From positions 434,001 to 498,000 of the forward strand of contig NZ_BLJO01000003.1 of NCBI RefSeq assembly GCF_009932555.1: a DNA stretch of 64,000 bases. The letters run 5' to 3'. Source of the DNA: Steroidobacter agaridevorans (lineage in GTDB: Bacteria > Pseudomonadota > Gammaproteobacteria > Steroidobacterales > Steroidobacteraceae). A program made the translations under genes and the position numbers. Positions within the stretch are counted from its first letter, which is position 1. Each line of letters opens with the position of its first letter. The notes below the pieces were generated by a model. That model made no database searches and was not told the origin of the DNA. It saw only the letters and a list, made by a program, of their open reading frames with translations. Below are positions 1 through 64,000 of this stretch, in pieces.

Positions 1-802
1 CGATCGTCAGCACTTTGCGCCCTGTGAGCAGGCCCCGCCAGCCGTTGCGAAAGTGCACCGAGGCGTTCGCATCCCAAGTCACGTGAATTTCGTGAGGCGC
101 CGAGACGCCGATCGCGCGACACAGCGCTCGTACGCCATCGACGAGGCCGGGCTCCTTGCTTGCATCGATGGTCAGGGCGTCGTCTTCGCGCGGGCGGCGA
201 GCGAATATCGGTCTCAGCAGGAACAACAGGAGCACGGCGCCCGCCAGCCCAGGCACAGCGTAGGCGAGCACGATGAGATGGATGCTTCGGGGCAGGTGCA
301 GATGAATATGGGTGAGATACCAGACCCAGCCGGCCGCAATGCCGGCGGTGAAGCACAAGTAGATTGCCGGCATCGCCACACAGAGCAAGGTGACAACCAG
401 CAAGCTGAGTACATAGCCTGGGCTGGTGCGCGGCTTCGGCAGATTCTGACTGGCAAGCGCTTGTAACGTTACGAGCGGATTGCGCTGTTCAGGAGCGGGC
501 GGCCGACTTTCTTCTTTGACGATAGGCTTTGCCGGCGCTGCGGCGCGCGGCGCGGGCGCAGGCATATTTTCGACGACTGCCTTCAGCCCGATCTGCGTGA
601 ATATTCCGACGAGGCGCTGAGCGGCAGCCATGTCGACGCCGCGCTTGACCGTGCGTCGCCCGGTGAGCAGAGATCCGGCTTGCTCCGGGGAGAGTTTGAG
701 TTTCGCGCGCAGCTCGGCGATCAGCTCCGCGTCGCTGATCTCTTTCAGTCGCGTGCCGAGGAGCGTGACCTGAAACGCTTGGGTGGGCGCCGCTGGTGTC
801 AT
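1..802 (-). CDS. M48-type membrane metallopeptidase, N-terminal part (truncated by window start)
   Basis: An open frame runs on the minus strand from ATG at 802 to the window edge (267 codons, no stop). Residues 1-80 form a small soluble domain with LLTGRRTVKRGVDMAAAQR, a type I have seen fused to the N-terminus of gammaproteobacterial membrane proteins. A Pro/Ala linker follows, then two hydrophobic segments at about residues 127-150 and 163-185. The last residues, FRNGWRGLLTGRKVLTI, resemble the stretch just before the HExxH helix of M48 proteases (Zn-dependent proteases with chaperone function). The catalytic motif itself would lie outside the window, so the peptidase call is inference. 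It follows the TonB receptor gene on the same strand. Confidence 0.6.
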   Translation of the reverse strand, partial: MTPAAPTQAFQVTLLGTRLKEISDAELIAELRAKLKLSPEQAGSLLTGRRTVKRGVDMAAAQRLVGIFTQIGLKAVVENMPAPAPRAAAPAKPIVKEESRPPAPEQRNPLVTLQALASQNLPKPRTSPGYVLSLLVVTLLCVAMPAIYLCFTAGIAAGWVWYLTHIHLHLPRSIHLIVLAYAVPGLAGAVLLLFLLRPIFARRPREDDALTIDASKEPGLVDGVRALCRAIGVSAPHEIHVTWDANASVHFRNGWRGLLTGRKVLTI

Positions 803-830
803 GTGCTGGCTTTCCGGAGCCTGAAGAATC

Positions 831-850
831 GGTGGGCACTCCTGCCCACC
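831..850 (-). terminator. Short perfect hairpin between receptor gene and M48-type gene
   Basis: GGTGGGCA (831-838) and TGCCCACC (843-850) form an 8-bp perfect stem with a 4-nt loop. It lies downstream of the receptor stop (921) and 29 nt before the next ATG (802) on the minus strand. No T-run follows, so it could be a weak terminator or an mRNA-end stabiliser. Confidence 0.35.
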
Positions 851-920
851 GCCAGCGATTGTGGTGATTTATGTCGTGATGGGATGACGACCGCTTCACA
901 AAATCATCGTTCCGCCCCCT

Positions 921-3572
921 TCAAAGCCGGTAGTCGAGCCCGATTAGAAACGCACGGCCGCGCAGGTCGTACTGCGTGAAGTCGTATGGAGCGCGAATGC
1001 CAGGAAACGAAGCGTCATACGGCGGCTGTTCGTCGAACAGGTTTTCGACCTTGGCGTACACCGTCAGATTGTTCGAGCCCGATGACCACCCGGTATAGAG
1101 ATCGAACTGTTCGTAAGCATCGACGCGGGATTGCACAGCGGTCGCAGCCGTGCTGGCTTTCTGATCGTAGCCGCCGGTGTGATACCACGTGAGCGCAGTC
1201 CTGACGCTGGCGATATTCCAATCGACCGTCGTCGTAGCCTTGTTCTGCGGCAAGGAAAACGATGTGCCGAGGTTGCTGCCGGCATAGTCCACCAACCGTC
1301 CGCCGGTGGTTTGCGGGCGGCGATAGTCCTGCACGTGCGTATAGACAGCGGTGACGCCGAACTCGCCGATGGTTTGAGTCTGCCAGCGATGACGCAGCTC
1401 GACATCGATGCCGGACGTCGTCAGCTCGCTCAGGTTCTGATAGCGGTTGTAAACGGCGACCAGCTTGCCGCGCGCGTCACGAACAACGTCGCTGGGGCGA
1501 TTGTTCTGCACGATGGTGGCGTTGTTGTCGGTGCCGATCAGATTGTCGAGCTCGATGCGATACCAATCTACGCTCAGGCTCGAGCCTCGCCACGGCGTCA
1601 GCACGACACCGAAGTTATAGCTGTGGGTGCGCTCCGGATCGAGATTGGAGTTGCCGACCGTGAAGAACGTCGGATTCTGCCGCGAGCCTGGCACGTCCGG
1701 ATCGTAGGGATCGACGACGGAGCCATAAGAAATGTTGGTGCTGGCCGAGTTCTCGGACAGGGAAGGCGCCCGGAAGCCGCGTGAAGCCGCGCCACGCACG
1801 GCCAGCACATCCAAAGGCTGCCATCGCAAGCTCGCCTTCGGAGAGAAGGCGCTGCCGAAGTCGCTGTAACGATCGCCGCGACCGGCCAGTTGCAGTTCCA
1901 GCGTGGAGAGCACAGGAACATTCAGTTCGGCGTAGGCGGCGGTGACATTGCGCTTGCCGTCGACTTCCGCAATCGCCGGACGGATCTGCAAGCCAGCATC
2001 GATTTGCCACGGGTTGCGTGACACCAGCTCTTCCTCACGCCACTCGACGCCCGCGGCGAATCCAATCGGTCCGGCGGGCAGGTCGAACAGGTTGCCGGTG
2101 ATCTTGAAATCCGCGCCGTTCAAGCGCGAGTCCGCCGGTCGCACCGTGCTCAGACGGATCGAGTCGATGACCGATTGCGGCGTGCTCGACGGATCGTGCA
2201 GGTTGTAGCTGCCGTTGGCCAGCGCCGCAAACAATCCCCAACGGTTTGCGAAGCCACCGGAGACTGTTTCTTCTTCTTTACTGCGAGCTGAAAACGCGGA
2301 GGCCTCCCAGTCCCAGCGCTCGCCGCGACCGCGCACGCCGGCGACGACTCGATACGCATCCGAGCGGTTCGTCTTCACCGACTGGCCCAGATCGAAGAAC
2401 GTGTATTCGATCTGCGTGTTGACGCCGTAAGGGTTGTACGGGTTGCTCGCGGGCAAAACGGCGGGCACGGCCTCGGCAAGGCCCGTGTCGGCGTTCAACG
2501 CAAACCGTCCGCCTTCCAGAGTGAAATACGGACTCGAGCCGAAGAGCGAAGCGCCGCGAATATGGCTGTAGATCACTTCGCCGAAGGCGTCGATGTTGTC
2601 ATTGATCCGCAGCGTGCCGTGGATGTAGCCCTGATAGCGCTCGGTCGACGGAATCAATGTGGTGTAGGGCGCGAGGTTGATTGCGCAGGTATTGCCAGGC
2701 AGGCCGTCGATCGGCGCGCTGGCGGTCAACTGCATGCCGTCGGGGCAGTTGCCTTGGGAATCGAGCAGCGGCACGGAGACGCCGTTCACCAGGAAGCGCG
2801 CGCCCTTGGCGGTCCAGCCATTCCAACGGCCGCCCGGCAGGTCGGTGTAGATGCCCGAGCGGGTGAGATCGCGCTGGTCCTGATCCAATCGGTCGCGATC
2901 GTACGCTTCGAAGCTGAAGAGCACGTTGTAGCCGTCGCTGTCCTTGTCGCCGATGCCGCCGAGCAAGCGCGCACGCTGGGTATCGAGGCCGCCTTCATCG
3001 GTCGTGCTGAAGCTGCCGCCGGCTTCGAACCCTTGATAGTTCTCGCGAGTGATGATGTTGACCACGCCCGCGACCGCATCGGAGCCGTAGACGGCCGAGG
3101 CGCCGTCTTTCAACACGTCGATGCGCTCGACCGCCACCATCGGCAAGGCATTGAGATTGACGAAGGTGTCCGAGAGACCATTCGACGGGAAGCCGTAGTT
3201 GGCGAGGCGTCGACCATTGAGCAACACGAGCGTGTTCTTCTGCGACAAGCCGCGCAGCCCGATGCCCGCCGCGCCGGAGGCCCAGCCGTTGTTGGTGGTT
3301 TCGTTGGTCGCGTTGCCGGTGTTGGCGGAGACGGAGCGCAGCACATCGGCCACCGTGACTTTGCTCGAGGTCTCCAGCTCCTCGCGGCTCAGGATCTGCA
3401 CCGGGTTCGGTGCGTCGCTGCCGCTGCGTTTGATGTTCGAGCCGGTGACGACGATGGTGGCGATGGGCTCGTCGTTCGCTGCCGTGGTTGGTGTTTGAGA
3501 GACGGCTTCACCGCTCACCACGCCGCCGAGAACAGCCGCAAGCGCAGCGGAGAGTGGTGTGAATCGACGCAT
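921..3572 (-). CDS. TonB-dependent outer-membrane receptor
   Basis: Outer-membrane beta-barrel transporter that takes up a substrate using TonB energy; substrate unknown. The mature N-terminus carries a TonB-box-like IATIVVTGSNIKRSG, followed by a plug domain (about 50-165, including LKDGASAVYGSDAVAGVVNI) and a long barrel ending FLIGLDYRL. Length is 883 aa. I prefer ATG 3572 to the in-frame GTG at 3584: AAGG sits 4 nt upstream of 3572, and the protein then starts MRRFTPLSAALAAVLGG, a clean signal peptide. It resembles the receptor type with Asn/Ser-rich loops common in Xanthomonadales and sphingomonads. The AKR gene lies upstream on the same strand, about 110 nt away, with no obvious functional link. 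Confidence 0.9.
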   Translation of the reverse strand: MRRFTPLSAALAAVLGGVVSGEAVSQTPTTAANDEPIATIVVTGSNIKRSGSDAPNPVQILSREELETSSKVTVADVLRSVSANTGNATNETTNNGWASGAAGIGLRGLSQKNTLVLLNGRRLANYGFPSNGLSDTFVNLNALPMVAVERIDVLKDGASAVYGSDAVAGVVNIITRENYQGFEAGGSFSTTDEGGLDTQRARLLGGIGDKDSDGYNVLFSFEAYDRDRLDQDQRDLTRSGIYTDLPGGRWNGWTAKGARFLVNGVSVPLLDSQGNCPDGMQLTASAPIDGLPGNTCAINLAPYTTLIPSTERYQGYIHGTLRINDNIDAFGEVIYSHIRGASLFGSSPYFTLEGGRFALNADTGLAEAVPAVLPASNPYNPYGVNTQIEYTFFDLGQSVKTNRSDAYRVVAGVRGRGERWDWEASAFSARSKEEETVSGGFANRWGLFAALANGSYNLHDPSSTPQSVIDSIRLSTVRPADSRLNGADFKITGNLFDLPAGPIGFAAGVEWREEELVSRNPWQIDAGLQIRPAIAEVDGKRNVTAAYAELNVPVLSTLELQLAGRGDRYSDFGSAFSPKASLRWQPLDVLAVRGAASRGFRAPSLSENSASTNISYGSVVDPYDPDVPGSRQNPTFFTVGNSNLDPERTHSYNFGVVLTPWRGSSLSVDWYRIELDNLIGTDNNATIVQNNRPSDVVRDARGKLVAVYNRYQNLSELTTSGIDVELRHRWQTQTIGEFGVTAVYTHVQDYRRPQTTGGRLVDYAGSNLGTSFSLPQNKATTTVDWNIASVRTALTWYHTGGYDQKASTAATAVQSRVDAYEQFDLYTGWSSGSNNLTVYAKVENLFDEQPPYDASFPGIRAPYDFTQYDLRGRAFLIGLDYRL

Positions 3573-3681
3573 GGACCTTGGCACCTGAACAATTGGGGGG
3601 CGCCAAGGTAGCCATGCATCGCACGCCGGAAAAATACCCGTTTGGCATCAGATCATTATTTGTAACCGGCCGTGACCGGAA

Positions 3682-4758
3682 TCAAACCGCCGGTCTCGGC
3701 TCGAGCTTCACGTCGCCGAACACGACAGACCGGGTGAGCGGCAGGTCGAGGAAGTCGTGCGGGAACCCCAGCTTGATCGCGCTGGCGGCGGCGAGCTGAC
3801 GGCGATGGGCGTCTTCGAATCTCACGTCCAACGCCCCGAGGTTGTCCTGCAGCTGTGCCAACGTGCGAGCGCCGATCAGCGGCGCGGTCACTGCGGAGTT
3901 CTGCAGTGTCCAGGCAATCGCAACTTGCGAAGGCGAGCGACCCAGATCGGCCGCGACGCTCTTGACCACATCGGCGATGTCGAGGCCGCGCTCGGTCAAC
4001 GCACCGTTGCCGACAGCGACATCCCGGCGAGTGCCGGATGCACTGGCGACGGTTTCGCCGCGAGGCAGGTCCGCTCGCGTGTACTTGCCCGTCAGCACGC
4101 CGCTTGCGAGCGGCGACCATGGGATCACGCCGAGTCCCAGCTCGCGCGCCATCGGGATGAGCTCACGTTCGACTTCCCGCTGCAGCAGGTTGTACTCGAT
4201 CTGCAGGGCGACGAACGGCGACCAGCCACGCAGGTCCGCCAGCGTTTGCATGCGAGCGACTTGCCATGCGGGCGCATCCGAAATGCCAGCGTAGAGAATT
4301 TTTCCGGCCCGCACGAGATCGTCGAAGGCGCGCATGACTTCTTCGATGGGCGTCGTGAAGTCCCAGGCATGCAGATAGAGCAGGTCGATGTAATCGGTCT
4401 GCAGTCGCCGCAGGCTCGACTCCACCGAGCGCACCATGCTCTTGCGATGATTGCCGCCGGAGTTCGGATCGCCGGGCCGCATCGTCAACGTGTACTTGGT
4501 GGCAATGACGAGTTGCTCGCGACGGTCGCGAGTCAGCTCGCCGACGAAGCGCTCGGACGAGCCGTTGGTGTATTGATTGGCGGTGTCGATGAAGTTGCCG
4601 CCGCGCTCCACATAGGCGTCCAAGATGCGACGAGCCTCGTCGATGTCCGCGCCCCAGCCCCAGTCGGTGCCGAAGGTCATGGTGCCCAGCGCGAGCGGCG
4701 AAACACGCAGGCCAGAGCGGCCGAGCAGGCGATAAGTATCGAGTGTGATCTGTGACAT
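3682..4758 (-). CDS. Aldo/keto reductase
   Basis: NADPH-dependent oxidoreductase of the AKR superfamily (358 aa), predicted cytosolic (beta/alpha)8 barrel. The N-terminus (LGRSGLRVSPLALGTMTFG) is typical of the AKR11/YajO-like group. Tetrad candidates are visible: Asp and Tyr in NFIDTANQYTNGSSERFVGE, Lys in IATKYTL and His in YIDLLYLHAWD. A C-terminal cofactor segment (AWTLQNSAVTAPLIGARTLAQL) is present. The frame stays open farther upstream, but that extension runs through the divergent LysR gene. ATG 4758 has AAGGAG 7 nt upstream and is clearly the start. It is divergent from the LysR gene at 4855, which probably regulates it. Confidence 0.93.
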   Translation of the reverse strand: MSQITLDTYRLLGRSGLRVSPLALGTMTFGTDWGWGADIDEARRILDAYVERGGNFIDTANQYTNGSSERFVGELTRDRREQLVIATKYTLTMRPGDPNSGGNHRKSMVRSVESSLRRLQTDYIDLLYLHAWDFTTPIEEVMRAFDDLVRAGKILYAGISDAPAWQVARMQTLADLRGWSPFVALQIEYNLLQREVERELIPMARELGLGVIPWSPLASGVLTGKYTRADLPRGETVASASGTRRDVAVGNGALTERGLDIADVVKSVAADLGRSPSQVAIAWTLQNSAVTAPLIGARTLAQLQDNLGALDVRFEDAHRRQLAAASAIKLGFPHDFLDLPLTRSVVFGDVKLEPRPAV

Positions 4759-4812
4759 GGCGAGCTCCTTGAATCGGGTGACGCCAGTATCGAGCTTCAG
4801 GCCGCCGGGATT

Positions 4813-4849
4813 AATCCTGCATAATCGACTAGGACTATTTAGCAGGACT
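4813..4849. promoter_or_regulatory. Palindromic operator between aldo/keto reductase and LysR genes
   Basis: The 96-bp divergent intergenic region holds an imperfect inverted repeat. The arms are 4813-4825 and 4837-4849, with perfect cores TCCTGC (4815-4820) and GCAGGA (4842-4847). Size and position suit a LysR recognition/activation site. The right arm overlaps the LysR ribosome-binding region (AGGA at 4844-4847), which would also suit autorepression. Confidence 0.5.
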
Positions 4850-4854
4850 ACACA

Positions 4855-5754
4855 ATGCGTGGCAGTGAATTCGCCGAACTGACCGCTTTCGCCGCGGTGG
4901 TCGAGCACCACAGCTTTTCGCGGGCAGCGGCCCATCTCGGCGTGACGCCTTCGGCGCTTAGCCAGACGTTGCGTGCGCTCGAAGGCCGCCTGGGCGTGAG
5001 ATTGATCAATCGCACGACTCGCAGCGTTGCGCCCACTCAAGCGGGAGCCAAACTCGCGGAGCGCCTGGCGCCGCTGCTCAGCGAGCTGGACGCATCGATT
5101 CACGATGTGAAGAGCACCAGAAATGCTCAATCCGGGCTGCTGCGAATCAACCTGCCTCGGTTGGCTTGCGAGTATTTCATTACGCCGCTGCTAGGCGAGT
5201 TTGCTCGTGCCTATCCAGAGATCGTGCTCGACATCATCATCGACGACGCTTTGACCGATATCGTGGCCGGCCGCTTCGATGCCGGCATTCGACTGGGCGA
5301 GCGGCTCGCGCAGGACGTGGTCGCGGTGAAGCTCGGCGGCGAGCTCGAGCTGATGGCCGTGGCTACGCCCGAATATCTCGCCGAGCATGGCATCCCAGCC
5401 ACCCCTAACGATCTGCATCAGCATCGCTGCATCAACGTTCGCATGCCGACCTCGGGCGCCATATACAAATGGGAGTTCCAGAAGGGCAGGCGCGAGTTCG
5501 AGGTGGCGGTTGCCGGCCCGCTGATCGTCAACGACTCGACCACCGCGGTCCATGCTGCCGTCGACGGAGTGGGCATCGCTTATACGTTCGATCTGCAGGT
5601 CCAGCGGTTCATCGCGGCGGGCAAATTGAAACGCGTGCTGGAGGCATGGTCGCCGCGATTTCCGGGCATGTACCTGTACTATCCCGGGCGTCGCCAGCCG
5701 CCGCCGACGCTCAAGGCCTTCATCGATTTCGTACGCAAACATGTCCGCTCGTAA
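4855..5754 (+). CDS. LysR-family transcriptional regulator
   Basis: Cytosolic DNA-binding regulator of 299 aa, the normal family length. A winged helix-turn-helix occupies residues 1-60 (FSRAAAHLGVTPSALSQTLRALE, then LGVRLINRTTRSVAPTQAG). A type-2 periplasmic-binding effector domain follows (about 90-295). It belongs to the group that commonly sits beside oxidoreductase genes and controls them. Its divergent partner is the aldo/keto reductase, with a shared palindrome between them; regulation of that gene is inferred from position. Confidence 0.93.
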   Translation: MRGSEFAELTAFAAVVEHHSFSRAAAHLGVTPSALSQTLRALEGRLGVRLINRTTRSVAPTQAGAKLAERLAPLLSELDASIHDVKSTRNAQSGLLRINLPRLACEYFITPLLGEFARAYPEIVLDIIIDDALTDIVAGRFDAGIRLGERLAQDVVAVKLGGELELMAVATPEYLAEHGIPATPNDLHQHRCINVRMPTSGAIYKWEFQKGRREFEVAVAGPLIVNDSTTAVHAAVDGVGIAYTFDLQVQRFIAAGKLKRVLEAWSPRFPGMYLYYPGRRQPPPTLKAFIDFVRKHVRS

Positions 5755-5784
5755 CCGCGCGACGATGGCGCTAGGCTACGGCGC

Positions 5785-7440
5785 ATGAAGACACTCGCTT
5801 GCCTCGCCGCACTGATCGCCATCGCCTCATCCAGCGCCGCCACTGCCGATTCCGTCGATCCCAAACGACTGTCCGAGACCGTTCGCGTCCTCGCGTCGGA
5901 TGAGTTCGAGGGCCGCGCTCCGGGGACGGCAGGAGAGACCAAGACGATCAAGTATCTGGTCGATACGTTCAGCGGGCTGGGCTTGGAGCCGGGAGGCGCC
6001 AACGGCTCCTGGACTCAGGATGTGCCGCTGCTGCGAACTCAGGTCGAAACACCGCGCACCTTGCAGATGACGGTCGACGGTAAGGCGCGGCCGCTGGTCC
6101 AGTCGAAGGACATCTACTTCAGCACGGTGAGGAATTCGTCGCAGGCCCTGATCGAAGCTGCGCCGCTGGTGTTCGTCGGCTACGGGGTCACTGCGCCCGA
6201 GCGTCAATGGGATGACTACAAAGGCGTCGATCTGCGCGGCAAGGTCGGGGTGTATCTGGTCAACGATCCGGATTTCTCGGCGCAGCCCGGCGAGCCGGTC
6301 GCTGGCAAGTTCGGTTCGCGACGCATGACCTATTACGGCCGCTGGTCCTACAAGTACGAAGAAGCGGCCAGACGAGGCGCGATTGCGGCGCTCATCGTTC
6401 ACGATACTGACGGCGCGGGCTACGGCTGGTCGACGGTGATCGCGCCGGGCGGGGAGAACTATGCGCTGGTGCATGCCGATGCTTCGAAAACTCCGCCGAC
6501 TTTGAAATTGCAGGGCTGGCTGGAAGGCGCCGCCGCCACCGATTTGTTTCGTAGCGCGGGTCTCGATCTGGCTGAGCTGCGACGACAGGCGAGAAGGGCA
6601 GACTTCAAGCCCGTGCCGTTGAAGGGCGCAACGTTCACGGCCGACGTGCCGGTGGCCACCGTCGTAAGCACCAGTCACAACGTGCTCGCCAAGATCACAG
6701 GCAGCGAGCATCCCGATGAGACGGTGATGATGTCCGGGCATTGGGATGCGTACGGTCTCGGCGCGCCGGATGCGCAGGGGCGAAAGGTTCGGCCGGGTGC
6801 CAATGACGATGCTTTGGGCATCGCCGGCGTGGTCGAGCTCGCGCGTCTGTTCAAGGCCGGGCCTCGTCCCAAGCGAACGCTGGTGTTCGCGGCGTGGACC
6901 GCCGAAGAACGTGGGCTCATCGGCTCGCAGGCATACGCATCGAACCCGGTGTATCCACTGTCGAAGACCGTGGCGAACCTGACGCTCGATGTGCTGCAGA
7001 CCGCAGGTTTGTCGCGCGATGTCTTGTTGGTCGGCGCGGGACAGAGCGATCTCGAAGACGATCTCGCGCGAGCCGCCAAGAAACAAGACAGAACGATCAC
7101 ACCGGAGACGTTGCCGGAGCGAGGCTTGTTTTATCGCGCCGATCATTTCTCATTTGCGCGCCAGGGCGTGCCGGTGCTGCTGCTGATGGCGCTCAGCGGC
7201 GCGCCTGATCTGCGCGAGGGCGGGCGGGCCGCCGGTGAGAAATGGTTGACGGACTACATGCGCTGCTATCACCAGACTTGCGATGTATGGGACGCAAACT
7301 GGGATCTGCGTGGCGCAGCTCAGGATGCCGAGTTGGTTCACATCATGGCGAGCGATCTCGCCAACTCACGCCGCTGGCCGCAGTGGCGGACGGACTCCGA
7401 ATTCCACGCGATCCGCGAACGTTCCCGCAACGAGCGTTGA
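5785..7440 (+). CDS. Secreted M28-family metallopeptidase (PA-domain aminopeptidase type)
   Basis: Zinc aminopeptidase predicted to work in the periplasm or outside the cell (551 aa). A signal peptide (MKTLACLAALIAIASSSAATA) is followed by a PA-like insert (about 125-290). The M28 catalytic domain (about 295-540) shows metal and catalytic residues: H319 in SGHWDAYG, D341 in GANDDALG, E374/E375 in WTAEERG and H454 in YRADHFSFA. The arrangement matches bacterial M28 enzymes active on N-terminal residues or glutamate-like substrates. It starts 30 nt after the LysR stop, so read-through is possible, but no functional relation is evident. Confidence 0.92.
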   Translation: MKTLACLAALIAIASSSAATADSVDPKRLSETVRVLASDEFEGRAPGTAGETKTIKYLVDTFSGLGLEPGGANGSWTQDVPLLRTQVETPRTLQMTVDGKARPLVQSKDIYFSTVRNSSQALIEAAPLVFVGYGVTAPERQWDDYKGVDLRGKVGVYLVNDPDFSAQPGEPVAGKFGSRRMTYYGRWSYKYEEAARRGAIAALIVHDTDGAGYGWSTVIAPGGENYALVHADASKTPPTLKLQGWLEGAAATDLFRSAGLDLAELRRQARRADFKPVPLKGATFTADVPVATVVSTSHNVLAKITGSEHPDETVMMSGHWDAYGLGAPDAQGRKVRPGANDDALGIAGVVELARLFKAGPRPKRTLVFAAWTAEERGLIGSQAYASNPVYPLSKTVANLTLDVLQTAGLSRDVLLVGAGQSDLEDDLARAAKKQDRTITPETLPERGLFYRADHFSFARQGVPVLLLMALSGAPDLREGGRAAGEKWLTDYMRCYHQTCDVWDANWDLRGAAQDAELVHIMASDLANSRRWPQWRTDSEFHAIRERSRNER

Positions 7441-7633
7441 GCTCTGAAATTCTGCCGTAGAAAGAATTCAGCGTGTATGCACGGCGACAGTTTGCGGCTT
7501 GCGACAGATCGCGCGTAGGTTCCCCCGCGCCAAATGATTAGCCGGACACGCGCGCATATTCCGAAAAGAGTTTGCGTCATCCGGTCTCAGCGGCATCAAC
7601 AACGCCCAACAATCTGATCAGGGGAGCAGACCC

Positions 7634-8521
7634 ATGTTCCGGATGCATGCATTCGCTGCAGCGGTATCGCTGTTGCTCATTTCTTTCGCAGGCAGCACCG
7701 AAGCGGCCAATCCGCTCGGCATCGCGTTCAAATACGTCACCAACGTACCGTTGTACGGCAAGCCGACGGGCATGCTGATCGCCGGACGCTGCAATCGAAA
7801 CGACCCTGCCTTTCAAGCCGCTCGCCAGAAAGGCGCCGAAGTGCTGGCCTACATCAATCCCGTCGCGCGTCCGGATCATTTCGTGTGCGCGCTCGACACC
7901 AAGTTCTACATGAACGACATCGGCCAGGTGCCATTGTGGCCGTACCCGACGTATGGCCAGCGCAGCCCGTGGCCGAACACTCGCATGACCGATATTCGCG
8001 CCGGCTCGGACTGGTCCGACTGGGTCGTCAGATACGTCGAAGGTCTGATGCGGGAAGGAAAGGTCGACGGTGTGTTTCTGGATGCCGTCGGCATCCGGCC
8101 GTGGTCCAGCCTCGCCGAATGGAATTCGTGGCCGCAATCCGAAAAGAACGCGTTCGCGGCCGGCAACGTCGATCTGGTGCGCCGACTCGACGCACGGCGT
8201 CGCGCGATCAAGCCGGACTTCATCATCGTCGCAAACAATGTGTGGGAAGCCGGCACGATGAAGGCCCTCGACGGCGAGCGCTATATCGATGGCGTTGCGC
8301 TCGAGCATCCCAAGCCGCTGTCGCCCTGGCACGTGAACTACGCCGCGCGACCCTTCGGTAACCTGGGTCATCGGCGCGTGCTGGTGATCGCAAACACCCG
8401 GGCGGATGCACAGGCGTGGGCGAAGGTGCCGGGAGTGACTCACGTGTCGGATCAGACGTCGGCACAGTATAAGAATCCGAATCCACCCGCCGTGTCGTTC
8501 CAGGCGTTGCACGATCGATAG
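7634..8521 (+). CDS. Secreted GH114-like / putative glycoside hydrolase TIM-barrel protein
   Basis: Secreted protein of 295 aa with a clear signal peptide (MFRMHAFAAAVSLLLISFAGS). The body looks like the endo-alpha-1,4-polygalactosaminidase/GH114-like TIM barrel: VLAYINPVA, VDGVFLDAVG and DFIIVANNVWE are the strand-end motifs with likely catalytic acids. The family relation rests on pattern only and the substrate is unknown; a generic putative glycosyl hydrolase fold is the alternative. GGGGAG lies about 7 nt upstream of ATG 7634 and supports the start. The roughly 190 bp before it contain no other gene. Confidence 0.65.
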   Translation: MFRMHAFAAAVSLLLISFAGSTEAANPLGIAFKYVTNVPLYGKPTGMLIAGRCNRNDPAFQAARQKGAEVLAYINPVARPDHFVCALDTKFYMNDIGQVPLWPYPTYGQRSPWPNTRMTDIRAGSDWSDWVVRYVEGLMREGKVDGVFLDAVGIRPWSSLAEWNSWPQSEKNAFAAGNVDLVRRLDARRRAIKPDFIIVANNVWEAGTMKALDGERYIDGVALEHPKPLSPWHVNYAARPFGNLGHRRVLVIANTRADAQAWAKVPGVTHVSDQTSAQYKNPNPPAVSFQALHDR

Positions 8522-8614
8522 TGTCGGCGAGGAACTCACCTCGATGGTCAAACATTACAAAGGCTACGGCCATGAGTGCTGGCCGAAATGTCGACCATGG
8601 GGAGTGGGTTCATC

Positions 8615-10021
8615 GTGTTCACGGGAATTATGCTTGTCCGGCTGGCGGGCCTGGTTGCGCTGACAATGGTGATGGGGGCGGCTTCGGCGGCCCCGCAACC
8701 GTGGAATCCGACACCGGACATCATCACTTCCGACTACGAGTATCACGAGCCCACGAACCAATCCAAGAATCAGCAGTACGGCGGACAGGTTGCATTGAGC
8801 GGCGACGGTTCGACGCTTGCCGTCGCCGACGTTTGGTACTTCGGCGGCAGCGAGTGGCCTTGGTATGGTTCGGGCGCGGTCTACGTGTATCGACGCCTCG
8901 GCGCGGGCTGGCAACTGGAGGCCAAGCTCGAGCCACCCGCGGCGCGCGGCTACGATTTCTTCGGTTCGGATGTGGCGCTCAGCAATGCTGGCAACGTCCT
9001 CGTCGTCGGCGCTCAGTACGAAGGCTACGACGCGCCGAGCCAGGATGCGGGACCGGGCTCGGCGTTTGTTTACAAACGTCGCAGTGGGGTCTGGACGCAA
9101 GAAAGCATGTTGCGAGCCAGTCGTGCGCAGGATTCGTCATCGTTCGGACGGACTGTCGAGGTCAGCTCGGCGGGCGATGTGATCGCCGTTGGCGCGCCGT
9201 ACGAATCTGTCGACGCAGAAGGCGCAGCCCAGTCTGCTGCCGGCACGGTCTATGTATTCAAGAAGCAGGAGGGCGCCTGGGCCGAGCAGCAAGCGGTGAC
9301 TGCGCCTGCTCCGCAGAGTAACGATTGGTTTGGCTGGGGCGTGCGTTTGAGCGAAGACGGCCGGACTCTGGCGGTGCTCGCGGCCGAACAGAATGCGGAC
9401 ACGGAAGACTTGGAGAACGGTGGCTGGCCGAATCGCGTCAACACCCTCTATGTCTTCGGTCGAGCGAACGATGGCACTTGGAATATTTCCTCCGAGTTCG
9501 AAGGCTCGGCGAGCGAGCCGCACTTCGGCGGCACGGCTTACGAATCCGAAGGGCAGACCGAAGCTTTCGACCTGAGCGCGGACGGCCGCACGCTCGCGAT
9601 CGGTTCGCCATTCGCCGCTGCATCGGACGGCGCCACTGGTGTCATCAGAATGTATCGACGACCGGCGAACCAGTGGCTGCCCACCGGTACCGTGCTCACG
9701 CCAGCGCTGCCCGATCGTCGCTCGTTTGGGTCTCGCGTGACGCTGAGTGCCCACGGCAAATCTTTGGTTGCATTCGCGGACAGTGACGATGGCGCGTATG
9801 GGCATCCTTACGTCGTCGCGTTCGACCAGCGAGAGAACAAGTGGCAGCAAACCGGTGTCTTCGAATCGCCGGCGGCAATTCCCGTCGCCAGCGGCTTTGC
9901 GAATTCACTCACGCTGTCGTGGAGCGGCCGCTTCTTCGTACTCGGTGCGAGGACGTACTCCACCGAGACGTCCAGCTGGGGTGCTGCGTTCAATTATGGA
10001 CGGCAGGCGAGCGCGCAGTAG
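8615..10021 (+). CDS. Secreted FG-GAP / integrin-alpha-like beta-propeller protein
   Basis: Exported protein of about 468 aa built from repeated units that look like integrin-alpha/FG-GAP blades: GGQVALSGDGSTLAVAD, FFGSDVALSNAGNVLVVGA, FGRTVEVSSAGDVIAVGAPY, FGWGVRLSEDGRTLAV and AFDLSADGRTLAIGSP. Each unit alternates with a descriptive strand such as GAVYVYRR. A seven-bladed propeller is plausible; function is probably binding or adhesion, with no catalytic residues seen. The start is uncertain: in-frame GTG 8615 has GGGGAG 10 nt upstream, ATG 8630 also gives a good signal peptide (MLVRLAGLVALTMVMGAASA), and earlier in-frame starts exist at 8576 and 8588. It follows the GH114-like gene on the same strand by about 90 nt. 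Confidence 0.75.
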   Translation: MFTGIMLVRLAGLVALTMVMGAASAAPQPWNPTPDIITSDYEYHEPTNQSKNQQYGGQVALSGDGSTLAVADVWYFGGSEWPWYGSGAVYVYRRLGAGWQLEAKLEPPAARGYDFFGSDVALSNAGNVLVVGAQYEGYDAPSQDAGPGSAFVYKRRSGVWTQESMLRASRAQDSSSFGRTVEVSSAGDVIAVGAPYESVDAEGAAQSAAGTVYVFKKQEGAWAEQQAVTAPAPQSNDWFGWGVRLSEDGRTLAVLAAEQNADTEDLENGGWPNRVNTLYVFGRANDGTWNISSEFEGSASEPHFGGTAYESEGQTEAFDLSADGRTLAIGSPFAAASDGATGVIRMYRRPANQWLPTGTVLTPALPDRRSFGSRVTLSAHGKSLVAFADSDDGAYGHPYVVAFDQRENKWQQTGVFESPAAIPVASGFANSLTLSWSGRFFVLGARTYSTETSSWGAAFNYGRQASAQ

Positions 10022-10035
10022 CGGGTTATCGGGCA

Positions 10036-11076
10036 TCAGTCCTTCACCGTGAACCGCATTCGCCTGAGCAGTTGCCCCTGCGGCGTTCGCACGTCGACGA
10101 TCCAGCGGCCGGGCGCATTGGCGGGGAAGATTTCTTTGCGGGAATAGGTGCGCCAGCCGCTATCGTTGCCGCCTTGGATTTCAGAGGTGATGCGCTCGAT
10201 TTCGCCGGCGTGGCGCCACTCGAAGATGATGGATTGAGCGACACCGCTCGGTGCACGGATGGCAGCGAAGGCGATCACGCCGGCATTGAGCTCGGCTGTC
10301 GTCAGCGTGCGGACGGCCGGACCGGGGGTTCGCTCGACGATGGATTGGGTGATCACTGCTTCGGTTACTGCCAGCCCAGCCGGCGGCACATGGGCTCGCA
10401 ACACCCACACCAGCAATGGCGCGAGGGTGGAGCACGCGACCCAGATCAGTTTGTGGCGAGTCGAGCGCAGGGAGCGCAGCGACATCGGCGCCGTCAACAG
10501 CAACCACACGCCGACGGCGCCCAACGACAGCGGCAGCGCCTCTTCGAGCGACAGATGCACGACCATCGGCACAACGACGACCGCCGCAATCAAGCTGCAA
10601 TAGGCGTGAAACAGCAAACGGGTCGCGGCGCGGGCGGCGATCCAGCGCTCATACAACGGATCGATGGCTGTGAGCAGCGCCGCGCCACCGGCGATTGAGA
10701 GGAAGGCGATCTGGCCCACGTCCTGCTGTAACGAGCCGAATAGAAACGGCAGCGAAAAGAACAGCACTTCCTGCTGCAACGACTGGGTCAGGAAGTTCGA
10801 TACAAACTTGCCGATGCCCGAGCGGCGTCGTTCCAGAAAACGCCGGACCAGGGGCTCGATGAGCAGCCACACCCAGCCCGCCAGGGCGGCGATGGCGATG
10901 ATGCGGGCCAGGTCCGCACCGCGCTTGACCATCACGAAGCCGACCACACCCGAAACGAAGCTGATCGTGGGAATCAGCCAGGGCACGCGCTCGAAAAAGC
11001 GCGCCACGCGAGTGAGTCTGCGCGCGGACTCGATTTCGCCGGGCTGTGTCTCTGAAACCGTCGTCGGTATCTCCAT
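10036..11076 (-). CDS. DUF5924/DUF2914 integral membrane protein
   Basis: Inner-membrane protein of 346 aa with about seven to eight hydrophobic helices between residues 30 and 230, then a periplasmic C-terminal domain (about 250-346). That domain has the DUF2914 pattern, with IIFEWRHAGEIERI and SRKEIFPANAPGRWIVDVRT. The two-part architecture matches proteins annotated DUF5924 with a DUF2914 tail. No biochemical role is established. It is convergent with the propeller gene (14 nt between stops) and lies downstream of the chemoreceptor gene on the same strand. Confidence 0.8.
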   Translation of the reverse strand: MEIPTTVSETQPGEIESARRLTRVARFFERVPWLIPTISFVSGVVGFVMVKRGADLARIIAIAALAGWVWLLIEPLVRRFLERRRSGIGKFVSNFLTQSLQQEVLFFSLPFLFGSLQQDVGQIAFLSIAGGAALLTAIDPLYERWIAARAATRLLFHAYCSLIAAVVVVPMVVHLSLEEALPLSLGAVGVWLLLTAPMSLRSLRSTRHKLIWVACSTLAPLLVWVLRAHVPPAGLAVTEAVITQSIVERTPGPAVRTLTTAELNAGVIAFAAIRAPSGVAQSIIFEWRHAGEIERITSEIQGGNDSGWRTYSRKEIFPANAPGRWIVDVRTPQGQLLRRMRFTVKD

Positions 11077-11202
11077 CGTGAGCGGCGTCGGGCTCGTCGC
11101 CCGAGGGCGACATCCAAGGAAGGGGATGACGCCGTCACGATATCGAATGCGCCGCGCGCCGGGAAGGGCGGCGGCGTTGATGTTTTTTACATGGCGTCGC
11201 GC

Positions 11203-12855
11203 TTACGCTACGCGTCGAACTTGTCTCTCATCGACGAAGTGCTGTTCACGGCGCGTCGACGACGCTCGGGCGGGGGCGGACGCATGGGCGTGCGCCTGCT
11301 GCATCGAGAAGGCAGAGATTGCAGACAGCATCTGCGTCGATTGCTCACGGAGCGTCTGCGCCGTCTCGATGAGCTGCTGCGCCATGTGCGCGTCCTGCTG
11401 AGTGATGTTGTCCATCTGCGTGACAGCCTTGTTGATCTGCTCGATGCCGGCGGCTTGCTCGCGCGTAGCCGCTTCGATCTCCTTGATCACGCCGGTGACG
11501 TGCTGCACGGAGTCGACGACTTTGGACATGGCCTGCTCGGCCTGGCTCGCGAGATCGGCGCCGCGACCGACTGTCTGCACCGACGCCTGGATCAGATCCT
11601 TCACTTCCTTGGCGGCAGAAGCAGAGCGCTGCGCGAGGCTGCGCACTTCCTGAGCGACGACCGCGAAGCCGCGGCCCTGGTCGCCCGCGCGGGCCGCTTC
11701 GACGGCGGCGTTGAGCGCGAGCAGATTGGTCTGGAAAGCGATGCCATCGATGATGCCGACGATTTCTCCGATGCGCGTGGAGGAGCCGGAGATTTCAGTC
11801 ATCGTCGAGAGCAACTGTCCAACCACGTCTCGTCCGCGAGTGGTCACCTCGGAGGACTGCGTCGCCAGCGAGACTGCTTCATGCGCGCTGTCGCGATTGC
11901 GCGTGACAGTCGCGGTCAACTCTTCGAGCGACGCGGCGGTCTCTTCGAGGCTGGCCGCATGTTCGCCAGTGCGATTGGAAAGCTCGGTATTGGACTCCAC
12001 GACCTGCACGACGCCGGATTGGACGCTCGAGGCCGCAGCCATGTTGTCTTTCAACACGCCGTCCAATTTGACTCGCACTTGCTCGAGCGTCCTCGCGACC
12101 GCGACGATGCACGACACGCCGTTCGCCGGAATTTGCGTGTGCGTATCGCCGCTGAGCAGATCGAAGGTGGCACGCTGCAGTTTGAGCAGCGGCTGAACCA
12201 CATTCGATTGAATGTAGAACATGTTGGCGAGGGCGATGGCCGCGCCGAGCAAGCTCAGGTTGGTCATCCATCCGAAACCGACGGTGGCTGCGCCGACGAC
12301 GCCCATCGTGAGCAGCATCGCACTCAGAAAGCCGACGACCACCCAGGTGCCGGTGCGCAGCGAGGGATTCAATGCCCGCTTCAGGGCGCCCAACCAGGAG
12401 CAGTCGAACACGCGACCTTCGCGGATGCAGAGACTGCCCGCACGGCCTTCGCGGATCGCGGCATAAGCGCGTTCCGCTTCATGAATCTCGTCGCGTGTCG
12501 GTTTGACGCGGACAGACATGTAGCCAACGATCTGGCCGCGACCGTCGACCATCGGCGTGACGTTGGCGCGCACCCAATAGAAGCCACCGTTCTTACGCCG
12601 GTTCTTCACCAGGCCGGTCCACGATTTGCCGGCGCGAATGGTTCGCCAGAGATCGGCGAACGCTTCCTTCGGCATGTCGGGATGGCGAACGAGGTTCTGC
12701 GGCTTGCCCAGGCACTCTTCGAGCGAGTACTCGCTGCTCGTCAGGAATGCCGGATTGGCATAGGTGATATAGCTCGACGGGTCCGTGTGCGTGATGATGA
12801 CTTCGCCATCGGGCAGCACATATTCCGCGTCGGTAACCCTATTACTCGTTCTCAT
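11203..12855 (-). CDS. Aer-type PAS-containing methyl-accepting chemotaxis protein
   Basis: Chemoreceptor of 550 aa. Residues 10-120 form a PAS domain of the Aer kind ([20 protein letters not shown], then [12 protein letters not shown]), which in family members binds FAD and senses redox state or energy. Two hydrophobic segments follow (about 165-215). The cytoplasmic signalling domain includes the conserved hairpin tip ([20 protein letters not shown]) and glutamines/glutamates at methylation-type positions. There is no C-terminal CheR-tethering pentapeptide. ATG 12855 is preceded by GGAAAA. An N-terminal extension of this frame to 13302 would run into the GH43 gene and is rejected. No che genes lie nearby. 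Confidence 0.93.
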
Positions 12856-12956
12856 GACGTGTTTTTTCCGTTGCTGAGTGTTGCCCTCGCTGTTTCGACT
12901 GCACGCAGTGCAGACATGAGGAACTGCAACGGATTTCAGGGCACGCCTGATCGGGA

Positions 12957-12994
12957 AAACCGCTACGGGGTAGGGGAAAGGCCCGTAGCGGTTT
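12957..12994 (-). terminator. Rho-independent-like terminator after GH43 gene
   Basis: Inverted repeat with arms 12957-12969 and 12982-12994 (core ACCGCTACGGG / CCCGTAGCGGT). It starts 8 nt after the GH43 stop on the minus strand and its distal arm is followed by CCC rather than a long T-run, although TTTT lies at the arm's end. The position strongly suggests a terminator that insulates the chemoreceptor gene. Confidence 0.7.
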
Positions 12995-13001
12995 CCTTGT
13001 C

Positions 13002-14111
13002 CTACTCGTGCACGAACGGATCGATGGTCTTGATCGTGCCGTCGGGGTTGTAGAACAGCTCGGTGACTTTCACGTTGCGCAGACGAGTCTGTCCCGACAG
13101 CTGCGAATCGGCATAGAACAACCACCAGCGGCCATCCGATTCGACGATCGAATGATGCGTGGTCCAGCCTTCGACCGGCTCGAGAATGCGGCCGGCGTAC
13201 TTGAACGGGCCGTAGGGCGAGTCGCCGATCGCATAGACGATGTAGTGCGTGTCGCCGGTCGAGTAGCTGAAGTAGTACTTGCCGTTGTACTTGTGCATCC
13301 ACGAGGCTTCGAAGAAGCGACGGTCGTGATCGCCGCCCAGCAGCGGCTTGTCGTTCTCGTCGAGGATCACCACGTCGCGCGGCTTCTCGGCGAACTCGAG
13401 CATGTCGCCGGTCAGCATCGCGACCTTCGCACTCAGCGCCGGCTGATCGTCCGCCTGAAGATCGGTCTTGGAGCCGTTCGGGTCATAGGTGCCGGTGGTG
13501 TTCCGCTGCAGCTGACCGCCCCAGATGCCGCCGAAGTACATATAAGTGCGGCCGTCGGCGTCGGTGAACACTGCCGGATCGATGGAGAAGCTGCCTTTGA
13601 TCGGCTCGGGGCGCGGCTCGAACGGGCCGGTCGGCGACTTGGACGTCGCGACGCCGATACGGAATGCACCCTGTTTATCCTTGGCGGGGAAGTAGAGGAA
13701 GTAAGTGTCGTTCTTGCGCGCGGCGTCCGGCGCCCACATCTGCTTGTCGGCCCAGGGCACCTGGCTCACGTCGAGAGCGACCGGATGCAGCGTGACCGGT
13801 CCGCCGATCTCGTCCATGCTCAGGATGCGATAGTCGCGCATCTCGAAGTGGGCGCCCAGATCGTCTTCGGGCGTCGTGCCGTCGATGTCGTGACTGGGAT
13901 AAACATAAATCTTGCCGTCCCAGATGTGCGCCGACGGATCGGCGGTGTAGATCTCGGACACCAGCGGTTGCGACAGATATTGACGGGTGGCCTTGGCCGG
14001 CGGCTGTTGATCCGCACTGGCGCCAGCGGCGGCGGGGGGCTCTTTGGAGGAGCATGCGGCGAGCACGACGAGCACGGAGCATGCGAGAAGACGCAGCGGC
14101 GGACGATTCAT
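13002..14111 (-). CDS. GH43-family glycoside hydrolase lipoprotein
   Basis: Five-bladed beta-propeller glycosidase (369 aa) of the arabinofuranosidase/beta-xylosidase family. A lipoprotein signal peptide ends in LAAC (Cys20), so it is probably anchored to the outer membrane or periplasm. The three GH43 acidic residues are recognisable: catalytic base D58 in TADPSAH, pKa modulator D178 in SIDPAVF and proton donor E268 in FFEASW. ATG 14111 has AGGGGAA 5 nt upstream; the frame continues upstream without a ribosome site. It is divergent from the GH5 gene and carries a xyl-box-like operator 58 bp upstream. It probably removes arabinose or xylose side groups in the polysaccharide locus; exact specificity is not visible. 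Confidence 0.9.
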
Positions 14112-14414
14112 GGGTTCCCCTGATCGAGATCGGTTCGGCGCCGAAAGGTAGCACCATTTCCAGTCGGCTGGTAGCGGTATCAGAAATGTCCCGAGCGTCG
14201 CCGCTAACGCCAGAAAAGCACAACGATTCTTGGCGGCGCTGTCCCCGCGACGGCTTTGGAATGGCTCAGGAGACAGCGCGCGAGCGCAGAAAACCCTGTT
14301 GACAACGATGGCCAATGGGGTTCACGGTGGCGCCCGTCGACGGAACGAGCAACGTCGCTCGCCGTAGCGCGGTCAACAACGCGCGGCGGACGACATCATC
14401 ATCAGGGGGTACAC
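14112..14414. other. Divergent promoter region between GH43 and GH5 genes
   Basis: This 303-bp region has no convincing gene. It holds a xyl-box-like site at 14169-14182 and the GH5 ribosome site AGGGGG at 14404-14409. A plus-strand frame crosses the whole region into GH5, but it has no ribosome site before 14415 and would bury the signal peptide. Confidence 0.6.
14169..14182. promoter_or_regulatory. xyl-box-like operator
   Basis: TGGTAGCGGTATCA matches 12 of 14 positions of the Xanthomonas xyl-box as I remember it (TGGTAGCGCTAACA). That site lies upstream of xylan-utilisation genes and TonB receptors and is recognised by a LacI-type repressor. It sits 58 bp before the GH43 start. No LacI gene is in the window, so the cognate regulator would be elsewhere. 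Confidence 0.5.
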
Positions 14415-16295
14415 ATGAACGGATTCAAGTGGTCTCCGCTGCGACGGAACGTGGTTCTCTGGGCAGCGCTGTTACTCGCACCGATCGCGGCCTGGTCGCA
14501 GACCTTGCCGACGGCAACGCAGGTCGCCGCACAGATTCAACTCGGTTGGAATCTGGGCAACACACTCGAAGCTCAATGCGGCGAGACGGCGTGGGGCAAT
14601 CCCGCGGTCACTCAGGCGTTCATCAACTCGGTGAAGGCTGCGGGCTTCAATTCCATACGCATTCCAGCGGCGTGGGATTGTCACGCCAATCAGTCGACGA
14701 TGACGATCGATGCGGCGTGGATGGCGCGCGTCAAACAAGTCGTCGACTATGCGCACGGCCAGGGCATGTACGTCATCCTGAACATTCACTGGGATGGCGG
14801 CTGGCTCGAAGAACATCCGCTGTACTCGTATCAGACCGCGGTCAATCAGAAACAAAGCGCCTACTGGACGCAGATCGCGACCGCGTTCCGCGACTACAAC
14901 GAACGCCTGTTGTTCGCTGGAACCAACGAAGTGCATGCCGACTACGGCACGCCGACCACCGAGCACATCACCGTCCAGCAGTCGTACAACCAGACTTTTG
15001 TAAACGCCGTGCGTGCTACCGGTGGCAATAACGCGTCGCGCACGCTGGTCGTGCAGACCTACAACACCAACGCCTGGCACGGGCTGAACTATTTCACGAT
15101 GCCGACCGACACGATCGCGAACCGGCTGATCGTCGAGATCCATCACTACGATCCCTACGACTTCACGCTGAACCCCAGCGGCAGTTGTTTGTATTGGGGC
15201 GCGCCGTATCCGTCGCAGAGCGCGTGCACGTGGGCGCAAGAGGCCTATCACGACGACCTGTTTTCCCAGGTTAGAAACAAATGGGTCAATCAGAACATCC
15301 CGGTGATCATCGGCGAGTATGGCGTGGCTACCCGCGCGAACCTCAGCTTGCCGGCGCGGCAGTACTACCTCGAGTATGTCAACCGAGCCGCGGCCGCGAA
15401 CGGCCTCAAGACTTACTATTGGGATAACGGCGTGCAGCCGAGCCAGACGAACGGCTTCGCGATCTTCGATCGCAACAGCGGCGGCGTCGTCGATCAGGGC
15501 GTGCTGGATGCGATCAAGCGCGGCGCCGGCATCGGAACTCCGACCAACTACACGCTGACTGTCACGAAGGCGGGCGCCGGTAGTGGCACAGTCGCGTCGT
15601 CGCCTTCAGGAATCAACTGCGGTGGAACTTGCAGTGCCAGCTATTCCAACGGCACGTCCGTGACGTTGACGGCGACGGCCGCCAGCGGCTCGTCTTTCGC
15701 AGGCTGGAGTGGAGCGTGTTCGGGCACCGGCACATGCACGGTAGCCATGACGGCGGCTCGTTCAGTCACCGCGACTTTCAACAGCACCGCGACAACGTTT
15801 TCACTCGGCGTGACCAGGATGGGCACGGGCAGCGGCACCGTGACGTCGGCGCCTTCTGGGATCAACTGCGGCAGCACCTGCACCGCGAACTACGCGAGCG
15901 GCACGTCCGTGACATTAACGGCGACCGCGGCGAGCGGTTCGACTTTCGGCGGCTGGAGTGGAGCGTGCACGGGGACCGGCGCCTGCACGGTCTCGATGAC
16001 TGCCGCTCGCAACGTCACGGCGACCTTCAACACCAGCGGCACGGGCGGCACCTGTTCCAATCCCGTCTCGTTCACTAACAACACCGGTAACTTCAACACC
16101 ACCGGCGCGGTTTGTTATCGAACCAACCAGACCGTCAATGGCTGGGGCTGTTCCAATTTCGACGGGCGCACGTTGACGGTGGGCGGGCAGGCGAGAACCT
16201 GCGGCCAGCTGCCGCTGACCCGCTCGGCCGATGGTTATTACTACTTCTCGGTGACTGGCGGCACGTATCCCTGGGCGAGCATCTACGCCTGGTAG
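14415..16295 (+). CDS. Secreted GH5 endo-glucanase with tandem repeats and C-terminal binding-like module
   Basis: Modular secreted glycoside hydrolase (626 aa). A signal peptide (about 1-30) is followed by a GH5 catalytic domain (about 35-370): GWNLGNTLEA, IRIPAAWDCH, proton donor E172 in FAGTNEVHAD and nucleophile E301 in VIIGEYGV. The N-terminal GWNLGNTLE...ETAWGNP pattern resembles subfamily GH5_4, which holds cellulases and xyloglucanases. Two 78-residue beta-repeats (379-456 and 462-539) act as spacers. A Cys- and aromatic-rich C-terminal domain (about 545-626, ending WASIYAW) looks like a carbohydrate-binding module. AGGGGG lies 5 nt before ATG 14415. It probably cuts the backbone of the glucan whose side groups GH43 and GH31 remove. 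Confidence 0.92.
   Translation: MNGFKWSPLRRNVVLWAALLLAPIAAWSQTLPTATQVAAQIQLGWNLGNTLEAQCGETAWGNPAVTQAFINSVKAAGFNSIRIPAAWDCHANQSTMTIDAAWMARVKQVVDYAHGQGMYVILNIHWDGGWLEEHPLYSYQTAVNQKQSAYWTQIATAFRDYNERLLFAGTNEVHADYGTPTTEHITVQQSYNQTFVNAVRATGGNNASRTLVVQTYNTNAWHGLNYFTMPTDTIANRLIVEIHHYDPYDFTLNPSGSCLYWGAPYPSQSACTWAQEAYHDDLFSQVRNKWVNQNIPVIIGEYGVATRANLSLPARQYYLEYVNRAAAANGLKTYYWDNGVQPSQTNGFAIFDRNSGGVVDQGVLDAIKRGAGIGTPTNYTLTVTKAGAGSGTVASSPSGINCGGTCSASYSNGTSVTLTATAASGSSFAGWSGACSGTGTCTVAMTAARSVTATFNSTATTFSLGVTRMGTGSGTVTSAPSGINCGSTCTANYASGTSVTLTATAASGSTFGGWSGACTGTGACTVSMTAARNVTATFNTSGTGGTCSNPVSFTNNTGNFNTTGAVCYRTNQTVNGWGCSNFDGRTLTVGGQARTCGQLPLTRSADGYYYFSVTGGTYPWASIYAW
15549..15782 (+). repeat. Bacterial beta-repeat, copy 1 (in GH5 protein)
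   Basis: Encodes residues 379-456 of the GH5 protein. It carries the pattern GxGSGTV-SxPSGINCG-C with a GWSGAC...VTATFN ending, as in InlB_B/Big-type repeats of secreted enzymes. It is closely similar to copy 2, with aligned cysteines. Confidence 0.8.
15798..16031 (+). repeat. Bacterial beta-repeat, copy 2 (in GH5 protein)
   Basis: Encodes residues 462-539, the same length (78 residues) as copy 1 and highly similar in both protein and DNA, so it looks like a recent tandem duplication. It links the catalytic domain to the C-terminal module. Confidence 0.8.
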
Positions 16296-16597
16296 CCGTG
16301 CGGGCGGGAATGTCGAGCGAACGACATGGAGCCGTATTGGATTGGCGTTCTAGAAATTACAACGCCAGGAATACAGGGCCAACGTTCGTTCGACAATTCT
16401 TTGTCTAGCGATAGACATATGTCCGAGTTAAAGCGTATGATCATTAGTGAACAATATTTCATTGCCGATCCAGGCTGCGGCCATGGTTCGGACGACGAGT
16501 GGGGGACGGTGACGAACGCGTGAAATAAGCGCGGCGTCGCGCATGGCAATCCCTCGGCGAATGGCACGACAGGTCAAGCAATGGGGGATACGTTGTT
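16296..16597. other. Intergenic region before the carbohydrate-locus TonB receptor
   Basis: 302 bp with lower GC than its surroundings and no supported gene. It contains a 7-bp hairpin (TGGCGTT 16343-16349 / AACGCCA 16361-16367) about 50 nt after the GH5 stop, possibly its terminator. It also holds a cluster of overlapping palindromes at 16402-16423, and GGGGGA 10 nt before the receptor ATG. Confidence 0.55.
16402..16423. promoter_or_regulatory. Overlapping palindromes, candidate operator of receptor operon
   Basis: TGTCTAGCGATAGACA (16402-16417) is a 16-bp near-palindrome with 6-bp perfect arms and a central CG, as in LacI-family operators. GACATATGTC (16414-16423) is a perfect 10-bp palindrome overlapping its right arm. 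Both lie about 175-195 bp upstream of the receptor start. Confidence 0.4.
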
Positions 16598-19525
16598 ATG
16601 GCTGAGGTGAGTTCACATCGGGCGGGGCACGGATCGTCCGTCGCCAGCGCCGTACGCCGGGCGTTACATCTTCGCAACGCGATTTCGACGGTACCGGCCC
16701 TGGCGATAGCGATGGCGTTATCGGCGGCTCCGGCGCAGTCGCAGAATGCATCGGGCTCCTCGTCGCAAGTCGAGGAGGTCGTCGTTACCGGCCTTCGCGA
16801 GCAACTCAAATCGTCGCAGGCGCGCAAGGCCGACGCCGAAGAGCTGCTCGATTCCATCACCGCTTCGGACATTGGCGCGCTGCCCGATCGCAGCGTCACC
16901 GAGGTTCTACAGCGAATTCCCGGCCTCGCGATCGGCCGGGTTCCAGAAGCGCGCGATGCCGACCGCATCGCCGTCGAAGGCGCGGGTGTGACGGTTCGTG
17001 GTTTGAGCTGGGTGCGCAGCGAACTGAACGGACGTTCGGCGTTCTCCGCGAAAGAGAGCCGCGCCTTGGGCTTCGAGGATATTCCGCCCGAGCTGATGGC
17101 GGCAGTCGATGTCTACAAGAATCCCTCGGCGGCGCTGATCGAAGGCGGCATGGCAGGCGTCGTGGACCTGCGCACCCGCTTGCCGTTCGACAGCCCGGAT
17201 CGAGTGCTGGCCGCGTCGGCGGAATACGCGGTCGGCGACCTTGCGAACAAGGAGCGCCCATCAGGCTCGTTCCTGTACAGCGATCGCTGGAACACCGGCA
17301 TTGGCGAGATGGGCTTTCTCATTTCGAGCAGCGCCTCGCAGCTCACTACGCAGACCCATACGCTGCACATCGACAGGTACTATGCGCGCACCAACCTGCC
17401 TGGTTACGAAGGTCAGACAGTGTTCGCGCCCGGTGGCATCGGTTGGCGCGAGCTGACCGTCGATCGCGAGCGTCTCGGCGGCTCATTGGCATTGCAATGG
17501 CGGCCGAGCGATACAGTGGACGTGTCGCTGCAATATTTCATGGCGGACGCGACCTTCGAGCAGAACGAGAACGCGTCGTGGAGCGAGCAAGGCAACGCTT
17601 TGACCGGCAGCAATCTGCAGGTCGCCAACGGCTATCTGGTGGGAGGGCGGATCGCCAATAGTTTTTTTGCCGGCTCGGCTCGCTACAACGAGCGCGAAAG
17701 CACGAATCACGATGCGGCCTTGCATCTGACCTGGCATCCGGGCGAGCGCTGGCGCTTCGACCTCGACGTGCAACGCGTGTTCGCGGACGCGGACATCATG
17801 GATCTGACGCTGGGATCGCCCACGGTGGACCAGGGCAATCCGGATGCGTTGGCATTCGACCTGCGTCTGAATGGCAGCAACGAACCGCGCATCGGGATGG
17901 CGCCCAACAGCGTGATGACCGATCCCGACCAGCATTATTACGGCTGGGCGATGGATCATTACGAAAAGAACGATGCCGATGCCTGGGCGTATCGGGCCGA
18001 TGGCGAGTACACCTTCGACAACAGCGATTGGATGGATCGGATCCGCTTCGGCATTCGGCACGAGAACTACAGCTCGACGACGCGCGAAACGGGCTATCGC
18101 TGGGGAACGGTCGCGCAGAACTGGGGCGGCGGCGACACGAGGTTTGGCGATGCCAGCGTGCCGTATATCCAGCAGGGATTCTCGGATTGGTTCCACGGCG
18201 GGCAGGCGCCGAGCGCTTATGTGTTCCCGCACTCCTCGGCGTACAGCGGACGGGCGGCGTTCGAAAGCACGATCCACAGCGTCGAGACGTTTGGAACGAA
18301 TTGCTGCGACTGGACGCCGTGGAACGGCGACTTTGCCGATACCACGCCCGGCAACGATGGCCTGGGCGTCAATACCCAGAATCAAAAGTCCTGGGCCGGT
18401 TACGTGGCCGCGCATTTCGGGAAGAACAAGTTCGACGGCAATGTCGGTGTGCGTGTGGTGCGAACCGAAAATCTCGGCACCGGGTTGCTCACGTTCAGCG
18501 GCGCGGACGTGGTCGGATCGCCCGATGAGTCTGCGTTTGCCAACGGCGCTTCGTACGAGGCGACCGACGAGAACACTTACACCGACGTGCTGCCCAGCCT
18601 GAACCTGCGCTACAAAGTGAGGGACGACGTATTCCTGCGATTCGCCGTGGCGCGTTCGCTGTCGCGACCCGACTTCCCGCTGTTGTTGCCGGCGATCAAC
18701 GTCACCGCGAAGCTCGGTTTGATGTCGAATGGCGTCTGCAACGAATTGCCGGAAGGGGCCAAGATCGGCACTTGCGTGTACCAGTACAACGGCTTTGCGG
18801 GCAATCCCGATCTCGAGCCGATGCGCTCGTGGCAATACGACGTGTCGGCGGAGTGGTATATCAATCCCACCAACTCGCTGACCGGCGCGATTTTCTACAA
18901 GCAGCTCGAAGGGTTCATGGAAACCTCCTTGAACTCGACGGTGGATTACACCAACAACGGCCAGACGCGCTCGGTCCGGGTGCTGCGGCCGGAGAATCAA
19001 GGCAGCGGCTACGTGCAGGGCTTCGAAGTCGCTTACAACAGCTTCTTCGATTTCCTGCCCGGGTTCGGCAAGAACTTCGGAGCGCGGGCGGCGTTCACGT
19101 ATGTAGAGAGCGGCGGCACGCGCAACATAGCGGCGAATCCGTACGATGAGAACCAGCGCGACAACTCGGCGCTGGACGGCTATCCGCTCGAAGGCTTGAG
19201 CAAGACCAGTTACAACGCCGAGCTGTACTACAGCACGCAGCGCTTCGAGGCGCGGCTGGCATACAACTGGCGCGAGCGGTATGTGCTCACGATGGCGGCT
19301 GCCAATCTGAATATTCCGGCCTGGGCCGATGACTACGGACAGCTCGACGGCTCGGTGACCTGGAACGTGTCGCAGAAGCTCAAGGTGGGTCTGCAGGCGG
19401 TCAACCTGACCGATGCGCCATACCGCATTCTGGTCGACAACTTCGTCGATAACACCGGTCTCACCTATCACAACTGGGTGAGCGCGGACCGGCGCTACAA
19501 CGTGTTCGTAAGAGCCAGCTTCTGA
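16598..19525 (+). CDS. TonB-dependent receptor, carbohydrate-type
   Basis: Outer-membrane receptor of 975 aa, the long Xanthomonas/Caulobacter class usually linked to oligosaccharide uptake. The features are a signal peptide (about 1-48, ending APAQSQ), a TonB box VEEVVVTGLRE, a plug with ALPDRSVTEVLQRIPG and VDVYKNPSAALIEGGMAG, and a large barrel ending in Phe (NVFVRASF). The start at 16598 has GGGGGA 10 nt upstream. It is the first gene of an operon with the tryptophan-halogenase-like gene (1 nt gap) and GH31. The context suggests import of glucan or xyloglucan oligosaccharides released by GH5. Confidence 0.93.
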   Translation: MAEVSSHRAGHGSSVASAVRRALHLRNAISTVPALAIAMALSAAPAQSQNASGSSSQVEEVVVTGLREQLKSSQARKADAEELLDSITASDIGALPDRSVTEVLQRIPGLAIGRVPEARDADRIAVEGAGVTVRGLSWVRSELNGRSAFSAKESRALGFEDIPPELMAAVDVYKNPSAALIEGGMAGVVDLRTRLPFDSPDRVLAASAEYAVGDLANKERPSGSFLYSDRWNTGIGEMGFLISSSASQLTTQTHTLHIDRYYARTNLPGYEGQTVFAPGGIGWRELTVDRERLGGSLALQWRPSDTVDVSLQYFMADATFEQNENASWSEQGNALTGSNLQVANGYLVGGRIANSFFAGSARYNERESTNHDAALHLTWHPGERWRFDLDVQRVFADADIMDLTLGSPTVDQGNPDALAFDLRLNGSNEPRIGMAPNSVMTDPDQHYYGWAMDHYEKNDADAWAYRADGEYTFDNSDWMDRIRFGIRHENYSSTTRETGYRWGTVAQNWGGGDTRFGDASVPYIQQGFSDWFHGGQAPSAYVFPHSSAYSGRAAFESTIHSVETFGTNCCDWTPWNGDFADTTPGNDGLGVNTQNQKSWAGYVAAHFGKNKFDGNVGVRVVRTENLGTGLLTFSGADVVGSPDESAFANGASYEATDENTYTDVLPSLNLRYKVRDDVFLRFAVARSLSRPDFPLLLPAINVTAKLGLMSNGVCNELPEGAKIGTCVYQYNGFAGNPDLEPMRSWQYDVSAEWYINPTNSLTGAIFYKQLEGFMETSLNSTVDYTNNGQTRSVRVLRPENQGSGYVQGFEVAYNSFFDFLPGFGKNFGARAAFTYVESGGTRNIAANPYDENQRDNSALDGYPLEGLSKTSYNAELYYSTQRFEARLAYNWRERYVLTMAAANLNIPAWADDYGQLDGSVTWNVSQKLKVGLQAVNLTDAPYRILVDNFVDNTGLTYHNWVSADRRYNVFVRASF

Positions 19526-19526
19526 C

Positions 19527-21014
19527 ATGCATTTCGTGATCGTCGGCGGCGGCTCGGCCGGTTGGATGGCCGCCGCCGCCCTCGCGCAGGCGCTCAAGGG
19601 CGCGCATCCGATCAGCCTGATCGAGTCGGAGGAGATCGGCACGGTCGGCGTCGGCGAGGCGACCATTCCACCGCTGCAATTCTTCAACAAGGTCTTGGGG
19701 ATCAACGAGCGCGAGTTCGTCCGCGCCACGCAGGCCAGCTTCAAGCTGGGGATTCAGTTCAGGAACTGGGGTCACGCCGGCCATCGATACTTTCATCAGT
19801 TCGGCGAGATCGGCGCGAACCTCGATGGGGTTTCGTTTCATCAGTTCTGGTTGCGGCTGAATGCCCACGGACATCCGCATCCGCTCCATGACTATTCGCC
19901 AACAGCCGTGGCAGCGGCGCAAGGTCGGTTCTTGCCGCCGTTCCCGACCATGCCGGACGATTTGCCACAGCTGACGTATGCCTATCATTTCGACGCCGGG
20001 CTCTATGCTCGCTTTCTGCGCAACTACGCGGAACAGCGGGGCGTCGTACGGCATGAAGGACGCATCGTGCATGTCGACCGTGACGGCGAGCGTGGCTCTA
20101 TCAAGGGGCTGCGTCTGCACGACGACCGCACCGTCACGGGCGATTTCTTTCTCGATTGTTCCGGCTTTCAGGGGCTGCTGATCGAGCGCACGCTGGGTAC
20201 CGGTTTCGAAGACTGGTCGCACTGGCTGCCATGCAATCGCGCGCTTGCCGTGCCTTGCGAGAGAAACAATGAGGACTTCGCGCCGTACACTCGTTCGACG
20301 GCGCATCGAGCTGGCTGGCAATGGCGTATTCCACTTCAGCATCGAACCGGCAACGGGCATGTCTATTGCTCGAACTACATCGGCGACGATGAAGCCGCGC
20401 GGCTCCTGCTCGCCAATCTGGATGCCAAGCTTCTCGCCGAGCCGCGTCTGTTGCGCTTCACTACCGGACGACGCAAGAAGTTCTGGAATGGCAACTGTCT
20501 GGCGTTGGGGCTGGCGGGCGGTTTCATGGAGCCGCTCGAATCGACCAGTCTGCACCTGGTGCAGTCCGCGATATTCCGTTTCCTTTCGTTGATGCCGCTG
20601 TCGACATCGGGCGATCCCGCGGCGGAAGAGGAGTTCAATCGGCTCAGCATCGCGGAGTACGAGCAGGTCCGGGACTTCATCATCCTGCACTACGTGGCCA
20701 ACCGTCGCGACGAGCCGTTCTGGCGCGACTGCCGGCGCATGTCGATTCCGGACTCGCTGGCGCACCGGCTCGAGCTGTTTCGTTCGCGAGGCAAAGTCGC
20801 CCGGCATGACGGGCAACTGTTCGCGGACGCCAGCTGGGTCGCAGTCATGCTGGGCCAGGGCGTTCAGCCGCAACGATGGGATCCGCTGGCCGACATCATG
20901 CCGCTCGCCGGGTTACAACAGAAAGCCGACAGCCTGCGAAGTAAACTACATGCCGCCGTTGCACGCCTGCCCAGCCATCGGCAGTTCATTGAAAGTAACT
21001 GCAAGGCTGCTTGA
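19527..21014 (+). CDS. Tryptophan-halogenase-family flavoprotein
   Basis: FAD-dependent protein of 495 aa. Residues 6-12 form the nucleotide-binding GGGSAGW. The family's signature WxWxIP is present as W264-Q-W266-R-I-P269, and a lysine at the chloride-activating position is seen (K73 in SFKLGIQF). Members of this family encoded next to TonB receptors in Xanthomonadales and Caulobacterales have no proven halogenation substrate, so a role in oligosaccharide uptake or modification is only suggested. Its ATG follows the receptor stop by 1 nt, so translation is probably coupled. GH31 follows by 49 nt. Confidence 0.9.
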   Translation: MHFVIVGGGSAGWMAAAALAQALKGAHPISLIESEEIGTVGVGEATIPPLQFFNKVLGINEREFVRATQASFKLGIQFRNWGHAGHRYFHQFGEIGANLDGVSFHQFWLRLNAHGHPHPLHDYSPTAVAAAQGRFLPPFPTMPDDLPQLTYAYHFDAGLYARFLRNYAEQRGVVRHEGRIVHVDRDGERGSIKGLRLHDDRTVTGDFFLDCSGFQGLLIERTLGTGFEDWSHWLPCNRALAVPCERNNEDFAPYTRSTAHRAGWQWRIPLQHRTGNGHVYCSNYIGDDEAARLLLANLDAKLLAEPRLLRFTTGRRKKFWNGNCLALGLAGGFMEPLESTSLHLVQSAIFRFLSLMPLSTSGDPAAEEEFNRLSIAEYEQVRDFIILHYVANRRDEPFWRDCRRMSIPDSLAHRLELFRSRGKVARHDGQLFADASWVAVMLGQGVQPQRWDPLADIMPLAGLQQKADSLRSKLHAAVARLPSHRQFIESNCKAA

Positions 21015-21063
21015 TCCAATTGCAACGTCGATGTCCACGACTGACTATCGAGAGATCAATCGC

Positions 21064-23388
21064 ATGATTCCAAAGAATCGCGCGGCGCTGGCCGCGCTGG
21101 CGCTGATGTGTTCGAGCGGCGTTGTCACGGCCGAGCCTCTGGGGCTGCTCGATCGCAACGGCAGTTTTGTCGCGATCGAGCCGTATGCGCCGAATGTGGT
21201 GCGGGTCACGCTGAGTCTGGAGAAGGAGCGGGTGGTCGCACCCCCGGGCTATGGATTCGTTGCCAATCCCGACGCCAAGGGATGGAAGCATGACGTCGCA
21301 GCGTCGGGCGACATCTATTCATCAGCGGCGCTGTCCGTCGAGGTGAAGGCGCAACCTCATCCCGGGCCGCCGAATCAGATGCAACGTTACTTCGCGCCGT
21401 CGCTGCCGCCAGTGTCGCTCACAGTGCGCAAGCCGAGCGGCGAGACCGTCGTTGAGATGAGCGGCTGGGAACTGTCGCCGCACACAGTGAACGGCGAGAA
21501 AACATTCCGCGTCGGTGCGAGCTTCGTCGCGCCCCCCGACGAGCACTACTATGGCTTGGGTCAGAATCAGGAAGGCATTCTCGACCACCGCGGTCGCACG
21601 ATCGACTGCAAGCACAACTACGATGCGCCGGCCGGCGAGACGGTCTGTGTGCCGTTCCTGGTGACGAACAAAGGCTACGGCATTCTCTGGGACAATCCTT
21701 CCAGCACCGCGATCTCGGCTGGATTGCAGGGGCGCACCAGCTGGCAGTCCAGAGTCGGCGAGCGCGTCTCGTACTTCGTGATCGCGGGCGAGACGGTGGA
21801 CGAGATCTACGCCGGCTATCGCAAGCTCACAGGCGTCACGCCGCTGCCGCCGAAAGCGGCGTTCGGTTATATCCAGAGCAAGGCGCGTTACGAGAATCAG
21901 CAACAAGTGCTCGACGTGGCCGCCGGCTATCGCAAGCGTGGCTATCCGCTCGACATCATGGTAGTCGACTGGTTCTACTGGACCCGCATGGGCCAGCTCG
22001 ACATCAATCCGGTCGACTTTCCCTCGCCGGCGGCGATGAACCGGACGCTCAACGGACAAGGCGTGCGCTCGATGATCAGCGTCTGGCCGCGCTTCGAGCT
22101 CGAGTCGCGCTACTTCGATTTGCTGGCGTCGAAGGGCTATTTGCTGAAACACGCCGACGGCCGGCCGGTCGATGGCCTGCCGGTGCGCAACGATCGCGCG
22201 GGCGCCTTGCTCGACAGCACCAATCCCGAGGCGCGCGAGTGGTTCTGGAGCAAGATTCGGGACAACATCGCTTCGCAAGGATTCGATTGGTTTTGGCTGG
22301 ACGAGACCGAGCCCGACCTGGTGCCGGATGGCTACTTCTACAGCATCGGGTCGGGGGATCGATATCGCAATCTGTATCCGCTGGTTCATACGCAAGGCGT
22401 CGCCGAAGGCTCGCGGCGAGATCGCCCGAACATGCGTAACTTGATCCTGGCGCGTGCGGCGTACCTCGGATCGCAACGCTACGGCAATCTGTTCTGGTCG
22501 TCCGATATCCATCCGACCTGGGAAGCGTTGAAGCAGCAGGTGACGACAGGGTTGAACTTCACCGCGACGGGGCTCGCCTACTGGGGCAACGATATCGGCG
22601 GCTGGCAGTGGCACACGCCGCGTCACCGCTCCGAGCACAAGCCGCTCGTCGACCCATCTGACGCGCGCAATGTCATTGGCAACTACGATGACTATCCGGA
22701 GCTGGCTGTCCGCTGGTATCAGTACGGAACATTCCTGCCCACCATGCGCGCCCACGGTCTGCGCAAAGAAGCCGAGGTCTGGTCGTATGGCAAGGAGGCC
22801 GAGGCCATCATCAGTCGGTATTTGAAGCTGCGCTACACACTGATGCCGTACTTGTATTCGCTGGGCAAGCGAACCTACGACACGGGCGCGCCGTTCATGC
22901 GCGCACTGTTCATGGATTTCCCCAACGATCCGAAGGTCTTCAGTATCGGCGATCAGTATATGTTCGGCCCCGCGTTCCTGGTTGCGCCCGTCACAGAGCA
23001 AGGCCAGCAGAGCCGCGAGGTGTACTTGCCTGCGGGCAGCGATTGGTACAACTACTGGACCAACGAGAAGCTGCCGGGCGGGCAGACGGTGACTGTCGCT
23101 GCACCGGTCGATGTGATTCCGCTGTTCGTTCGCGCCGGCTCCATCGTACCGATGGGCGTCGATATTCCGAGTACGGCGACGGCGCAGGCGCTCAAGGAGA
23201 TTCGTGTCTATCCCGGCAAGGACGCGGAGTTCACGCTCTATGACGACGATGGTGTGTCATACGACTATGAGAAAGGCATCGGACGGACGACCCGATTGAA
23301 GTGGGACGACCAGGCAGGGCAGCTCTCCGCTGTCGGCGACAAAGCCGTCAGTCGTTCGATTCGAGATCTGACCCGGATCGTTCGATAA
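21064..23388 (+). CDS. GH31-family alpha-glycosidase (alpha-xylosidase/alpha-glucosidase)
   Basis: Retaining alpha-glycosidase of 774 aa, secreted or periplasmic: signal peptide MIPKNRAALAALALMCSSGVVTA. An N-terminal beta-sandwich (about 25-260) precedes the catalytic barrel. The nucleophile is D413 in WFWLDETEPD, and the proton donor is likely D510 in YWGNDIGGW. The WxDxxEP form and the neighbouring GH5 and GH43 genes favour an alpha-xylosidase acting on xyloglucan oligosaccharides, but alpha-glucosidase activity cannot be excluded. ATG 21064 is chosen because it starts a proper signal peptide; earlier in-frame starts fall inside the halogenase gene. Third gene of the receptor operon. Confidence 0.9.
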   Translation: MIPKNRAALAALALMCSSGVVTAEPLGLLDRNGSFVAIEPYAPNVVRVTLSLEKERVVAPPGYGFVANPDAKGWKHDVAASGDIYSSAALSVEVKAQPHPGPPNQMQRYFAPSLPPVSLTVRKPSGETVVEMSGWELSPHTVNGEKTFRVGASFVAPPDEHYYGLGQNQEGILDHRGRTIDCKHNYDAPAGETVCVPFLVTNKGYGILWDNPSSTAISAGLQGRTSWQSRVGERVSYFVIAGETVDEIYAGYRKLTGVTPLPPKAAFGYIQSKARYENQQQVLDVAAGYRKRGYPLDIMVVDWFYWTRMGQLDINPVDFPSPAAMNRTLNGQGVRSMISVWPRFELESRYFDLLASKGYLLKHADGRPVDGLPVRNDRAGALLDSTNPEAREWFWSKIRDNIASQGFDWFWLDETEPDLVPDGYFYSIGSGDRYRNLYPLVHTQGVAEGSRRDRPNMRNLILARAAYLGSQRYGNLFWSSDIHPTWEALKQQVTTGLNFTATGLAYWGNDIGGWQWHTPRHRSEHKPLVDPSDARNVIGNYDDYPELAVRWYQYGTFLPTMRAHGLRKEAEVWSYGKEAEAIISRYLKLRYTLMPYLYSLGKRTYDTGAPFMRALFMDFPNDPKVFSIGDQYMFGPAFLVAPVTEQGQQSREVYLPAGSDWYNYWTNEKLPGGQTVTVAAPVDVIPLFVRAGSIVPMGVDIPSTATAQALKEIRVYPGKDAEFTLYDDDGVSYDYEKGIGRTTRLKWDDQAGQLSAVGDKAVSRSIRDLTRIVR

Positions 23389-23397
23389 GCCGGGAGC

Positions 23398-24267
23398 TCA
23401 TCGCAGCCGCTCACACTCACAGCGGAGTTTGGCCGGCGACCAGTGGGTCGCGCGAATGAAGTCGCGCGTCATGTGGCTCTGATCGGCAAAGCCGTTGTCT
23501 TGGGCAATTGTAGCCAACGGCTCGCGGCTCTCGAGTAATTCACGGGCTGTGCGCTGTAGCCGCAGCTCTCGCAAATACTGAGACACCGACAGGCCCTTGT
23601 ATTGCTTGAACGCTCGCGACACATGCACCGGGTGCAGATCCAGATCGGCGGCAACCGCGCGCAGCGATGGGTGTGCAGGTTCGTCGTGAAGCATCTCGAT
23701 AGCACGCCGCAACCACAACGGAGGATCGCGTCGTCCGACGCGGTGTGATTCGTCGGCGTACTCCGCCACCAGTTCGTTTACCAACGACTCCGCGACGCTC
23801 TGCCAACCCGCGCGCTTCTCGCACAGTTCCTTGAGCAGCCGCAAAGCAACGCGAGACATGGGGCGATCGTCAAAGGCCCGTCGCTGTAACCGGAGCCCTG
23901 AATCAGTCAACGCCTCCCAATAAGCTGGCGCGATATCCACGCAAAGAAACACCGAGCCGTCAGGGCCAATCTCGTCGCGATGCTCGGCCTGCGCCGGGCG
24001 CAAGACCATTGAGAGGGGGCGCGCGTCCCAATGTTCCTGTCCAAACCATTCTCGATAGTGACCGCTGATCAGCATCGAGAAGAAGGCGTGCGCATGAGCA
24101 TGCATCGGCACCGTGCGCGCATTCATATGAGTGACCGCGCTGACCGTGAATTCGCCCGAGCGAAGCTGCAGGCGCGTGGCGCCGAAGAAAGTGCCGGCGG
24201 CCATCAGGCTGCCGGGCCCGCCGATGTTGTGTTTTTTCAATACGCGTCCAGCGTCTCGTTGCAGCAT
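23398..24267 (-). CDS. AraC-family transcriptional regulator
   Basis: Regulator of about 289 aa. An N-terminal cupin-like sensor (MHAHAHAFFSMLISGHYREW) is followed by a C-terminal AraC/XylS double helix-turn-helix (about 190-288; LRAVAADLDLHPVHVSRAFKQ, LATIAQDNGFADQSHMTRDF). I use ATG 24267, with GGGA about 9 nt upstream; an in-frame start at 24324 would overlap the divergent P460 gene. It is convergent with GH31 (9 nt between stops), so it is a candidate local regulator of the polysaccharide locus, though it could act elsewhere. Confidence 0.88.
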   Translation of the reverse strand: MLQRDAGRVLKKHNIGGPGSLMAAGTFFGATRLQLRSGEFTVSAVTHMNARTVPMHAHAHAFFSMLISGHYREWFGQEHWDARPLSMVLRPAQAEHRDEIGPDGSVFLCVDIAPAYWEALTDSGLRLQRRAFDDRPMSRVALRLLKELCEKRAGWQSVAESLVNELVAEYADESHRVGRRDPPLWLRRAIEMLHDEPAHPSLRAVAADLDLHPVHVSRAFKQYKGLSVSQYLRELRLQRTARELLESREPLATIAQDNGFADQSHMTRDFIRATHWSPAKLRCECERLR

Positions 24268-24306
24268 GGATCGGTCCCCATCCCCTGGATTCCAAAGGAT
24301 AGTCCG

Positions 24307-24879
24307 ATGCGCAGATCGATGCATGTCCTGCTGGCGATTTTAGCCATAGGCGCTGCCGTTCCCGTGGCGATGGCTTTGCGGGCGGCGCCGACGCAACCGG
24401 CCAAGACAAAACTGGCGGGCGCGAAGTTTTCCGCCGACGGCAAATTGCAGCGGCCGGTGGATTATCGGAACTGGCGTTTTGTGAGCGCCGGTCTGGGGAT
24501 GAGTTACGGTCCGGCTGCCCAGGCGGCCGCTCTGACCGGCCATGTCATGTTCGACAATGTTTTCGTTCAGCCGGCGGCGTACGACGCGTTCCTACGCGAC
24601 CGCGCGTGGCCCGAAGGCACGATGTTCGTCTTGGAATTGCGCGGCAGTGAGACGCAGCGGCCGCCCAATAATCGAGGGTATCTTCAGACGGATCTGCACG
24701 GCATCGAAGTGTCTGTGAAAGACTCCGCCCGCTTCAAGAATCGCTGGGCCTATTTCGACGTCGGCATGGATGCAACCGCTACACCGATGCCGGAATCGAG
24801 GTGCTTCGCTTGTCACAAAGCGAACGCTGCGGTGGATATGACGTTCGTTCAGTTCTACCCGACGTTACAGAAGAATTGA
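24307..24879 (+). CDS. Cytochrome P460 family protein
   Basis: Exported c-haem protein of 190 aa. A signal peptide (MRRSMHVLLAILAIGAAVPV) precedes a beta-rich body (DYRNWRFVSAGLGMSYG, VFVQPAAYDAFLRDRAWPEGTMFVLEL). A C-terminal haem attachment site C166-F-A-C-H170 completes it. Family members include the hydroxylamine-oxidising cytochrome P460 and cytochrome c'-beta; the presence of a cross-linking lysine cannot be judged here. ATG 24307 has AAGGAT 7 nt upstream. Its 3' end overlaps the convergent fusion gene by 25 bp. Confidence 0.88.
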   Translation: MRRSMHVLLAILAIGAAVPVAMALRAAPTQPAKTKLAGAKFSADGKLQRPVDYRNWRFVSAGLGMSYGPAAQAAALTGHVMFDNVFVQPAAYDAFLRDRAWPEGTMFVLELRGSETQRPPNNRGYLQTDLHGIEVSVKDSARFKNRWAYFDVGMDATATPMPESRCFACHKANAAVDMTFVQFYPTLQKN

Positions 24880-26666
24880 TCTTCGGCCCAAGCGGGTGGG
24901 GGCGCCCTGAACGTCATGGGCTGACGGGTCACGGGGTGTCGGAACGTGAGCTCGAATGCGTGCAGACACAGCGGCGGCGCGTCGATGCTGAGCGTCTGCG
25001 TTTCGCCGACTTCGCTGCCGGCGAGATAAGCCGGATCGCCGCAGACCGGCCAGCCGAGATGGGCGATGTGAATTCGAATTTGATTGGTGCGCCCGGTGCG
25101 AGGACGAGCCTCGAGCAGCGCAGTGCCATCGCTGAAACGGCGCAGGACACGGAAATCGGTATGCGCCGGCAGGCCCGCGGCCGGGTCGACACTGCGCGAC
25201 CCAAGCTTGCCCGGTTCTCTGCTGATCGGCATTTCGCAAGTGAACTCATCCGCTTCGGGATGGCCGTTGACGCGAACCAGATAAACCTTCTCGACCTGCA
25301 TCTGCGCGAACTGATCCTGCACGCGCCCAGCGAAGTGGCGAGTGCGAGTCAGCACCTGGATGCCGGTGGTGTTGGCGTCGAGCCGATGCGCCGGCCGCAG
25401 CTTCTGCGGCGCGTAGACGTCGAAGAGCAGCCATTGCAGCGTATTGCGATAGAAGCGGCCGCCGGAGTGAACGGGCAGCGGCGCGGGCTTGTTCACGACG
25501 ACGATCGCTTCGTCCTCATGAAGGATGCGCACATCCATATTCACCGCAGGCTCGATGACCGCGGGGAGCCGGTGAAGATAACGTTCTCCCGACTTCACTC
25601 GATGCGTGGCGGCGACGGGCGCATGATCCGCCGTGAGCACCAGGCCGTCCGCACACTTGCGTTCCCAGACTTCGATGGGAATGTGCCTGACGACTCGGTG
25701 CAGCGCCTCGACGATGGTCTGGCCATCGCAATCGACCGGCACATTCACCGGTTTGAAGTGATCGTAGGGCTGGCTGCCGGGCAGGGGATGAGTGAGCTTG
25801 CGGATGACTTCATGGCGCCGCTCGATGTTCAGCGCCATCTGCTCGGCCGGTGTCTTGTAGCAATACTGGCAGGACTTGCCCGGCACATAGTGCGGATGGG
25901 CCTGCTCGGCCGGCGTCAGCGGCGACTGGCAATGGAAACATTGCGTCGAATGCGTTTCGCCCAGTTTCGGATCGAGGCCGACCCGCTGATCGAACACGAA
26001 ACATTCGCCGTCGTAATAGTCGCCGCCGACCTCCTCGAAATACTTCAGGATGCCGCCGTCGAGCTGCAGGATGTGCTTGAAGCCGGCTTGTTCCATATAC
26101 GGTCCGGCCTTCTCGCAGCGGATGCCGCCGGTGCAGAACATCACCACCGTTTGCTCTTTCAGTTCCTCCGGCAGCCTGGCGACGGCTTCGGGGAAATCTC
26201 GGAAGTGATCGATGCCGATGGGCAGCGCGTTCTTGAACGTGCCCAGCTTGATCTCATAATCGTTGCGGGTATCGAGCAGCGTGAGCGGGCGGCCTTCGTC
26301 CAGCCATTGCTTCAACTGCGTGGCGGCGAGTTTCGGCGACGTGCGCCGCGCCGGATCGATGCCCGGCACGCCGAAGGCGATGATCTCTTGCTTGATCCGC
26401 ACCAGCATCCGATTGAACGGCTGGTGATCGGTCTGGCTGAATTTCGGCTGCAGATCCGCCAGCCCCGGCCAACTGCGCAGCTCGGCCAGCAGCCTTTCGA
26501 TCTGTGGCCCGCCGCCCGCGACGAACAGGTTGATGCCTTCGGGGCTGAGCAGAATGCTGCCTTTGAGCTCCGCCTCTTTGCATAGGTCCTGCAGGCGCGT
26601 GCGCAGGGCCTTCAAGCCCTCGAGCGGCAGGAACTTGTAGGCGGCGATGTTGACGACGGGTTCCAT
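24855..26666 (-). CDS. tRNA uridine hydroxylase (TrhO-type rhodanese) fused to RluA-family pseudouridine synthase
   Basis: Single 603-aa protein combining two RNA modification enzymes. Residues 1-275 match TrhO/YceA: an N-terminal ferredoxin-like domain, then a rhodanese domain with active Cys C178 in FCTGGIRCEKAG, which forms 5-hydroxyuridine at tRNA position 34 in known members. A CxxC pair (CFHC 243-246, CQYC 266-269) ends this part. After an S4-like linker (about 310-370), residues 375-600 form an RluA-type pseudouridine synthase with HRLD 427-430 (catalytic D430) and LEARPRTGRTNQIRIH. The target uridines of the synthase part cannot be read from sequence. It overlaps the P460 gene convergently. 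Confidence 0.92.
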   Translation of the reverse strand: MEPVVNIAAYKFLPLEGLKALRTRLQDLCKEAELKGSILLSPEGINLFVAGGGPQIERLLAELRSWPGLADLQPKFSQTDHQPFNRMLVRIKQEIIAFGVPGIDPARRTSPKLAATQLKQWLDEGRPLTLLDTRNDYEIKLGTFKNALPIGIDHFRDFPEAVARLPEELKEQTVVMFCTGGIRCEKAGPYMEQAGFKHILQLDGGILKYFEEVGGDYYDGECFVFDQRVGLDPKLGETHSTQCFHCQSPLTPAEQAHPHYVPGKSCQYCYKTPAEQMALNIERRHEVIRKLTHPLPGSQPYDHFKPVNVPVDCDGQTIVEALHRVVRHIPIEVWERKCADGLVLTADHAPVAATHRVKSGERYLHRLPAVIEPAVNMDVRILHEDEAIVVVNKPAPLPVHSGGRFYRNTLQWLLFDVYAPQKLRPAHRLDANTTGIQVLTRTRHFAGRVQDQFAQMQVEKVYLVRVNGHPEADEFTCEMPISREPGKLGSRSVDPAAGLPAHTDFRVLRRFSDGTALLEARPRTGRTNQIRIHIAHLGWPVCGDPAYLAGSEVGETQTLSIDAPPLCLHAFELTFRHPVTRQPMTFRAPPPAWAEDQFFCNVG

Positions 26667-26817
26667 GGAGGCCGCGCATCTTATAGAGGGGTTCGGGAAG
26701 CCGCAAACCCTGTCCCGCGGGCCGCTATGTCCGCGTCCCGCCTGTCTTTTTTCCGCTTGCGTGGATCCTGGCTCGGCCTACGAGAATTCAACAGGCAGGC
26801 GACGATGGAGGATCCGG

Positions 26818-27477
26818 ATGAAACGGCTCTGGCGCGATAACGGGCTCTCCCTGGTGTTGTTCGCGCTTTTTCTGCTCTTTTGGGCGGCGCAGGCATTCAC
26901 GGGCTGGCGTGCCGAGGTCGACGAGCAGCGGGATCATGGCGCAGCGCCGCCGACCCTGGTCGACTATTTGAGCAGCGGCAGTTTCGTGGAGGCGACCGCC
27001 GAAAACTGGGAGAGCGAGTTCCTGCAGATGTTCGGTTACGTACTATTTACAGTATTTCTCTACCAGCGCGGTTCGGCCGAATCGAAGTCGCCCGACAAGC
27101 CCGAAGAAGTGGATCGCGATCCACGGCTCAGCCGCCGCAAGGACGCACCCGGCCCGGTGAAAGCAGGCGGCTGGCGACTTCGGCTCTATGAGTATTCGCT
27201 GAGCCTGGCGTTTCTTGCGCTGTTCCTGGTGTCTTTCATTTCGCATGCCCTGGGTGGAACGGCGGCCTTCAATGAGGAGCAGCGTCTGCACGGCGCGGCG
27301 GAAGTCTCAGTATGGGAATTCCTCGGCCGCACGCAGTTCTGGTTCCAGTCCTTTCAGAACTGGCAAAGCGAGTTTCTGGCCATCTGGTCCATGGTGGTGC
27401 TGAGCATCTTTCTACGGCAGCGCGGCTCGCCGGAGTCCAAGCCGGTCGATAGCCCGCATAGTCAGACGGGCGAGTGA
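26818..27477 (+). CDS. DUF6766-type membrane protein with internal duplication
   Basis: Small membrane protein of 219 aa made of two homologous halves. Each has a hydrophobic helix (LVLFALFLLFWAAQAFTGW; LAFLALFLVSFISHALGG), a soluble loop with EQRxHGAA, a WESEFLQMF / WQSEFLAIW element and a second helix ending FLYQRGSAESK or FLRQRGSPESK. This matches the DUF6766 pattern. GGAGG lies 6 nt before ATG 26818 and fixes the start; the frame is open upstream but has no start signal. It is divergent from the TrhO fusion gene. Function unknown. Confidence 0.85.
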   Translation: MKRLWRDNGLSLVLFALFLLFWAAQAFTGWRAEVDEQRDHGAAPPTLVDYLSSGSFVEATAENWESEFLQMFGYVLFTVFLYQRGSAESKSPDKPEEVDRDPRLSRRKDAPGPVKAGGWRLRLYEYSLSLAFLALFLVSFISHALGGTAAFNEEQRLHGAAEVSVWEFLGRTQFWFQSFQNWQSEFLAIWSMVVLSIFLRQRGSPESKPVDSPHSQTGE

Positions 27478-27481
27478 CGCT

Positions 27482-27790
27482 TCAACCCGTCGGCGGGACC
27501 GGATGCGCGGCCATTTCGCCGACCACCGTGGACCACTCGCGCACGTACCAATGAGTCACCAATCCGTTCTGGACGTACGGATCCGACTTAGCGAAGTTTT
27601 CCGCGACATCCCGGGACTGGCCGCGAAACAGAATCACCGCGCCGTCGGTCGGATCGGCCAGGGCTCCGCCCAGGACCATTTCATTCCGGGCGCTCGACTC
27701 CCACGCCTTGGTCAAGTGGGCCTCCCGGAACTCGGCCCGCTTTTCCACATAGTCCGCGCCAACTTCGTAGAACAGCAGAAAGTGTTTCAT
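27482..27790 (-). CDS. YciI-family small protein
   Basis: Dimeric ferredoxin-like alpha+beta protein of 102 aa (MKHFLLFYEVGADYVEKRAE, AHLTKAWE, GGALADPTDGAVILFRG, DPYVQNGLVTHWYVREW). The family includes YciI and domains of sigma-factor-linked YCII proteins; the conserved His and Asp face a putative active site, but no reaction is established here. GGAGG 6 nt before ATG 27790 decides the start. It is divergent from the GyrI-like gene and convergent with DUF6766. Confidence 0.88.
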   Translation of the reverse strand: MKHFLLFYEVGADYVEKRAEFREAHLTKAWESSARNEMVLGGALADPTDGAVILFRGQSRDVAENFAKSDPYVQNGLVTHWYVREWSTVVGEMAAHPVPPTG

Positions 27791-27857
27791 CGCCTGCCTC
27801 CGGAGTTCGGATGGTGGAACTGTGGCACGAATAGAGCGGCGTGGATACAGTCCGGCC

Positions 27858-28469
27858 GTGAACAAGATCGACTACAAGAAAGAGCTCAAGCATCTGTACG
27901 CCGCGTCGGCCAAAGAACCCGCGCTGATCGTCGTCCCGACGCTGCGCTATCTGCGGATCGATGGCGCCGGCGATCCGAATACGTCGAGCGCGTATCGTGA
28001 GGCTGTGGAAGCGCTCTTCAGTCTGGCGTACACGATCAAGTTCGCCATCAAGAAGGGCGAGGCGGCGATCGACTATGGCGTCATGCCGCTGGAGGGGTTG
28101 TGGTGGATGGAGGACATGACACAGTTCAGCGTCACCCGTAAGGACGAGTGGCTGTGGACGCTGATGATCCTGCAGCCGCCGCTCGTGACCGAGCCGCTGG
28201 TCGAGTCGTGCAGAGCGCAGCTGGCTCGAAAGAAAGATCTACCGGCGCTCTCCAAAGTGGAGTTCGCTGCCTTCGCGGAAGGCAAAGCGGCGCAGATCCT
28301 GCACATCGGCCCGTTCACCGCAGAAGGGCCGACGATCGCAAGGCTGCACCGCTTTATCGAAGCTCAAGGATTGAAGCTTGCCGGCAAGCATCACGAGATC
28401 TACTTGAGCGACATCCGCCGGGCGGCGCCGGACAAATGGAAGACCATCATCCGGCAGCCCGCGGAGTAG
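27858..28469 (+). CDS. GyrI-like small-molecule-binding domain protein
   Basis: Stand-alone GyrI-like (SBP/AraC-effector type) protein, 203 aa, cytosolic. It has the typical opening KELKHLYAASAKEPALIVVP followed by YLRIDGAGDPN and the repeated alpha/beta units, with GKAAQILHIGPFTAEGPTI near the end. Relatives bind hydrophobic cations or act as small hydrolases. The start is GTG 27858 (VNKIDYKKELK); the stretch upstream lies in the YciI promoter region. Its stop is 4 nt from that of the convergent DUF4197 gene. Confidence 0.85.
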   Translation: MNKIDYKKELKHLYAASAKEPALIVVPTLRYLRIDGAGDPNTSSAYREAVEALFSLAYTIKFAIKKGEAAIDYGVMPLEGLWWMEDMTQFSVTRKDEWLWTLMILQPPLVTEPLVESCRAQLARKKDLPALSKVEFAAFAEGKAAQILHIGPFTAEGPTIARLHRFIEAQGLKLAGKHHEIYLSDIRRAAPDKWKTIIRQPAE

Positions 28470-28473
28470 CGTC

Positions 28474-29190
28474 TCAACGGGCGAACACGGCGGCGATCAC
28501 GCTGCTGCCGCGGCCGATGGGATCCTTGCGGATTGCCTTTTCTTCCTCGCCGACTTGGGTGAACAGCGCGTTGAGGCTTTGGGTGAGCACGTGCTGTTCC
28601 AGGTCCAGGTCGGGCTTGTTGGTGAGCGGCAATTGTTTGTAGGCGCTGAGCAGCTGCTGGTACTGGTTGTAGAAGCCGATCTGCCGCAGATTGCTCTGGA
28701 TGATCGGCAGATATTTCTGTCGGAGCTCGGTCTCGGTGTGCTGGCGGAAGTAGGCGGTTGCGGCCGTGTCGTTGCCGCGCACGATGCCCATCGCATCGGT
28801 CAGCGTCATGCTTCGCACCGCGCCGATGAAAATTCCTTTGGCTTCGACGGCGGCATGCTCGGCGCCCTGGTTCATGAGCTTCTCGATCTGGTCGACCTGA
28901 CCGCCCAGCCCAAACTGCCGCAGGCGCGAGGCGATCGGCTGGACCGGCTCGGGCAGTCGGATGCGATAGAGCGAGCTGTTCTGATATGCGCCAGTCTTGG
29001 ACAGCAGATCCGCCGCTCGGGTGCTGCTCAGCTCGAGCGACTCTTTCACCGCGCGCGATAGAGTGGATTGATTGGAACTGCCAGCGGTACCCATGCCGCC
29101 CGCGCCCGACTGCAGAACCTGCGACATCTCCGCGCATGCGCCCAAGCACAAGGTCGTGGCAAGCGCCAATCCCGCAACCAATAGTCTCAT
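28474..29190 (-). CDS. DUF4197 lipoprotein
   Basis: Predicted lipoprotein of 238 aa; the signal peptide ends CLGAC (Cys19 lipidation). The body is all-alpha with the DUF4197 pattern (KESLELSSTRAADLLSK, MNQGAEHAAVEAKGIFIGAV, TLTDAMGIVRGNDTAATAYF, RTELRQKYLP-like region). Function unknown. It follows the permease gene on the same strand after 81 nt and may be co-transcribed. Confidence 0.88.
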   Translation of the reverse strand: MRLLVAGLALATTLCLGACAEMSQVLQSGAGGMGTAGSSNQSTLSRAVKESLELSSTRAADLLSKTGAYQNSSLYRIRLPEPVQPIASRLRQFGLGGQVDQIEKLMNQGAEHAAVEAKGIFIGAVRSMTLTDAMGIVRGNDTAATAYFRQHTETELRQKYLPIIQSNLRQIGFYNQYQQLLSAYKQLPLTNKPDLDLEQHVLTQSLNALFTQVGEEEKAIRKDPIGRGSSVIAAVFAR

Positions 29191-29271
29191 CGTCTCGGAT
29201 CCTGCATACGTACTGGGAGCCGGATTGTATCCGGTGCATCCAAGCGCCGAGCAGGAACTTCATCGCAGGAA

Positions 29272-31722
29272 TTATTCGTAGCGCAATGCCGCGGCTGGTC
29301 GCCATCTTGCGACTAATATGACGTGGGCGGCGACGGTCAACGCACCTATCAACACGACCACGGCGCCGGCTGCAATCAACAGCCACGCCTCGATCGATGC
29401 GCGCTGAGCAAAGCCGCTCAACCACCGCTGCATCAGCCACGCTCCCAACGGCAGCGCGAGTACGATGGCTATCAGCACGGGGCGCAGGAACTGCCACAAC
29501 AACAGCCGCATGATCTCTTGGGTGCCCGCGCCCATGGCCTTGCGAATGCCGACTTCCTTGGTGCGCTGCTGGGCCGAGAATACGGATAAGCCAAACAATC
29601 CCAAAGAGGCGATGATCAGCGCGATGACCGTGAAGCCGTTGAAGAGCCGCGCCTGTTGTCTCACGTCCGTGTAGAGCAGCTCATAATACTCATCCAGAAA
29701 TTGGCTCTCGATGGGCCGCGGCTCGCCGATGCGTTGCCAGAGTCGATTGATCTGGGTCAGCGTCTCTGGAATGGCGCGGCCATTCAACCGAACGCTGATC
29801 ATGCTGAGCCGGTTCTGATCCACGAAGTACACGGTGGGCTGGACCGCAACTCGAATGGAGTCGACCGGAAAATCGGGGATGACACCGACGATCGAATACT
29901 GAAGATCCGGCGACCATTCCTTGATCTTGAGGATCTGCCCGACGGCCGCATCGGGCGTCGCAAAGCCGAGGGTGCGTACTGTGGCTTCGTTGACGATCAA
30001 CGCCAATTGCGCAGCTCCGTCACCGCTAGCGACAGCGGAAGTCGCATTGGCCGGCACGGCATCGGTGCCGCGCTCGCGTGAGAACAATCGACCGGCGAGC
30101 GGCTGCAGCCCGTAGAACTCGTGAAAGTTGAAGTCGACCGGCGTGAATTGCAGCGCTGCTGGAGAGCCGCCGGCACGCTCGGCGGTGAGTTGAATGGTTC
30201 CTCGGTTGGTGGGTGCCGTATGCGAGCTGGTCACGGCCTCGACGCCTGCAACCTCGCGCAGAGCCTCCTGGAATCCTTGCCGGGTTCTGGCGTCTCTGAA
30301 CGACACCAGCAGCACTTGATTGCGATCGATGCGCAGGCCTTCATTCAAAGCAAATTGCGTCTGACGATGAATGACCGCGGTCGCCAGGATCAGCAGCACC
30401 AGAACGCCGAACTGCAGCACGACCAGCAGTTGACGCACCGTGAAGGAGCCGGCGCTCCGCACGATCCCGGTCTTGAGCGTATCGATCGGGCGGAATGCGG
30501 ACAGGACCATCGCCGGATAAAAGCCCGCCGCGAGGCCGATGATGAGGACGGCAGCAACAAGGGCGAGCGCGAGCATCGGGTCTCGCCAGTATTCGAACTG
30601 GATCGTCGCTGTCGGATCGCCACTCAGGCTGCGATCCAGCAGCGCATTGAAGTAGGGCATCAGCAGCTCGACCGCGGCGACTGCAACCAGCATCGCAATC
30701 GTCACATGGATCAGCGACTCACCGATGAACTGCAACACCAGATCGCGCCTGCTCGCACCCGCGGCCTTGCGTACGCCGACCTCGACTGCCCGCTGTGAGG
30801 CGCGTGATGTCATCAGATTCACGAAGTTGATGCCGGCGATCAGGACGATCAGGATGCCGACGGCCGCGATCGCATAGACCGTCTTGAGATCGCCGGGAGG
30901 CTCGAGTGGAAACTGCGCCGAGGATTTCAGGTGAATGTCGTCGATGGGCAGCACATCCACCTGCAGCTGGATGCCGGGTGGAAATTTCTGATGACGATCG
31001 ATCAAGCCCGTCATGCGCTCTCGCAACGACTGCAGCGATGTGGCTGGATCGAGGCTGAAATAGGTATGCGCTTCGAACTTCCGGACGTTGAACTCCGGGA
31101 GCGGCTGCAGTTCCTGCAGCAGCCGCGCGTTGGATGCGATGACGGTAAAGTTCAGATGCGTATTGGAGGGCAGGTCCTCTATCACGGCGGTGACGCGCAT
31201 GACGGCGCTGCGGTCCAGCTCCAGCGTCTTGCCGATGGGCATGTCCTCACCGAAATACTTTCGAGCCGCCTGGCGAGTGAGCACGATGCCGTCGGGCGTG
31301 CTCAGTGCGGTGGCAAGATCGCCGGCGATCGCGGGCAGTGCAAAGACACGGAAGAAATCCCGGTCGGCGAAGCCCACGGACTGCTGCGCTTCGAATTCGC
31401 CATGGCGCACGGCTTTGCGGACGATCCACAGCCGACTGCTCGCCTGAATCTCGGGGAAGTCGCTCTCGAGCCATTCCGAGACCCGATGATAGGCCGTGCT
31501 GAAAGCCGCAGCGGGCGCGCCAGGCACCTGCCGCGTCATCGAGACGCGATAGATACTCTCGTGACCCGGGATGAATCGCTCGTAGCTCAACTCCTCACGG
31601 ACGTACAAGCCTGCGAAGATCCCCGCCGCCAGGCCAATCGCCAGGCCGACGATGTTGATCGCGGCGTAAAGGCGATTGCGCGACAGGTTGCGGAGCGCCG
31701 CGCTCAGATAGTTTCGCCACAC
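29272..31722 (-). CDS. FtsX/MacB-type ABC transporter permease (duplicated form)
   Basis: Inner-membrane permease of 816 aa. A first helix (about 20-42, AAINIVGLAIGLAAGIFAGL) is followed by a large MacB_PCD periplasmic domain, an FtsX three-helix block (about 285-435), a second MacB_PCD domain (about 500-660) and a final FtsX block (about 690-810). This fused form resembles the acidobacterial-type permeases that work with a separate MacB-like ATPase for lipoprotein, peptide or antibiotic export. No ATPase is adjacent, so its partner is elsewhere. Confidence 0.9.
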   Translation of the reverse strand: MWRNYLSAALRNLSRNRLYAAINIVGLAIGLAAGIFAGLYVREELSYERFIPGHESIYRVSMTRQVPGAPAAAFSTAYHRVSEWLESDFPEIQASSRLWIVRKAVRHGEFEAQQSVGFADRDFFRVFALPAIAGDLATALSTPDGIVLTRQAARKYFGEDMPIGKTLELDRSAVMRVTAVIEDLPSNTHLNFTVIASNARLLQELQPLPEFNVRKFEAHTYFSLDPATSLQSLRERMTGLIDRHQKFPPGIQLQVDVLPIDDIHLKSSAQFPLEPPGDLKTVYAIAAVGILIVLIAGINFVNLMTSRASQRAVEVGVRKAAGASRRDLVLQFIGESLIHVTIAMLVAVAAVELLMPYFNALLDRSLSGDPTATIQFEYWRDPMLALALVAAVLIIGLAAGFYPAMVLSAFRPIDTLKTGIVRSAGSFTVRQLLVVLQFGVLVLLILATAVIHRQTQFALNEGLRIDRNQVLLVSFRDARTRQGFQEALREVAGVEAVTSSHTAPTNRGTIQLTAERAGGSPAALQFTPVDFNFHEFYGLQPLAGRLFSRERGTDAVPANATSAVASGDGAAQLALIVNEATVRTLGFATPDAAVGQILKIKEWSPDLQYSIVGVIPDFPVDSIRVAVQPTVYFVDQNRLSMISVRLNGRAIPETLTQINRLWQRIGEPRPIESQFLDEYYELLYTDVRQQARLFNGFTVIALIIASLGLFGLSVFSAQQRTKEVGIRKAMGAGTQEIMRLLLWQFLRPVLIAIVLALPLGAWLMQRWLSGFAQRASIEAWLLIAAGAVVVLIGALTVAAHVILVARWRPAAALRYE

Positions 31723-31943
31723 GGAGTAACCCCATCGATCTGCTCGAGGCTGACTAGTCTAAGCGCCCGTGCAGTACGATGAAATCGCGTAAGGATCAAC
31801 CGGTTAGCGCCAGCCGGAAGTCGGCCGCGAGCCTGGGGTGTTCGAAAACGAACAGCTGCGCGCAAGGAGGGCCACCGTCGCGAGGTCGTGAAGATCGAGA
31901 CGAGCGCCCCGATGCGCTCGTCTCTCCGTTGCCTGCGCGACGC
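31723..31943. other. Intergenic region between RoxA-like gene and permease gene
   Basis: 221 bp with no supported gene. It contains the hairpin at 31897-31924 downstream of the RoxA-like gene; the remainder upstream of the permease shows no clear signal. Confidence 0.5.
31897..31924 (-). terminator. Hairpin downstream of RoxA-like gene
   Basis: GAGACGAGCG (31897-31906) and CGCTCGTCTC (31915-31924) form a perfect 10-bp stem with an 8-nt loop. It lies 20 nt after the RoxA-like stop on the minus strand. No T-run follows; terminator or 3'-stabiliser is likely. Confidence 0.55.
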
Positions 31944-33989
31944 TTACAACGTCTTCATATACTCGATGAGGGCCTTGCGCTCGTTGTCCGTGAGCACGGA
32001 GTTGAACGTGTGGCCGCCATTGCCCTGGCCGAACATATAGCTGTTATAGATCTTGCGCTCTTCGATGTCCGTGTTCGTGATGGTCGGCGGGAACAGCACG
32101 TTCCAGGCCAGGATCACGTTGCCGTACAGGTTGGTCAGCAAGGCGTCGTACCACGACAGCAGCAGATCGTCCTGCGGATCGCAGCGCAGATACTGCGATG
32201 GCAGCGGGTCCAGGAGCGACGGGCGCTTGCACTGGACCACGTCATACTTCCAACCCACTTTCGTTGTGTCGAAGGCCGCCATGCTGGTGTCGTAACCCAT
32301 GATAGCGCGACCGGTCTGATCCCAGCGCGGCGTTTTGGATTTGCGCTTCCAAAGCGGCTTGCGATCCGCGGGCTTCAGAAGTTCCCAGAGATTCGGCACC
32401 GAGCCGTTGTGCATATACGGCGCGGTCGCCCAGACGCCGTAGAGCGGCGGAGCCAGGTAGCCGAGCTCGCGATTGCCGCGAAGATCCGAGCGGTTTTGCG
32501 GGCCGCAATCGTTGGCCGTGCCGGCGGTGGTCGGGTAGCCGAAGAAATTATTGGCGCCCGCGACCTGCACGGCTTCGTTGTTGGTCTCCTGCCGGACCAC
32601 GTCCGTCTGGATGATCCGCTGCGGAGTGATATAGGAGGCCATGCCCTCGAGCGCAGGGGTAGCAAGGAAGGTCGGATCGTTCACGTAACGTGGCGCATAC
32701 GCACCATGGCAACTCGCGCACGAGCCGTTGCCTTCACTCGGCTTGGGCACCGGGTTGTTGCGGTTCGAGGCCCACAGATTGAGCGTATGAAACAACACCG
32801 CACCTTCTTCGGCGAGCGTGGTATTGACCGCCGCTGGATACGCAGGCGCCTTCAGGGCTTCGACCCACGTATTCGCCTCCGGTCCGTGCGCGCGCATCCA
32901 CGTTTGCCCGGCTTCGGAAAGCGGGCCACCGAGCGAGCCGAACAGACCGAACGCGGGCGTGTAGAACACCATGTCGACGCGCGGAGCATCCATTGGGAAT
33001 ACGCCGTCGACGAACTTCACCGGGCGATGGCCCATGTTCCACCACGCCGGTGTGTCCATGGAGGCCGTCGAGCCGGAGGCGAGCACGCCGAGCGCGGTCT
33101 CGATCGATATCAAACCTTCATCGGGAAACAGGAAGGCGAGGTTGATGTCACTCGCGTTGTTTGTTCCGCGGGTTCGCGTCAGGTTCGCGAGGGACGCGAG
33201 CGAAGGCAAATATCCAAGCGGCACGGCATCGCGCAGGAGCAGGTGCAGGTCCTGGAGACTGCTGCCGCTTCCCGGAGTCTGCACGCCATTCGCAGATCCG
33301 CTGTGACACGCATGGCAGGTAATGCCGATGCGTCCACTCCACGAGCCGTCGGGATTGCGCAGCTGTGTGAACATTTCCGGCAAGCGGCCGGTGCCGCCAT
33401 TGGTCCGGTTCGGATCTTCCAAGGGTTTGGGATAGGGATTGCGTCCCGTGCCGAACACCGAGCCATAACGCTCGGCGACCAGCTCGTCGAAGTTATCCGG
33501 ACGCAGCAGGAAGCCATCCCAGCTCACCCACAACGAGTTGTATTGAGCGGCAGTGAGCGTGGCTGCGCCGAACAACGATTCGACCGTGGTCGGATCGTTG
33601 CCCGTGAAGAGTGCGGCGACCGTGCGCGAACCGGTGTCGAGCAAGCCATCGCCACGATAGAAACGCTGGCGCAATTCGCCGCAGGTCTTTGGATGACCTG
33701 CTTCTTTAACTGCCACTGGATCGGTGTGGCAGTCCTTCCAGAACGCGTTGAAAGCGACCGCACGCCCGGTGCCGATGCCAGGCTTGACCAGCGATCGCGG
33801 ATCCGGCGGCAAGAGTGCGGCATCGGTCTTGCCTTCGCACCAGTCCCAGAGTTGCGAGCCGCCGCGGCTGCTCTTGATGAGGTCCGTTGCAGCTTGAGCG
33901 CCGGTCGCGAGACCGGCGGACAAACTCAGGACCATAAGAATTGAAGCGCGCGGCACCTTGCTGCGCGCCCGGTGTTGCTCTGATCTCAT
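31944..33989 (-). CDS. RoxA/RoxB-like dihaem c-type cytochrome oxygenase
   Basis: Exported dihaem protein of 681 aa with a signal peptide ending about residue 33 (LSAGLATGAQA). The two haem sites are C225-H-A-C-H229 and C424-A-S-C-H428, 199 residues apart, the same spacing I recall for rubber oxygenase RoxA (191 and 390). Shared landmarks include MDTPAWWNMGHRPVKFVDG and APPLYGVWATAPYMHNGSV. RoxA and RoxB cleave poly(cis-1,4-isoprene) with O2 outside the cell. Cleavage of rubber by this protein is inferred; another polyisoprenoid is possible, and so is a different dihaem oxidase. ATG 33989 has AGGGGGA 5 nt upstream. It is the third gene of an operon with the molybdenum hydroxylase, 43 nt after its small subunit. 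Confidence 0.82.
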   Translation of the reverse strand: MRSEQHRARSKVPRASILMVLSLSAGLATGAQAATDLIKSSRGGSQLWDWCEGKTDAALLPPDPRSLVKPGIGTGRAVAFNAFWKDCHTDPVAVKEAGHPKTCGELRQRFYRGDGLLDTGSRTVAALFTGNDPTTVESLFGAATLTAAQYNSLWVSWDGFLLRPDNFDELVAERYGSVFGTGRNPYPKPLEDPNRTNGGTGRLPEMFTQLRNPDGSWSGRIGITCHACHSGSANGVQTPGSGSSLQDLHLLLRDAVPLGYLPSLASLANLTRTRGTNNASDINLAFLFPDEGLISIETALGVLASGSTASMDTPAWWNMGHRPVKFVDGVFPMDAPRVDMVFYTPAFGLFGSLGGPLSEAGQTWMRAHGPEANTWVEALKAPAYPAAVNTTLAEEGAVLFHTLNLWASNRNNPVPKPSEGNGSCASCHGAYAPRYVNDPTFLATPALEGMASYITPQRIIQTDVVRQETNNEAVQVAGANNFFGYPTTAGTANDCGPQNRSDLRGNRELGYLAPPLYGVWATAPYMHNGSVPNLWELLKPADRKPLWKRKSKTPRWDQTGRAIMGYDTSMAAFDTTKVGWKYDVVQCKRPSLLDPLPSQYLRCDPQDDLLLSWYDALLTNLYGNVILAWNVLFPPTITNTDIEERKIYNSYMFGQGNGGHTFNSVLTDNERKALIEYMKTL

Positions 33990-34032
33990 TGGATCCCCCT
34001 TGGTTCGCCTCTGAACCGAGACTAGTTGTCGA

Positions 34033-34503
34033 TCATCTTGATCCGCTCGCGGCCGCAGCCCGTTTGATCGCAGCCCGAATGCGCACATACGTGCCACAGC
34101 GACAAACGTTCTCCGACATCGCAGCATCGATCTGCGCGTCCGTTGGATTCGAGTGCTGCTCGAGCAGCCGAACTGCAGTCATGATCTGGCCCGGCTGACA
34201 GAACCCGCATTGCGCGACATCTTCATCGATCCACGCTTGTTGAACCGGATGCAGCACGCCGCCGTTCGCGAGTCCCTCGATCGTGGTGACCGGTTGAGCG
34301 CCGATGCTCTGGATCGGCACGATGCAGGGTCGCGCGACGTTGTCGCCGATGTGACTGGTACACGCGCCGCAGATGCCTACGCCGCAACCGTACTTGGGAC
34401 CAGTGATCCCCAGCAGATCACGCAGCACATACAACAGCGGCATGTCCGCCGGCGCGTCGACGACGCGTTCTTCACCATTCACCGTCAAGGTGTAAACGGG
34501 CAT
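34033..34503 (-). CDS. [2Fe-2S] small subunit of xanthine-oxidase-family dehydrogenase (IorA/OxiA-like)
   Basis: Iron-sulfur subunit of 156 aa. An N-terminal plant-type [2Fe-2S] site (YGCGVGICGACTSHI) and a C-terminal helical domain with the second cluster (QCGFCQPGQI and CRCGTYVRI) give the normal two-cluster layout. It passes electrons from the molybdenum subunit encoded upstream. The ATG overlaps the large-subunit stop by 1 nt (TGATG), so translation is coupled. Similar subunits occur in isoquinoline 1-oxidoreductase and in the OxiAB enzyme near lcp in Streptomyces sp. K30. Confidence 0.93.
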   Translation of the reverse strand: MPVYTLTVNGEERVVDAPADMPLLYVLRDLLGITGPKYGCGVGICGACTSHIGDNVARPCIVPIQSIGAQPVTTIEGLANGGVLHPVQQAWIDEDVAQCGFCQPGQIMTAVRLLEQHSNPTDAQIDAAMSENVCRCGTYVRIRAAIKRAAAASGSR

Positions 34504-36707
34504 CAGGCGAACTCCTGAATCGGAAAGCGACGCGGCCGCGTGCCGGTAGCGCGGGCATAAGCATTGACACAAGCGGCAGCGGCCGCGGTGATGCCGAGTT
34601 CGCCAGCTCCACCGGGCTGCGCTCCAGCTTCTGCCGGAAAGACATGCACCTCGGTTGTGATCGGCGAGTGGTTCATGCGCGACCAGAGAAAGTCACCGAA
34701 GCTGCCTTCCCGGATCCGGCCGTCGTCGAGGTGATTGCCGGCACGAAACATCGAAGACCAGGCATCGATCAACGAGCCCTGCATTTGAGCCGACAGGCCG
34801 CTGACGTTGACCGGCACGCCGACATCGACGGCGCAGTACGCTTTCGACAAGCGAGGCTCCGGACCGGTGGTGTCGATCTCGACGAGATAAGCGACCGCCG
34901 AGCGATACTCCGCGTGGATGGCAATGCCTTGCGCGTGCCCCGGTGGCATCGCGCGTCCCCAGGAACCGGCCGATGCGACGTGCCGCAAACAACGCTCGGC
35001 CGCCGCGGAGTCCAGATGACGCAAACGAAAGTCGACTTCGTCGTAACCTCGCGCCCGCGCCATCTCATCGATGAAGATCTCATTGGCCGCGGTCATGACG
35101 CCGGAGTACACCGAACGCCAGCTGCCGGTGGGCACATTGAACTCTCGCTCCACCAGCTTGGTGCTGGTGCTGCCGAAACGATAGGGCAGCGAGATCATGG
35201 TGACGAAGCCCACTTGATTGAACAGGTCGGGCACTACGTTGACGCCCGCGGCGCTCAGCGCGTCGCCCAGGCCGTGCCTGAAGTCGTTTCTCGCCGCCGC
35301 GACGTGATGCTCGAAGGAGAGCGTCGCACCGGCCAGCCACGATGCGCGGATCGCGCAACGAGACATCGGCCGGAATCGGCCATGTCGCATATCGTCATTG
35401 CGTGTCCACATCAGTTTGACCGGCCTGCCCAGCGCTTTGGAGACCAACGCCGCTTCGATGGCGACCTCGCCAAACAGGCGCCGGCCAAAGGAGCCGCCCG
35501 CAAAAGGCACGTGGATCTTCACTTTCGATGCTGGAATGCCGATGGCTTGCGCAATCTCCGCCGCGATGTAGTTGGGCGATTGAGACGCGTACCAGATCTC
35601 GGCGGACTGGCCGCGAACATCGGCGACCGCAGCCATGACTTCCATCATTGCGTGGGCGAGATACGGAAACTCATAAGTGGCGGTGAGCGACCCAACCAGG
35701 GGCAGCACCGGCGTGAGCGGCGTGTTGATCTGTTGCAGAGTGCTGCGGACGTTGGCGTCGGAGAGCCCGCGAACGGGGCCGGGGCGCCAGGTGATTTGAA
35801 GGGCATCGCGCGCATCGAACGCCTGTTTGAATGTTCGTGCAGTGACCGCGATTCCGTTTGGAAGGGGCACGATGCCGAGCACGCCTGGCATGGATGAGGC
35901 TACGCTGCCATTCCATGAAAGTACGGCGCCTTTGATGTCTGGAGCGCGAGCCACCACAGTCGGCATCGCGCCTGGGACATCGACATCCAACGTATATTTC
36001 TGAGCGCCTGTGACGATGTCACGCGCGTTCTTGCGAGGACGCGCAGTGCCCACGACCTTGTATTGACTGATCGACTTCGGCGTGACGGAAATCAGCGGCA
36101 CCAACACCAGCGCCGCATCCGCACTGAGCTCGCCATAGGTTGCGCTGCGCCCATCCGTGGCAATCACTTTCGATTGCGAAGTCCTCAAGCTGCTCGCACT
36201 GACATTCCAGCGGCGTGCCGCGGCGGTAACGAGGCGCGCGCGGGCTTGAGCGCTCAAACTGCGGACCGGGCCCCAAAGTGCGCGGATCGCAGCGGAGTTG
36301 CCCGTGATGGAAAACGGCCGATCGGCGCGGCGGTCGCTGAGTACTACGTCGGTTCTTGCATAGTCCGCGTCCAGTTCGTCAGCCACCAACATTGCGAATG
36401 CGGTAGCGATGCCTTGTCCTTTATCCAGTCGTGGCAGCTCGAAACGAACGCGGTTGTCGGCCGTGACTTCGAGCACCAGGTTGTTGGCGTAGGGCGTTTC
36501 GGCCAGCCGAATGACATCGGCAAAGTCGAGGATCTCGCCCAGCTCGGGCAATGAGACTGACGCCTCGGCGTCGTCGGCGCCGACGAACGCGCCGCCCAAG
36601 ACCAGCGTCGCGGACCCGCCGAGGGTGTATTGAAGGAAGCGGCGACGAGTGGTGCTCGACTCGGGTGTGGTGTCGTGAGGTGCGTTTCGATTCAAACGAT
36701 GCGACAC
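34503..36707 (-). CDS. Molybdopterin-binding large subunit, isoquinoline 1-oxidoreductase/OxiB-like, Tat-exported
   Basis: Molybdenum hydroxylase large subunit of about 734 aa. A Tat signal (STTRRRFLQYTLGGSATLVL) exports the folded complex with its small subunit. Molybdopterin-binding stretches are visible (FAGGSFGRRLFGEVAIEA, TGSWRSVYSG), as is the active-site Glu motif GGAGELGI. Family members oxidise N-heterocycles or aldehydes. The best start is GTG 36707: AGGGGG lies 6 nt upstream and the N-terminus becomes short before the Tat motif, while an upstream in-frame start at 36890 would overlap the divergent receptor gene. First gene of a three-gene operon with the small subunit and RoxA-like protein. 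It may oxidise aldehydes produced by RoxA. Confidence 0.92.
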   Translation of the reverse strand: MSHRLNRNAPHDTTPESSTTRRRFLQYTLGGSATLVLGGAFVGADDAEASVSLPELGEILDFADVIRLAETPYANNLVLEVTADNRVRFELPRLDKGQGIATAFAMLVADELDADYARTDVVLSDRRADRPFSITGNSAAIRALWGPVRSLSAQARARLVTAAARRWNVSASSLRTSQSKVIATDGRSATYGELSADAALVLVPLISVTPKSISQYKVVGTARPRKNARDIVTGAQKYTLDVDVPGAMPTVVARAPDIKGAVLSWNGSVASSMPGVLGIVPLPNGIAVTARTFKQAFDARDALQITWRPGPVRGLSDANVRSTLQQINTPLTPVLPLVGSLTATYEFPYLAHAMMEVMAAVADVRGQSAEIWYASQSPNYIAAEIAQAIGIPASKVKIHVPFAGGSFGRRLFGEVAIEAALVSKALGRPVKLMWTRNDDMRHGRFRPMSRCAIRASWLAGATLSFEHHVAAARNDFRHGLGDALSAAGVNVVPDLFNQVGFVTMISLPYRFGSTSTKLVEREFNVPTGSWRSVYSGVMTAANEIFIDEMARARGYDEVDFRLRHLDSAAAERCLRHVASAGSWGRAMPPGHAQGIAIHAEYRSAVAYLVEIDTTGPEPRLSKAYCAVDVGVPVNVSGLSAQMQGSLIDAWSSMFRAGNHLDDGRIREGSFGDFLWSRMNHSPITTEVHVFPAEAGAQPGGAGELGITAAAAACVNAYARATGTRPRRFPIQEFA

Positions 36708-36878
36708 GATTGGCCCCCTGAGCTCCAGCGCAATGGCGGCTGTTTCCAAAGTTCCCTGCCGCGCCACCCATCCTAGCGAGGTCCCCGCCGGCTGACTGCT
36801 ATCAAGGTCAACAGCTGTGCGCCGGCCGCCCGAGCTGCCAACGTAGGACGCGACCCATACAAAGACGACCCTATAAAG

Positions 36879-39344
36879 ATGAACATTCACGGCGCCAGCC
36901 GCGGGGGAGTAATGCGCAGAGGAATCGGAGTGGGGATGAGTTTCGCGTCGCTGTTGTGGCTGGCTGCGTTCAGCAGGGCCGCCGGCGCTCAGGAATCGAC
37001 GGTGGAGTCGGGCGGAACGCTCGAGGAAATCATGGTCACCGCGCAGCGGCGTGCGGAATCGATCAACGATGTCGGCCTGGCGATCCAGGCGTTCGATGCC
37101 TCGAAGCTCGAAGCATTGCGGGTCGATAGCGTCGCCGACCTGACCAGCGTGGTCCCGAGCTTCACGGTGTCGCAGAGCTATCAGGGCGTGCCGACCTATA
37201 CGATGCGCGGCATCGGCTTCAATACGATCAATCTCTCCGCCACTTCAACCGTCGGCACCTATGTGGATGAGGTCGCCTACGCCTATCCCATCATGAATAC
37301 CGGGCCGCTCATGGACCTGGAGCGCGTCGAAGTGCTGAAAGGACCGCAGGGAACGCTGTACGGTCGCAATACCACGGCGGGCCTGATCAACTTCATCACG
37401 GCGCGGCCGACCGATGCCTTCGCCGCGGCGGTCAGCGCCGATGTGGGCAACTATCAAAGTTATAACGTCGGCGGCTATATCTCCGGACCGCTGTCGGAAC
37501 GCGTTCAGGCGAGAATTGCCGTTCGAAGCGAGAACAGTGGCGAAGGCTGGCAGCGCAGCGCGAGCCGCGGCGAGCGGCTGGGCGAGATATCGAAACATGG
37601 CGTGCGTGCGTCGTTGGCCATCCAGCCCGGCGACAGCACTCAAATCGATTTCTCGGCGACCTATTGGCGCAACGAATCCGACACCGTCGCGGGGCAGGGC
37701 ATCGGCTTCACCCCGGCCACCGCGAACAGCCCGTTCAACGCGCCGGGCCTGGTGAACTTCATCCGTAGCAATCCGCCGGACGATGCGACGGATGCCGACT
37801 GGGCGCCCGAATCCGTGCGCTCGACCGATATCGGCGTTGGCGTAGGACTGGCTGGACCGCTGCGCGAGAACAATCCTTTCACGGGTTTGAAGCTGCGCAT
37901 CGACCAGGATCTTTCCGACAGCGTCAAGCTGGTCTCCTTGTCGAGCTACAACGAGTTCGAGCGCGAGGCGCTGTTCGACTGGAGCGGCGCGCCCTATGAA
38001 ATCCTGGTGCAGAAAGCGACCGGCAAGATCCGTTCGCTGGCCGAGGATCTGCACATCGAAGGCGCGACCGAGAACGTCAACTGGCTGGTCGGCGCCTACT
38101 ACGCGCAGGACGAGATTCTGGATTCCAATCGGACGCTGCTCGGTCAGAACGCCAACGTGTCGCTGATCCGGACGGTGGGATTGCCGCTGCTCGGGACACC
38201 GTTCAATTGTTGTGGCTACACCGCGGCCGACCTGGCGCGGTCGTTTCGCACCTATGAAGATGTGGGCAACATCGATACGGAAACCTGGAGCGTCTTCACC
38301 AACGCCGGCTGGCGCTTGAACGATCTGTTCAAACTCAACGCGGGGGTGCGCTACACGGAAGATCGCCAGGACTATCGCGGCTGCTCCCGCGACTTCAATG
38401 GCAGCATGCTGCCGAACGTGAACGTGGTGAATCGTGCGTTGTTTCTACAGAACTACGGCATCCTGAGCGCGCCGATCTCCGCCGGCCAGTGCCACACGTT
38501 CGATCCAGTCACCGGCACGTTCCATGAAATCGTCTCGACGCTCGATGAGAGCAACGTGGCCTGGCGCGCCTCGCTCGATTTCACCCCGGCGGATAGCACG
38601 CTGATCTACGCGTCGGTGTCGCGTGGCGCGAAGGCGGGCACGACGCCGATCAATCCTGCGAACATCGCGCGACAGAACGCGCCTGTGAAACAGGAGTTGC
38701 TGACGGCCTATGAGCTCGGCCTGAAGGCAACGGGAGCGGATCGCACCCTGCAGACCAATCTCGCGGCTTTCTACTACGACTACGAGGACAAGCAGATCGG
38801 CACGTATTTCGCCGATCCGATCTACACGGCGCTCACTCGCCTCGACAACGTGCCGAAATCCCAAGCGTATGGTGTGGAAGGCGATGTGACGTGGGAGCCC
38901 GTGAAGGGCATCACGATCGCAGCCACCGCGCTCTGGCTGCAGACGGAAGTGCAGGACTATATGGGCACGAACGCCGCCGGGCAGCCGCAGGACTATGATG
39001 GCGCCGAGTTCATCTACAGCCCGGAACTCCAGGGCAGTCTCTCGCTGCTCTACCTGCGTCCGCTCCGCAATGGCCTGAATCTCGAGATGACTTTGAACGG
39101 CCGCTATCAAAGCAAGTCGAACACCATCTTCGAAGATATCGATCTCTACAAGATTCCTGCCTACGGTGTTGCGAACGTCAGCATCGGACTGCGAGGCGCG
39201 GAGGATCGCTGGTCCTTCACCCTTTGGTCCCGCAACGTGCTGGACAAATACTATTGGACCGCCGTGGCGAGCAACGCAAACGTGGTCGTCCGATTCCCCA
39301 GCCCGCCGCGGACCTATGGCGCGACCATCGGGCTGAAGTTCTGA
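36879..39344 (+). CDS. TonB-dependent receptor, lipid/hydrophobe-type
   Basis: Outer-membrane receptor of 821 aa. Signal peptide, then TonB box LEEIMVTAQRRAESINDVG. The plug carries DLERVEVLKGPQGTLYGRNTTAGLIN, the form common in receptors of sphingomonads and steroid or terpenoid degraders. The barrel ends in Phe (YGATIGLKF). ATG 36879 is used, but ATG 36912 with GGGGGAG just upstream, beginning MRRGIGVGMSFASLL, is a good alternative. It is divergent from the molybdenum hydroxylase operon, with 171 bp between starts, so it may import oxidised cleavage products. Substrate not proven. Confidence 0.92.
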   Translation: MNIHGASRGGVMRRGIGVGMSFASLLWLAAFSRAAGAQESTVESGGTLEEIMVTAQRRAESINDVGLAIQAFDASKLEALRVDSVADLTSVVPSFTVSQSYQGVPTYTMRGIGFNTINLSATSTVGTYVDEVAYAYPIMNTGPLMDLERVEVLKGPQGTLYGRNTTAGLINFITARPTDAFAAAVSADVGNYQSYNVGGYISGPLSERVQARIAVRSENSGEGWQRSASRGERLGEISKHGVRASLAIQPGDSTQIDFSATYWRNESDTVAGQGIGFTPATANSPFNAPGLVNFIRSNPPDDATDADWAPESVRSTDIGVGVGLAGPLRENNPFTGLKLRIDQDLSDSVKLVSLSSYNEFEREALFDWSGAPYEILVQKATGKIRSLAEDLHIEGATENVNWLVGAYYAQDEILDSNRTLLGQNANVSLIRTVGLPLLGTPFNCCGYTAADLARSFRTYEDVGNIDTETWSVFTNAGWRLNDLFKLNAGVRYTEDRQDYRGCSRDFNGSMLPNVNVVNRALFLQNYGILSAPISAGQCHTFDPVTGTFHEIVSTLDESNVAWRASLDFTPADSTLIYASVSRGAKAGTTPINPANIARQNAPVKQELLTAYELGLKATGADRTLQTNLAAFYYDYEDKQIGTYFADPIYTALTRLDNVPKSQAYGVEGDVTWEPVKGITIAATALWLQTEVQDYMGTNAAGQPQDYDGAEFIYSPELQGSLSLLYLRPLRNGLNLEMTLNGRYQSKSNTIFEDIDLYKIPAYGVANVSIGLRGAEDRWSFTLWSRNVLDKYYWTAVASNANVVVRFPSPPRTYGATIGLKF

Positions 39345-39406
39345 CCGCCAGGGATGGTGGAAATGCTGGCAATGCAGGAGCAATTGGCAGCGGACCGTGC
39401 GCAGCG

Positions 39407-40153
39407 TTACAAACGCATGCTGATGAAGCCGAGAGCGGTCGCGTGATGCACGATGCGAATCCGACCGCTCTCGCCGAGTTTGTCGCCCGCTTTCTTCAGA
39501 TGAAAGCGCACCGTGGGAATGGCGACATCGAGGATGATGGCGATCTCCTCGTCGGTCTTGCCGGCGGCGGCGAGTTTCAGACATTGGATTTCACGGCGGG
39601 TGAGCCGGTAGGAACGAATGCTCGGCTCGCCATACATCGCGGCGTTGCAGGCGGAAATGAACCGCAACGCCAGCACGTGCAGATCCGCTGCATGTTTGTC
39701 GAACAGTTCGCGCACGTTGTCGCGCGGTTGGTCGGTCGCCCAGACGACCGCGCCAATGACGCTGCCCGGCAGATGAATCGGCGCGACGATGGCGCCGCGA
39801 ATGCTCAACGTCATGCGGTTCTTCTGCCGTTCCAGCTCCGGGGCGATGTGCAGCGTGCGCCATCCGCCGATTTCGCCGCGATCGTAATAGAACGGTTCGG
39901 CGGTCCAGCGAATGATGGCGACGATGGCGTTTTCGAGCGCGAGGTCCGGCTGTAGCCAATATTCGCGGGCATCCGTGGCGAACTCGAACAGCGTGGTGAC
40001 GGGGATGTTCCGGCCCACCGTCGCGGGACGGGCGCTACTGATGTCGGCCCAGGTGGCGATCATCGGCAAGCCGATGGCGCGGCCGCGTGCGGCGATCTCA
40101 CGCGCCGTGTCGATGATCCCAGGCTCGAACGAGCTCGATGGCATCGCGTTCAT
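39407..40153 (-). CDS. LuxR-type regulator with degenerate autoinducer-binding-like domain
   Basis: Regulator of 248 aa. A LuxR/FixJ-type helix-turn-helix fills the C-terminus (YRLTRREIQCLKLAAAGKTD, then EIAIILDVAIPTVRFHLKKAGDKL). The N-terminal 165 residues have the size and pattern of an autoinducer-binding domain, but the canonical Trp/Tyr/Asp signal contacts are not all where expected. No luxI synthase is in the window, so it is a solo that may sense another ligand. GGGGGA lies 6 nt before ATG 40153. It sits between the receptor and the oxygenase-ligase pair and may regulate them. Confidence 0.88.
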   Translation of the reverse strand: MNAMPSSSFEPGIIDTAREIAARGRAIGLPMIATWADISSARPATVGRNIPVTTLFEFATDAREYWLQPDLALENAIVAIIRWTAEPFYYDRGEIGGWRTLHIAPELERQKNRMTLSIRGAIVAPIHLPGSVIGAVVWATDQPRDNVRELFDKHAADLHVLALRFISACNAAMYGEPSIRSYRLTRREIQCLKLAAAGKTDEEIAIILDVAIPTVRFHLKKAGDKLGESGRIRIVHHATALGFISMRL

Positions 40154-40332
40154 TGCAGTCCCCCGACCGGATCATGCCGTTCGGGGGCCGGTCCGAAAGT
40201 CGTCCGTTCCGACGATCTGTGGGCCGCCGGGGCCGGGCAGAGCCCCCTGTTTGGCTCGATAGTATTCAAAGCCCGGGCCGGGCGGGTAAACGATAGGGAC
40301 GTGCGTGTTCACCGTTGAATGAAGGAAAGCAA

Positions 40333-41250
40333 ATGAGTAACGAGCCCCGGGCCCCGCAGCGACGACCGGTTCCGCAAGTGGATTTTCTGAATCCGAGCGG
40401 CGCACCCGCCTTGTACCCGCCCGATTCGCTCGCCTGGCAGGTGTTCAAGAATCCGATCTCGCTGTTCATCGGCGGCATTACCGCCGTGCTGCTGGAGCTG
40501 GCCGAGGAACGGGTGCGCACCGGCGTCTGGGAACATTCGATCTTTCCCACCGATCCGCTGATCCGGATGCAGCGGACCGGGCTGATGACTCACGTGAGTG
40601 TCTATGCGCCGGTCGCGGTGGCGGAGAAGCTGATCAGGGGCGTGGTCGCGATGCATGCGCGCGTTGAGGGAACGACGCCGAAGGGGACGCCGTACCGGGC
40701 CAACGATCCCGAGTTGTTGAATTGGGTCCAGTGCACGGTGAGTTATGGCTTCATGGAAGCGTATGCCGCTTACTGCCGACCCTTATCGGATGCGCAACGG
40801 GATCATTTCTACCGGGAATCGATGGCGTCGGCCCGGCTGTTTCTCGCGCACGGGGCGCCGCAATCCAAGGCCGAGCAACAGCAACAGTTCGAACGCATGC
40901 AGCCCCACCTGGAGGCGCATCCCATCATTCTGCAGTTTCTGGAGATCGTGCTGCGGACGTCCGCGCTGCCGCTGTTTCTCAAGCCGCTGCAATCGACTAT
41001 GGTGCGAGCCGGGATCCATCTCCTGCCAGCATGGCTGATCGAGCGGCTCGGTCTGCAAGGCAGGCAATGGCGCCTGAAGCCCTGGGAACAGCGACTGTTG
41101 AGAACGCTCGGCGCGCTGTTCGAGCGAGTGCCCATTCCCAACGCTGCGCCGACGCTGGCGAGCCGGCGAATGGGCTTGCCGGCCAACTATCTCTATAAAC
41201 GATTCACGGCGACCACGGGGGACGGATCGATGGCGAGCGCTCAGTCGTGA
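40333..41250 (+). CDS. DUF2236 / MpaB-like (Lcp-superfamily) oxygenase
   Basis: Cytoplasmic protein of 305 aa without a signal peptide. The sequence (SLFIGGITAVLLELAEERVRTGVWEH, then RTGLMTHVSVYAPVAVAEKL and PYRANDPELLNWVQCTVSYGFMEAY) fits the DUF2236 family, which includes the haem oxygenase MpaB and the latex-clearing protein Lcp. A haem-dependent oxidative cleavage of a prenyl or other lipid chain is plausible but not proven. AAGGA 7 nt before ATG 40333 fixes the start. Its stop overlaps the GTG of the ligase gene, so the two are translated together. Confidence 0.85.
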   Translation: MSNEPRAPQRRPVPQVDFLNPSGAPALYPPDSLAWQVFKNPISLFIGGITAVLLELAEERVRTGVWEHSIFPTDPLIRMQRTGLMTHVSVYAPVAVAEKLIRGVVAMHARVEGTTPKGTPYRANDPELLNWVQCTVSYGFMEAYAAYCRPLSDAQRDHFYRESMASARLFLAHGAPQSKAEQQQQFERMQPHLEAHPIILQFLEIVLRTSALPLFLKPLQSTMVRAGIHLLPAWLIERLGLQGRQWRLKPWEQRLLRTLGALFERVPIPNAAPTLASRRMGLPANYLYKRFTATTGDGSMASAQS

Positions 41251-42839
41251 CCGATCGAGTCGACTATGACGCCATGCCCGCGTTGGGCGATATCGTGCGT
41301 TACCACGCTCGGTATCGTCCCGAGCGCATCGCTGTTTCCTTTGAGGGCCACGTCACTTCGTGGGGCGAGCTGGAGCGGGCCAGCAATCGGGTGACCAATG
41401 CGCTCAGCGCCGCAGGCTGCCGGCCGGCGGACCGCATCGCCTACATCGGCAAGGGCACCGATGAGTTTTTCGAGCTCATGTTTGGCGCGGCCAAGGCCGG
41501 CGTGGTCCTGGTGCCGGTGCAGTGGCGGCTCGCGCTCGCCGAGATGCAACAGATTCTGCTGGATGCCGATGTGAGAATGGTGTTCGTCGGCAGCGATCAG
41601 TTCGACAAGCTCGACGCCTTCCGGCAGGCGCTGTCCAGCGACGTAAACCTGATCGCCATGGAGCGAGGTCACGCGGACCTCGCACGCTACGCTGAGTGGC
41701 GCGATGCCATGCCGGCGTCAGATGCCGGGCTGGCGGTCGATCCGGCATCGGTGGTGATACAGCTGTACACCTCGGGCACCACCGGCGTTCCCAAGGGCGT
41801 GATGCTCAGCCATCGAAACATTCTGAGCGGCCGGCGCGACAGCATGCGCGCGCAAATGGAATGGAACGAATGGCGGGAAGACGACGTGAACCTGGTCGCG
41901 CTGCCGGTCGGCCACGTCGGAGGCATCGCTTGGGCCATCGTTGGCTTCTTCAGCGGTGCGAAAACCATCGTGCTGCGGGAGTTCAATCCTGCGCAGGTGC
42001 TCGATGCGATCGAACACGAAGGCGTCTCGCGGCTGTTCGTCGTGCCCACAGCGTTGCATCAGCTGCTGTTGCAGCCTCGCGTGAGGCAGATCGACTATCG
42101 ACGGCTGCGTCACATTCTCTACGGCGCATCGCCCATCGCAATCGATCTGCTGCGCGAGGCGACGCAGGTCTTCGGCTGCGGCTTTTGTCAGCAGTACGGA
42201 ATGACAGAGACGGCCGGGACGATTGTTTTTCTGCCTCCCGAGGATCACATCGCTGGCGGCAGTCCGCGGATGCGCGCTGCTGGCAAAGCGATGCCGGGCG
42301 TGGAGATTCGCGTCGTCGATGCTCATAGCCGCGAACCGCTCGCCGCGGGTCAGGTGGGCGAAGTCGAAACACGCTCGGTCGCCAATATGGTCGGCTACTG
42401 GCGATGGCCGGCGGCCACGGCGCAGATCATCGATGAATCCGGTTGGTTGCGCACGGGCGATGCAGGCTACCTGGACGAAGACGGATATTTATATATCCAC
42501 GATCGCTTCAAGGACATGATCGTGTCGGGCGCGGAAAACATCTATCCCGCTGAAGTCGAGAACGCGATCTACGGACATCCAGCCGTGCAGGAAGTGGCGG
42601 TCATCGGCGTGCCGGATGAGAAATGGGGCGAGGCGGTCAAAGCCATCGTCGTTGCCAAGGCGGACGTGAGCGCCGATGCCGCCGACATCATCGCTTTTGC
42701 ACGCACTCGCATCGCTGCATTCAAGACGCCGAAGTCCGTCGAGTTCGTAACGGCGCTGCCCAAAGGGCCTTCGGGAAAGATTCTGCGTCGTGTGTTGCGC
42801 GAACCTTATTGGGAGGGACGCGAGCGTCGAGTGAATTGA
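41247..42839 (+). CDS. Acyl-CoA synthetase / AMP-dependent ligase
   Basis: ANL-superfamily ligase of 530 aa that activates a carboxylic acid through an acyl-AMP to its CoA thioester. The P-loop-like core YTSGTTGVPKGVMLSH and the motifs YGMTETAG, GWLRTGDAGYLDEDGYLYIHDR and ENIYPAEVEN are intact, with the catalytic Lys region PKGPSGKILRR near the end. The GTG start overlaps the DUF2236 stop by 4 nt (GTGA), showing coupling. It probably activates the acid derived from the cleavage product for beta-oxidation. Chain-length preference is unknown. Confidence 0.94.
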   Translation: MTDRVDYDAMPALGDIVRYHARYRPERIAVSFEGHVTSWGELERASNRVTNALSAAGCRPADRIAYIGKGTDEFFELMFGAAKAGVVLVPVQWRLALAEMQQILLDADVRMVFVGSDQFDKLDAFRQALSSDVNLIAMERGHADLARYAEWRDAMPASDAGLAVDPASVVIQLYTSGTTGVPKGVMLSHRNILSGRRDSMRAQMEWNEWREDDVNLVALPVGHVGGIAWAIVGFFSGAKTIVLREFNPAQVLDAIEHEGVSRLFVVPTALHQLLLQPRVRQIDYRRLRHILYGASPIAIDLLREATQVFGCGFCQQYGMTETAGTIVFLPPEDHIAGGSPRMRAAGKAMPGVEIRVVDAHSREPLAAGQVGEVETRSVANMVGYWRWPAATAQIIDESGWLRTGDAGYLDEDGYLYIHDRFKDMIVSGAENIYPAEVENAIYGHPAVQEVAVIGVPDEKWGEAVKAIVVAKADVSADAADIIAFARTRIAAFKTPKSVEFVTALPKGPSGKILRRVLREPYWEGRERRVN

Positions 42840-42851
42840 GCCGCCGATCTC

Positions 42852-45800
42852 TTAGCCAGCGGCGGCTGCCGGCGAAATCGCGGCGGCGCCTTTAATGACG
42901 AAGCGCGCGAGTACTTGTTCGAGCTTGGCCGCGTCGAGCGGCTTGGTGAGATAGTCGTCCATGCCCGCGGCGAGGCAGCGTTCGAGCGTGCCGACCATGG
43001 CGTCGGCGGTCAAGGCGACGATGGGTACACGCTCGCCGGGGCGTTCTCGAGCACGAATGCGCTGACTGGCCTCGAGACCGTCCATGATGGGCATTTGCAT
43101 ATCCATCAGCACGAAATCGTAGGTCGAACGCGCCAGCGCTTCGACCGCTTTCGCACCATCGTCCACGATATCGACTTCGCAGCCCAATCGCTCGAGGAAC
43201 CGACGCGCGACGCGTTGATTGACCGCGTTGTCCTCAGCAACGAGCACTCGTGCGCTGACGACAGGCCGGGCTTTCTCAACGATAGGAGCAGGGTCGGCCG
43301 AGGCGGGCTGATCATGCGAAGCCGCGGGGCGCAGGGCGCGATCGATGCAATCGAGCATGGCGCTGGTGCGTACCGGCTTGGTCAAGTAGCCGAAGAAGGA
43401 ACCGGCGGTCTCGCACTGAATGTCGCCGCTACGGTCGACTGGGGTGAGCAGCACCAACGGCAGGCCCGAAAGATCGACCGAGCCGCCGATCTCTGCGCCA
43501 AGCGCAATGCCGTCGAGTTGCGGCAGGTGATGATCGATCAAGACGACGTCGAAGCGCGCCTCTGAGGTTCGCAACATTTCCATGGCTCGCGTGCGATCGC
43601 TCGCCAAACCAACGTCAAAGCCGGCGTGTCGCAATCGATCCGCAATCGCCTCGCGCGCCTGTTCATTGTCGTCGACGATCAGAACGCGGCCGGTGCGATT
43701 GACGACCGCCGCCGCCGATTCGGCAACGACCGGCAGCGGCAGGCTGAACCAGAAGGTCGAGCCCTGGCCTTCGGTGCTGTTGGCGCCGATCGTACCGCCC
43801 ATCATTTCCACCAGCTTGCGCACGATGGACAAGCCCAGGCCCGTGCCGCCGAAGCGGCGCGTCGTCGACGTGTCGGCTTGCGTGAACGGCATGAACAGAT
43901 GATCGAGCGCGGAGGCGGCGATGCCGATGCCAGTGTCTTTCACAGAGAAGGTGACAGTGCCCGCCGCGTCCCGACTGACATCGAGCACGACTTGGCCTTG
44001 CTGCGTGAATTTGACTGCGTTGCCGACCAGGTTGAGCAAACATTGTCGGATGCGCATCGGATCGCCGAGCACACGCTTCGGCACATCGTGCCGTACGTGC
44101 ACGATCAACCGCAGATTCTTTGCCGCGGCCTGGAACGCCATGAGGGCGCCGGCGTCGTCCACCAGGTCGCGCACCTCGAACTCCAGGCGCTCGATGTCGA
44201 GCTTGCCGGCCTCGATCTTCGAAAAGTCCAGAATGTCGTTCAAGATGGCCAGCAGCGAGCCGGCGCTGGCGCGGAGCGTTTCGGCGTAGTCGCGTTGTGA
44301 GCGGTCGAGCGGCGTGTCGAGCAGCAATCCGGCCATGCCGATGATGCCGTTCATCGGTGTGCGGATCTCGTGGCTCATGTTGGCCAGGAAATGCGACTTT
44401 GCCTGCGTCGCCAGTTCGGCGTCTTCCTTCGCTGCTGCCAGCGCGCGTGTTCGCTCGGCGACCAGCGCCTCCAGGCGCTGAGCATTGCGGTTGAGTTGGC
44501 CGACTCGCAGTCGATACAGCAAGGCTGCCAATCCCAGCGCCCCGCCGATGCACAGGACCGCGAACCAGGTTGTTTGATAGAAGTGCGGCAGCAACGTGAA
44601 GCGCAGCATCGCGCCGGTGTCGTTCCAGACGCCGTCGTTGTTGCTGGCGCGTACGTGGAAGGTATATTCGCCGGGTGGCAGCCGCGTGAAGTACGCACTC
44701 CGACGCGAGCCTGCATCCATCCACGTGTCATCGAAGCCTTCCAGACGGTAATGGAACTGCACCCGCTCCGGCACCGCCAGGCTGAGCGCGGTGTACTGCA
44801 CTTCCCATTGGGTCGCGCCGGCCTGTACTCGCACGTTCTGGCCGAGCGAGATGGGTTGGCCATCGACGATCAGTCCTTCGACGACCACCGGCGGCGCTAT
44901 GGGATTGCCGGGAATTTCGCCCGGATCGACTCGCACGATGCCACGAATGGTCGGCAGCCACAGCGAGCCGTCCGGCATCAGCGATCCGGGGCGCGTGTTG
45001 CCGCCATTGAACTCGGAAGTGCGCAGCCCGTCGGCGATGCCGTAGCTGCGATAGATGAGCGTCGGCGACTCTCCGGAAGCGAACGTTTCCAGATCGTGCT
45101 CGGCGATCGCGAACAGACCGCGATTGGTGGTGATCCAATAGGTGTCACGCCGATCGCGCAGAATTTGTAGCACGGTCTCTGTCTGCGGACCGGCGCCACG
45201 GGCGAGCGAGATCGCCTTGCCGTCTCGAATGCGTCCGAGCCCGCCGGTCGTGCCTAGCCACAGCCCGCCGCGTCCGTCGTCGTGCATGGATAACACACGG
45301 TTGCCGGGCAAGCCGTCGGCGGTCGTGTAGGCGGTGACTGCGCCGTCTGCAAACATATAGAAGGCGTGCGCATCCGTGCCGATCCACAGTCGACGCTGCG
45401 CATCCTCGTGAAGAGCGCCGCTGGTGATCGCGCCGAGTTGCGCGATCGCCGCCGGAGTTGGCAGGTGCGTTCCGTTCTCGAAGATATCGATGCTCTTGTC
45501 GGTCGCCATGACGACGCGGCCCTGCGAGTCTTCGATGATCGCCTTGACCAGATTGCCGGACAGCCCGGTGCGCTCGCTGTATTCGGTGATCTTGCCCTCG
45601 TGATATCGGTAAGCGCCCCGGCCCTGAGTGCCGACCCACAGGGCGCCGCTGCGATCCTCGAGCACGGTGCGCACGCGGACGTTCTCGATGCCGAAGCGCG
45701 GCGAGAGATATTCGAACTTGCCGTCGACGTAGTGGCTCAGGCCCGCATCGGTGCCGATCCACGCGTCCTGCCGCCGGCCGGGTGCGATGGTCCAGGCGAG

Positions 45801-46817
45801 GTTGCCGCGCAAGCCTTCGTCGAGCCCGAACGATGTGAACTTGCCATCGCGCAGACGTAACAAGCCGCCGCCGTAGGAGCCGGCCCAAAGGCTGCCTTCG
45901 CGATCTTCCAGCAAGGCGCGCACATCGTTGGAGGGTATGGCGCCCGAACGCAGCGATGTGAGCTGGGCGCCGATCAGCCGAAACAGACCGCCGCCCGTGG
46001 TCGCGATCCACAGGCTCCCGTCTCGATCGCGTCGTAGCACGCGCACGGTGCCGCCGATCTCTCGACTCAAGGGCACACGCTGGAAGCTGCTCTCGGTGCG
46101 TTTGTATAACTGGCCTTCCTCGGTGCCGATCCAGATCGAGCCGTCTTGATCTTCGAGCAGCGCGCTGGCGTTCACCGACGCTGGGATCGGGGCAGGCAGC
46201 GGCGCATAGCTCGATTGACGATTATCGATGCGCAATATTCCCTGCAGCGCCGTCGCTACCCAGAGCGTGCCGCTTCGATCCTCGAGCACGGCGCGGATGC
46301 GGCCGGTCGGCCCGTGGCTGCTCAAGTGCACCGGCTCGACGGCGCCGCCGTGCTCGCGAAACAAGCCTTGCTCAGTGGCTATCCAAACATCGCCGCGCTC
46401 ATCTTCGATCATGTCGTAGATGGAAGCGGTCGCGAGCGGTGTCTGGTCGCCGACGGTTTCGAACTGCTCGGCGCGTAGCACTGCGGGGCCCGCCGAGGTG
46501 CCGATCCACAAGCGATCGTGACTATCGGCGAGCAGCGCCGTGATCAAGTTACTGCCGAGCTGTGGCGTGCTGCGCCGATCGAACACGACGAAGCGCACGC
46601 CGTCGAAACGGGCCAGACCTTCCTGCGTGCCCACCCATAAATAGCCATCGCGAGTCTGCGCCAGCGACATTGGCGAGTTCTGCGGCAATCCCTTGTCGAG
46701 CTGCCAGCTGTCGAGCACGTATTGGCTCGGCATCTTGCTCGGCGTCAGGGACAATGCCGGCCCCGGCATCAGGCAAAGGACTAGCCATGCCAGAGCCCGC
46801 AGGATCTGGCGCGACAT
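42852..46817 (-). CDS. Hybrid two-component sensor histidine kinase with beta-propeller sensor and two receiver domains
   Basis: Membrane sensor of about 1321 aa. A signal-anchor is followed by a periplasmic sensor made of Reg_prop beta-propeller repeats ([17 protein letters not shown] and many similar). Then come a Y_Y_Y domain (about 675-740), a transmembrane helix (749-772), HisKA with H816 ([15 protein letters not shown]), an ATPase domain ([18 protein letters not shown]), receiver 1 (D1095 in VLIDHHLPQ) and receiver 2 (D1239 in VLMDMQMP). The sensor resembles hybrid two-component systems that sense oligosaccharides. There is no DNA-binding domain, so an output regulator must be elsewhere. 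The start is uncertain; ATG 46817 ([19 protein letters not shown]) is preceded by GAGCGGG, with in-frame ATGs at 46838 and 46862. Confidence 0.92.
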
Positions 46818-46972
46818 AAGTCGCCCGCTCGCGTCCATTCGTGTGAGTGCAGGGGAGTGCATCGCACGAAGTATCGGCTTGCCCGCCACGGGCCTAAGGA
46901 ACCAATCAGTCGTTTCGTCGGCGGCGTCGGATCGATCGCTTGAAAGTGTGAAGCCCGTCTGCCCGGCAAGCG

Positions 46973-47004
46973 GGCGCGCCGTGAGGCGGGGCCCACGGCG
47001 CGCC
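46973..47004. terminator. Strong GC hairpin after pectate lyase gene
   Basis: GGCGCGCCGTG (46973-46983) and CACGGCGCGCC (46994-47004) form an 11-bp perfect stem with a 10-nt loop, starting 15 nt after the pectate lyase stop. A second, weaker hairpin follows at about 46953-46975. It lies between the pectate lyase gene and the sensor kinase start and probably ends the former's transcript. Confidence 0.6.
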
Positions 47005-47018
47005 AAAACATTCCAATC

Positions 47019-47972
47019 TCAATAGTTCGTATTGCCGGATTGAGTGCAGCTCGACCATGGGCCGATACAGACCGTGCCGGCATCGTGCAGGCGGCTGTTG
47101 GTCAGCCGAGCCGTGCTGCTCGAGCTGTCGGTGCGGAATACGCCTTCACCCATATCGTTGATGTCGCAGCGATCGACGCTGACGTTGATCTGGAACGTGG
47201 TGCCGCCGTTCTGCCGCAGCACCTTGCCGGCGCGATGAATGATGCAGTTACTCACATTCAAGGTGGAGGCGGCATTGATCTGGAAGAACTTGTCGTCGGC
47301 GTCGTAGCCTTCGATGTTGCGCACCGTCGTGGTGCCCGAAGACTTGATGGTCATCGCGTCTTCGCCCACGTTCATCCAATAGATGTTGTCGAGCACGGCG
47401 CCGTTGTAGGTATGGATGCCATCTGCGCCGTTGGTGCCGATCACGATATTGCGCAGGGTCGCGCCGTTCTCGACTCGGAACACCGGCAGCTGACCTTCGG
47501 ACTGACTGCCATCGCCGAGCGCCGAGCCGGCATTGAAACGCTGGCAACCGCCATCGTATGTACCGCTGGTGACACGGATCGTTGCATTCACCGTGGTCTG
47601 CGCACCGCTCGTCCCGCATGACGAGCCCGAGATCGTGCCGCCGCCGCTGCCGGAGGGAGTGGCCGATGCCACATTGGAATTTTCAGCGACGCCGCTGACG
47701 GTGTTCTTGATCCAGTAATAGTAGGTCGTGCCGCCGCTCACGCCGGTGTCCACATAGCTGCGTGTGCTGGTGCTCACGCTGGCGATGCGTACGCGTCCGT
47801 TCGGGTTCGAATCCAGATCGCGGTAGATCTCCTGTACGGTGGGTGTACTGCCGGAGTAGGACCAGCTCAGCGAGACCTGGCCGCCGCCTGCCGTGGCCGT
47901 CAGGTTGATGGCGCCCCAGGACGTGCTCGCCGCCGCCAGCAGCAATCCCCCAAGAAACAACTTGCGAATCAT
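47019..47972 (-). CDS. PL3-like pectate lyase with fibronectin-type N-terminal domain
   Basis: Secreted 317-aa protein: signal peptide MIRKLFLGGLLLAAASTSWG, a fibronectin III-like domain (about 21-105; ATAGGGQVSLSWSYSGS, TTYYYWIKNTVSGVAENSNV) and a right-handed beta-helix (about 115-317). The helix motifs NVGEDAMTIKSSGTTTVRNI and DADDKFFQINAASTL are those of PL3 pectate lyases, which cut polygalacturonate in a Ca-dependent way. ATG 47972 has GGAG about 7 nt upstream. The neighbouring sensor kinase could respond to the released uronate oligomers. Confidence 0.88.
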   Translation of the reverse strand: MIRKLFLGGLLLAAASTSWGAINLTATAGGGQVSLSWSYSGSTPTVQEIYRDLDSNPNGRVRIASVSTSTRSYVDTGVSGGTTYYYWIKNTVSGVAENSNVASATPSGSGGGTISGSSCGTSGAQTTVNATIRVTSGTYDGGCQRFNAGSALGDGSQSEGQLPVFRVENGATLRNIVIGTNGADGIHTYNGAVLDNIYWMNVGEDAMTIKSSGTTTVRNIEGYDADDKFFQINAASTLNVSNCIIHRAGKVLRQNGGTTFQINVSVDRCDINDMGEGVFRTDSSSSTARLTNSRLHDAGTVCIGPWSSCTQSGNTNY

Positions 47973-48007
47973 TGTCCATCTCCTATCCGTGGAATGTTTG
48001 AAACGAT

Positions 48008-48715
48008 TCAATGCCGGCGGCCAGCCCCCTTGACACCGGTGTCATGCACCGTACAAGCGCCTCCCGTCGAGATGTATACGTACAAGGTGCAGACGTAAAA
48101 GCAGGTCAAGCTGAGCACCAGCATCTCACCGCCGTCCTCGACGAGGCCCGCCAGGGTGTCGAACGCGGTGCTCGACAGCAGCCGATGTATAGTGTCGCCG
48201 CCGACTGCGAATATCAGCAACATGATCAACAGAAGAAGCAGGTCGGCGGAGATGGCGCGCGCCATTGGCGAGCTGCGGATGTATGTGACCACCAGAACGG
48301 GCGTGAGAATCACAGCGCCGATTGCTGCATAGATCAGTTCGCCGAAGTCCCGGCCGCGCAGGCCGCCGAAATCGGGAAGGTGCGCCCACGCCATCATGCC
48401 CAGGCCGAAGCGCTCGTGAATGCGCATGGAATCGTCGAGCAACAGAAATCCAAACACGCCGATCCACAGCAGCAGCACCGGCAGGCGAGTTCTGCGAAAC
48501 ACGTGGGCGAGCGCGAGCATGACGCCGGCGTACTTCAGATACTGGAACATCTCGCCGAAGCCGCGATCGCGTCCGATGGACCACAGCTCCGACGTGAGCA
48601 GGCCGGTGTGGACATGCAGCCAGTGCAGGACCATGAACAGCAGGTCGCCGCCGACGAGGGCGGCCAATAGTTTGCGCGAGGCGGCGCTCGAGTGCCGAAA
48701 GGAATCGTAGATCAC
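48008..48715 (-). CDS. Hypothetical multi-pass membrane protein
   Basis: Inner-membrane protein of 235 aa, no recognised family. About six hydrophobic helices (LLAALVGGDLLFMVLHWL, YLKYAGVMLALAHVF, LPVLLLWIGVFGFLLLDD, LIYAAIGAVILTPVLVVTYI, LLLLLIMLLIFAVGG, VLSLTCFYVCTLYVYI). Conserved-looking polar residues sit in loops (DDSMRIHERF, DTIHRLL). It starts with GTG 48715 and lies upstream of the pectate lyase gene on the same strand, with 35 nt between them, so the two may be co-transcribed. Confidence 0.7.
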   Translation of the reverse strand: MIYDSFRHSSAASRKLLAALVGGDLLFMVLHWLHVHTGLLTSELWSIGRDRGFGEMFQYLKYAGVMLALAHVFRRTRLPVLLLWIGVFGFLLLDDSMRIHERFGLGMMAWAHLPDFGGLRGRDFGELIYAAIGAVILTPVLVVTYIRSSPMARAISADLLLLLIMLLIFAVGGDTIHRLLSSTAFDTLAGLVEDGGEMLVLSLTCFYVCTLYVYISTGGACTVHDTGVKGAGRRH

Positions 48716-48824
48716 CGCGGAATTTTAGGTGATCGGGCCCTGCCGGCAATTACCAATTGCGTCGCTCGTTGGCGACCCGTGTTGTGGGATCAACAGGCTC
48801 AGGGGAAACGATCAGGGAAAACAC

Positions 48825-50261
48825 TCACGTCACATACTTGATGAGCAGCTCGCTCAGGCGGCGCTTGCGTGCATCGTACGGCGGGAAGAGCATCTCCAGG
48901 GCCGACAGCGGGCCGGCGGACATCACTGCGCGCTCGTGCGAGAACGCTTTGAAGCCGAAAAAGCCGTGCGCATTGCCGATGCCGGAGGTGTTGACGCCGC
49001 CAAAGGGCAAGTTGTGTTGCGCGAACTGCTGCAAGCACAGATTCACGCACAGGCTGCCGGAGCTGGTGTTCGTTTCGATCGCCTGGATCGTGCGCTCGCT
49101 CTTGCTCCACACATACAGCGCCAGCGGCTTTGTGCCCGCATTGATCTCCGCGATGACGGTGTCGAGCGAATCGAAGGTGAGGATGGGCAACGCCGGGCCG
49201 AAGATCTCTTCCTTGCGAATCTGTGTACCCGCCGGCACGTCTCGCAGCAGGGTCGGTCCGACATAGCGAGATTCGGCATCGGAGGCGCCGCCAAACGCGA
49301 GCTGGCTGCCGGACTGCACAGCCTCGTCGATGAGTCGAGCGACGCGTTCTGCATGCCGACGATGGATCATGCGCGGAAAATCGGGGCTGGCCTTGATCGC
49401 GGCGTCGGTGTCGCCGTAGCGCTGGGCGATAGTGCTGCGACAGAGCTCGACAAAGCGATCGGCGACGTCACGGTGCACGTACACATAGTCCGGCGCGATG
49501 CAGGTCTGGCCGGCGTTCACCATCTTTCCCCAGATGATATGTTCGGCGGCCCCGCGCAGATCGGCGCTCGCGTCCACGATGACAGGCGATTTGCCTCCCA
49601 GCTCCAGCGTCACCGAGGCGAGATTGCGAGCTGCCGCTGCCATGACGATCTTGCCGACGGCGGGTGAGCCGGTGAAGAAGATGTGATCGAAGGGGAGAGA
49701 GAGCAGGGCGGTAGCGGTGTCCGCAGCTCCTTCCACGATGGCGACTTCATCGGCCGCGAACACTGCGCCGACGATGTCCTTGATGACGCGATTGGTGTGA
49801 GGCGTGAACTCCGAGGGTTTGAGGACTGCCGTATTGCCAGCGGCGACGGCAGAGACCAGCGGGCCCAGGGCCAGGCTCAACGGATAGTTCCAGGGACTGA
49901 TGAGAAGGCATCGGCCCTTCGGCTGATACATCACGCGCGAGCGGGTGCCGAGCGTCGCCATCGTCGGGCCAACCCGATGCGGCTTCATCCAGCGCTTCAG
50001 TTTCGCAATGGCGTGCTTCAACTCGCCGACCAGCGGCAGCACTTCGGTGAGGTTGGTTTCCGTGGGGTGTTTGCCCAAGTCACGGTGAGCGGCTTCCAGC
50101 AGCGCGTCCTTGCGCTCGAGAATTGCCGCGAGCAACTTGGTGAGCTTGAGGCGCCGCTCGGCGGCGGTGGACTGTCTCAACCTCAATGCAGTTGCGCCGT
50201 GAGATTCGAACAGCCTCGCAACGGAAGCATCGACGCTCTCACGCTCGGGCGTGGCATTCAT
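48825..50261 (-). CDS. NAD(P)-dependent aldehyde dehydrogenase, coniferyl-aldehyde-dehydrogenase-like
   Basis: Aldehyde dehydrogenase of 478 aa, cytosolic. Catalytic Cys in NAGQTCIAPDYV, general base Glu in TLELGGKSP and cofactor stretch SPWNYPLSLALGPL are intact. The overall form (short N-terminus, KHPTETNLTEVLPLVGEL) resembles coniferyl aldehyde dehydrogenases, which accept aromatic or branched aldehydes. ATG 50261 has GGAG 6 nt upstream; the frame extends upstream through a hairpin and is not used. It is the last gene of the cytochrome/receptor operon and could finish oxidation of an imported aldehyde. Confidence 0.93.
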   Translation of the reverse strand: MNATPERESVDASVARLFESHGATALRLRQSTAAERRLKLTKLLAAILERKDALLEAAHRDLGKHPTETNLTEVLPLVGELKHAIAKLKRWMKPHRVGPTMATLGTRSRVMYQPKGRCLLISPWNYPLSLALGPLVSAVAAGNTAVLKPSEFTPHTNRVIKDIVGAVFAADEVAIVEGAADTATALLSLPFDHIFFTGSPAVGKIVMAAAARNLASVTLELGGKSPVIVDASADLRGAAEHIIWGKMVNAGQTCIAPDYVYVHRDVADRFVELCRSTIAQRYGDTDAAIKASPDFPRMIHRRHAERVARLIDEAVQSGSQLAFGGASDAESRYVGPTLLRDVPAGTQIRKEEIFGPALPILTFDSLDTVIAEINAGTKPLALYVWSKSERTIQAIETNTSSGSLCVNLCLQQFAQHNLPFGGVNTSGIGNAHGFFGFKAFSHERAVMSAGPLSALEMLFPPYDARKRRLSELLIKYVT

Positions 50262-50285
50262 CAGTGGCTCCAGATTCAGATTCAG

Positions 50286-50320
50286 CAGAGTGCGCCCGCC
50301 CGAAGGCGGGGCGCACTCTG
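50286..50320 (-). terminator. Long intergenic hairpin between receptor and aldehyde dehydrogenase genes
   Basis: Arms 50286-50300 and 50305-50320 pair over 15 bp with one bulged base and a CGAA loop, between the receptor stop (50330) and the aldehyde dehydrogenase ATG (50261). There is no T-run. It may be an mRNA-processing or partial termination element that sets unequal expression of the two genes. Confidence 0.6.
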
Positions 50321-50329
50321 GTTGCGACG

Positions 50330-52780
50330 TTAGAACGAGACGGTCGCTTCGACGCCCCACTGGCGGGGCTCGGAGATCGACGCGAATGGCGTGCCGAACG
50401 TGTTGGTCGTGAGGTTGTTGATGCCCGTCACGTACTGATCGTCCAGCACGTTCGTCACGTAAGCCGCGAGACCGAACGTGTCGCTTGCGCTGGTCCAGGC
50501 GAGTCGCAGATCGAGACGCTCCGTCGCTTCGCCGACCTTGAAGATCGACTGCAGCGCGCAGTTGCCTTGCCGTTCGGAGTCCGCGTTACAGCGCGACTTG
50601 CCGCGATAGGCGAAACGGCCGGACAGCTCTACATCGCCCGTGGCCCCGAGTGCCCATCCATAGCTCGCACCGAGCGCCGCGCTGAGGTAGGGCTCACCCG
50701 TCGGTTCGCCGGAGAGGTCGAGCGGATCTTCGCCGCGCGTCAGCTTGTCCTTGTAGGTCGCGTCGATGTAAGCAACGTTGGCGTAGAGCCTGAGCTGGTC
50801 GACCGGCCGCCACTGTGCGTCAACATCGATACCCCACGCTTTCTCGTCGCTGGTATCGATGAGGTACTGAGGAATATCGGAGCCTTCGACGTTGCTGACC
50901 AGCGCGATCGACTGCTTGTTTTCATAGATGTAGTAGAACGCCGAAGCGTTCAGGATCACGCCCGCCTCCGGGAACACGCTCTTGAAGCCGGTCTCGACGT
51001 TCCACACGTCCTCGTTCTCGAACTCCGAACCGACTTCGGTGCTGTTGTAGCCACCGGCCTTGTAGCCTTTCGCGAGCGAGCCGAACACCATGACGTTCGG
51101 CACGACCTTGTAGTCGAGCACCAGGCGCGGGCTCACGTCATCCCAGGAGTCCTTCTTGGTCAGGCCGCCGGGCGGTGTGTCCACCGCGAAGATGACGTCC
51201 GCGAAGCGATACGCCTCGGGCGGGATCGGGAAGACCGTGAAGAAAGGCAGCTCGACTCCCGGGGCGACTGGGACCAATACATCCTCGAGTCCCGCGACGA
51301 CCGCGTCGAGCTCCGGAGTTTCGTGTGGACCGTTGATCCACGTGAACTCCTTGCTGTCGTGCGTATAGCGCAGACCGAAGGTCAGGTTGGTCTTGTCGTT
51401 CAAGTGCCAAATCACGTCGCCGAACGCCGCGAACGCTTCGAAGTCGCCGCGGTTGTACATCGCTTCCCGCCACGGCATGCCGAGCATGGTGACCCCGAAC
51501 GGCTCGAGGAAGTTGCTCGTACCGGCGAACAGCGGGAACGGGATGCTGAGTTCGTCGTAGATGCCGAGGTTCGTCGCCAGGGTATCGATGCCGTCGGTGA
51601 ATGTGTGCGTGTCGCTGATCTGATTGGCCTTCTCCTTGTAGTAGCTCACGCCGCCGACCCAATCGATGCTGTCAGTTTTGCCGGCGAGCTTGAACTCCTG
51701 ATAGAAGCTCTCGTTGTCCTCGATGTTTGCCGTGTCGAAGTACACGCCGATCAGATTCGTGCCGTCCTCGTCCTCGCGATTCACCGTGTCGAACTGACGC
51801 CACGAGGTGCTGGAACGGAAGTCCGCCGCGGCGAAGCTATGGTCGATGAACAGGTTTACCTGGTCGAGCTGACGCGATTCTTCGTTGCCGACCACGTCGT
51901 TGTAGACCGGCGCCTTGCGAGGATCGAGATACGTGGCGGGATCGGCCGGGAAGGGGACCTGCGTCTGGCCGGCCTGCAGGGGAATGAGACCGATCGCGGG
52001 TCGCGCCAGCTGATCCAGGTCGTCATGGTCCCAGGAGAGCGTCGCGCTCGTCTGGTCCGAAAGTTTCCAGCGTAGCGCGACCCGGCCTGCCCAGTTCTCC
52101 TCGGGCATGAGGTCTTGTCCGGTGGCTGCGTCCTCGAGCCAGCCATCGCTCTTGTTATAAACGCCGTTGATGCGAACCGCGACATTTTCGCCGAGCGGAG
52201 TATTCAGCATGCCTTCGTAGTACTGCTTGCCGTACTCGCCGACACGTACGCGCAGTAGCGAGTGGAACTCGTCTTCGGGTTGGCGAGTGACGATCGAGAT
52301 CGCACCGGCGGCGCTGTTGCGTCCGAAGAGCGTGCCCTGCGGGCCTTTCAGCACTTCGATGCGCTCGATATCGTTGAATGCGAGCAGCGATGCGCCGGAG
52401 CGAGCTGCATAGATGCCGTCGACATACACACCCACGGCAGGATCGGTGCCGACGCCGAAATCGCCCGTCTGAATGCCGCGAATCTGGTAACGGGGCTGTG
52501 TCGGGCTGCCGTCCGAGATGACCAGGCCCGGCACAAAACCATTCAGATCGCCCATGTTTTCCGCGGCAACGTCCTGGATCAGCGCGCTGTCCACGACCTG
52601 CATCGCTATCGGCACGTCCTGCAGCGACTGTGTGCGACGCTGCGCGGTCACCAGAATTTCCTCGATGCTGTCGCCGGTCGCTTCCTGCGCCAGTGCGACG
52701 CCTGGCGTCGCAACCGCGAATCCCGTCCCCGTCAGCACCGCGGCTACAGCGTACGCGAGCCTGTTCTTGCTATTGATCAT
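50330..52780 (-). CDS. TonB-dependent receptor, hydrophobe-type
   Basis: Outer-membrane receptor of 816 aa. Signal peptide (NRLAYAVAAVLTGTGFAVA...), TonB box IEEILVTAQRRTQSLQDVP, plug with DIERIEVLKGPQGTLFGRNSAAGAIS, barrel ending in Phe (GVEATVSF). It belongs to the same broad class as the 36879 receptor. ATG 52780 has AGGAAG about 8 nt upstream. It lies 54 nt after the beta-helix/cytochrome gene in a five-gene same-strand cluster and is a candidate importer of that pathway's product. Substrate unknown. Confidence 0.92.
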   Translation of the reverse strand: MINSKNRLAYAVAAVLTGTGFAVATPGVALAQEATGDSIEEILVTAQRRTQSLQDVPIAMQVVDSALIQDVAAENMGDLNGFVPGLVISDGSPTQPRYQIRGIQTGDFGVGTDPAVGVYVDGIYAARSGASLLAFNDIERIEVLKGPQGTLFGRNSAAGAISIVTRQPEDEFHSLLRVRVGEYGKQYYEGMLNTPLGENVAVRINGVYNKSDGWLEDAATGQDLMPEENWAGRVALRWKLSDQTSATLSWDHDDLDQLARPAIGLIPLQAGQTQVPFPADPATYLDPRKAPVYNDVVGNEESRQLDQVNLFIDHSFAAADFRSSTSWRQFDTVNREDEDGTNLIGVYFDTANIEDNESFYQEFKLAGKTDSIDWVGGVSYYKEKANQISDTHTFTDGIDTLATNLGIYDELSIPFPLFAGTSNFLEPFGVTMLGMPWREAMYNRGDFEAFAAFGDVIWHLNDKTNLTFGLRYTHDSKEFTWINGPHETPELDAVVAGLEDVLVPVAPGVELPFFTVFPIPPEAYRFADVIFAVDTPPGGLTKKDSWDDVSPRLVLDYKVVPNVMVFGSLAKGYKAGGYNSTEVGSEFENEDVWNVETGFKSVFPEAGVILNASAFYYIYENKQSIALVSNVEGSDIPQYLIDTSDEKAWGIDVDAQWRPVDQLRLYANVAYIDATYKDKLTRGEDPLDLSGEPTGEPYLSAALGASYGWALGATGDVELSGRFAYRGKSRCNADSERQGNCALQSIFKVGEATERLDLRLAWTSASDTFGLAAYVTNVLDDQYVTGINNLTTNTFGTPFASISEPRQWGVEATVSF

Positions 52781-52834
52781 GAGCCTGTCTTCCTCTGGCC
52801 AGTCATTAGTTATCAAGCATGGGTCATTTCGTTC

Positions 52835-54349
52835 TCAATTCGTCACTTGCAGCATGTATTGCGCCACTGCGAGACGCGTCTCGGGATCGAGATAGTCCTG
52901 CGGCGGCATTTCAGGATAGTCGTCGCGCTTCTTCGCCGGCTTCGCGATGTAGTCGGCGAGTCCTTGCGGATTGTCCATGTACAGCGCCTGGATCACTTGC
53001 ACCGGCGGGCCGATCATGCGGCCGTTGTATGTATGGCAGCCGGTGCAGATGCCGAGATACACGACCTTGCCGCGCTCGCCAGGCTTGATCTCGCGCGGCG
53101 GCACAGGCGGCAGCAGGTAATTTACGGTGGCCGAGGTGTTGGTGAAGTCACATTCGGTGAAGTCGCTCACGCCCACGGTCACATACTGATGACGATTGAT
53201 GATGCAGCTGCCGGGGCTCGGGCCGACGCGCACGATGTCCAGGTTCTTTGCGCCCATCTTGCCCTCGGCGAGCATCAGCGCCTTGGCCTCCGTGATCGTG
53301 TCGTAGCCGTTCCGGAGCATCACGTTATCGAGGATCTTCACGCGATCCGAGTTCGGCTCCGATTCCGGATCGGCCGTGATGTTCTGGGCGTGCGCATGAT
53401 CCGTGACGATGATGCCGGAAACCTTGTTGTCGGAGATGATGTTGCCTTCGATGACCACGTCGTCGGCCGCCATCACCAGGATGCCGGTGCCCGCCGGAAT
53501 GCCGGACACGGTGGAGCCGGGCGCGCCGAAGTTCGGGTGGTTGTTGCCCACCACGAAGTTGTTACGGAAGATCACATCGACGGTGTCCTTGATCGGCAGG
53601 CCGGGCGTGACGAACGCGAGCAGACCGCCCGTGTTGTTGTGCACGTAGTTGTGCTCGACGATGGCGTGGCGGCTGTTCTCGATTTCGATGCCGGCGACGC
53701 TGTCGAACACGTCGTTGTGCGCGACCAGGATGTTGTCGCTCATGCCGATATAGATCGCTGCGTCGGCGATCTTCGAGACGACGTTGTGCTCGACGATGCC
53801 GTTCTGGCCGAGCTGCGGAAAAATGCCGTACACGCCCGAGTCCACGATCACGTTGTTGCGGATCTCGAAGTTGTTGCCGGCCTGGCCCATGATTCCGTTG
53901 CCCTTGTAATTGCGGATCTCCAGGTTCTCGGCGACGAAATTGTTGCCGGAGTAGAGGATGGCGTCGTTGAGTTTCTTCTCGCCGTCGAGCACGGCACGGC
54001 GGCCGGCTTCGATCACGCCGATGATGCGGATGTCGTCTTTGTCGACGTACACGGTTTCGTGATACGTGCCGGGCATCACGCGAATGATGGTTCCCTTCGG
54101 CGCCGCCTTGATTGCCGCCTGAATCGATTCGCCGTCCTTGACGACCACGACGTTGGTGGGCGCCGGACCCGCGACCGATGTGATGCCAGTCGTGGCGGCG
54201 CCGCCTTCGCCCTTGAAGCCGCCGCTGTAGCTGGCGCCTTGCGTGGACGAACTGATCGTCATCTCTTGTTTGCCGCTGCGCCCGAAGAACATGCCGGCGC
54301 CGAACGCCACTGCAGCCACGAGCAATCCGATGATGAGGCCCTTCTTCAT
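52835..54349 (-). CDS. Parallel beta-helix protein fused to a C-terminal cytochrome c domain
   Basis: Unusual 504-aa chimera. An N-terminal membrane anchor (LIIGLLVAAVAFGAGMFFG) precedes a right-handed parallel beta-helix (about 70-400) with NNFEIRNNVIVDSGVYGIF and NILVAHNDVFDSVAGIEIENS repeats, as in pectate-lyase-like and NosD-like proteins. A cytochrome c domain follows with C435-T-G-C-H439 and a likely Met ligand in YPEMPPQDYLD. The helix may bind a polymer or sugar while the haem transfers electrons to or from it. No catalytic lyase site is obvious. Its AGGAG ribosome site lies inside the end of the upstream peroxidase gene, and ATG is 3 nt after that stop. Confidence 0.88.
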   Translation of the reverse strand: MKKGLIIGLLVAAVAFGAGMFFGRSGKQEMTISSSTQGASYSGGFKGEGGAATTGITSVAGPAPTNVVVVKDGESIQAAIKAAPKGTIIRVMPGTYHETVYVDKDDIRIIGVIEAGRRAVLDGEKKLNDAILYSGNNFVAENLEIRNYKGNGIMGQAGNNFEIRNNVIVDSGVYGIFPQLGQNGIVEHNVVSKIADAAIYIGMSDNILVAHNDVFDSVAGIEIENSRHAIVEHNYVHNNTGGLLAFVTPGLPIKDTVDVIFRNNFVVGNNHPNFGAPGSTVSGIPAGTGILVMAADDVVIEGNIISDNKVSGIIVTDHAHAQNITADPESEPNSDRVKILDNVMLRNGYDTITEAKALMLAEGKMGAKNLDIVRVGPSPGSCIINRHQYVTVGVSDFTECDFTNTSATVNYLLPPVPPREIKPGERGKVVYLGICTGCHTYNGRMIGPPVQVIQALYMDNPQGLADYIAKPAKKRDDYPEMPPQDYLDPETRLAVAQYMLQVTN

Positions 54350-54352
54350 CTC

Positions 54353-55510
54353 TTATTCTCCTCGCTTGGTGGGAGCTAAACCGGACGGGACTCGTGCCGG
54401 CGTTTGCGGCAGGAACGTCTCGTCGGTCAAGGCGCCCAGAAAATCCACGATCCGATCGACCTCGGTGTCCGTGAGCTTTGGATCCGAGATGTGCCAGTGC
54501 AAGTAAAGGTGCATGTCTTTGGGCACGGCATTGCCGCGTCCCTTGTTATAGAAATCCACGACGCCGCGCAGGTCGGCGAATGCGCCGGAATGGGAATAGG
54601 GCGCGGTGCGGGTGATGTTTCGAAGCGTGGGTACCTTGAACGCGCCTTTCAGCTTCGGGCTGTGCAGGATGGCTTCGGCGCCCACATCGAACGTATGGCC
54701 TTCAGGCTCTGGCATGCCAATGACCGCGATCTGCTCGTTGGTGAACAGGGGCGGCGTATGGCACTCGGAGCAGCGCGCGACGAATGAGCGGAACACATTC
54801 AAGCCTTCGATCTCACGATCGGAGAGCGCAGCGTCGTAGCCGTGCGCATAACGGTCGTAACGGCTGTTGAGCGATACGAGCGAGGTCTGGAAAGCAGCGA
54901 GCGCGGTGAAAACCTCTTTCTCGGCGATTGGGCCGCGCTGACCGGGGAATGCTTCCTGAAACAGTCGGCGATAGGTCGCGTTGCCGTTCAGGCTCGCGAG
55001 CAGTTGAGTCGGCGAGTTGCCCATCTCGCGTGGCGAGTAGAGCGGGCCTGGAGCCTGCGCTTCCAGAGAGTTCGCGCGTGCGTCCCAGAAGAAGCGTTTC
55101 AGGAATGCAACGTTCCACAACGTCGGGGCTGCGCGGCCTGCGTCCTCGCCGTGAATGCCAATCGACCTGGCGCGGCCGTCGGATAAGCCGCGGGCAGGAT
55201 CGTGGCAGCTCGCACAGGACAGAGTCCCATCGCCCGACAGCACCGGATCGAAGAAGAGATAGCGGCCGAGATCGATCTGATAGGGCGTGAATCCGTCCCG
55301 GTGCGGCGGCAGAGCGGTGCGCGTGCCGCCGAGGCCGCGATTTTCGAGCGAGTCGTAGAACTGATAGAGCGTGCGCAGCTCGCACACACCGGCTTTGGTT
55401 TTCTCGAATCCCGGCGGGCAAGAGGTGTTGAGCGTGAAATCCGTCGCGGCCGGCCCGGTTGCGCCAGCGGTCCCGATGGCCGCGATGAGCAACACGAGCG
55501 CGCGAATCAT
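54353..55510 (-). CDS. Dihaem cytochrome-c-peroxidase/MauG-family protein
   Basis: Periplasmic dihaem protein of 385 aa. Signal peptide, then a short Cys-containing motif (CPPGFEKTKAGVCEL, 31-43) not usual in the family. The haem sites are C99-A-S-C-H103 and C247-S-E-C-H251. Typical neighbours are YQIDLGRYLFFDPVLSGDGT, APTLWNVAFLKRFFWDARAN and KGAFKVPTLRNITRTAPYSHSG. Family members reduce H2O2 or, like MauG, modify proteins. The ATG overlaps the upstream cytochrome stop by 4 nt (ATGA). Confidence 0.92.
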   Translation of the reverse strand: MIRALVLLIAAIGTAGATGPAATDFTLNTSCPPGFEKTKAGVCELRTLYQFYDSLENRGLGGTRTALPPHRDGFTPYQIDLGRYLFFDPVLSGDGTLSCASCHDPARGLSDGRARSIGIHGEDAGRAAPTLWNVAFLKRFFWDARANSLEAQAPGPLYSPREMGNSPTQLLASLNGNATYRRLFQEAFPGQRGPIAEKEVFTALAAFQTSLVSLNSRYDRYAHGYDAALSDREIEGLNVFRSFVARCSECHTPPLFTNEQIAVIGMPEPEGHTFDVGAEAILHSPKLKGAFKVPTLRNITRTAPYSHSGAFADLRGVVDFYNKGRGNAVPKDMHLYLHWHISDPKLTDTEVDRIVDFLGALTDETFLPQTPARVPSGLAPTKRGE

Positions 55511-56151
55511 TTCGGGCGGCCCTGCCGATGAATGAACGCGATGATGTCGTCGAGATCGCGTTCTGTCGGCAGCGTTTTGGCCATCATGGCCATCTGCCTT
55601 CCAGGCGCATCCTTCGGATCCGTGCCGCGCGCTCCGTCACGGAAGTGCGCAAACTGTCGCTTTATATAGGCTGCATCGAGACCCGCGAGTCGAGGCGCCT
55701 TCAACGCTGGATTGCCCTCGGCCTTGCCGCCATGGCAAGCGCCGCACTTGCCCTGGTAAAGGTTATTTCCATTGTGCAGATTTCCGGGGGCGGGCGCTGC
55801 ATTCACCGTCTTCGGCAGGCTCGCGACATAGCTCGCAACTTTCGCGACGGCCGCGTCATCGGCGAGCGTCGTCGCCATCGCCTGCATCTGAGCGCCGAGT
55901 GCATCGGATTTATCAGCGCCGCGTCGGCGATTGCGGTAGTTGAGCAACTGTCGCTCTAGGTATGCCGCGTCCTGGCCGGCAATGGCGGGTGCGTTGAGCG
56001 TGGCGTTGCCTTCGCCTTTACTGCCGTGGCACGCAATACACGGTGCAAACAGTTGCTCGCCTTCGGCAGCGAAAGCACCGGCGCCGTACATCAGCAACAG
56101 AGTGCCGATCCATGACGTGACCGCGAATCCCCGAGAGTGGCTTATGAGCAT
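55507..56151 (-). CDS. Dihaem c4-like cytochrome c
   Basis: Two-domain periplasmic cytochrome of 214 aa, each half about 90 residues. Haem sites C38-I-A-C-H42 and C136-G-A-C-H140, with Met-containing segments (QMQAMATTLAD, QMAMMAKTLPTERD) as likely axial ligands. The internal repeat GNATLNAPAIAGQDAAYLERQL / GNPALKAPRLAGLDAAYIKRQ shows the duplication typical of cytochrome c4. It probably shuttles electrons for the dihaem and beta-helix proteins encoded next. First gene of the five-gene operon. Confidence 0.92.
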   Translation of the reverse strand: MLISHSRGFAVTSWIGTLLLMYGAGAFAAEGEQLFAPCIACHGSKGEGNATLNAPAIAGQDAAYLERQLLNYRNRRRGADKSDALGAQMQAMATTLADDAAVAKVASYVASLPKTVNAAPAPGNLHNGNNLYQGKCGACHGGKAEGNPALKAPRLAGLDAAYIKRQFAHFRDGARGTDPKDAPGRQMAMMAKTLPTERDLDDIIAFIHRQGRPK

Positions 56152-56439
56152 CGACAGAGAGATGCTTTATGTTGATTGCTGCTGCGTTTGATACCCGACC
56201 TACGAACGGATTGCAATCGGGGTGCAGATGATGTCGCTGCCGCCCTCGAAAACTGTCGGACAGTGGGACTGTGATGTTCGCGACTCTCGCATCCGTCGTA
56301 TACAACCCGGCGACGGACGCCACGAATACGTCCAGCTCGAAGCAGGCATGGAATTGTCAAACTGAACCTTGTTTCACAGAAAAAACTCTCGTGCATGCAC
56401 ATGCTTGCGAGGATTCACGGCTGACGAGACGTTCAAGCG
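56152..56439. promoter_or_regulatory. Divergent promoter region between cytochrome operon and two-partner secretion genes
   Basis: 288 bp between the cytochrome c start (minus) and the TpsB start (plus), no supported gene. It includes the palindrome ACTGTCGGACAGT (56252-56264) and GTGCATGCAC (56391-56400), either of which could be a regulator site. Confidence 0.45.
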
Positions 56440-58161
56440 ATGCGACCAGCGACGGTGGCGAGGTTCATGGAAGACGAGCGTTCGCCGAACGTTCCTCGAT
56501 CGAGTGTGATCCTGTTCTCATGCGTCTTGTGGTGCGCACCGATGCTTCCCGCCGCTGCCTTCGGCCAGGCACGTCCAGATGCCGGTCGACTGCTCGAGCA
56601 AGTCGCACCGGAGCCACCGGCGCCGGAGCAGTCCAAAGTACCGCTGCAAGTCCAAGAGCGTCCGGCAATCAAGCTGCCGGTCGGCGAAAGCATCGCGGTC
56701 ACGCGCCTCAACATCACAGGCGCAACGCGTTTTCCCGTTGAGCAGCTACACGCCGCGATTGCCTCCGAGGCGGAAGGCAAAACACTCAGTCTCGCGCAGC
56801 TGCAAGGCGTGGCGCAGCTCCTGACGAATTACTATCGTGAGCGCGGTTACCTGCTGACTCGCGCCTACCTGCCGGCGCAGCAGATCGAAGGCGGCGTGGT
56901 CGAGATCGCGATCCTGGAAGGTCGGCTCTCGCAGGTGCGGATCGAGAATGAAGGCGCAGTCAAAGGTCCGGCCCTCGCACCCCTGCGAAGTCTGCCAACC
57001 GATGAGCCGCTTTCGACGTCGGAGCTCGAGCACGCGCTGTTGCTGGCTGCCGATCTGCCGGGCGTCGATATCCGTTCGACGCTGACGCCGGGCGCGTCGG
57101 TGGGCACCTCGGACCTTCTGGTCGATGTAACAGGCGGGCGGCGGTTTACCGGCGCACTCAGCGCGGATACCTACGGCAATCGCGCCACCGGTGCGGCACG
57201 AGCCGGCGCAAATGTCAGTTTCAACAACCCGCTCAATGTGGGCGATCGGCTCAGCGTGGATGCGATGGCCAGCGCGGAGGATCTGTATCACGTGCGCGCG
57301 GGCTATCAGTTGCCGATCACGCCGTGGGGCACGCGAATGGGCGTGTCATATGCGTGGCTCGACTATGCGCTGGGCGACGAATTCGAGGCGCTCGACGCCG
57401 ATGGTACAGCGAAGGTCGCGAGCCTGCATTTGCAGCAGCCCTTCATTCGTAGTCGCGGCTTCAACCTCGCCGGCGAGCTGCAGTACGACGACAAGGATCT
57501 GGAAGACCGGCTCGGGGCGTTCGACGTCGCGAGCGACAAACGTTTGCACAACTGGACGCTGGGCCTGAGCGGCGACTTCCGCGACTCGGCAGGGCGGGGT
57601 GCGAATGCGTTCGGGGTCCACTATACGCGCGGGCGTCTCGACCTCGATCCACTCAGCCGTGTACTCGATTCATTCACCGCCAGGTCGGGCGGGCACTTCG
57701 GTAGATGGAACCTCGGCTATCAGCGCCTGCAGTCGTTCACACCGGCGTTCAGTCTGTACTTCTCTTATGAAGGGCAGCTCGCCAACGGCAATCTCGACTC
57801 GGCCGAGAAGATGTCGCTCGGTGGTGCATACGGCGTGCGCGCCTATCCGCAAGGCGAAGCAGCGGCCGATGAAGCGCAGCTGTTCTCTCTCGAAGCGCGG
57901 CTGCGTTTACCGCTGCAGTTGTTGGGTGATTGGCAGCTCACGAGTTTCATCGATCACGGCCAGGCAAGGTTGAGCAAAGACCCATGGAGCGTGGCCGATA
58001 ATCATCGCGAGCTTACCGGTGCTGGCGTCGGCCTCAATCTCAGCAGCGCATCGAGCTGGAGCCTGAAGGCAAGTGTGGCCTGGCGCCTCGGCGATGAGCG
58101 AGCCACGAGCGACAGCGACAAATCCCCACGCGGCTGGCTGCACGCTGCGACGTATTTCTAA
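56440..58161 (+). CDS. TpsB-family outer-membrane transporter (ShlB/FhaC/HecB type)
   Basis: Two-partner secretion pore of 573 aa. An N-terminal signal peptide is followed by POTRA domains (about 80-225; VTRLNITGATRFPVEQLHAAI, NYYRERGYLLTRAYLPAQQIEGG) and a 16-strand barrel. The conserved lid motif VRAYPQGEA (VRGYP-like) and a C-terminal Phe (HAATYF) are present. It exports the TpsA protein encoded 48 nt downstream. Start uncertain: ATG 56440 is given, and ATG 56467 with GAGG just before it is an alternative. Confidence 0.93.
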   Translation: MRPATVARFMEDERSPNVPRSSVILFSCVLWCAPMLPAAAFGQARPDAGRLLEQVAPEPPAPEQSKVPLQVQERPAIKLPVGESIAVTRLNITGATRFPVEQLHAAIASEAEGKTLSLAQLQGVAQLLTNYYRERGYLLTRAYLPAQQIEGGVVEIAILEGRLSQVRIENEGAVKGPALAPLRSLPTDEPLSTSELEHALLLAADLPGVDIRSTLTPGASVGTSDLLVDVTGGRRFTGALSADTYGNRATGAARAGANVSFNNPLNVGDRLSVDAMASAEDLYHVRAGYQLPITPWGTRMGVSYAWLDYALGDEFEALDADGTAKVASLHLQQPFIRSRGFNLAGELQYDDKDLEDRLGAFDVASDKRLHNWTLGLSGDFRDSAGRGANAFGVHYTRGRLDLDPLSRVLDSFTARSGGHFGRWNLGYQRLQSFTPAFSLYFSYEGQLANGNLDSAEKMSLGGAYGVRAYPQGEAAADEAQLFSLEARLRLPLQLLGDWQLTSFIDHGQARLSKDPWSVADNHRELTGAGVGLNLSSASSWSLKASVAWRLGDERATSDSDKSPRGWLHAATYF

Positions 58162-58209
58162 TTAGAAGACTGAACGCGTCGCGCGCCTGCTCGATGCAAG
58201 GATTTATCG

Positions 58210-61200
58210 ATGAACCATATTTATCGGCTGATCTGGAATGCTGGCCTGGGCAGCTGGAGCGTCGCTTCGGAGCTGACGCGTTCACGCGGCAAGCGCACGC
58301 GCGCGTCGCGTCGTGCACTGACGGTCCTCGCGTTGAGCAACGTGTTGCTGGCTGCGAATGCGTCTGCAGAGTTGCCGATCGGCGGTGAAATCACCTCCGG
58401 CGCCGGCTCGATCGCGCAGTCCGGCAGCACACTGAACGTCACACAGAACAGTCAGAACCTGGTCATCGATTGGCAGGGGTTCGACATCGGCAAAGACAAC
58501 GTCGTGAACTTCACGCAGCCGAACGCTGCATCGATGGCGTTGAATCGCGTGGTGAGCAGCGACCCCTCCGAGATCCTGGGGCAGCTCAACGCGAACGGGC
58601 AGGTGTGGCTCATCAATCCGAATGGCGTGCTGTTTGGAAACAATGCTCAAGTCAACGTGGGCGGCCTGGTGGCCTCGACGTTGAACTTGAGCGATGAAGA
58701 TTTTCTCAGCGGCAAGTACACCTTCAGTGGTGCGAACGGCGCTCGCATCGTCAATCACGGCGCGATCAACGCACACGACGGCGGCTACATCGCGCTGCTC
58801 GGCGGGCAGGTGTCCAACCAAGGTGTGATTCGCGCGCGTCTTGGTACCGTGGCGCTGGGAGCAGGCGAGCGCATCACGCTCGACTTCGCCGGCGACTCGC
58901 TCTTGAATCTCACGGTTGACGAAGGCGCGCTCGGCGCGCTGGCCGACAATCAGCAGTTGATCCAGGCCGATGGCGGTCAAGTGCTGATGAGCGCCCGTGC
59001 CGCAGACGCGGTGTTAGATACGGTTGTGAACAACACCGGCATTATCGAAGCGCATACGGTTGAACGCGAAGGCGGTGTGATCAAGCTGCTCGGCGGTTTC
59101 AACGGCGGCACAGTGAATGTCGCCGGTACGCTCGATGCGTCCGCTCCGAATGGCGGCAATGGCGGCTACATCGACACGTCCGGCCACACGGTCAACATCG
59201 ATGACAACGTCCATATCACGACGGCTGCATCGATCGGAGCGACCGGCACGTGGCTCATCGACCCGACCGACTTCATCATCGCCAACAGCGGCGGGGACAT
59301 CACTCCCGCGACGCTCACCGCCCAGCTCGCCAGCAGCAACGTCGTGCTCGAAACCATAGACACCGGCGTGGGCCCCGGGGACATCTTCGTGAACAATTCG
59401 CTCAGCTGGAGCACGAACACGACGCTGACGCTGCGTGCCGAGCGCAATATCTGGATCAACGCAGCCATCACTAACAGCGCGAACGGCAACCTCGTGCTGC
59501 GTGCGGATAAGGACGCTGCCGGCACTGGCAGCGTGGTGTTCGGCGGTGCTGGCCAGCTCACCATGGTCGGCGGCCGCGCGGATCTGTACTACAACCCGGG
59601 GAGTTTCGCCGCGCCGACTGACTTCTCGGCGAAGATCAGCGGCACATACACCGCCTGGATGCTGGTGAATAATCTCAGCCAGCTGCAGGACATGAGCACA
59701 AATCTCCACGGCGCCTATGCCCTCGGACGTGATATCGACGCGTCTCTCACCGCGGGCTGGAACGGGGGCCTGGGCTTCGTGCCGATCGGCACCACCTCTT
59801 CCGAGTTCAGCGGCAACTTCGACGGGCTGAATCACTCCATCAACAACCTGTTCATCAACCGGCCTGGGAGCGATCAGGTCGGTCTGTTCGGAGCGACGGA
59901 GAATGCGACGATTCGCAATGTCGTTTTGGTCGATGGCAGCGTGACCGGCGGCAACTCTGTCGGCATGCTGCTGGGGTACGCGTGGAATTCAACAACCACG
60001 ATCACGAACAGCCACGCGAGCGGCACGGTCAACGGCGCGGCGGCGGTGGGCGGTCTGATCGGCATGTACTATGGGGCGGTCGAGCGTAGTTCAGCCAACG
60101 CCACGGTGACCGGTACTCAAGCCATCGGCGGCCTGATCGGGACCAGCTATGGTTCCGTCGATTCGAGTTACAGCACCGGCAATGTGTTCGGAGGCAGACG
60201 CGCCGGCGGGTTGATCGGCGACATGGCGAATGGAACGGTTCAGCGCAGTTACGCCACCGGAGCGGTGAGCGGAACGGACTACCTCGGTGGACTGGTTGGA
60301 CTCATCGGCGGAAGTCCCATCTTCACCCAGTCGATCGTCCAAAGCTACGCGACCGGCGCCGTGAGCGGTGCTTCGTTCGTCGGCGGTCTTGCTGGGTACC
60401 TGATGGACTTCGGGTCCATCGACCAGGCCTACGCCACCGGCGCCGTGACCGGCACTTCGCTTGTCGGTGGACTCATCGGGGTGAGCAGCGGCACCCTCAC
60501 CAACGCGTTCTGGGATGTGCAGCGTTCCGGTACGTATGTTGGCGTTGGCCAGCGGATCAACCCCGGCTCCGGATTGGGCGTTGGCGTGACGACTGCCCAA
60601 ATGATGCAGCAGTCGACATTTTCTGGTTGGAATATTTCCGGCGCGGGCGGCAGCAGCGCCGCGTGGCGCATTTACGAAGGCCAGACGGCTCCGCTACTGC
60701 GCAACTTCCTCACGCCGCTGACGGTTACCGTCGGCAATACTTCCAGAGTCTATGATGGGACCCACTGGAGCGGCGGCAGCGCCGTGGCCTACAGCGGTTT
60801 CCGCATGGGCGAGGATGCGAATGACCTGCTCGGGAGCTTCAATTACGGAGGCACAGCGCAGGGTGCACGCAACGTCGGCACGTACTCGATTGTGGGCACG
60901 GGCCAGTATTCCGGCCAGCAGGGATATGACATCGAGTACGTCGCGAGCTCGCTGACAATCACTCCACGCGCACTCACGATCGATGCGCTCGGCGTGGATC
61001 GCATCTACGACGGCACGACCGATGCGACCGTGACGTTCACCGATAACCGGGTCGCCGGCGACGATCTGACGTTTACGTATAGCGCCGCGTTCGATGACAG
61101 AAATGCCGGCGACGACAAGAACATCGACGTCGCGTCGATCGGTGTTTCAGGCGCCGATGCGGGCAATTACACCTGGAATACGACTGCCGCCACCACAGCG

Positions 61201-62139
61201 GACATCGGGCGCGCAACGCTGACCGTCACGGGTGCGACAGCGCAGGATCGCGTCTATGACGGCACGACCGACGCCACGATCAGCGGGGCTACCCTCGATG
61301 GCGTGTTGGGTTCGGATGCCGTGGCGCTCACGAATGCAACGATCGGAAGCTTTGGCGACAAGAACGTTGCAATCGACAAGGCGATCAGCACGGCGATGGG
61401 GCTGAGCGGCGCGGACGCCGATAACTACATCCTCGTTCAACCGGTGAGCTTGAGCGCCGATATCAGTCGCGCCACGCTCACTGTCACGGGCGCGGCAGCG
61501 CAGGATCGGGTATACGACGGTACGGCCGACGCTACTATCAGCGGCGCTGCGCTCGCGGGCGTTGTCGGCGTTGACGCGGTGGCATTGACGAATGCAACCG
61601 CCGGGAGCTTCGGCGATAAGCACGTTGGCGCCGATAAGTCGGTGAGCACGGCAATGGGACTGAGCGGCGCCGACGCCGACAATTACATTCTCGTTCAACC
61701 CGTCAGCTTGACTGCCGACATCACGCCGCGTGCGCTGCTCGTCTCTGCATCAGGCCAGGACCGGGTTTATAACGGAACGACTGCGGCCAGTGTGTCTCTG
61801 AGCGACAATCGAATTGCAGGCGACAACCTCACGCTTGCTTATGGCAGCGCGCAGTTCTCGGATGGCGAAGCCGGCAGCGATAAATCGATCGAGGTCATCG
61901 ACATCACCGCGAGTGGCGCCGACGCCGGCAACTACGTCTGGAACACCAGCGCGCAGACCATGGCCGATATCACTCCCGCAGGCGGCCCGAACCCCGAGCC
62001 TGTTCCTGCTCCGACGCTGCCCCTCACGCTCGACGGCATCTCGCCGGAAATGCGGGGCAGCGATCGAGTGCAGTTCTCACCTGCGCACGATCAACTGCTG
62101 ATCAATCACGGTATCCGCCTGCCGCACGGGGTGGAATAA
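58210..62139 (+). CDS. TpsA-type filamentous-haemagglutinin-like exoprotein with GLUG and MBG/YDG repeats
   Basis: Large secreted adhesin of 1309 aa. An extended signal peptide region (MNHIYRLIWNAGLGSW...) precedes the TPS domain (about 55-330) with ITSGAGSIAQSGSTLNV and the NPNGVLFG motif. A GLUG-like stretch (about 530-760; VGGLIG and AGGLIGDMANGTVQRSYATG) follows, then several MBG/YDG repeats (about 830-1270) of the RVYDGTTDA...DAGNYTWNT form. It ends with a short proline-rich tail, and no carbohydrate enzyme domain is seen. AAGGA lies 8 nt before ATG 58210. Its export partner is the TpsB gene immediately upstream. Confidence 0.93.
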   Translation: MNHIYRLIWNAGLGSWSVASELTRSRGKRTRASRRALTVLALSNVLLAANASAELPIGGEITSGAGSIAQSGSTLNVTQNSQNLVIDWQGFDIGKDNVVNFTQPNAASMALNRVVSSDPSEILGQLNANGQVWLINPNGVLFGNNAQVNVGGLVASTLNLSDEDFLSGKYTFSGANGARIVNHGAINAHDGGYIALLGGQVSNQGVIRARLGTVALGAGERITLDFAGDSLLNLTVDEGALGALADNQQLIQADGGQVLMSARAADAVLDTVVNNTGIIEAHTVEREGGVIKLLGGFNGGTVNVAGTLDASAPNGGNGGYIDTSGHTVNIDDNVHITTAASIGATGTWLIDPTDFIIANSGGDITPATLTAQLASSNVVLETIDTGVGPGDIFVNNSLSWSTNTTLTLRAERNIWINAAITNSANGNLVLRADKDAAGTGSVVFGGAGQLTMVGGRADLYYNPGSFAAPTDFSAKISGTYTAWMLVNNLSQLQDMSTNLHGAYALGRDIDASLTAGWNGGLGFVPIGTTSSEFSGNFDGLNHSINNLFINRPGSDQVGLFGATENATIRNVVLVDGSVTGGNSVGMLLGYAWNSTTTITNSHASGTVNGAAAVGGLIGMYYGAVERSSANATVTGTQAIGGLIGTSYGSVDSSYSTGNVFGGRRAGGLIGDMANGTVQRSYATGAVSGTDYLGGLVGLIGGSPIFTQSIVQSYATGAVSGASFVGGLAGYLMDFGSIDQAYATGAVTGTSLVGGLIGVSSGTLTNAFWDVQRSGTYVGVGQRINPGSGLGVGVTTAQMMQQSTFSGWNISGAGGSSAAWRIYEGQTAPLLRNFLTPLTVTVGNTSRVYDGTHWSGGSAVAYSGFRMGEDANDLLGSFNYGGTAQGARNVGTYSIVGTGQYSGQQGYDIEYVASSLTITPRALTIDALGVDRIYDGTTDATVTFTDNRVAGDDLTFTYSAAFDDRNAGDDKNIDVASIGVSGADAGNYTWNTTAATTADIGRATLTVTGATAQDRVYDGTTDATISGATLDGVLGSDAVALTNATIGSFGDKNVAIDKAISTAMGLSGADADNYILVQPVSLSADISRATLTVTGAAAQDRVYDGTADATISGAALAGVVGVDAVALTNATAGSFGDKHVGADKSVSTAMGLSGADADNYILVQPVSLTADITPRALLVSASGQDRVYNGTTAASVSLSDNRIAGDNLTLAYGSAQFSDGEAGSDKSIEVIDITASGADAGNYVWNTSAQTMADITPAGGPNPEPVPAPTLPLTLDGISPEMRGSDRVQFSPAHDQLLINHGIRLPHGVE
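61210..61467 (+). repeat. MBG/YDG repeat, copy A (in TpsA)
   Basis: Encodes residues 1001-1086, an 86-residue unit (RATLTVTGATAQDRVYDGT...VSLSADIS). It is about 84% identical at protein level to copy B, higher than to the flanking units, indicating a recent tandem duplication. Confidence 0.85.
61468..61725 (+). repeat. MBG/YDG repeat, copy B (in TpsA)
   Basis: Encodes residues 1087-1172, directly adjacent to copy A with the same 258-bp period. Sequence differences are scattered point changes only. Confidence 0.85.
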
Positions 62140-62153
62140 CGCTGTGTCCGCTC

Positions 62154-62825
62154 TCATGGCAATGAGAACTCCGAAACGCTCAACGGTGCGTGCGCGAAGC
62201 GCGCTTCGCGCACAGCGCCGTTGAAGTAACTCGCCCGGTTGATTCGCGTCCCGATGGAGGTGCGGCCGGCGCCCTGAGCCTGGAACGGCATCGAGGCCTC
62301 CGTTTGCAGTTCCGCGTTCACGTAAGAGCGATACCTCGCTCCATCGTAAGTCTGCGCGACGTGATACCACCGGCCGGTCGGAAAACGTTTCTCCGTCGCC
62401 ACGAGCGCCTTGTTGTATCCGGGCCCGAGCATGAAGGCGTCGAGATACCACTCGTCTCGCACCACACGGATTTCGAACATGATCCTGGTGCTGCCTTCAT
62501 TCGACTGCAAGTGAAACCAGCGCTGCTCGAATGCGCCACCGTCCGGGCGGAACACAGCCTCGAAGGTGAAGGTAGTGGCGCCCGCCAGCGGATGATGGTC
62601 GATAAACAACGCGTCATGCTGGCCGTCGAAAGCCACCGCATTGCCCCACGGACTCGGGACCAGCTTGGGTTGTCCTTCCAGCGTGACGGGTCGAGCGCCG
62701 ATCCGCTGCAGATTATCGAAGGTCCATACTTCCGAGCGTGGTGAGCAGAATGCGATAGGTTGATGCAGACTCAGCGCCGCGGCGGCGCCGGCTTGCAGAA
62801 AATTTCGTCGGTCGAGCAGCTTCAT
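62154..62825 (-). CDS. Tat-exported LamG-like/concanavalin-fold protein
   Basis: Protein of 223 aa with a Tat-type signal (LLDRRNFLQAGAAAALSLHQ). The rest has the LamG/concanavalin A jelly-roll pattern: NAVAFDGQHDALFIDHHPLAG, TTFTFEAVFRPDGG, GRWYHVAQTYDGARYRSYVN and GRTSIGTRINRASYFNGAVRE. It probably binds a glycan or surface ligand; no catalytic acids for a hydrolase are evident. It is convergent with the TpsA gene, with 14 nt between stops, and divergent from the GH39-like gene. Confidence 0.85.
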   Translation of the reverse strand: MKLLDRRNFLQAGAAAALSLHQPIAFCSPRSEVWTFDNLQRIGARPVTLEGQPKLVPSPWGNAVAFDGQHDALFIDHHPLAGATTFTFEAVFRPDGGAFEQRWFHLQSNEGSTRIMFEIRVVRDEWYLDAFMLGPGYNKALVATEKRFPTGRWYHVAQTYDGARYRSYVNAELQTEASMPFQAQGAGRTSIGTRINRASYFNGAVREARFAHAPLSVSEFSLP

Positions 62826-62976
62826 GCGCCCGATAGTATCTGCGTCATCATCGACGTCGTCGAGCCAAGGTGAGTTGCTCGTTCTTTAGAATAACTCAGA
62901 CAACTGTTGACAACCGCGGTTGAGGCATTGAGTATTGCCCGGCGATCCTCGGCACGTAGCAGGGCGCCACATCGAA

Positions 62977-64000
62977 ATGCAGATTCAATTCTGGCGGCCG
63001 TTCACGGTCTGCCTCGCGCTTGCGTTGTCTGGAATTGCCAGCGCACAGTCGCCGCCATCCGAACGATCGAACGTGCAGGTCTCTGTGAATACGGCGCAAG
63101 CCGTCGGTGAGCTGCCCGCGGTATGGCGCTTCTTCGGCGCGGACGAGCCGAACTACGCGACCATGAAAGATGGTCGAAAGCTCTTGCGCGCGTTGGGCGA
63201 ACTGCGGCCGCAGCAGGTTTATTTCCGCGCGCACAATCTGTTGAACACGGGCGACGGCACGCCGGCGTTCAAATGGGGCAGCACCAACGCGTATACCGAA
63301 ACGGCCGATGGCCAGCCGGTTTACGATTGGACGATCGTCGACGGCATCATCGATGCCTACCGAGCGAACGGCGTGCGGCCGTACTTGCAGATCGGCTTCA
63401 TGCCGCAAGCGTTGTCCAGCGCACCGCCGGGCACGCCTTATCAGCACGCCTGGCGGCCCGGCTTCAAATATGACCTGATCACCACGGGCTGGGCCTACCC
63501 GCCGAAGAGCTATGAGAAGTGGGGCGAGCTCGTTTATCAATGGACGCTGCATAACGTCGAGCGCTACGGACGCGCCGAAGTCGAGCAGTGGTACTTCGAG
63601 CTGTGGAACGAGGCGAACTTTCCGACCTACTGGCGTGGCTCGCCCGAAGATTTCTATCGCTTGCACGACGTCTCTGTCGCTGCGATTCGCCGCGCGCTGC
63701 CCACCGCTCGCGTCGGCGGCCCAGACGTCGCAGGACCGGGCGGTGCATTCATGGATGGGTTTCTGGCGCACGTGGCGCGCGGGCGAAATTACAGCACGGG
63801 TGAGATCGGCACGCCGACGGACTTTCTTTCCTTTCACGCCAAGGGCAGGCCGACGGTCGTCGATGGGCATGTGCGCATGGGCATCGCTGCGCACCTGAAG
63901 GATGTCGCCGGCGGCTTCGGGAAGATTGCGGCCGTGCCGGAGCTGGCCCGCAAGCCCATCGTCATCGGTGAAAGCGATCCCGAAGGCTGCGCCGCCTGTC
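62977..64000 (+). CDS. GH39-like glycoside hydrolase, N-terminal part (truncated by window end)
   Basis: An open frame from ATG 62977 runs to the window edge (341 codons, no stop). A signal peptide (FWRPFTVCLALALSGIASA) precedes a (beta/alpha)8 barrel of the GH39 beta-xylosidase type. The likely proton donor is the Glu of YFELWNEANF and the likely nucleophile the Glu of VIGESDPEGC near the end. The family contains beta-xylosidases, but substrate cannot be assigned. The divergent LamG-like gene is upstream, and the next gene lies outside the window. Confidence 0.85.
   Translation, partial: MQIQFWRPFTVCLALALSGIASAQSPPSERSNVQVSVNTAQAVGELPAVWRFFGADEPNYATMKDGRKLLRALGELRPQQVYFRAHNLLNTGDGTPAFKWGSTNAYTETADGQPVYDWTIVDGIIDAYRANGVRPYLQIGFMPQALSSAPPGTPYQHAWRPGFKYDLITTGWAYPPKSYEKWGELVYQWTLHNVERYGRAEVEQWYFELWNEANFPTYWRGSPEDFYRLHDVSVAAIRRALPTARVGGPDVAGPGGAFMDGFLAHVARGRNYSTGEIGTPTDFLSFHAKGRPTVVDGHVRMGIAAHLKDVAGGFGKIAAVPELARKPIVIGESDPEGCAAC

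Follow-up and report, generated by a model that had tools for sequence, protein, structure and literature searches.

A roxB-linked gene cluster of Steroidobacter agaridevorans as a candidate half of a two-locus system for polyisoprene catabolism

Introduction

Could a gene cluster of the soil bacterium Steroidobacter agaridevorans that combines a rubber oxygenase gene with those of a molybdenum hydroxylase, a TonB-dependent receptor, a LuxR-type regulator, a DUF2236 protein and a CoA ligase encode one half of a two-locus system for polyisoprene (natural rubber) catabolism? In the consulted sections of the strain 35Y genome paper, the oxidase of the ODTD aldehyde is given as unknown, no importer is assigned and no roxB gene neighbourhood is described (PMC5979037). 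The window analyzed here is the whole stretch of 64,000 nucleotides of GCF_009932555.1 (NZ_BLJO01000003.1, positions 434,001-498,000, forward strand), and the locus under study occupies window positions 31944-42839.

Organization of the locus

All genes of the locus were found at or near the coordinates given in a preliminary description, with family matches above curated cut-offs in profile searches (Table 1), so that its gene inventory was borne out; some of the Pfam domain scans were run on the longer, first-start ORF. The genes iorB, iorA and roxB compose a compact co-directional array, with roxB in the last position. The iorA ATG overlaps the iorB TGA, and the likely roxB start is the ATG at 33989, preceded by a G-rich RBS and located 43 bp past the iorA stop. 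This array is an apparent operon, and the earlier proposal that a RoxA-like gene shares one operon with the hydroxylase stands as a prediction, with the correction that the oxygenase is RoxB. The receptor, DUF2236 and ligase genes described as lying alongside are indeed neighbours, as is luxR, and all four are found in other orientations and outside the iorB-iorA-roxB operon; the DUF2236 and ligase genes overlap and are co-directional. A sigma-70 promoter scan found 0 sites against a shuffle mean of 2.3, and a terminator scan 10 against 9.2.

Table 1. Features of the locus (window coordinates)
Feature	Position	Strand	Basis
roxB, secreted c-type di-haem rubber oxygenase B	31944..33989	-	681 aa; NF050034, residues, tree
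iorA/oxiA-type [2Fe-2S] small subunit	34033..34503	-	156 aa; Fer2 + Fer2_2 (longer ORF)
iorB/oxiB-type molybdopterin large subunit	about 34503..36707	-	~734 aa; MoCoBD_1/2, OxiB clade, twin-arginine motif
Footprint CACAGCTGTTGAYCTTGATAGCAGTCAG, possible regulatory site	36792..36819	-	upstream of iorB-iorA-roxB array; conserved across genomes
TonB-dependent outer-membrane receptor, candidate oligo-isoprenoid importer	36879..39344	+	PF00593/PF07715
LuxR-family regulator	39407..40153	-	PF00196 GerE HTH; no recognised sensor domain
Dyad TCGTCCGTTCCGACGA, candidate operator	40200..40215	.	luxR/DUF2236 divergent promoter
MPAB_Lcp_cat (DUF2236) protein, candidate intracellular haem-b alkene-cleaving oxygenase	40315..41250	+	PF09995
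Acyl-CoA ligase, long-chain type	41247..42839	+	NF004837 572 bits vs cut-off 476

RoxB in the window and RoxA elsewhere in the genome

The product of 31944-33989 had been labelled RoxA-like, which is accurate as regards its RoxA-type cytochrome domain (PF21419, E 1.3e-20, Pfam) and not as regards its identity. Among the NCBIfam equivalogs, it scored 1072 bits for RoxB (NF050034, cut-off 900), 572 for RoxC (cut-off 900) and 437 for RoxA (cut-off 1000), and assignment to either RoxA or RoxC was ruled out by scores below the respective cut-offs. The tree also placed it with RoxB. When a 33-residue signal is subtracted from protein positions 229/428/527/660/327/342, the six RoxB35Y residues of Table 1 of PMC10837239 are all found at identical positions (CHACH196, CASCH395, MauG PYMH494NGSVP, H627, V294 and F309, RoxB35Y numbering). 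By these sequence features, the protein is RoxB and not RoxA. Its signal peptide was judged by eye to be of the Sec type, and, as expected of a RoxB, the protein is predicted to cut polyisoprene internally into products of C20 or larger. The protein groups with RoxB in the phylogeny called for by the preliminary description and has retained the RoxB residues of the distal pocket; the two refuting conditions open to checking by sequence therefore did not hold, which supports the overall polyisoprenoid-degradation interpretation.

The same genome encodes a RoxA that matches RoxA35Y (4b2n) with 1423 bits over 661 residues, at a locus that is separate from the roxB array and rich in beta-oxidation genes. 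RoxA and RoxB are described as acting together in the consulted part of PMC6311187. The RoxA locus also carries an APH-fold kinase matching ACAD11 (105 bits), near acyl-CoA dehydrogenases, and a MalT-like regulator, owing to which the LuxR of the window may not be the sole regulator.

An OxiAB-type molybdenum hydroxylase arrayed with roxB

The hydroxylase presented the Fer2_2 (E 8.5e-32) and MoCoBD_1 (E 8.5e-26) domains in Pfam, and the only PDB match along most of IorB was 8gy3_C, the large subunit of an aldehyde dehydrogenase. A twin-arginine motif, TTRRRFLQ, was seen by eye in IorB (TTRRRFLQYTLGGSATLVLGGAF); such a signal is given as an OxiB feature in the consulted part of PMC9782182. The likeness to OxiAB that had been pointed out was confirmed by both phylogeny and gene order. 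The window IorB and the OxiB of a genuine lcp-oxiB-oxiA locus (Nonomuraea, adjoining a 546-bit Lcp, the one lcp-linked OxiB in the tree) share 40% identity and fell in one 14-row clade with support of 100/100, outside which the seven other IorB paralogues of the window genome were placed. All 14 rows of this clade have the gene order B->A, and 19 of the 20 other rows have A->B; the window has iorB followed by iorA with a stop/start overlap, the oxiB-oxiA order. Outside the genus, the IorA partners belonging to the B->A clade are 53-70% identical to the window IorA, compared with 49-59% for the partners in the remaining rows. Plasmid records carrying IorB-like genes numbered 478, and 9 of them, drawn from a subset of 40, entered the tree.

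An OxiB-type gene was detected in 3/398 Pseudomonadota genomes, that of the window included (E 1e-110; at most 2 candidates scored per genome), and, among 96 genomes of a myxobacterial family, in 15/15 RoxB-positive and 32/81 RoxB-negative ones. In S. chartreusis, G299 and six myxobacteria, neither lcp nor rox was seen in the vicinity of the clade member; together with the RoxB-negative carriers, these cases indicate that the OxiAB clade is not rubber-specific. The S. chartreusis locus was ruled out as an lcp locus, since its upstream gene encodes an FAD monooxygenase. The RoxB search gave 65 loci, from which 32 short or distant ones (L038-L069) were not treated as RoxB-like, and 28 of the remaining 33 (L005-L037) were tested for OxiB; an OxiB-type gene was present in 8 of these 28 genomes and linked to roxB only in 2 Steroidobacter relatives. 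L005 and L006, which share match coordinates with G205 and G202, were treated as the same two genomes and added no evidence. The occurrence of the clade without rubber oxygenases and the confinement of the OxiB-roxB linkage to Steroidobacter relatives were counted against a two-locus reading.

The idea that the hydroxylase routinely has RoxB as a third, cytochrome subunit was rejected, given that a same-strand ORF of at least 80 aa with CxxCH, adjacent within 400 bp, was found in only 1/28 IorAB loci; for this reason, an electron feed from OxiAB to RoxB has no comparative support.

Receptor, regulator, ligase and DUF2236 protein

The receptor identity was upheld by a plug (PF07715) and a beta-barrel domain (PF00593), uptake itself being predicted, and an acyl-CoA ligase was confirmed by an AMP-binding match (E 8.3e-76) in addition to the score in Table 1. 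In the LuxR protein, the Pfam scan recognised GerE alone at E up to 0.001 and no autoinducer-binding domain; it was therefore not classified as a LuxR-family quorum regulator.

The DUF2236 protein matched PF09995 (E 1.6e-46, 160 bits versus a cut-off of 23), and its haem-pocket positions R84, T88 and H114 are invariant with two Lcps. The earlier assignment to the Lcp superfamily holds for the Lcp/MpaB family and not for Lcp itself, judged by clear similarity to Lcp, a secretion signal and a length of about 400 aa: with 311 aa, 19-20% identity to the two Lcps, no signal peptide recognised by eye and no LcpK30 match in a PDB search (E up to 1), it was ruled out as an Lcp. An AlphaFold model from an alignment of 4 sequences had a mean pLDDT of 39. 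Its probable role is that of a haem oxygenase inside the cell.

Co-occurrence, conserved linkage and candidate regulatory sites

A genus-wide profile of 14 genomes covered RoxB, the window-type IorB, the TonB receptor, the DUF2236 protein and the RoxA-locus APH kinase, and all five were found in the same 3/14 genomes. The receptor orthologs were at least 76% identical, and the next best match was 38% (E up to 1e-120; at most 71 candidates scored per genome). In 3/3 genus genomes having iorB, the gene is in one array with roxB. The relatives carrying the cluster are Peristeroidobacter agariperforans KA5-B and Povalibacter uvarum DSM 26723, both of which keep LuxR (97% and 81%); in Povalibacter, all seven genes stay together in a rearranged order. 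The three genomes may share one inheritance event. Outside the genus, a Polyangia MAG (L027) merges the gene sets of the roxB and RoxA loci in one stretch, DUF2236-RoxB-ACS-SDR-APH-ACAD-FadB-thiolase, in which DUF2236 (58-61%) adjoins roxB and APH is 61% identical to that of the RoxA locus. An ORF clustering, which contains antisense ORFs, was kept out of the counts.

The footprint CACAGCTGTTGAYCTTGATAGCAGTCAG has identical copies in the window, in Peristeroidobacter and in Povalibacter, the last of which has iorB no longer facing tonB; shuffles of the window gave an expectation of 0. The 16-bp dyad TCGTCCGTTCCGACGA of the luxR/DUF2236 promoter, detected only by between-genome comparison, is likewise conserved in the three genomes; a repeat search of three intergenic stretches returned nothing. 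The dyad form TCGTCnnWWnnGACGA occurs at 4 sites in the 42.4-kb RoxA region versus 1 site in a 400-kb sample of the rest of the genome, each RoxA-region site being 51-108 bp from an ORF start, at roxA and beta-oxidation genes. It also precedes roxB in 3/4 Microbulbifer loci. No exact dyad was found in the iorB/tonB intergenic region of the window. With 2 mismatches, 2 were found in the window versus 0.54 expected, not significant by count, and 2 versus 0.24 in Povalibacter (7/200 shuffles), weakly significant. The lack of an exact dyad between iorB and tonB, the weak mismatch counts and the possible single inheritance were also counted against a two-locus reading.

Proposed pathway and alternative explanations

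In this Steroidobacter-group bacterium, we consider it likely that the locus supplies one half of a polyisoprene catabolic system whose genes are split between two loci. The sequence comparisons behind this view concern the identity of RoxB and RoxA, the assignment of OxiAB to its clade, the joint presence and kept linkage of the genes, and the dyads common to both loci. Secreted RoxB would cut polyisoprene internally, and RoxA, encoded elsewhere in the genome, would trim the products to the C15 keto-aldehyde ODTD. OxiAB, probably Tat-exported, would oxidise the terminal aldehyde of ODTD to an acid in the periplasm or outside, and import of oligo-isoprenoids through the outer membrane would fall to the TonB receptor. 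Once activated by the CoA ligase, the acid would be degraded by beta-oxidation enzymes encoded at the RoxA locus, the DUF2236 protein may cleave a remaining double bond, and a LuxR-type regulator at the shared dyad could co-ordinate both loci.

More tentatively, and less likely than not, the system could be a complete co-regulated rubber regulon in which TCGTCnnWWnnGACGA serves as a LuxR/MalT-type operator for RoxA and the luxR/DUF2236-ligase unit, for two genes or operons of thiolase type, and for the MalT-like regulator and a further TonB receptor. ODTD would here be oxidised by OxiAB outside the cytoplasm, the DUF2236 protein would make a second, intracellular C=C cut, and the methyl-ketone end of ODTD would emerge from beta-oxidation as levulinyl-CoA, to be rescued by the LvaA/ACAD11-like kinase beside RoxA. 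We infer this link between the APH kinase and the ketone end; no literature joining levulinic acid with polyisoprene and beta-oxidation was found.

Alternatively, two unrelated modules could lie side by side, iorB-iorA-roxB acting on rubber and luxR-tonB-DUF2236-ACS serving to import and cleave a different isoprenoid or terpenoid. On plasmid pNL2 of Novosphingobium aromaticivorans, genes for LuxR (40%), TonB receptor (65%) and MpaB/DUF2236 (47%) are adjacent, and no plasmid record, pNL2 included, matches RoxB at E 1e-10; this trio without RoxB was counted against the two-locus reading, and the exact dyad of the window stands at luxR/DUF2236 and not before iorB or tonB. However, the receptor and DUF2236 protein track RoxB exactly across the 14 genomes, the seven genes remain together in Povalibacter despite rearrangement, DUF2236 adjoins RoxB in the Polyangia MAG, and the luxR/DUF2236 dyad recurs at roxA and its beta-oxidation genes, which makes two modules unlikely.

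It is improbable that the main substrate is a different polyisoprenoid or lipid with double bonds, for instance squalene, a carotenoid, gutta-percha or unsaturated lipids, with rubber a side substrate at best. Sequence cannot give the substrate range, and the consulted part of PMC10837239 reports two RoxC relatives without rubber activity and suggests a lipid role for RoxC; nevertheless, the window protein is RoxB, with V294/F309 as in RoxB35Y versus the F/A pair of RoxC, and RoxA is also encoded. Slightly less probable again is IorAB as a general aldehyde or N-heterocycle oxidoreductase hitch-hiking beside roxB, which would suit the OxiB-type genes of loci with no rox or lcp nearby and of many RoxB-negative myxobacteria but not their rarity in Pseudomonadota set against the constant array with roxB, their presence in every RoxB-positive genome of the myxobacterial family, or the co-transcription of lcp-oxiB-oxiA on latex in Actinoplanes OR16 (PMC7413915, consulted part).

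Comparison with known systems

The locus resembles strain 35Y in encoding a RoxB equivalog that carries the six RoxB35Y residues, and in a RoxA of the same genome unlinked to roxB. It differs from the consulted account of that strain (PMC5979037) in a specific OxiAB candidate, a receptor and a ligase linked to roxB. The OxiAB with a twin-arginine motif is, by sequence, a candidate for the ODTD-aldehyde oxidase lacking in Gram-negative accounts, the linked receptor is an importer candidate, and the candidate operator points to further pathway genes. Part of this finding may already be shown in Fig. 3 of PMC11169899.

The MpaB (mycophenolic acid) protein and the nitrile rubber oxygenase Nro1 belong to the same catalytic-domain family as the DUF2236 protein, with the haem-pocket R, T and H, and Nro1 is of similar size (323 aa as printed). 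The consulted part of PMC12724181 reports or proposes alkene cleavage for this family and describes Nro1 as membrane-bound, whereas the window protein, likened to Nro1 by description only, has no anchor or signal by eye. With the Lva-type and ACAD10-11-type 4-hydroxyacyl-CoA kinase pathways, the RoxA locus shares an APH-fold kinase and acyl-CoA dehydrogenases, LvaA being likened by description.

A further parallel is the lcp-oxiB-oxiA operon of Streptomyces K30, Actinoplanes OR16 and Dactylosporangium AC04546, which likewise joins a rubber oxygenase to a B->A hydroxylase pair; oxidation of oligo-isoprene aldehydes by the K30 OxiAB is worded as thought or possible in the consulted sources. Near the lcp genes of AC04842, a figure legend reports a CoA ligase together with an MpaB gene, as beside RoxB here. 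However, a di-haem c-type RoxB replaces the haem-b Lcp, the oxygenase gene is the last in the array rather than the first, and the host is Gram-negative with a TonB receptor. Lcp and RoxB, which are unrelated rubber oxygenases, thus each have a neighbouring oxidase from one and the same clade.

Gene organization and identity of the oxygenase

A preliminary description had placed a candidate polyisoprenoid degradation cluster in this window, and its genes were all found where it had located them. The iorB, iorA and roxB genes form a compact minus-strand array, and the N-terminus of IorB carries TTRRRFLQ followed by a hydrophobic stretch, recognized by eye as a twin-arginine signal. Adjoining the ligase gene, a large protein (42852-47006, minus strand) resembles by eye a hybrid sensor kinase with N-terminal propeller repeats, and has a counterpart at the Peristeroidobacter locus.

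Features of the window cluster and dyad sites of the RoxA locus on contig C8 (each of the seven genes scored above its curated Pfam cut-off)
Feature	Position	Strand	Remarks
iorB	about 36707-34503	-	
iorA	34503-34033	-	ATG overlaps iorB TGA
roxB	33989-31944	-	43-bp gap after iorA; G-rich RBS
TonB receptor	36879-39344	+	divergent from iorB array
LuxR gene	39407-40153	-	after TonB receptor
DUF2236/MPAB_Lcp_cat	40315-41250	+	divergent from LuxR gene
acyl-CoA ligase	41247-42839	+	overlapped by DUF2236 gene
dyad, RoxA locus	71 bp before roxA		
dyad, RoxA locus	51 bp before thiolase-like operon		
dyad, RoxA locus	between thiolase (69 bp) and MalT-like regulator (108 bp)		
dyad, RoxA locus	62 bp before second TonB receptor		

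Judged from its sequence, the oxygenase is RoxB. It reached 1072 bits against the NCBIfam RoxB model (cut-off 900), remaining below the cut-offs for RoxC (572 bits, cut-off 900) and RoxA (437 bits, cut-off 1000). Numbered without the 33 signal residues, it carries CHACH196, CASCH395, PYMH494NGSVP, H627, V294 and F309, exactly the residues tabulated for RoxB35Y in PMC10837239 (Table 1). In a 29-row tree, it grouped with the Peristeroidobacter, Povalibacter and Minicystis proteins (99/97), apart from three RoxA rows; the long-branch warning concerned rows other than these. The same genome (8.0 Mb, 26 contigs) also encodes RoxA on contig C8 (1423 bits over 661 residues against RoxA35Y, 4b2n). According to PMC6311187, roxB accompanies roxA in almost all of the genome-sequenced Gram-negatives that carry the latter, RoxB making internal cuts and RoxA trimming to the C15 keto-aldehyde ODTD.

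Further Rox-family clusters were observed in a Solimonas MAG (L008 8074-14115; three tandem genes with 50%, 68% and 40% identity to the window RoxB) and, at loci L030 and L031, in Zhongshania marina (three paralogues) and a Salinisphaerales MAG (two). Additionally, a distant RoxA-like protein of the own genome (C4:53453, locus L004) lies ~17 kb from an IorB paralogue of A->B order (C4:35973), a spacing similar in the coordinates of three other genus genomes (G203, G204, G205).

The hydroxylase as an OxiAB-type enzyme

The hydroxylase is of OxiAB type by its sequence relationships. In a plasmid collection, IorB found its best matches in Streptomyces chartreusis (46%), Nonomuraea gerenzanensis (39%) and Variovorax (43% over 71%), the remaining matches among the best 40 of 478 records showing 30-34%. 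Since the gene directly upstream of the Nonomuraea IorB homologue encodes Lcp (546 bits to LcpK30, 5o1l), that locus corresponds to lcp-oxiB-oxiA. A 100/100 split in a 34-protein IorB tree united the window protein and its two relatives with six myxobacterial proteins, Nonomuraea OxiB, S. chartreusis, Variovorax and two other proteobacteria, leaving the seven other IorB paralogues of the own genome and 13 further rows on the other side. Gene order was B->A in 14/14 rows of the OxiB clade vs. A->B in 19 of the 20 rows outside, the sole exception being an own-genome paralogue on contig C11. In the PDB, only the aldehyde dehydrogenase large subunit 8gy3 matched IorB over most of its length. OxiAB is regarded as the likely oxidizer of oligo-isoprene aldehydes (PMC9782182, PMC3426405), and RT-PCR showed its co-transcription with lcp in OR16 on latex (PMC7413915). 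For strain 35Y, the enzyme oxidizing the ODTD aldehyde was reported as unknown (PMC5979037).

Co-occurrence across genomes

In a sample of 14 genus genomes (11 of them with completeness of 90% or more and contamination of 5% or less), profiled for RoxB, IorB, DUF2236, TonB receptor and the APH kinase of the RoxA locus, RoxB exceeded its cut-off in three: that of the window, Peristeroidobacter agariperforans KA5-B and Povalibacter uvarum. These three carried IorB at 84% identity or more (38% or less elsewhere), the TonB receptor at 76% or more (next best 38%), the APH kinase at 75% or more (next 31%) and DUF2236, which had no further match at 1e-5; this co-occurrence is limited as evidence because the three genomes share descent. 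Povalibacter retains all seven cluster genes in a changed order.

More broadly, an OxiB-type gene (E 1e-110 or better) was found in 3/398 Pseudomonadota, the window genome included (at most two candidates scored per genome). Among 96 genomes of the Archangium family, RoxB exceeded the cut-off in 15 and an OxiB-type gene was present in 47, namely in 15/15 RoxB-positive vs. 32/81 RoxB-negative genomes (Fisher 5.7e-6, kinship ignored). With any Rox match at 1e-40, the gene occurred in 26/33 carriers vs. 21/63 others, leaving seven carriers without it. No iorB homologue was found within up to 10 kb of flank at myxobacterial RoxB loci, nor a Rox homologue at six myxobacterial OxiB loci. Since, in addition, only 8 of the 28 RoxB or RoxB-like genomes tested held an OxiB-type gene (at least 47%), OxiAB is a frequent rather than obligatory partner of RoxB, and exists without it too.

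A dyad shared by the two loci

Comparison of the window and Povalibacter upstream regions revealed a conserved dyad of the TCGTCCGTTCCGACGA type between luxR and DUF2236, which recurs at the RoxA locus (see table). At the thiolase-like operon, the dyad reaches into the 3' end of a conserved ORF without family assignment (173 aa; L085:15007-15528, own RoxA region). The Povalibacter counterparts of three sites (thiolase-like operon, thiolase/MalT and receptor) keep the arms but differ in the centre. Between the iorB and tonB genes of the window, the exact dyad was not found; iorB itself contains a GC-centred variant (36571), and the three genomes with the cluster share a separate 28-bp footprint upstream of iorB. 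A loose upstream scan of 33 RoxB loci returned five matches, one in Nannocystis with a different centre and four in Microbulbifer (L016, L017, L018, L036), three of the latter exact, at most about 610 bp from the RoxB match, and one near. The flanks examined at these Microbulbifer roxB genes revealed no homologue of the window LuxR.

Within the own RoxA region, L085 held two dyads vs. 0.01 expected (0/200 shuffles reached two), and the overlapping L169 held three vs. 0.01, one site being common to both. Looser matching was less well supported by its controls, with two sites in the window vs. 0.54 expected (two reached in 11/100 shuffles) and two in Povalibacter L168 vs. 0.24 (7/200 shuffles); no gene start was seen downstream of one L168 site (11256). 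A 400-kb sample of the remaining genome contained one dyad (L181:17609, contig C1); it lies ~360 bp upstream of an enoyl-CoA hydratase ORF and may reflect either a further regulon member or chance. Nine matches in 1.77 Mb of other loci comprised three before Microbulbifer roxB, four repeating RoxA-locus sites and two copies of one site inside an iorB gene. For the 42.4-kb RoxA region, its four sites vs. one in 400 kb gave p 5e-6 (0.002 at the upper 95% bound), although dyad p values are indicative, since the final pattern was fixed after the sites were seen.

The RoxA locus and a merged Polyangia locus

Around roxA, this locus comprises an APH kinase-ECH-thiolase-like operon and a thiolase on the minus strand; FadB-type, acyl-CoA dehydrogenase, two CoA-ligase-type genes and a MalT-like LuxR-family regulator on the plus strand; a second TonB receptor, a zinc ADH and an SDR; and, farther out, another acyl-CoA dehydrogenase. 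It is kept in Peristeroidobacter and, with roxA relocated, in Povalibacter. The MalT-like STAND/LuxR regulator (L169/L195, about 440974-444000 on C8) has dyads on either side, lies upstream of the second receptor and may be the real master regulator.

In a Polyangia MAG (L027), ~12 kb unite DUF2236 (61%, tblastn), RoxB (993.7 bits), an APH kinase (61% to that of the RoxA locus), a CoA ligase, an SDR, an acyl-CoA dehydrogenase, a FadB-type gene and a thiolase; IorAB was not found in 22 kb. This merged arrangement is the strongest sign that the pieces of the two loci other than IorAB act jointly. A LuxR-TonB receptor-MpaB trio was also observed on Novosphingobium aromaticivorans pNL2 (L123, 4599-8870), its receptor 65% identical to that of the window; the plasmid collection, pNL2 included, gave no RoxB match.

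Proposed pathway and comparison with known systems

Beside the enzyme families, gene linkage, co-occurrence and dyads, all observed directly here, a pathway can be proposed in which RoxB and RoxA would release ODTD, exported OxiAB would oxidize its aldehyde, a TonB receptor would serve import and the CoA ligase activation, with beta-oxidation following. Our preferred but weak guess assigns the DUF2236 protein a second, cytoplasmic cleavage, because it keeps R84, T88 and H114, no signal peptide was seen in it and MpaB-family relatives reportedly cleave alkenes, with Nro1 of that family attacking nitrile rubber (PMC12724181). From the structure of ODTD, beta-oxidation would leave a 4-oxopentanoyl (levulinyl) end. 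A candidate to act on this end is the APH kinase of the RoxA locus: it is similar to ACAD11, and the ACAD11 kinase has a relative in LvaA, known from levulinate catabolism (PMC12440821).

In the open-access literature, as far as it was accessible to our search, no roxB-linked oxiAB, TonB receptor or operator was described. A figure in PMC11169899 compares the rubber operons of ten strains, 35Y included, and may already draw the 35Y oxiAB-roxB link. The cluster is therefore counted as a variant of lcp-oxiAB, its novelty being that this arrangement is, as predicted from the genes, realized with RoxB in a Gram-negative bacterium. Compared with the lcp-oxiAB systems, the hydroxylase pairing is the same, whereas RoxB replaces Lcp and the host is Gram-negative.
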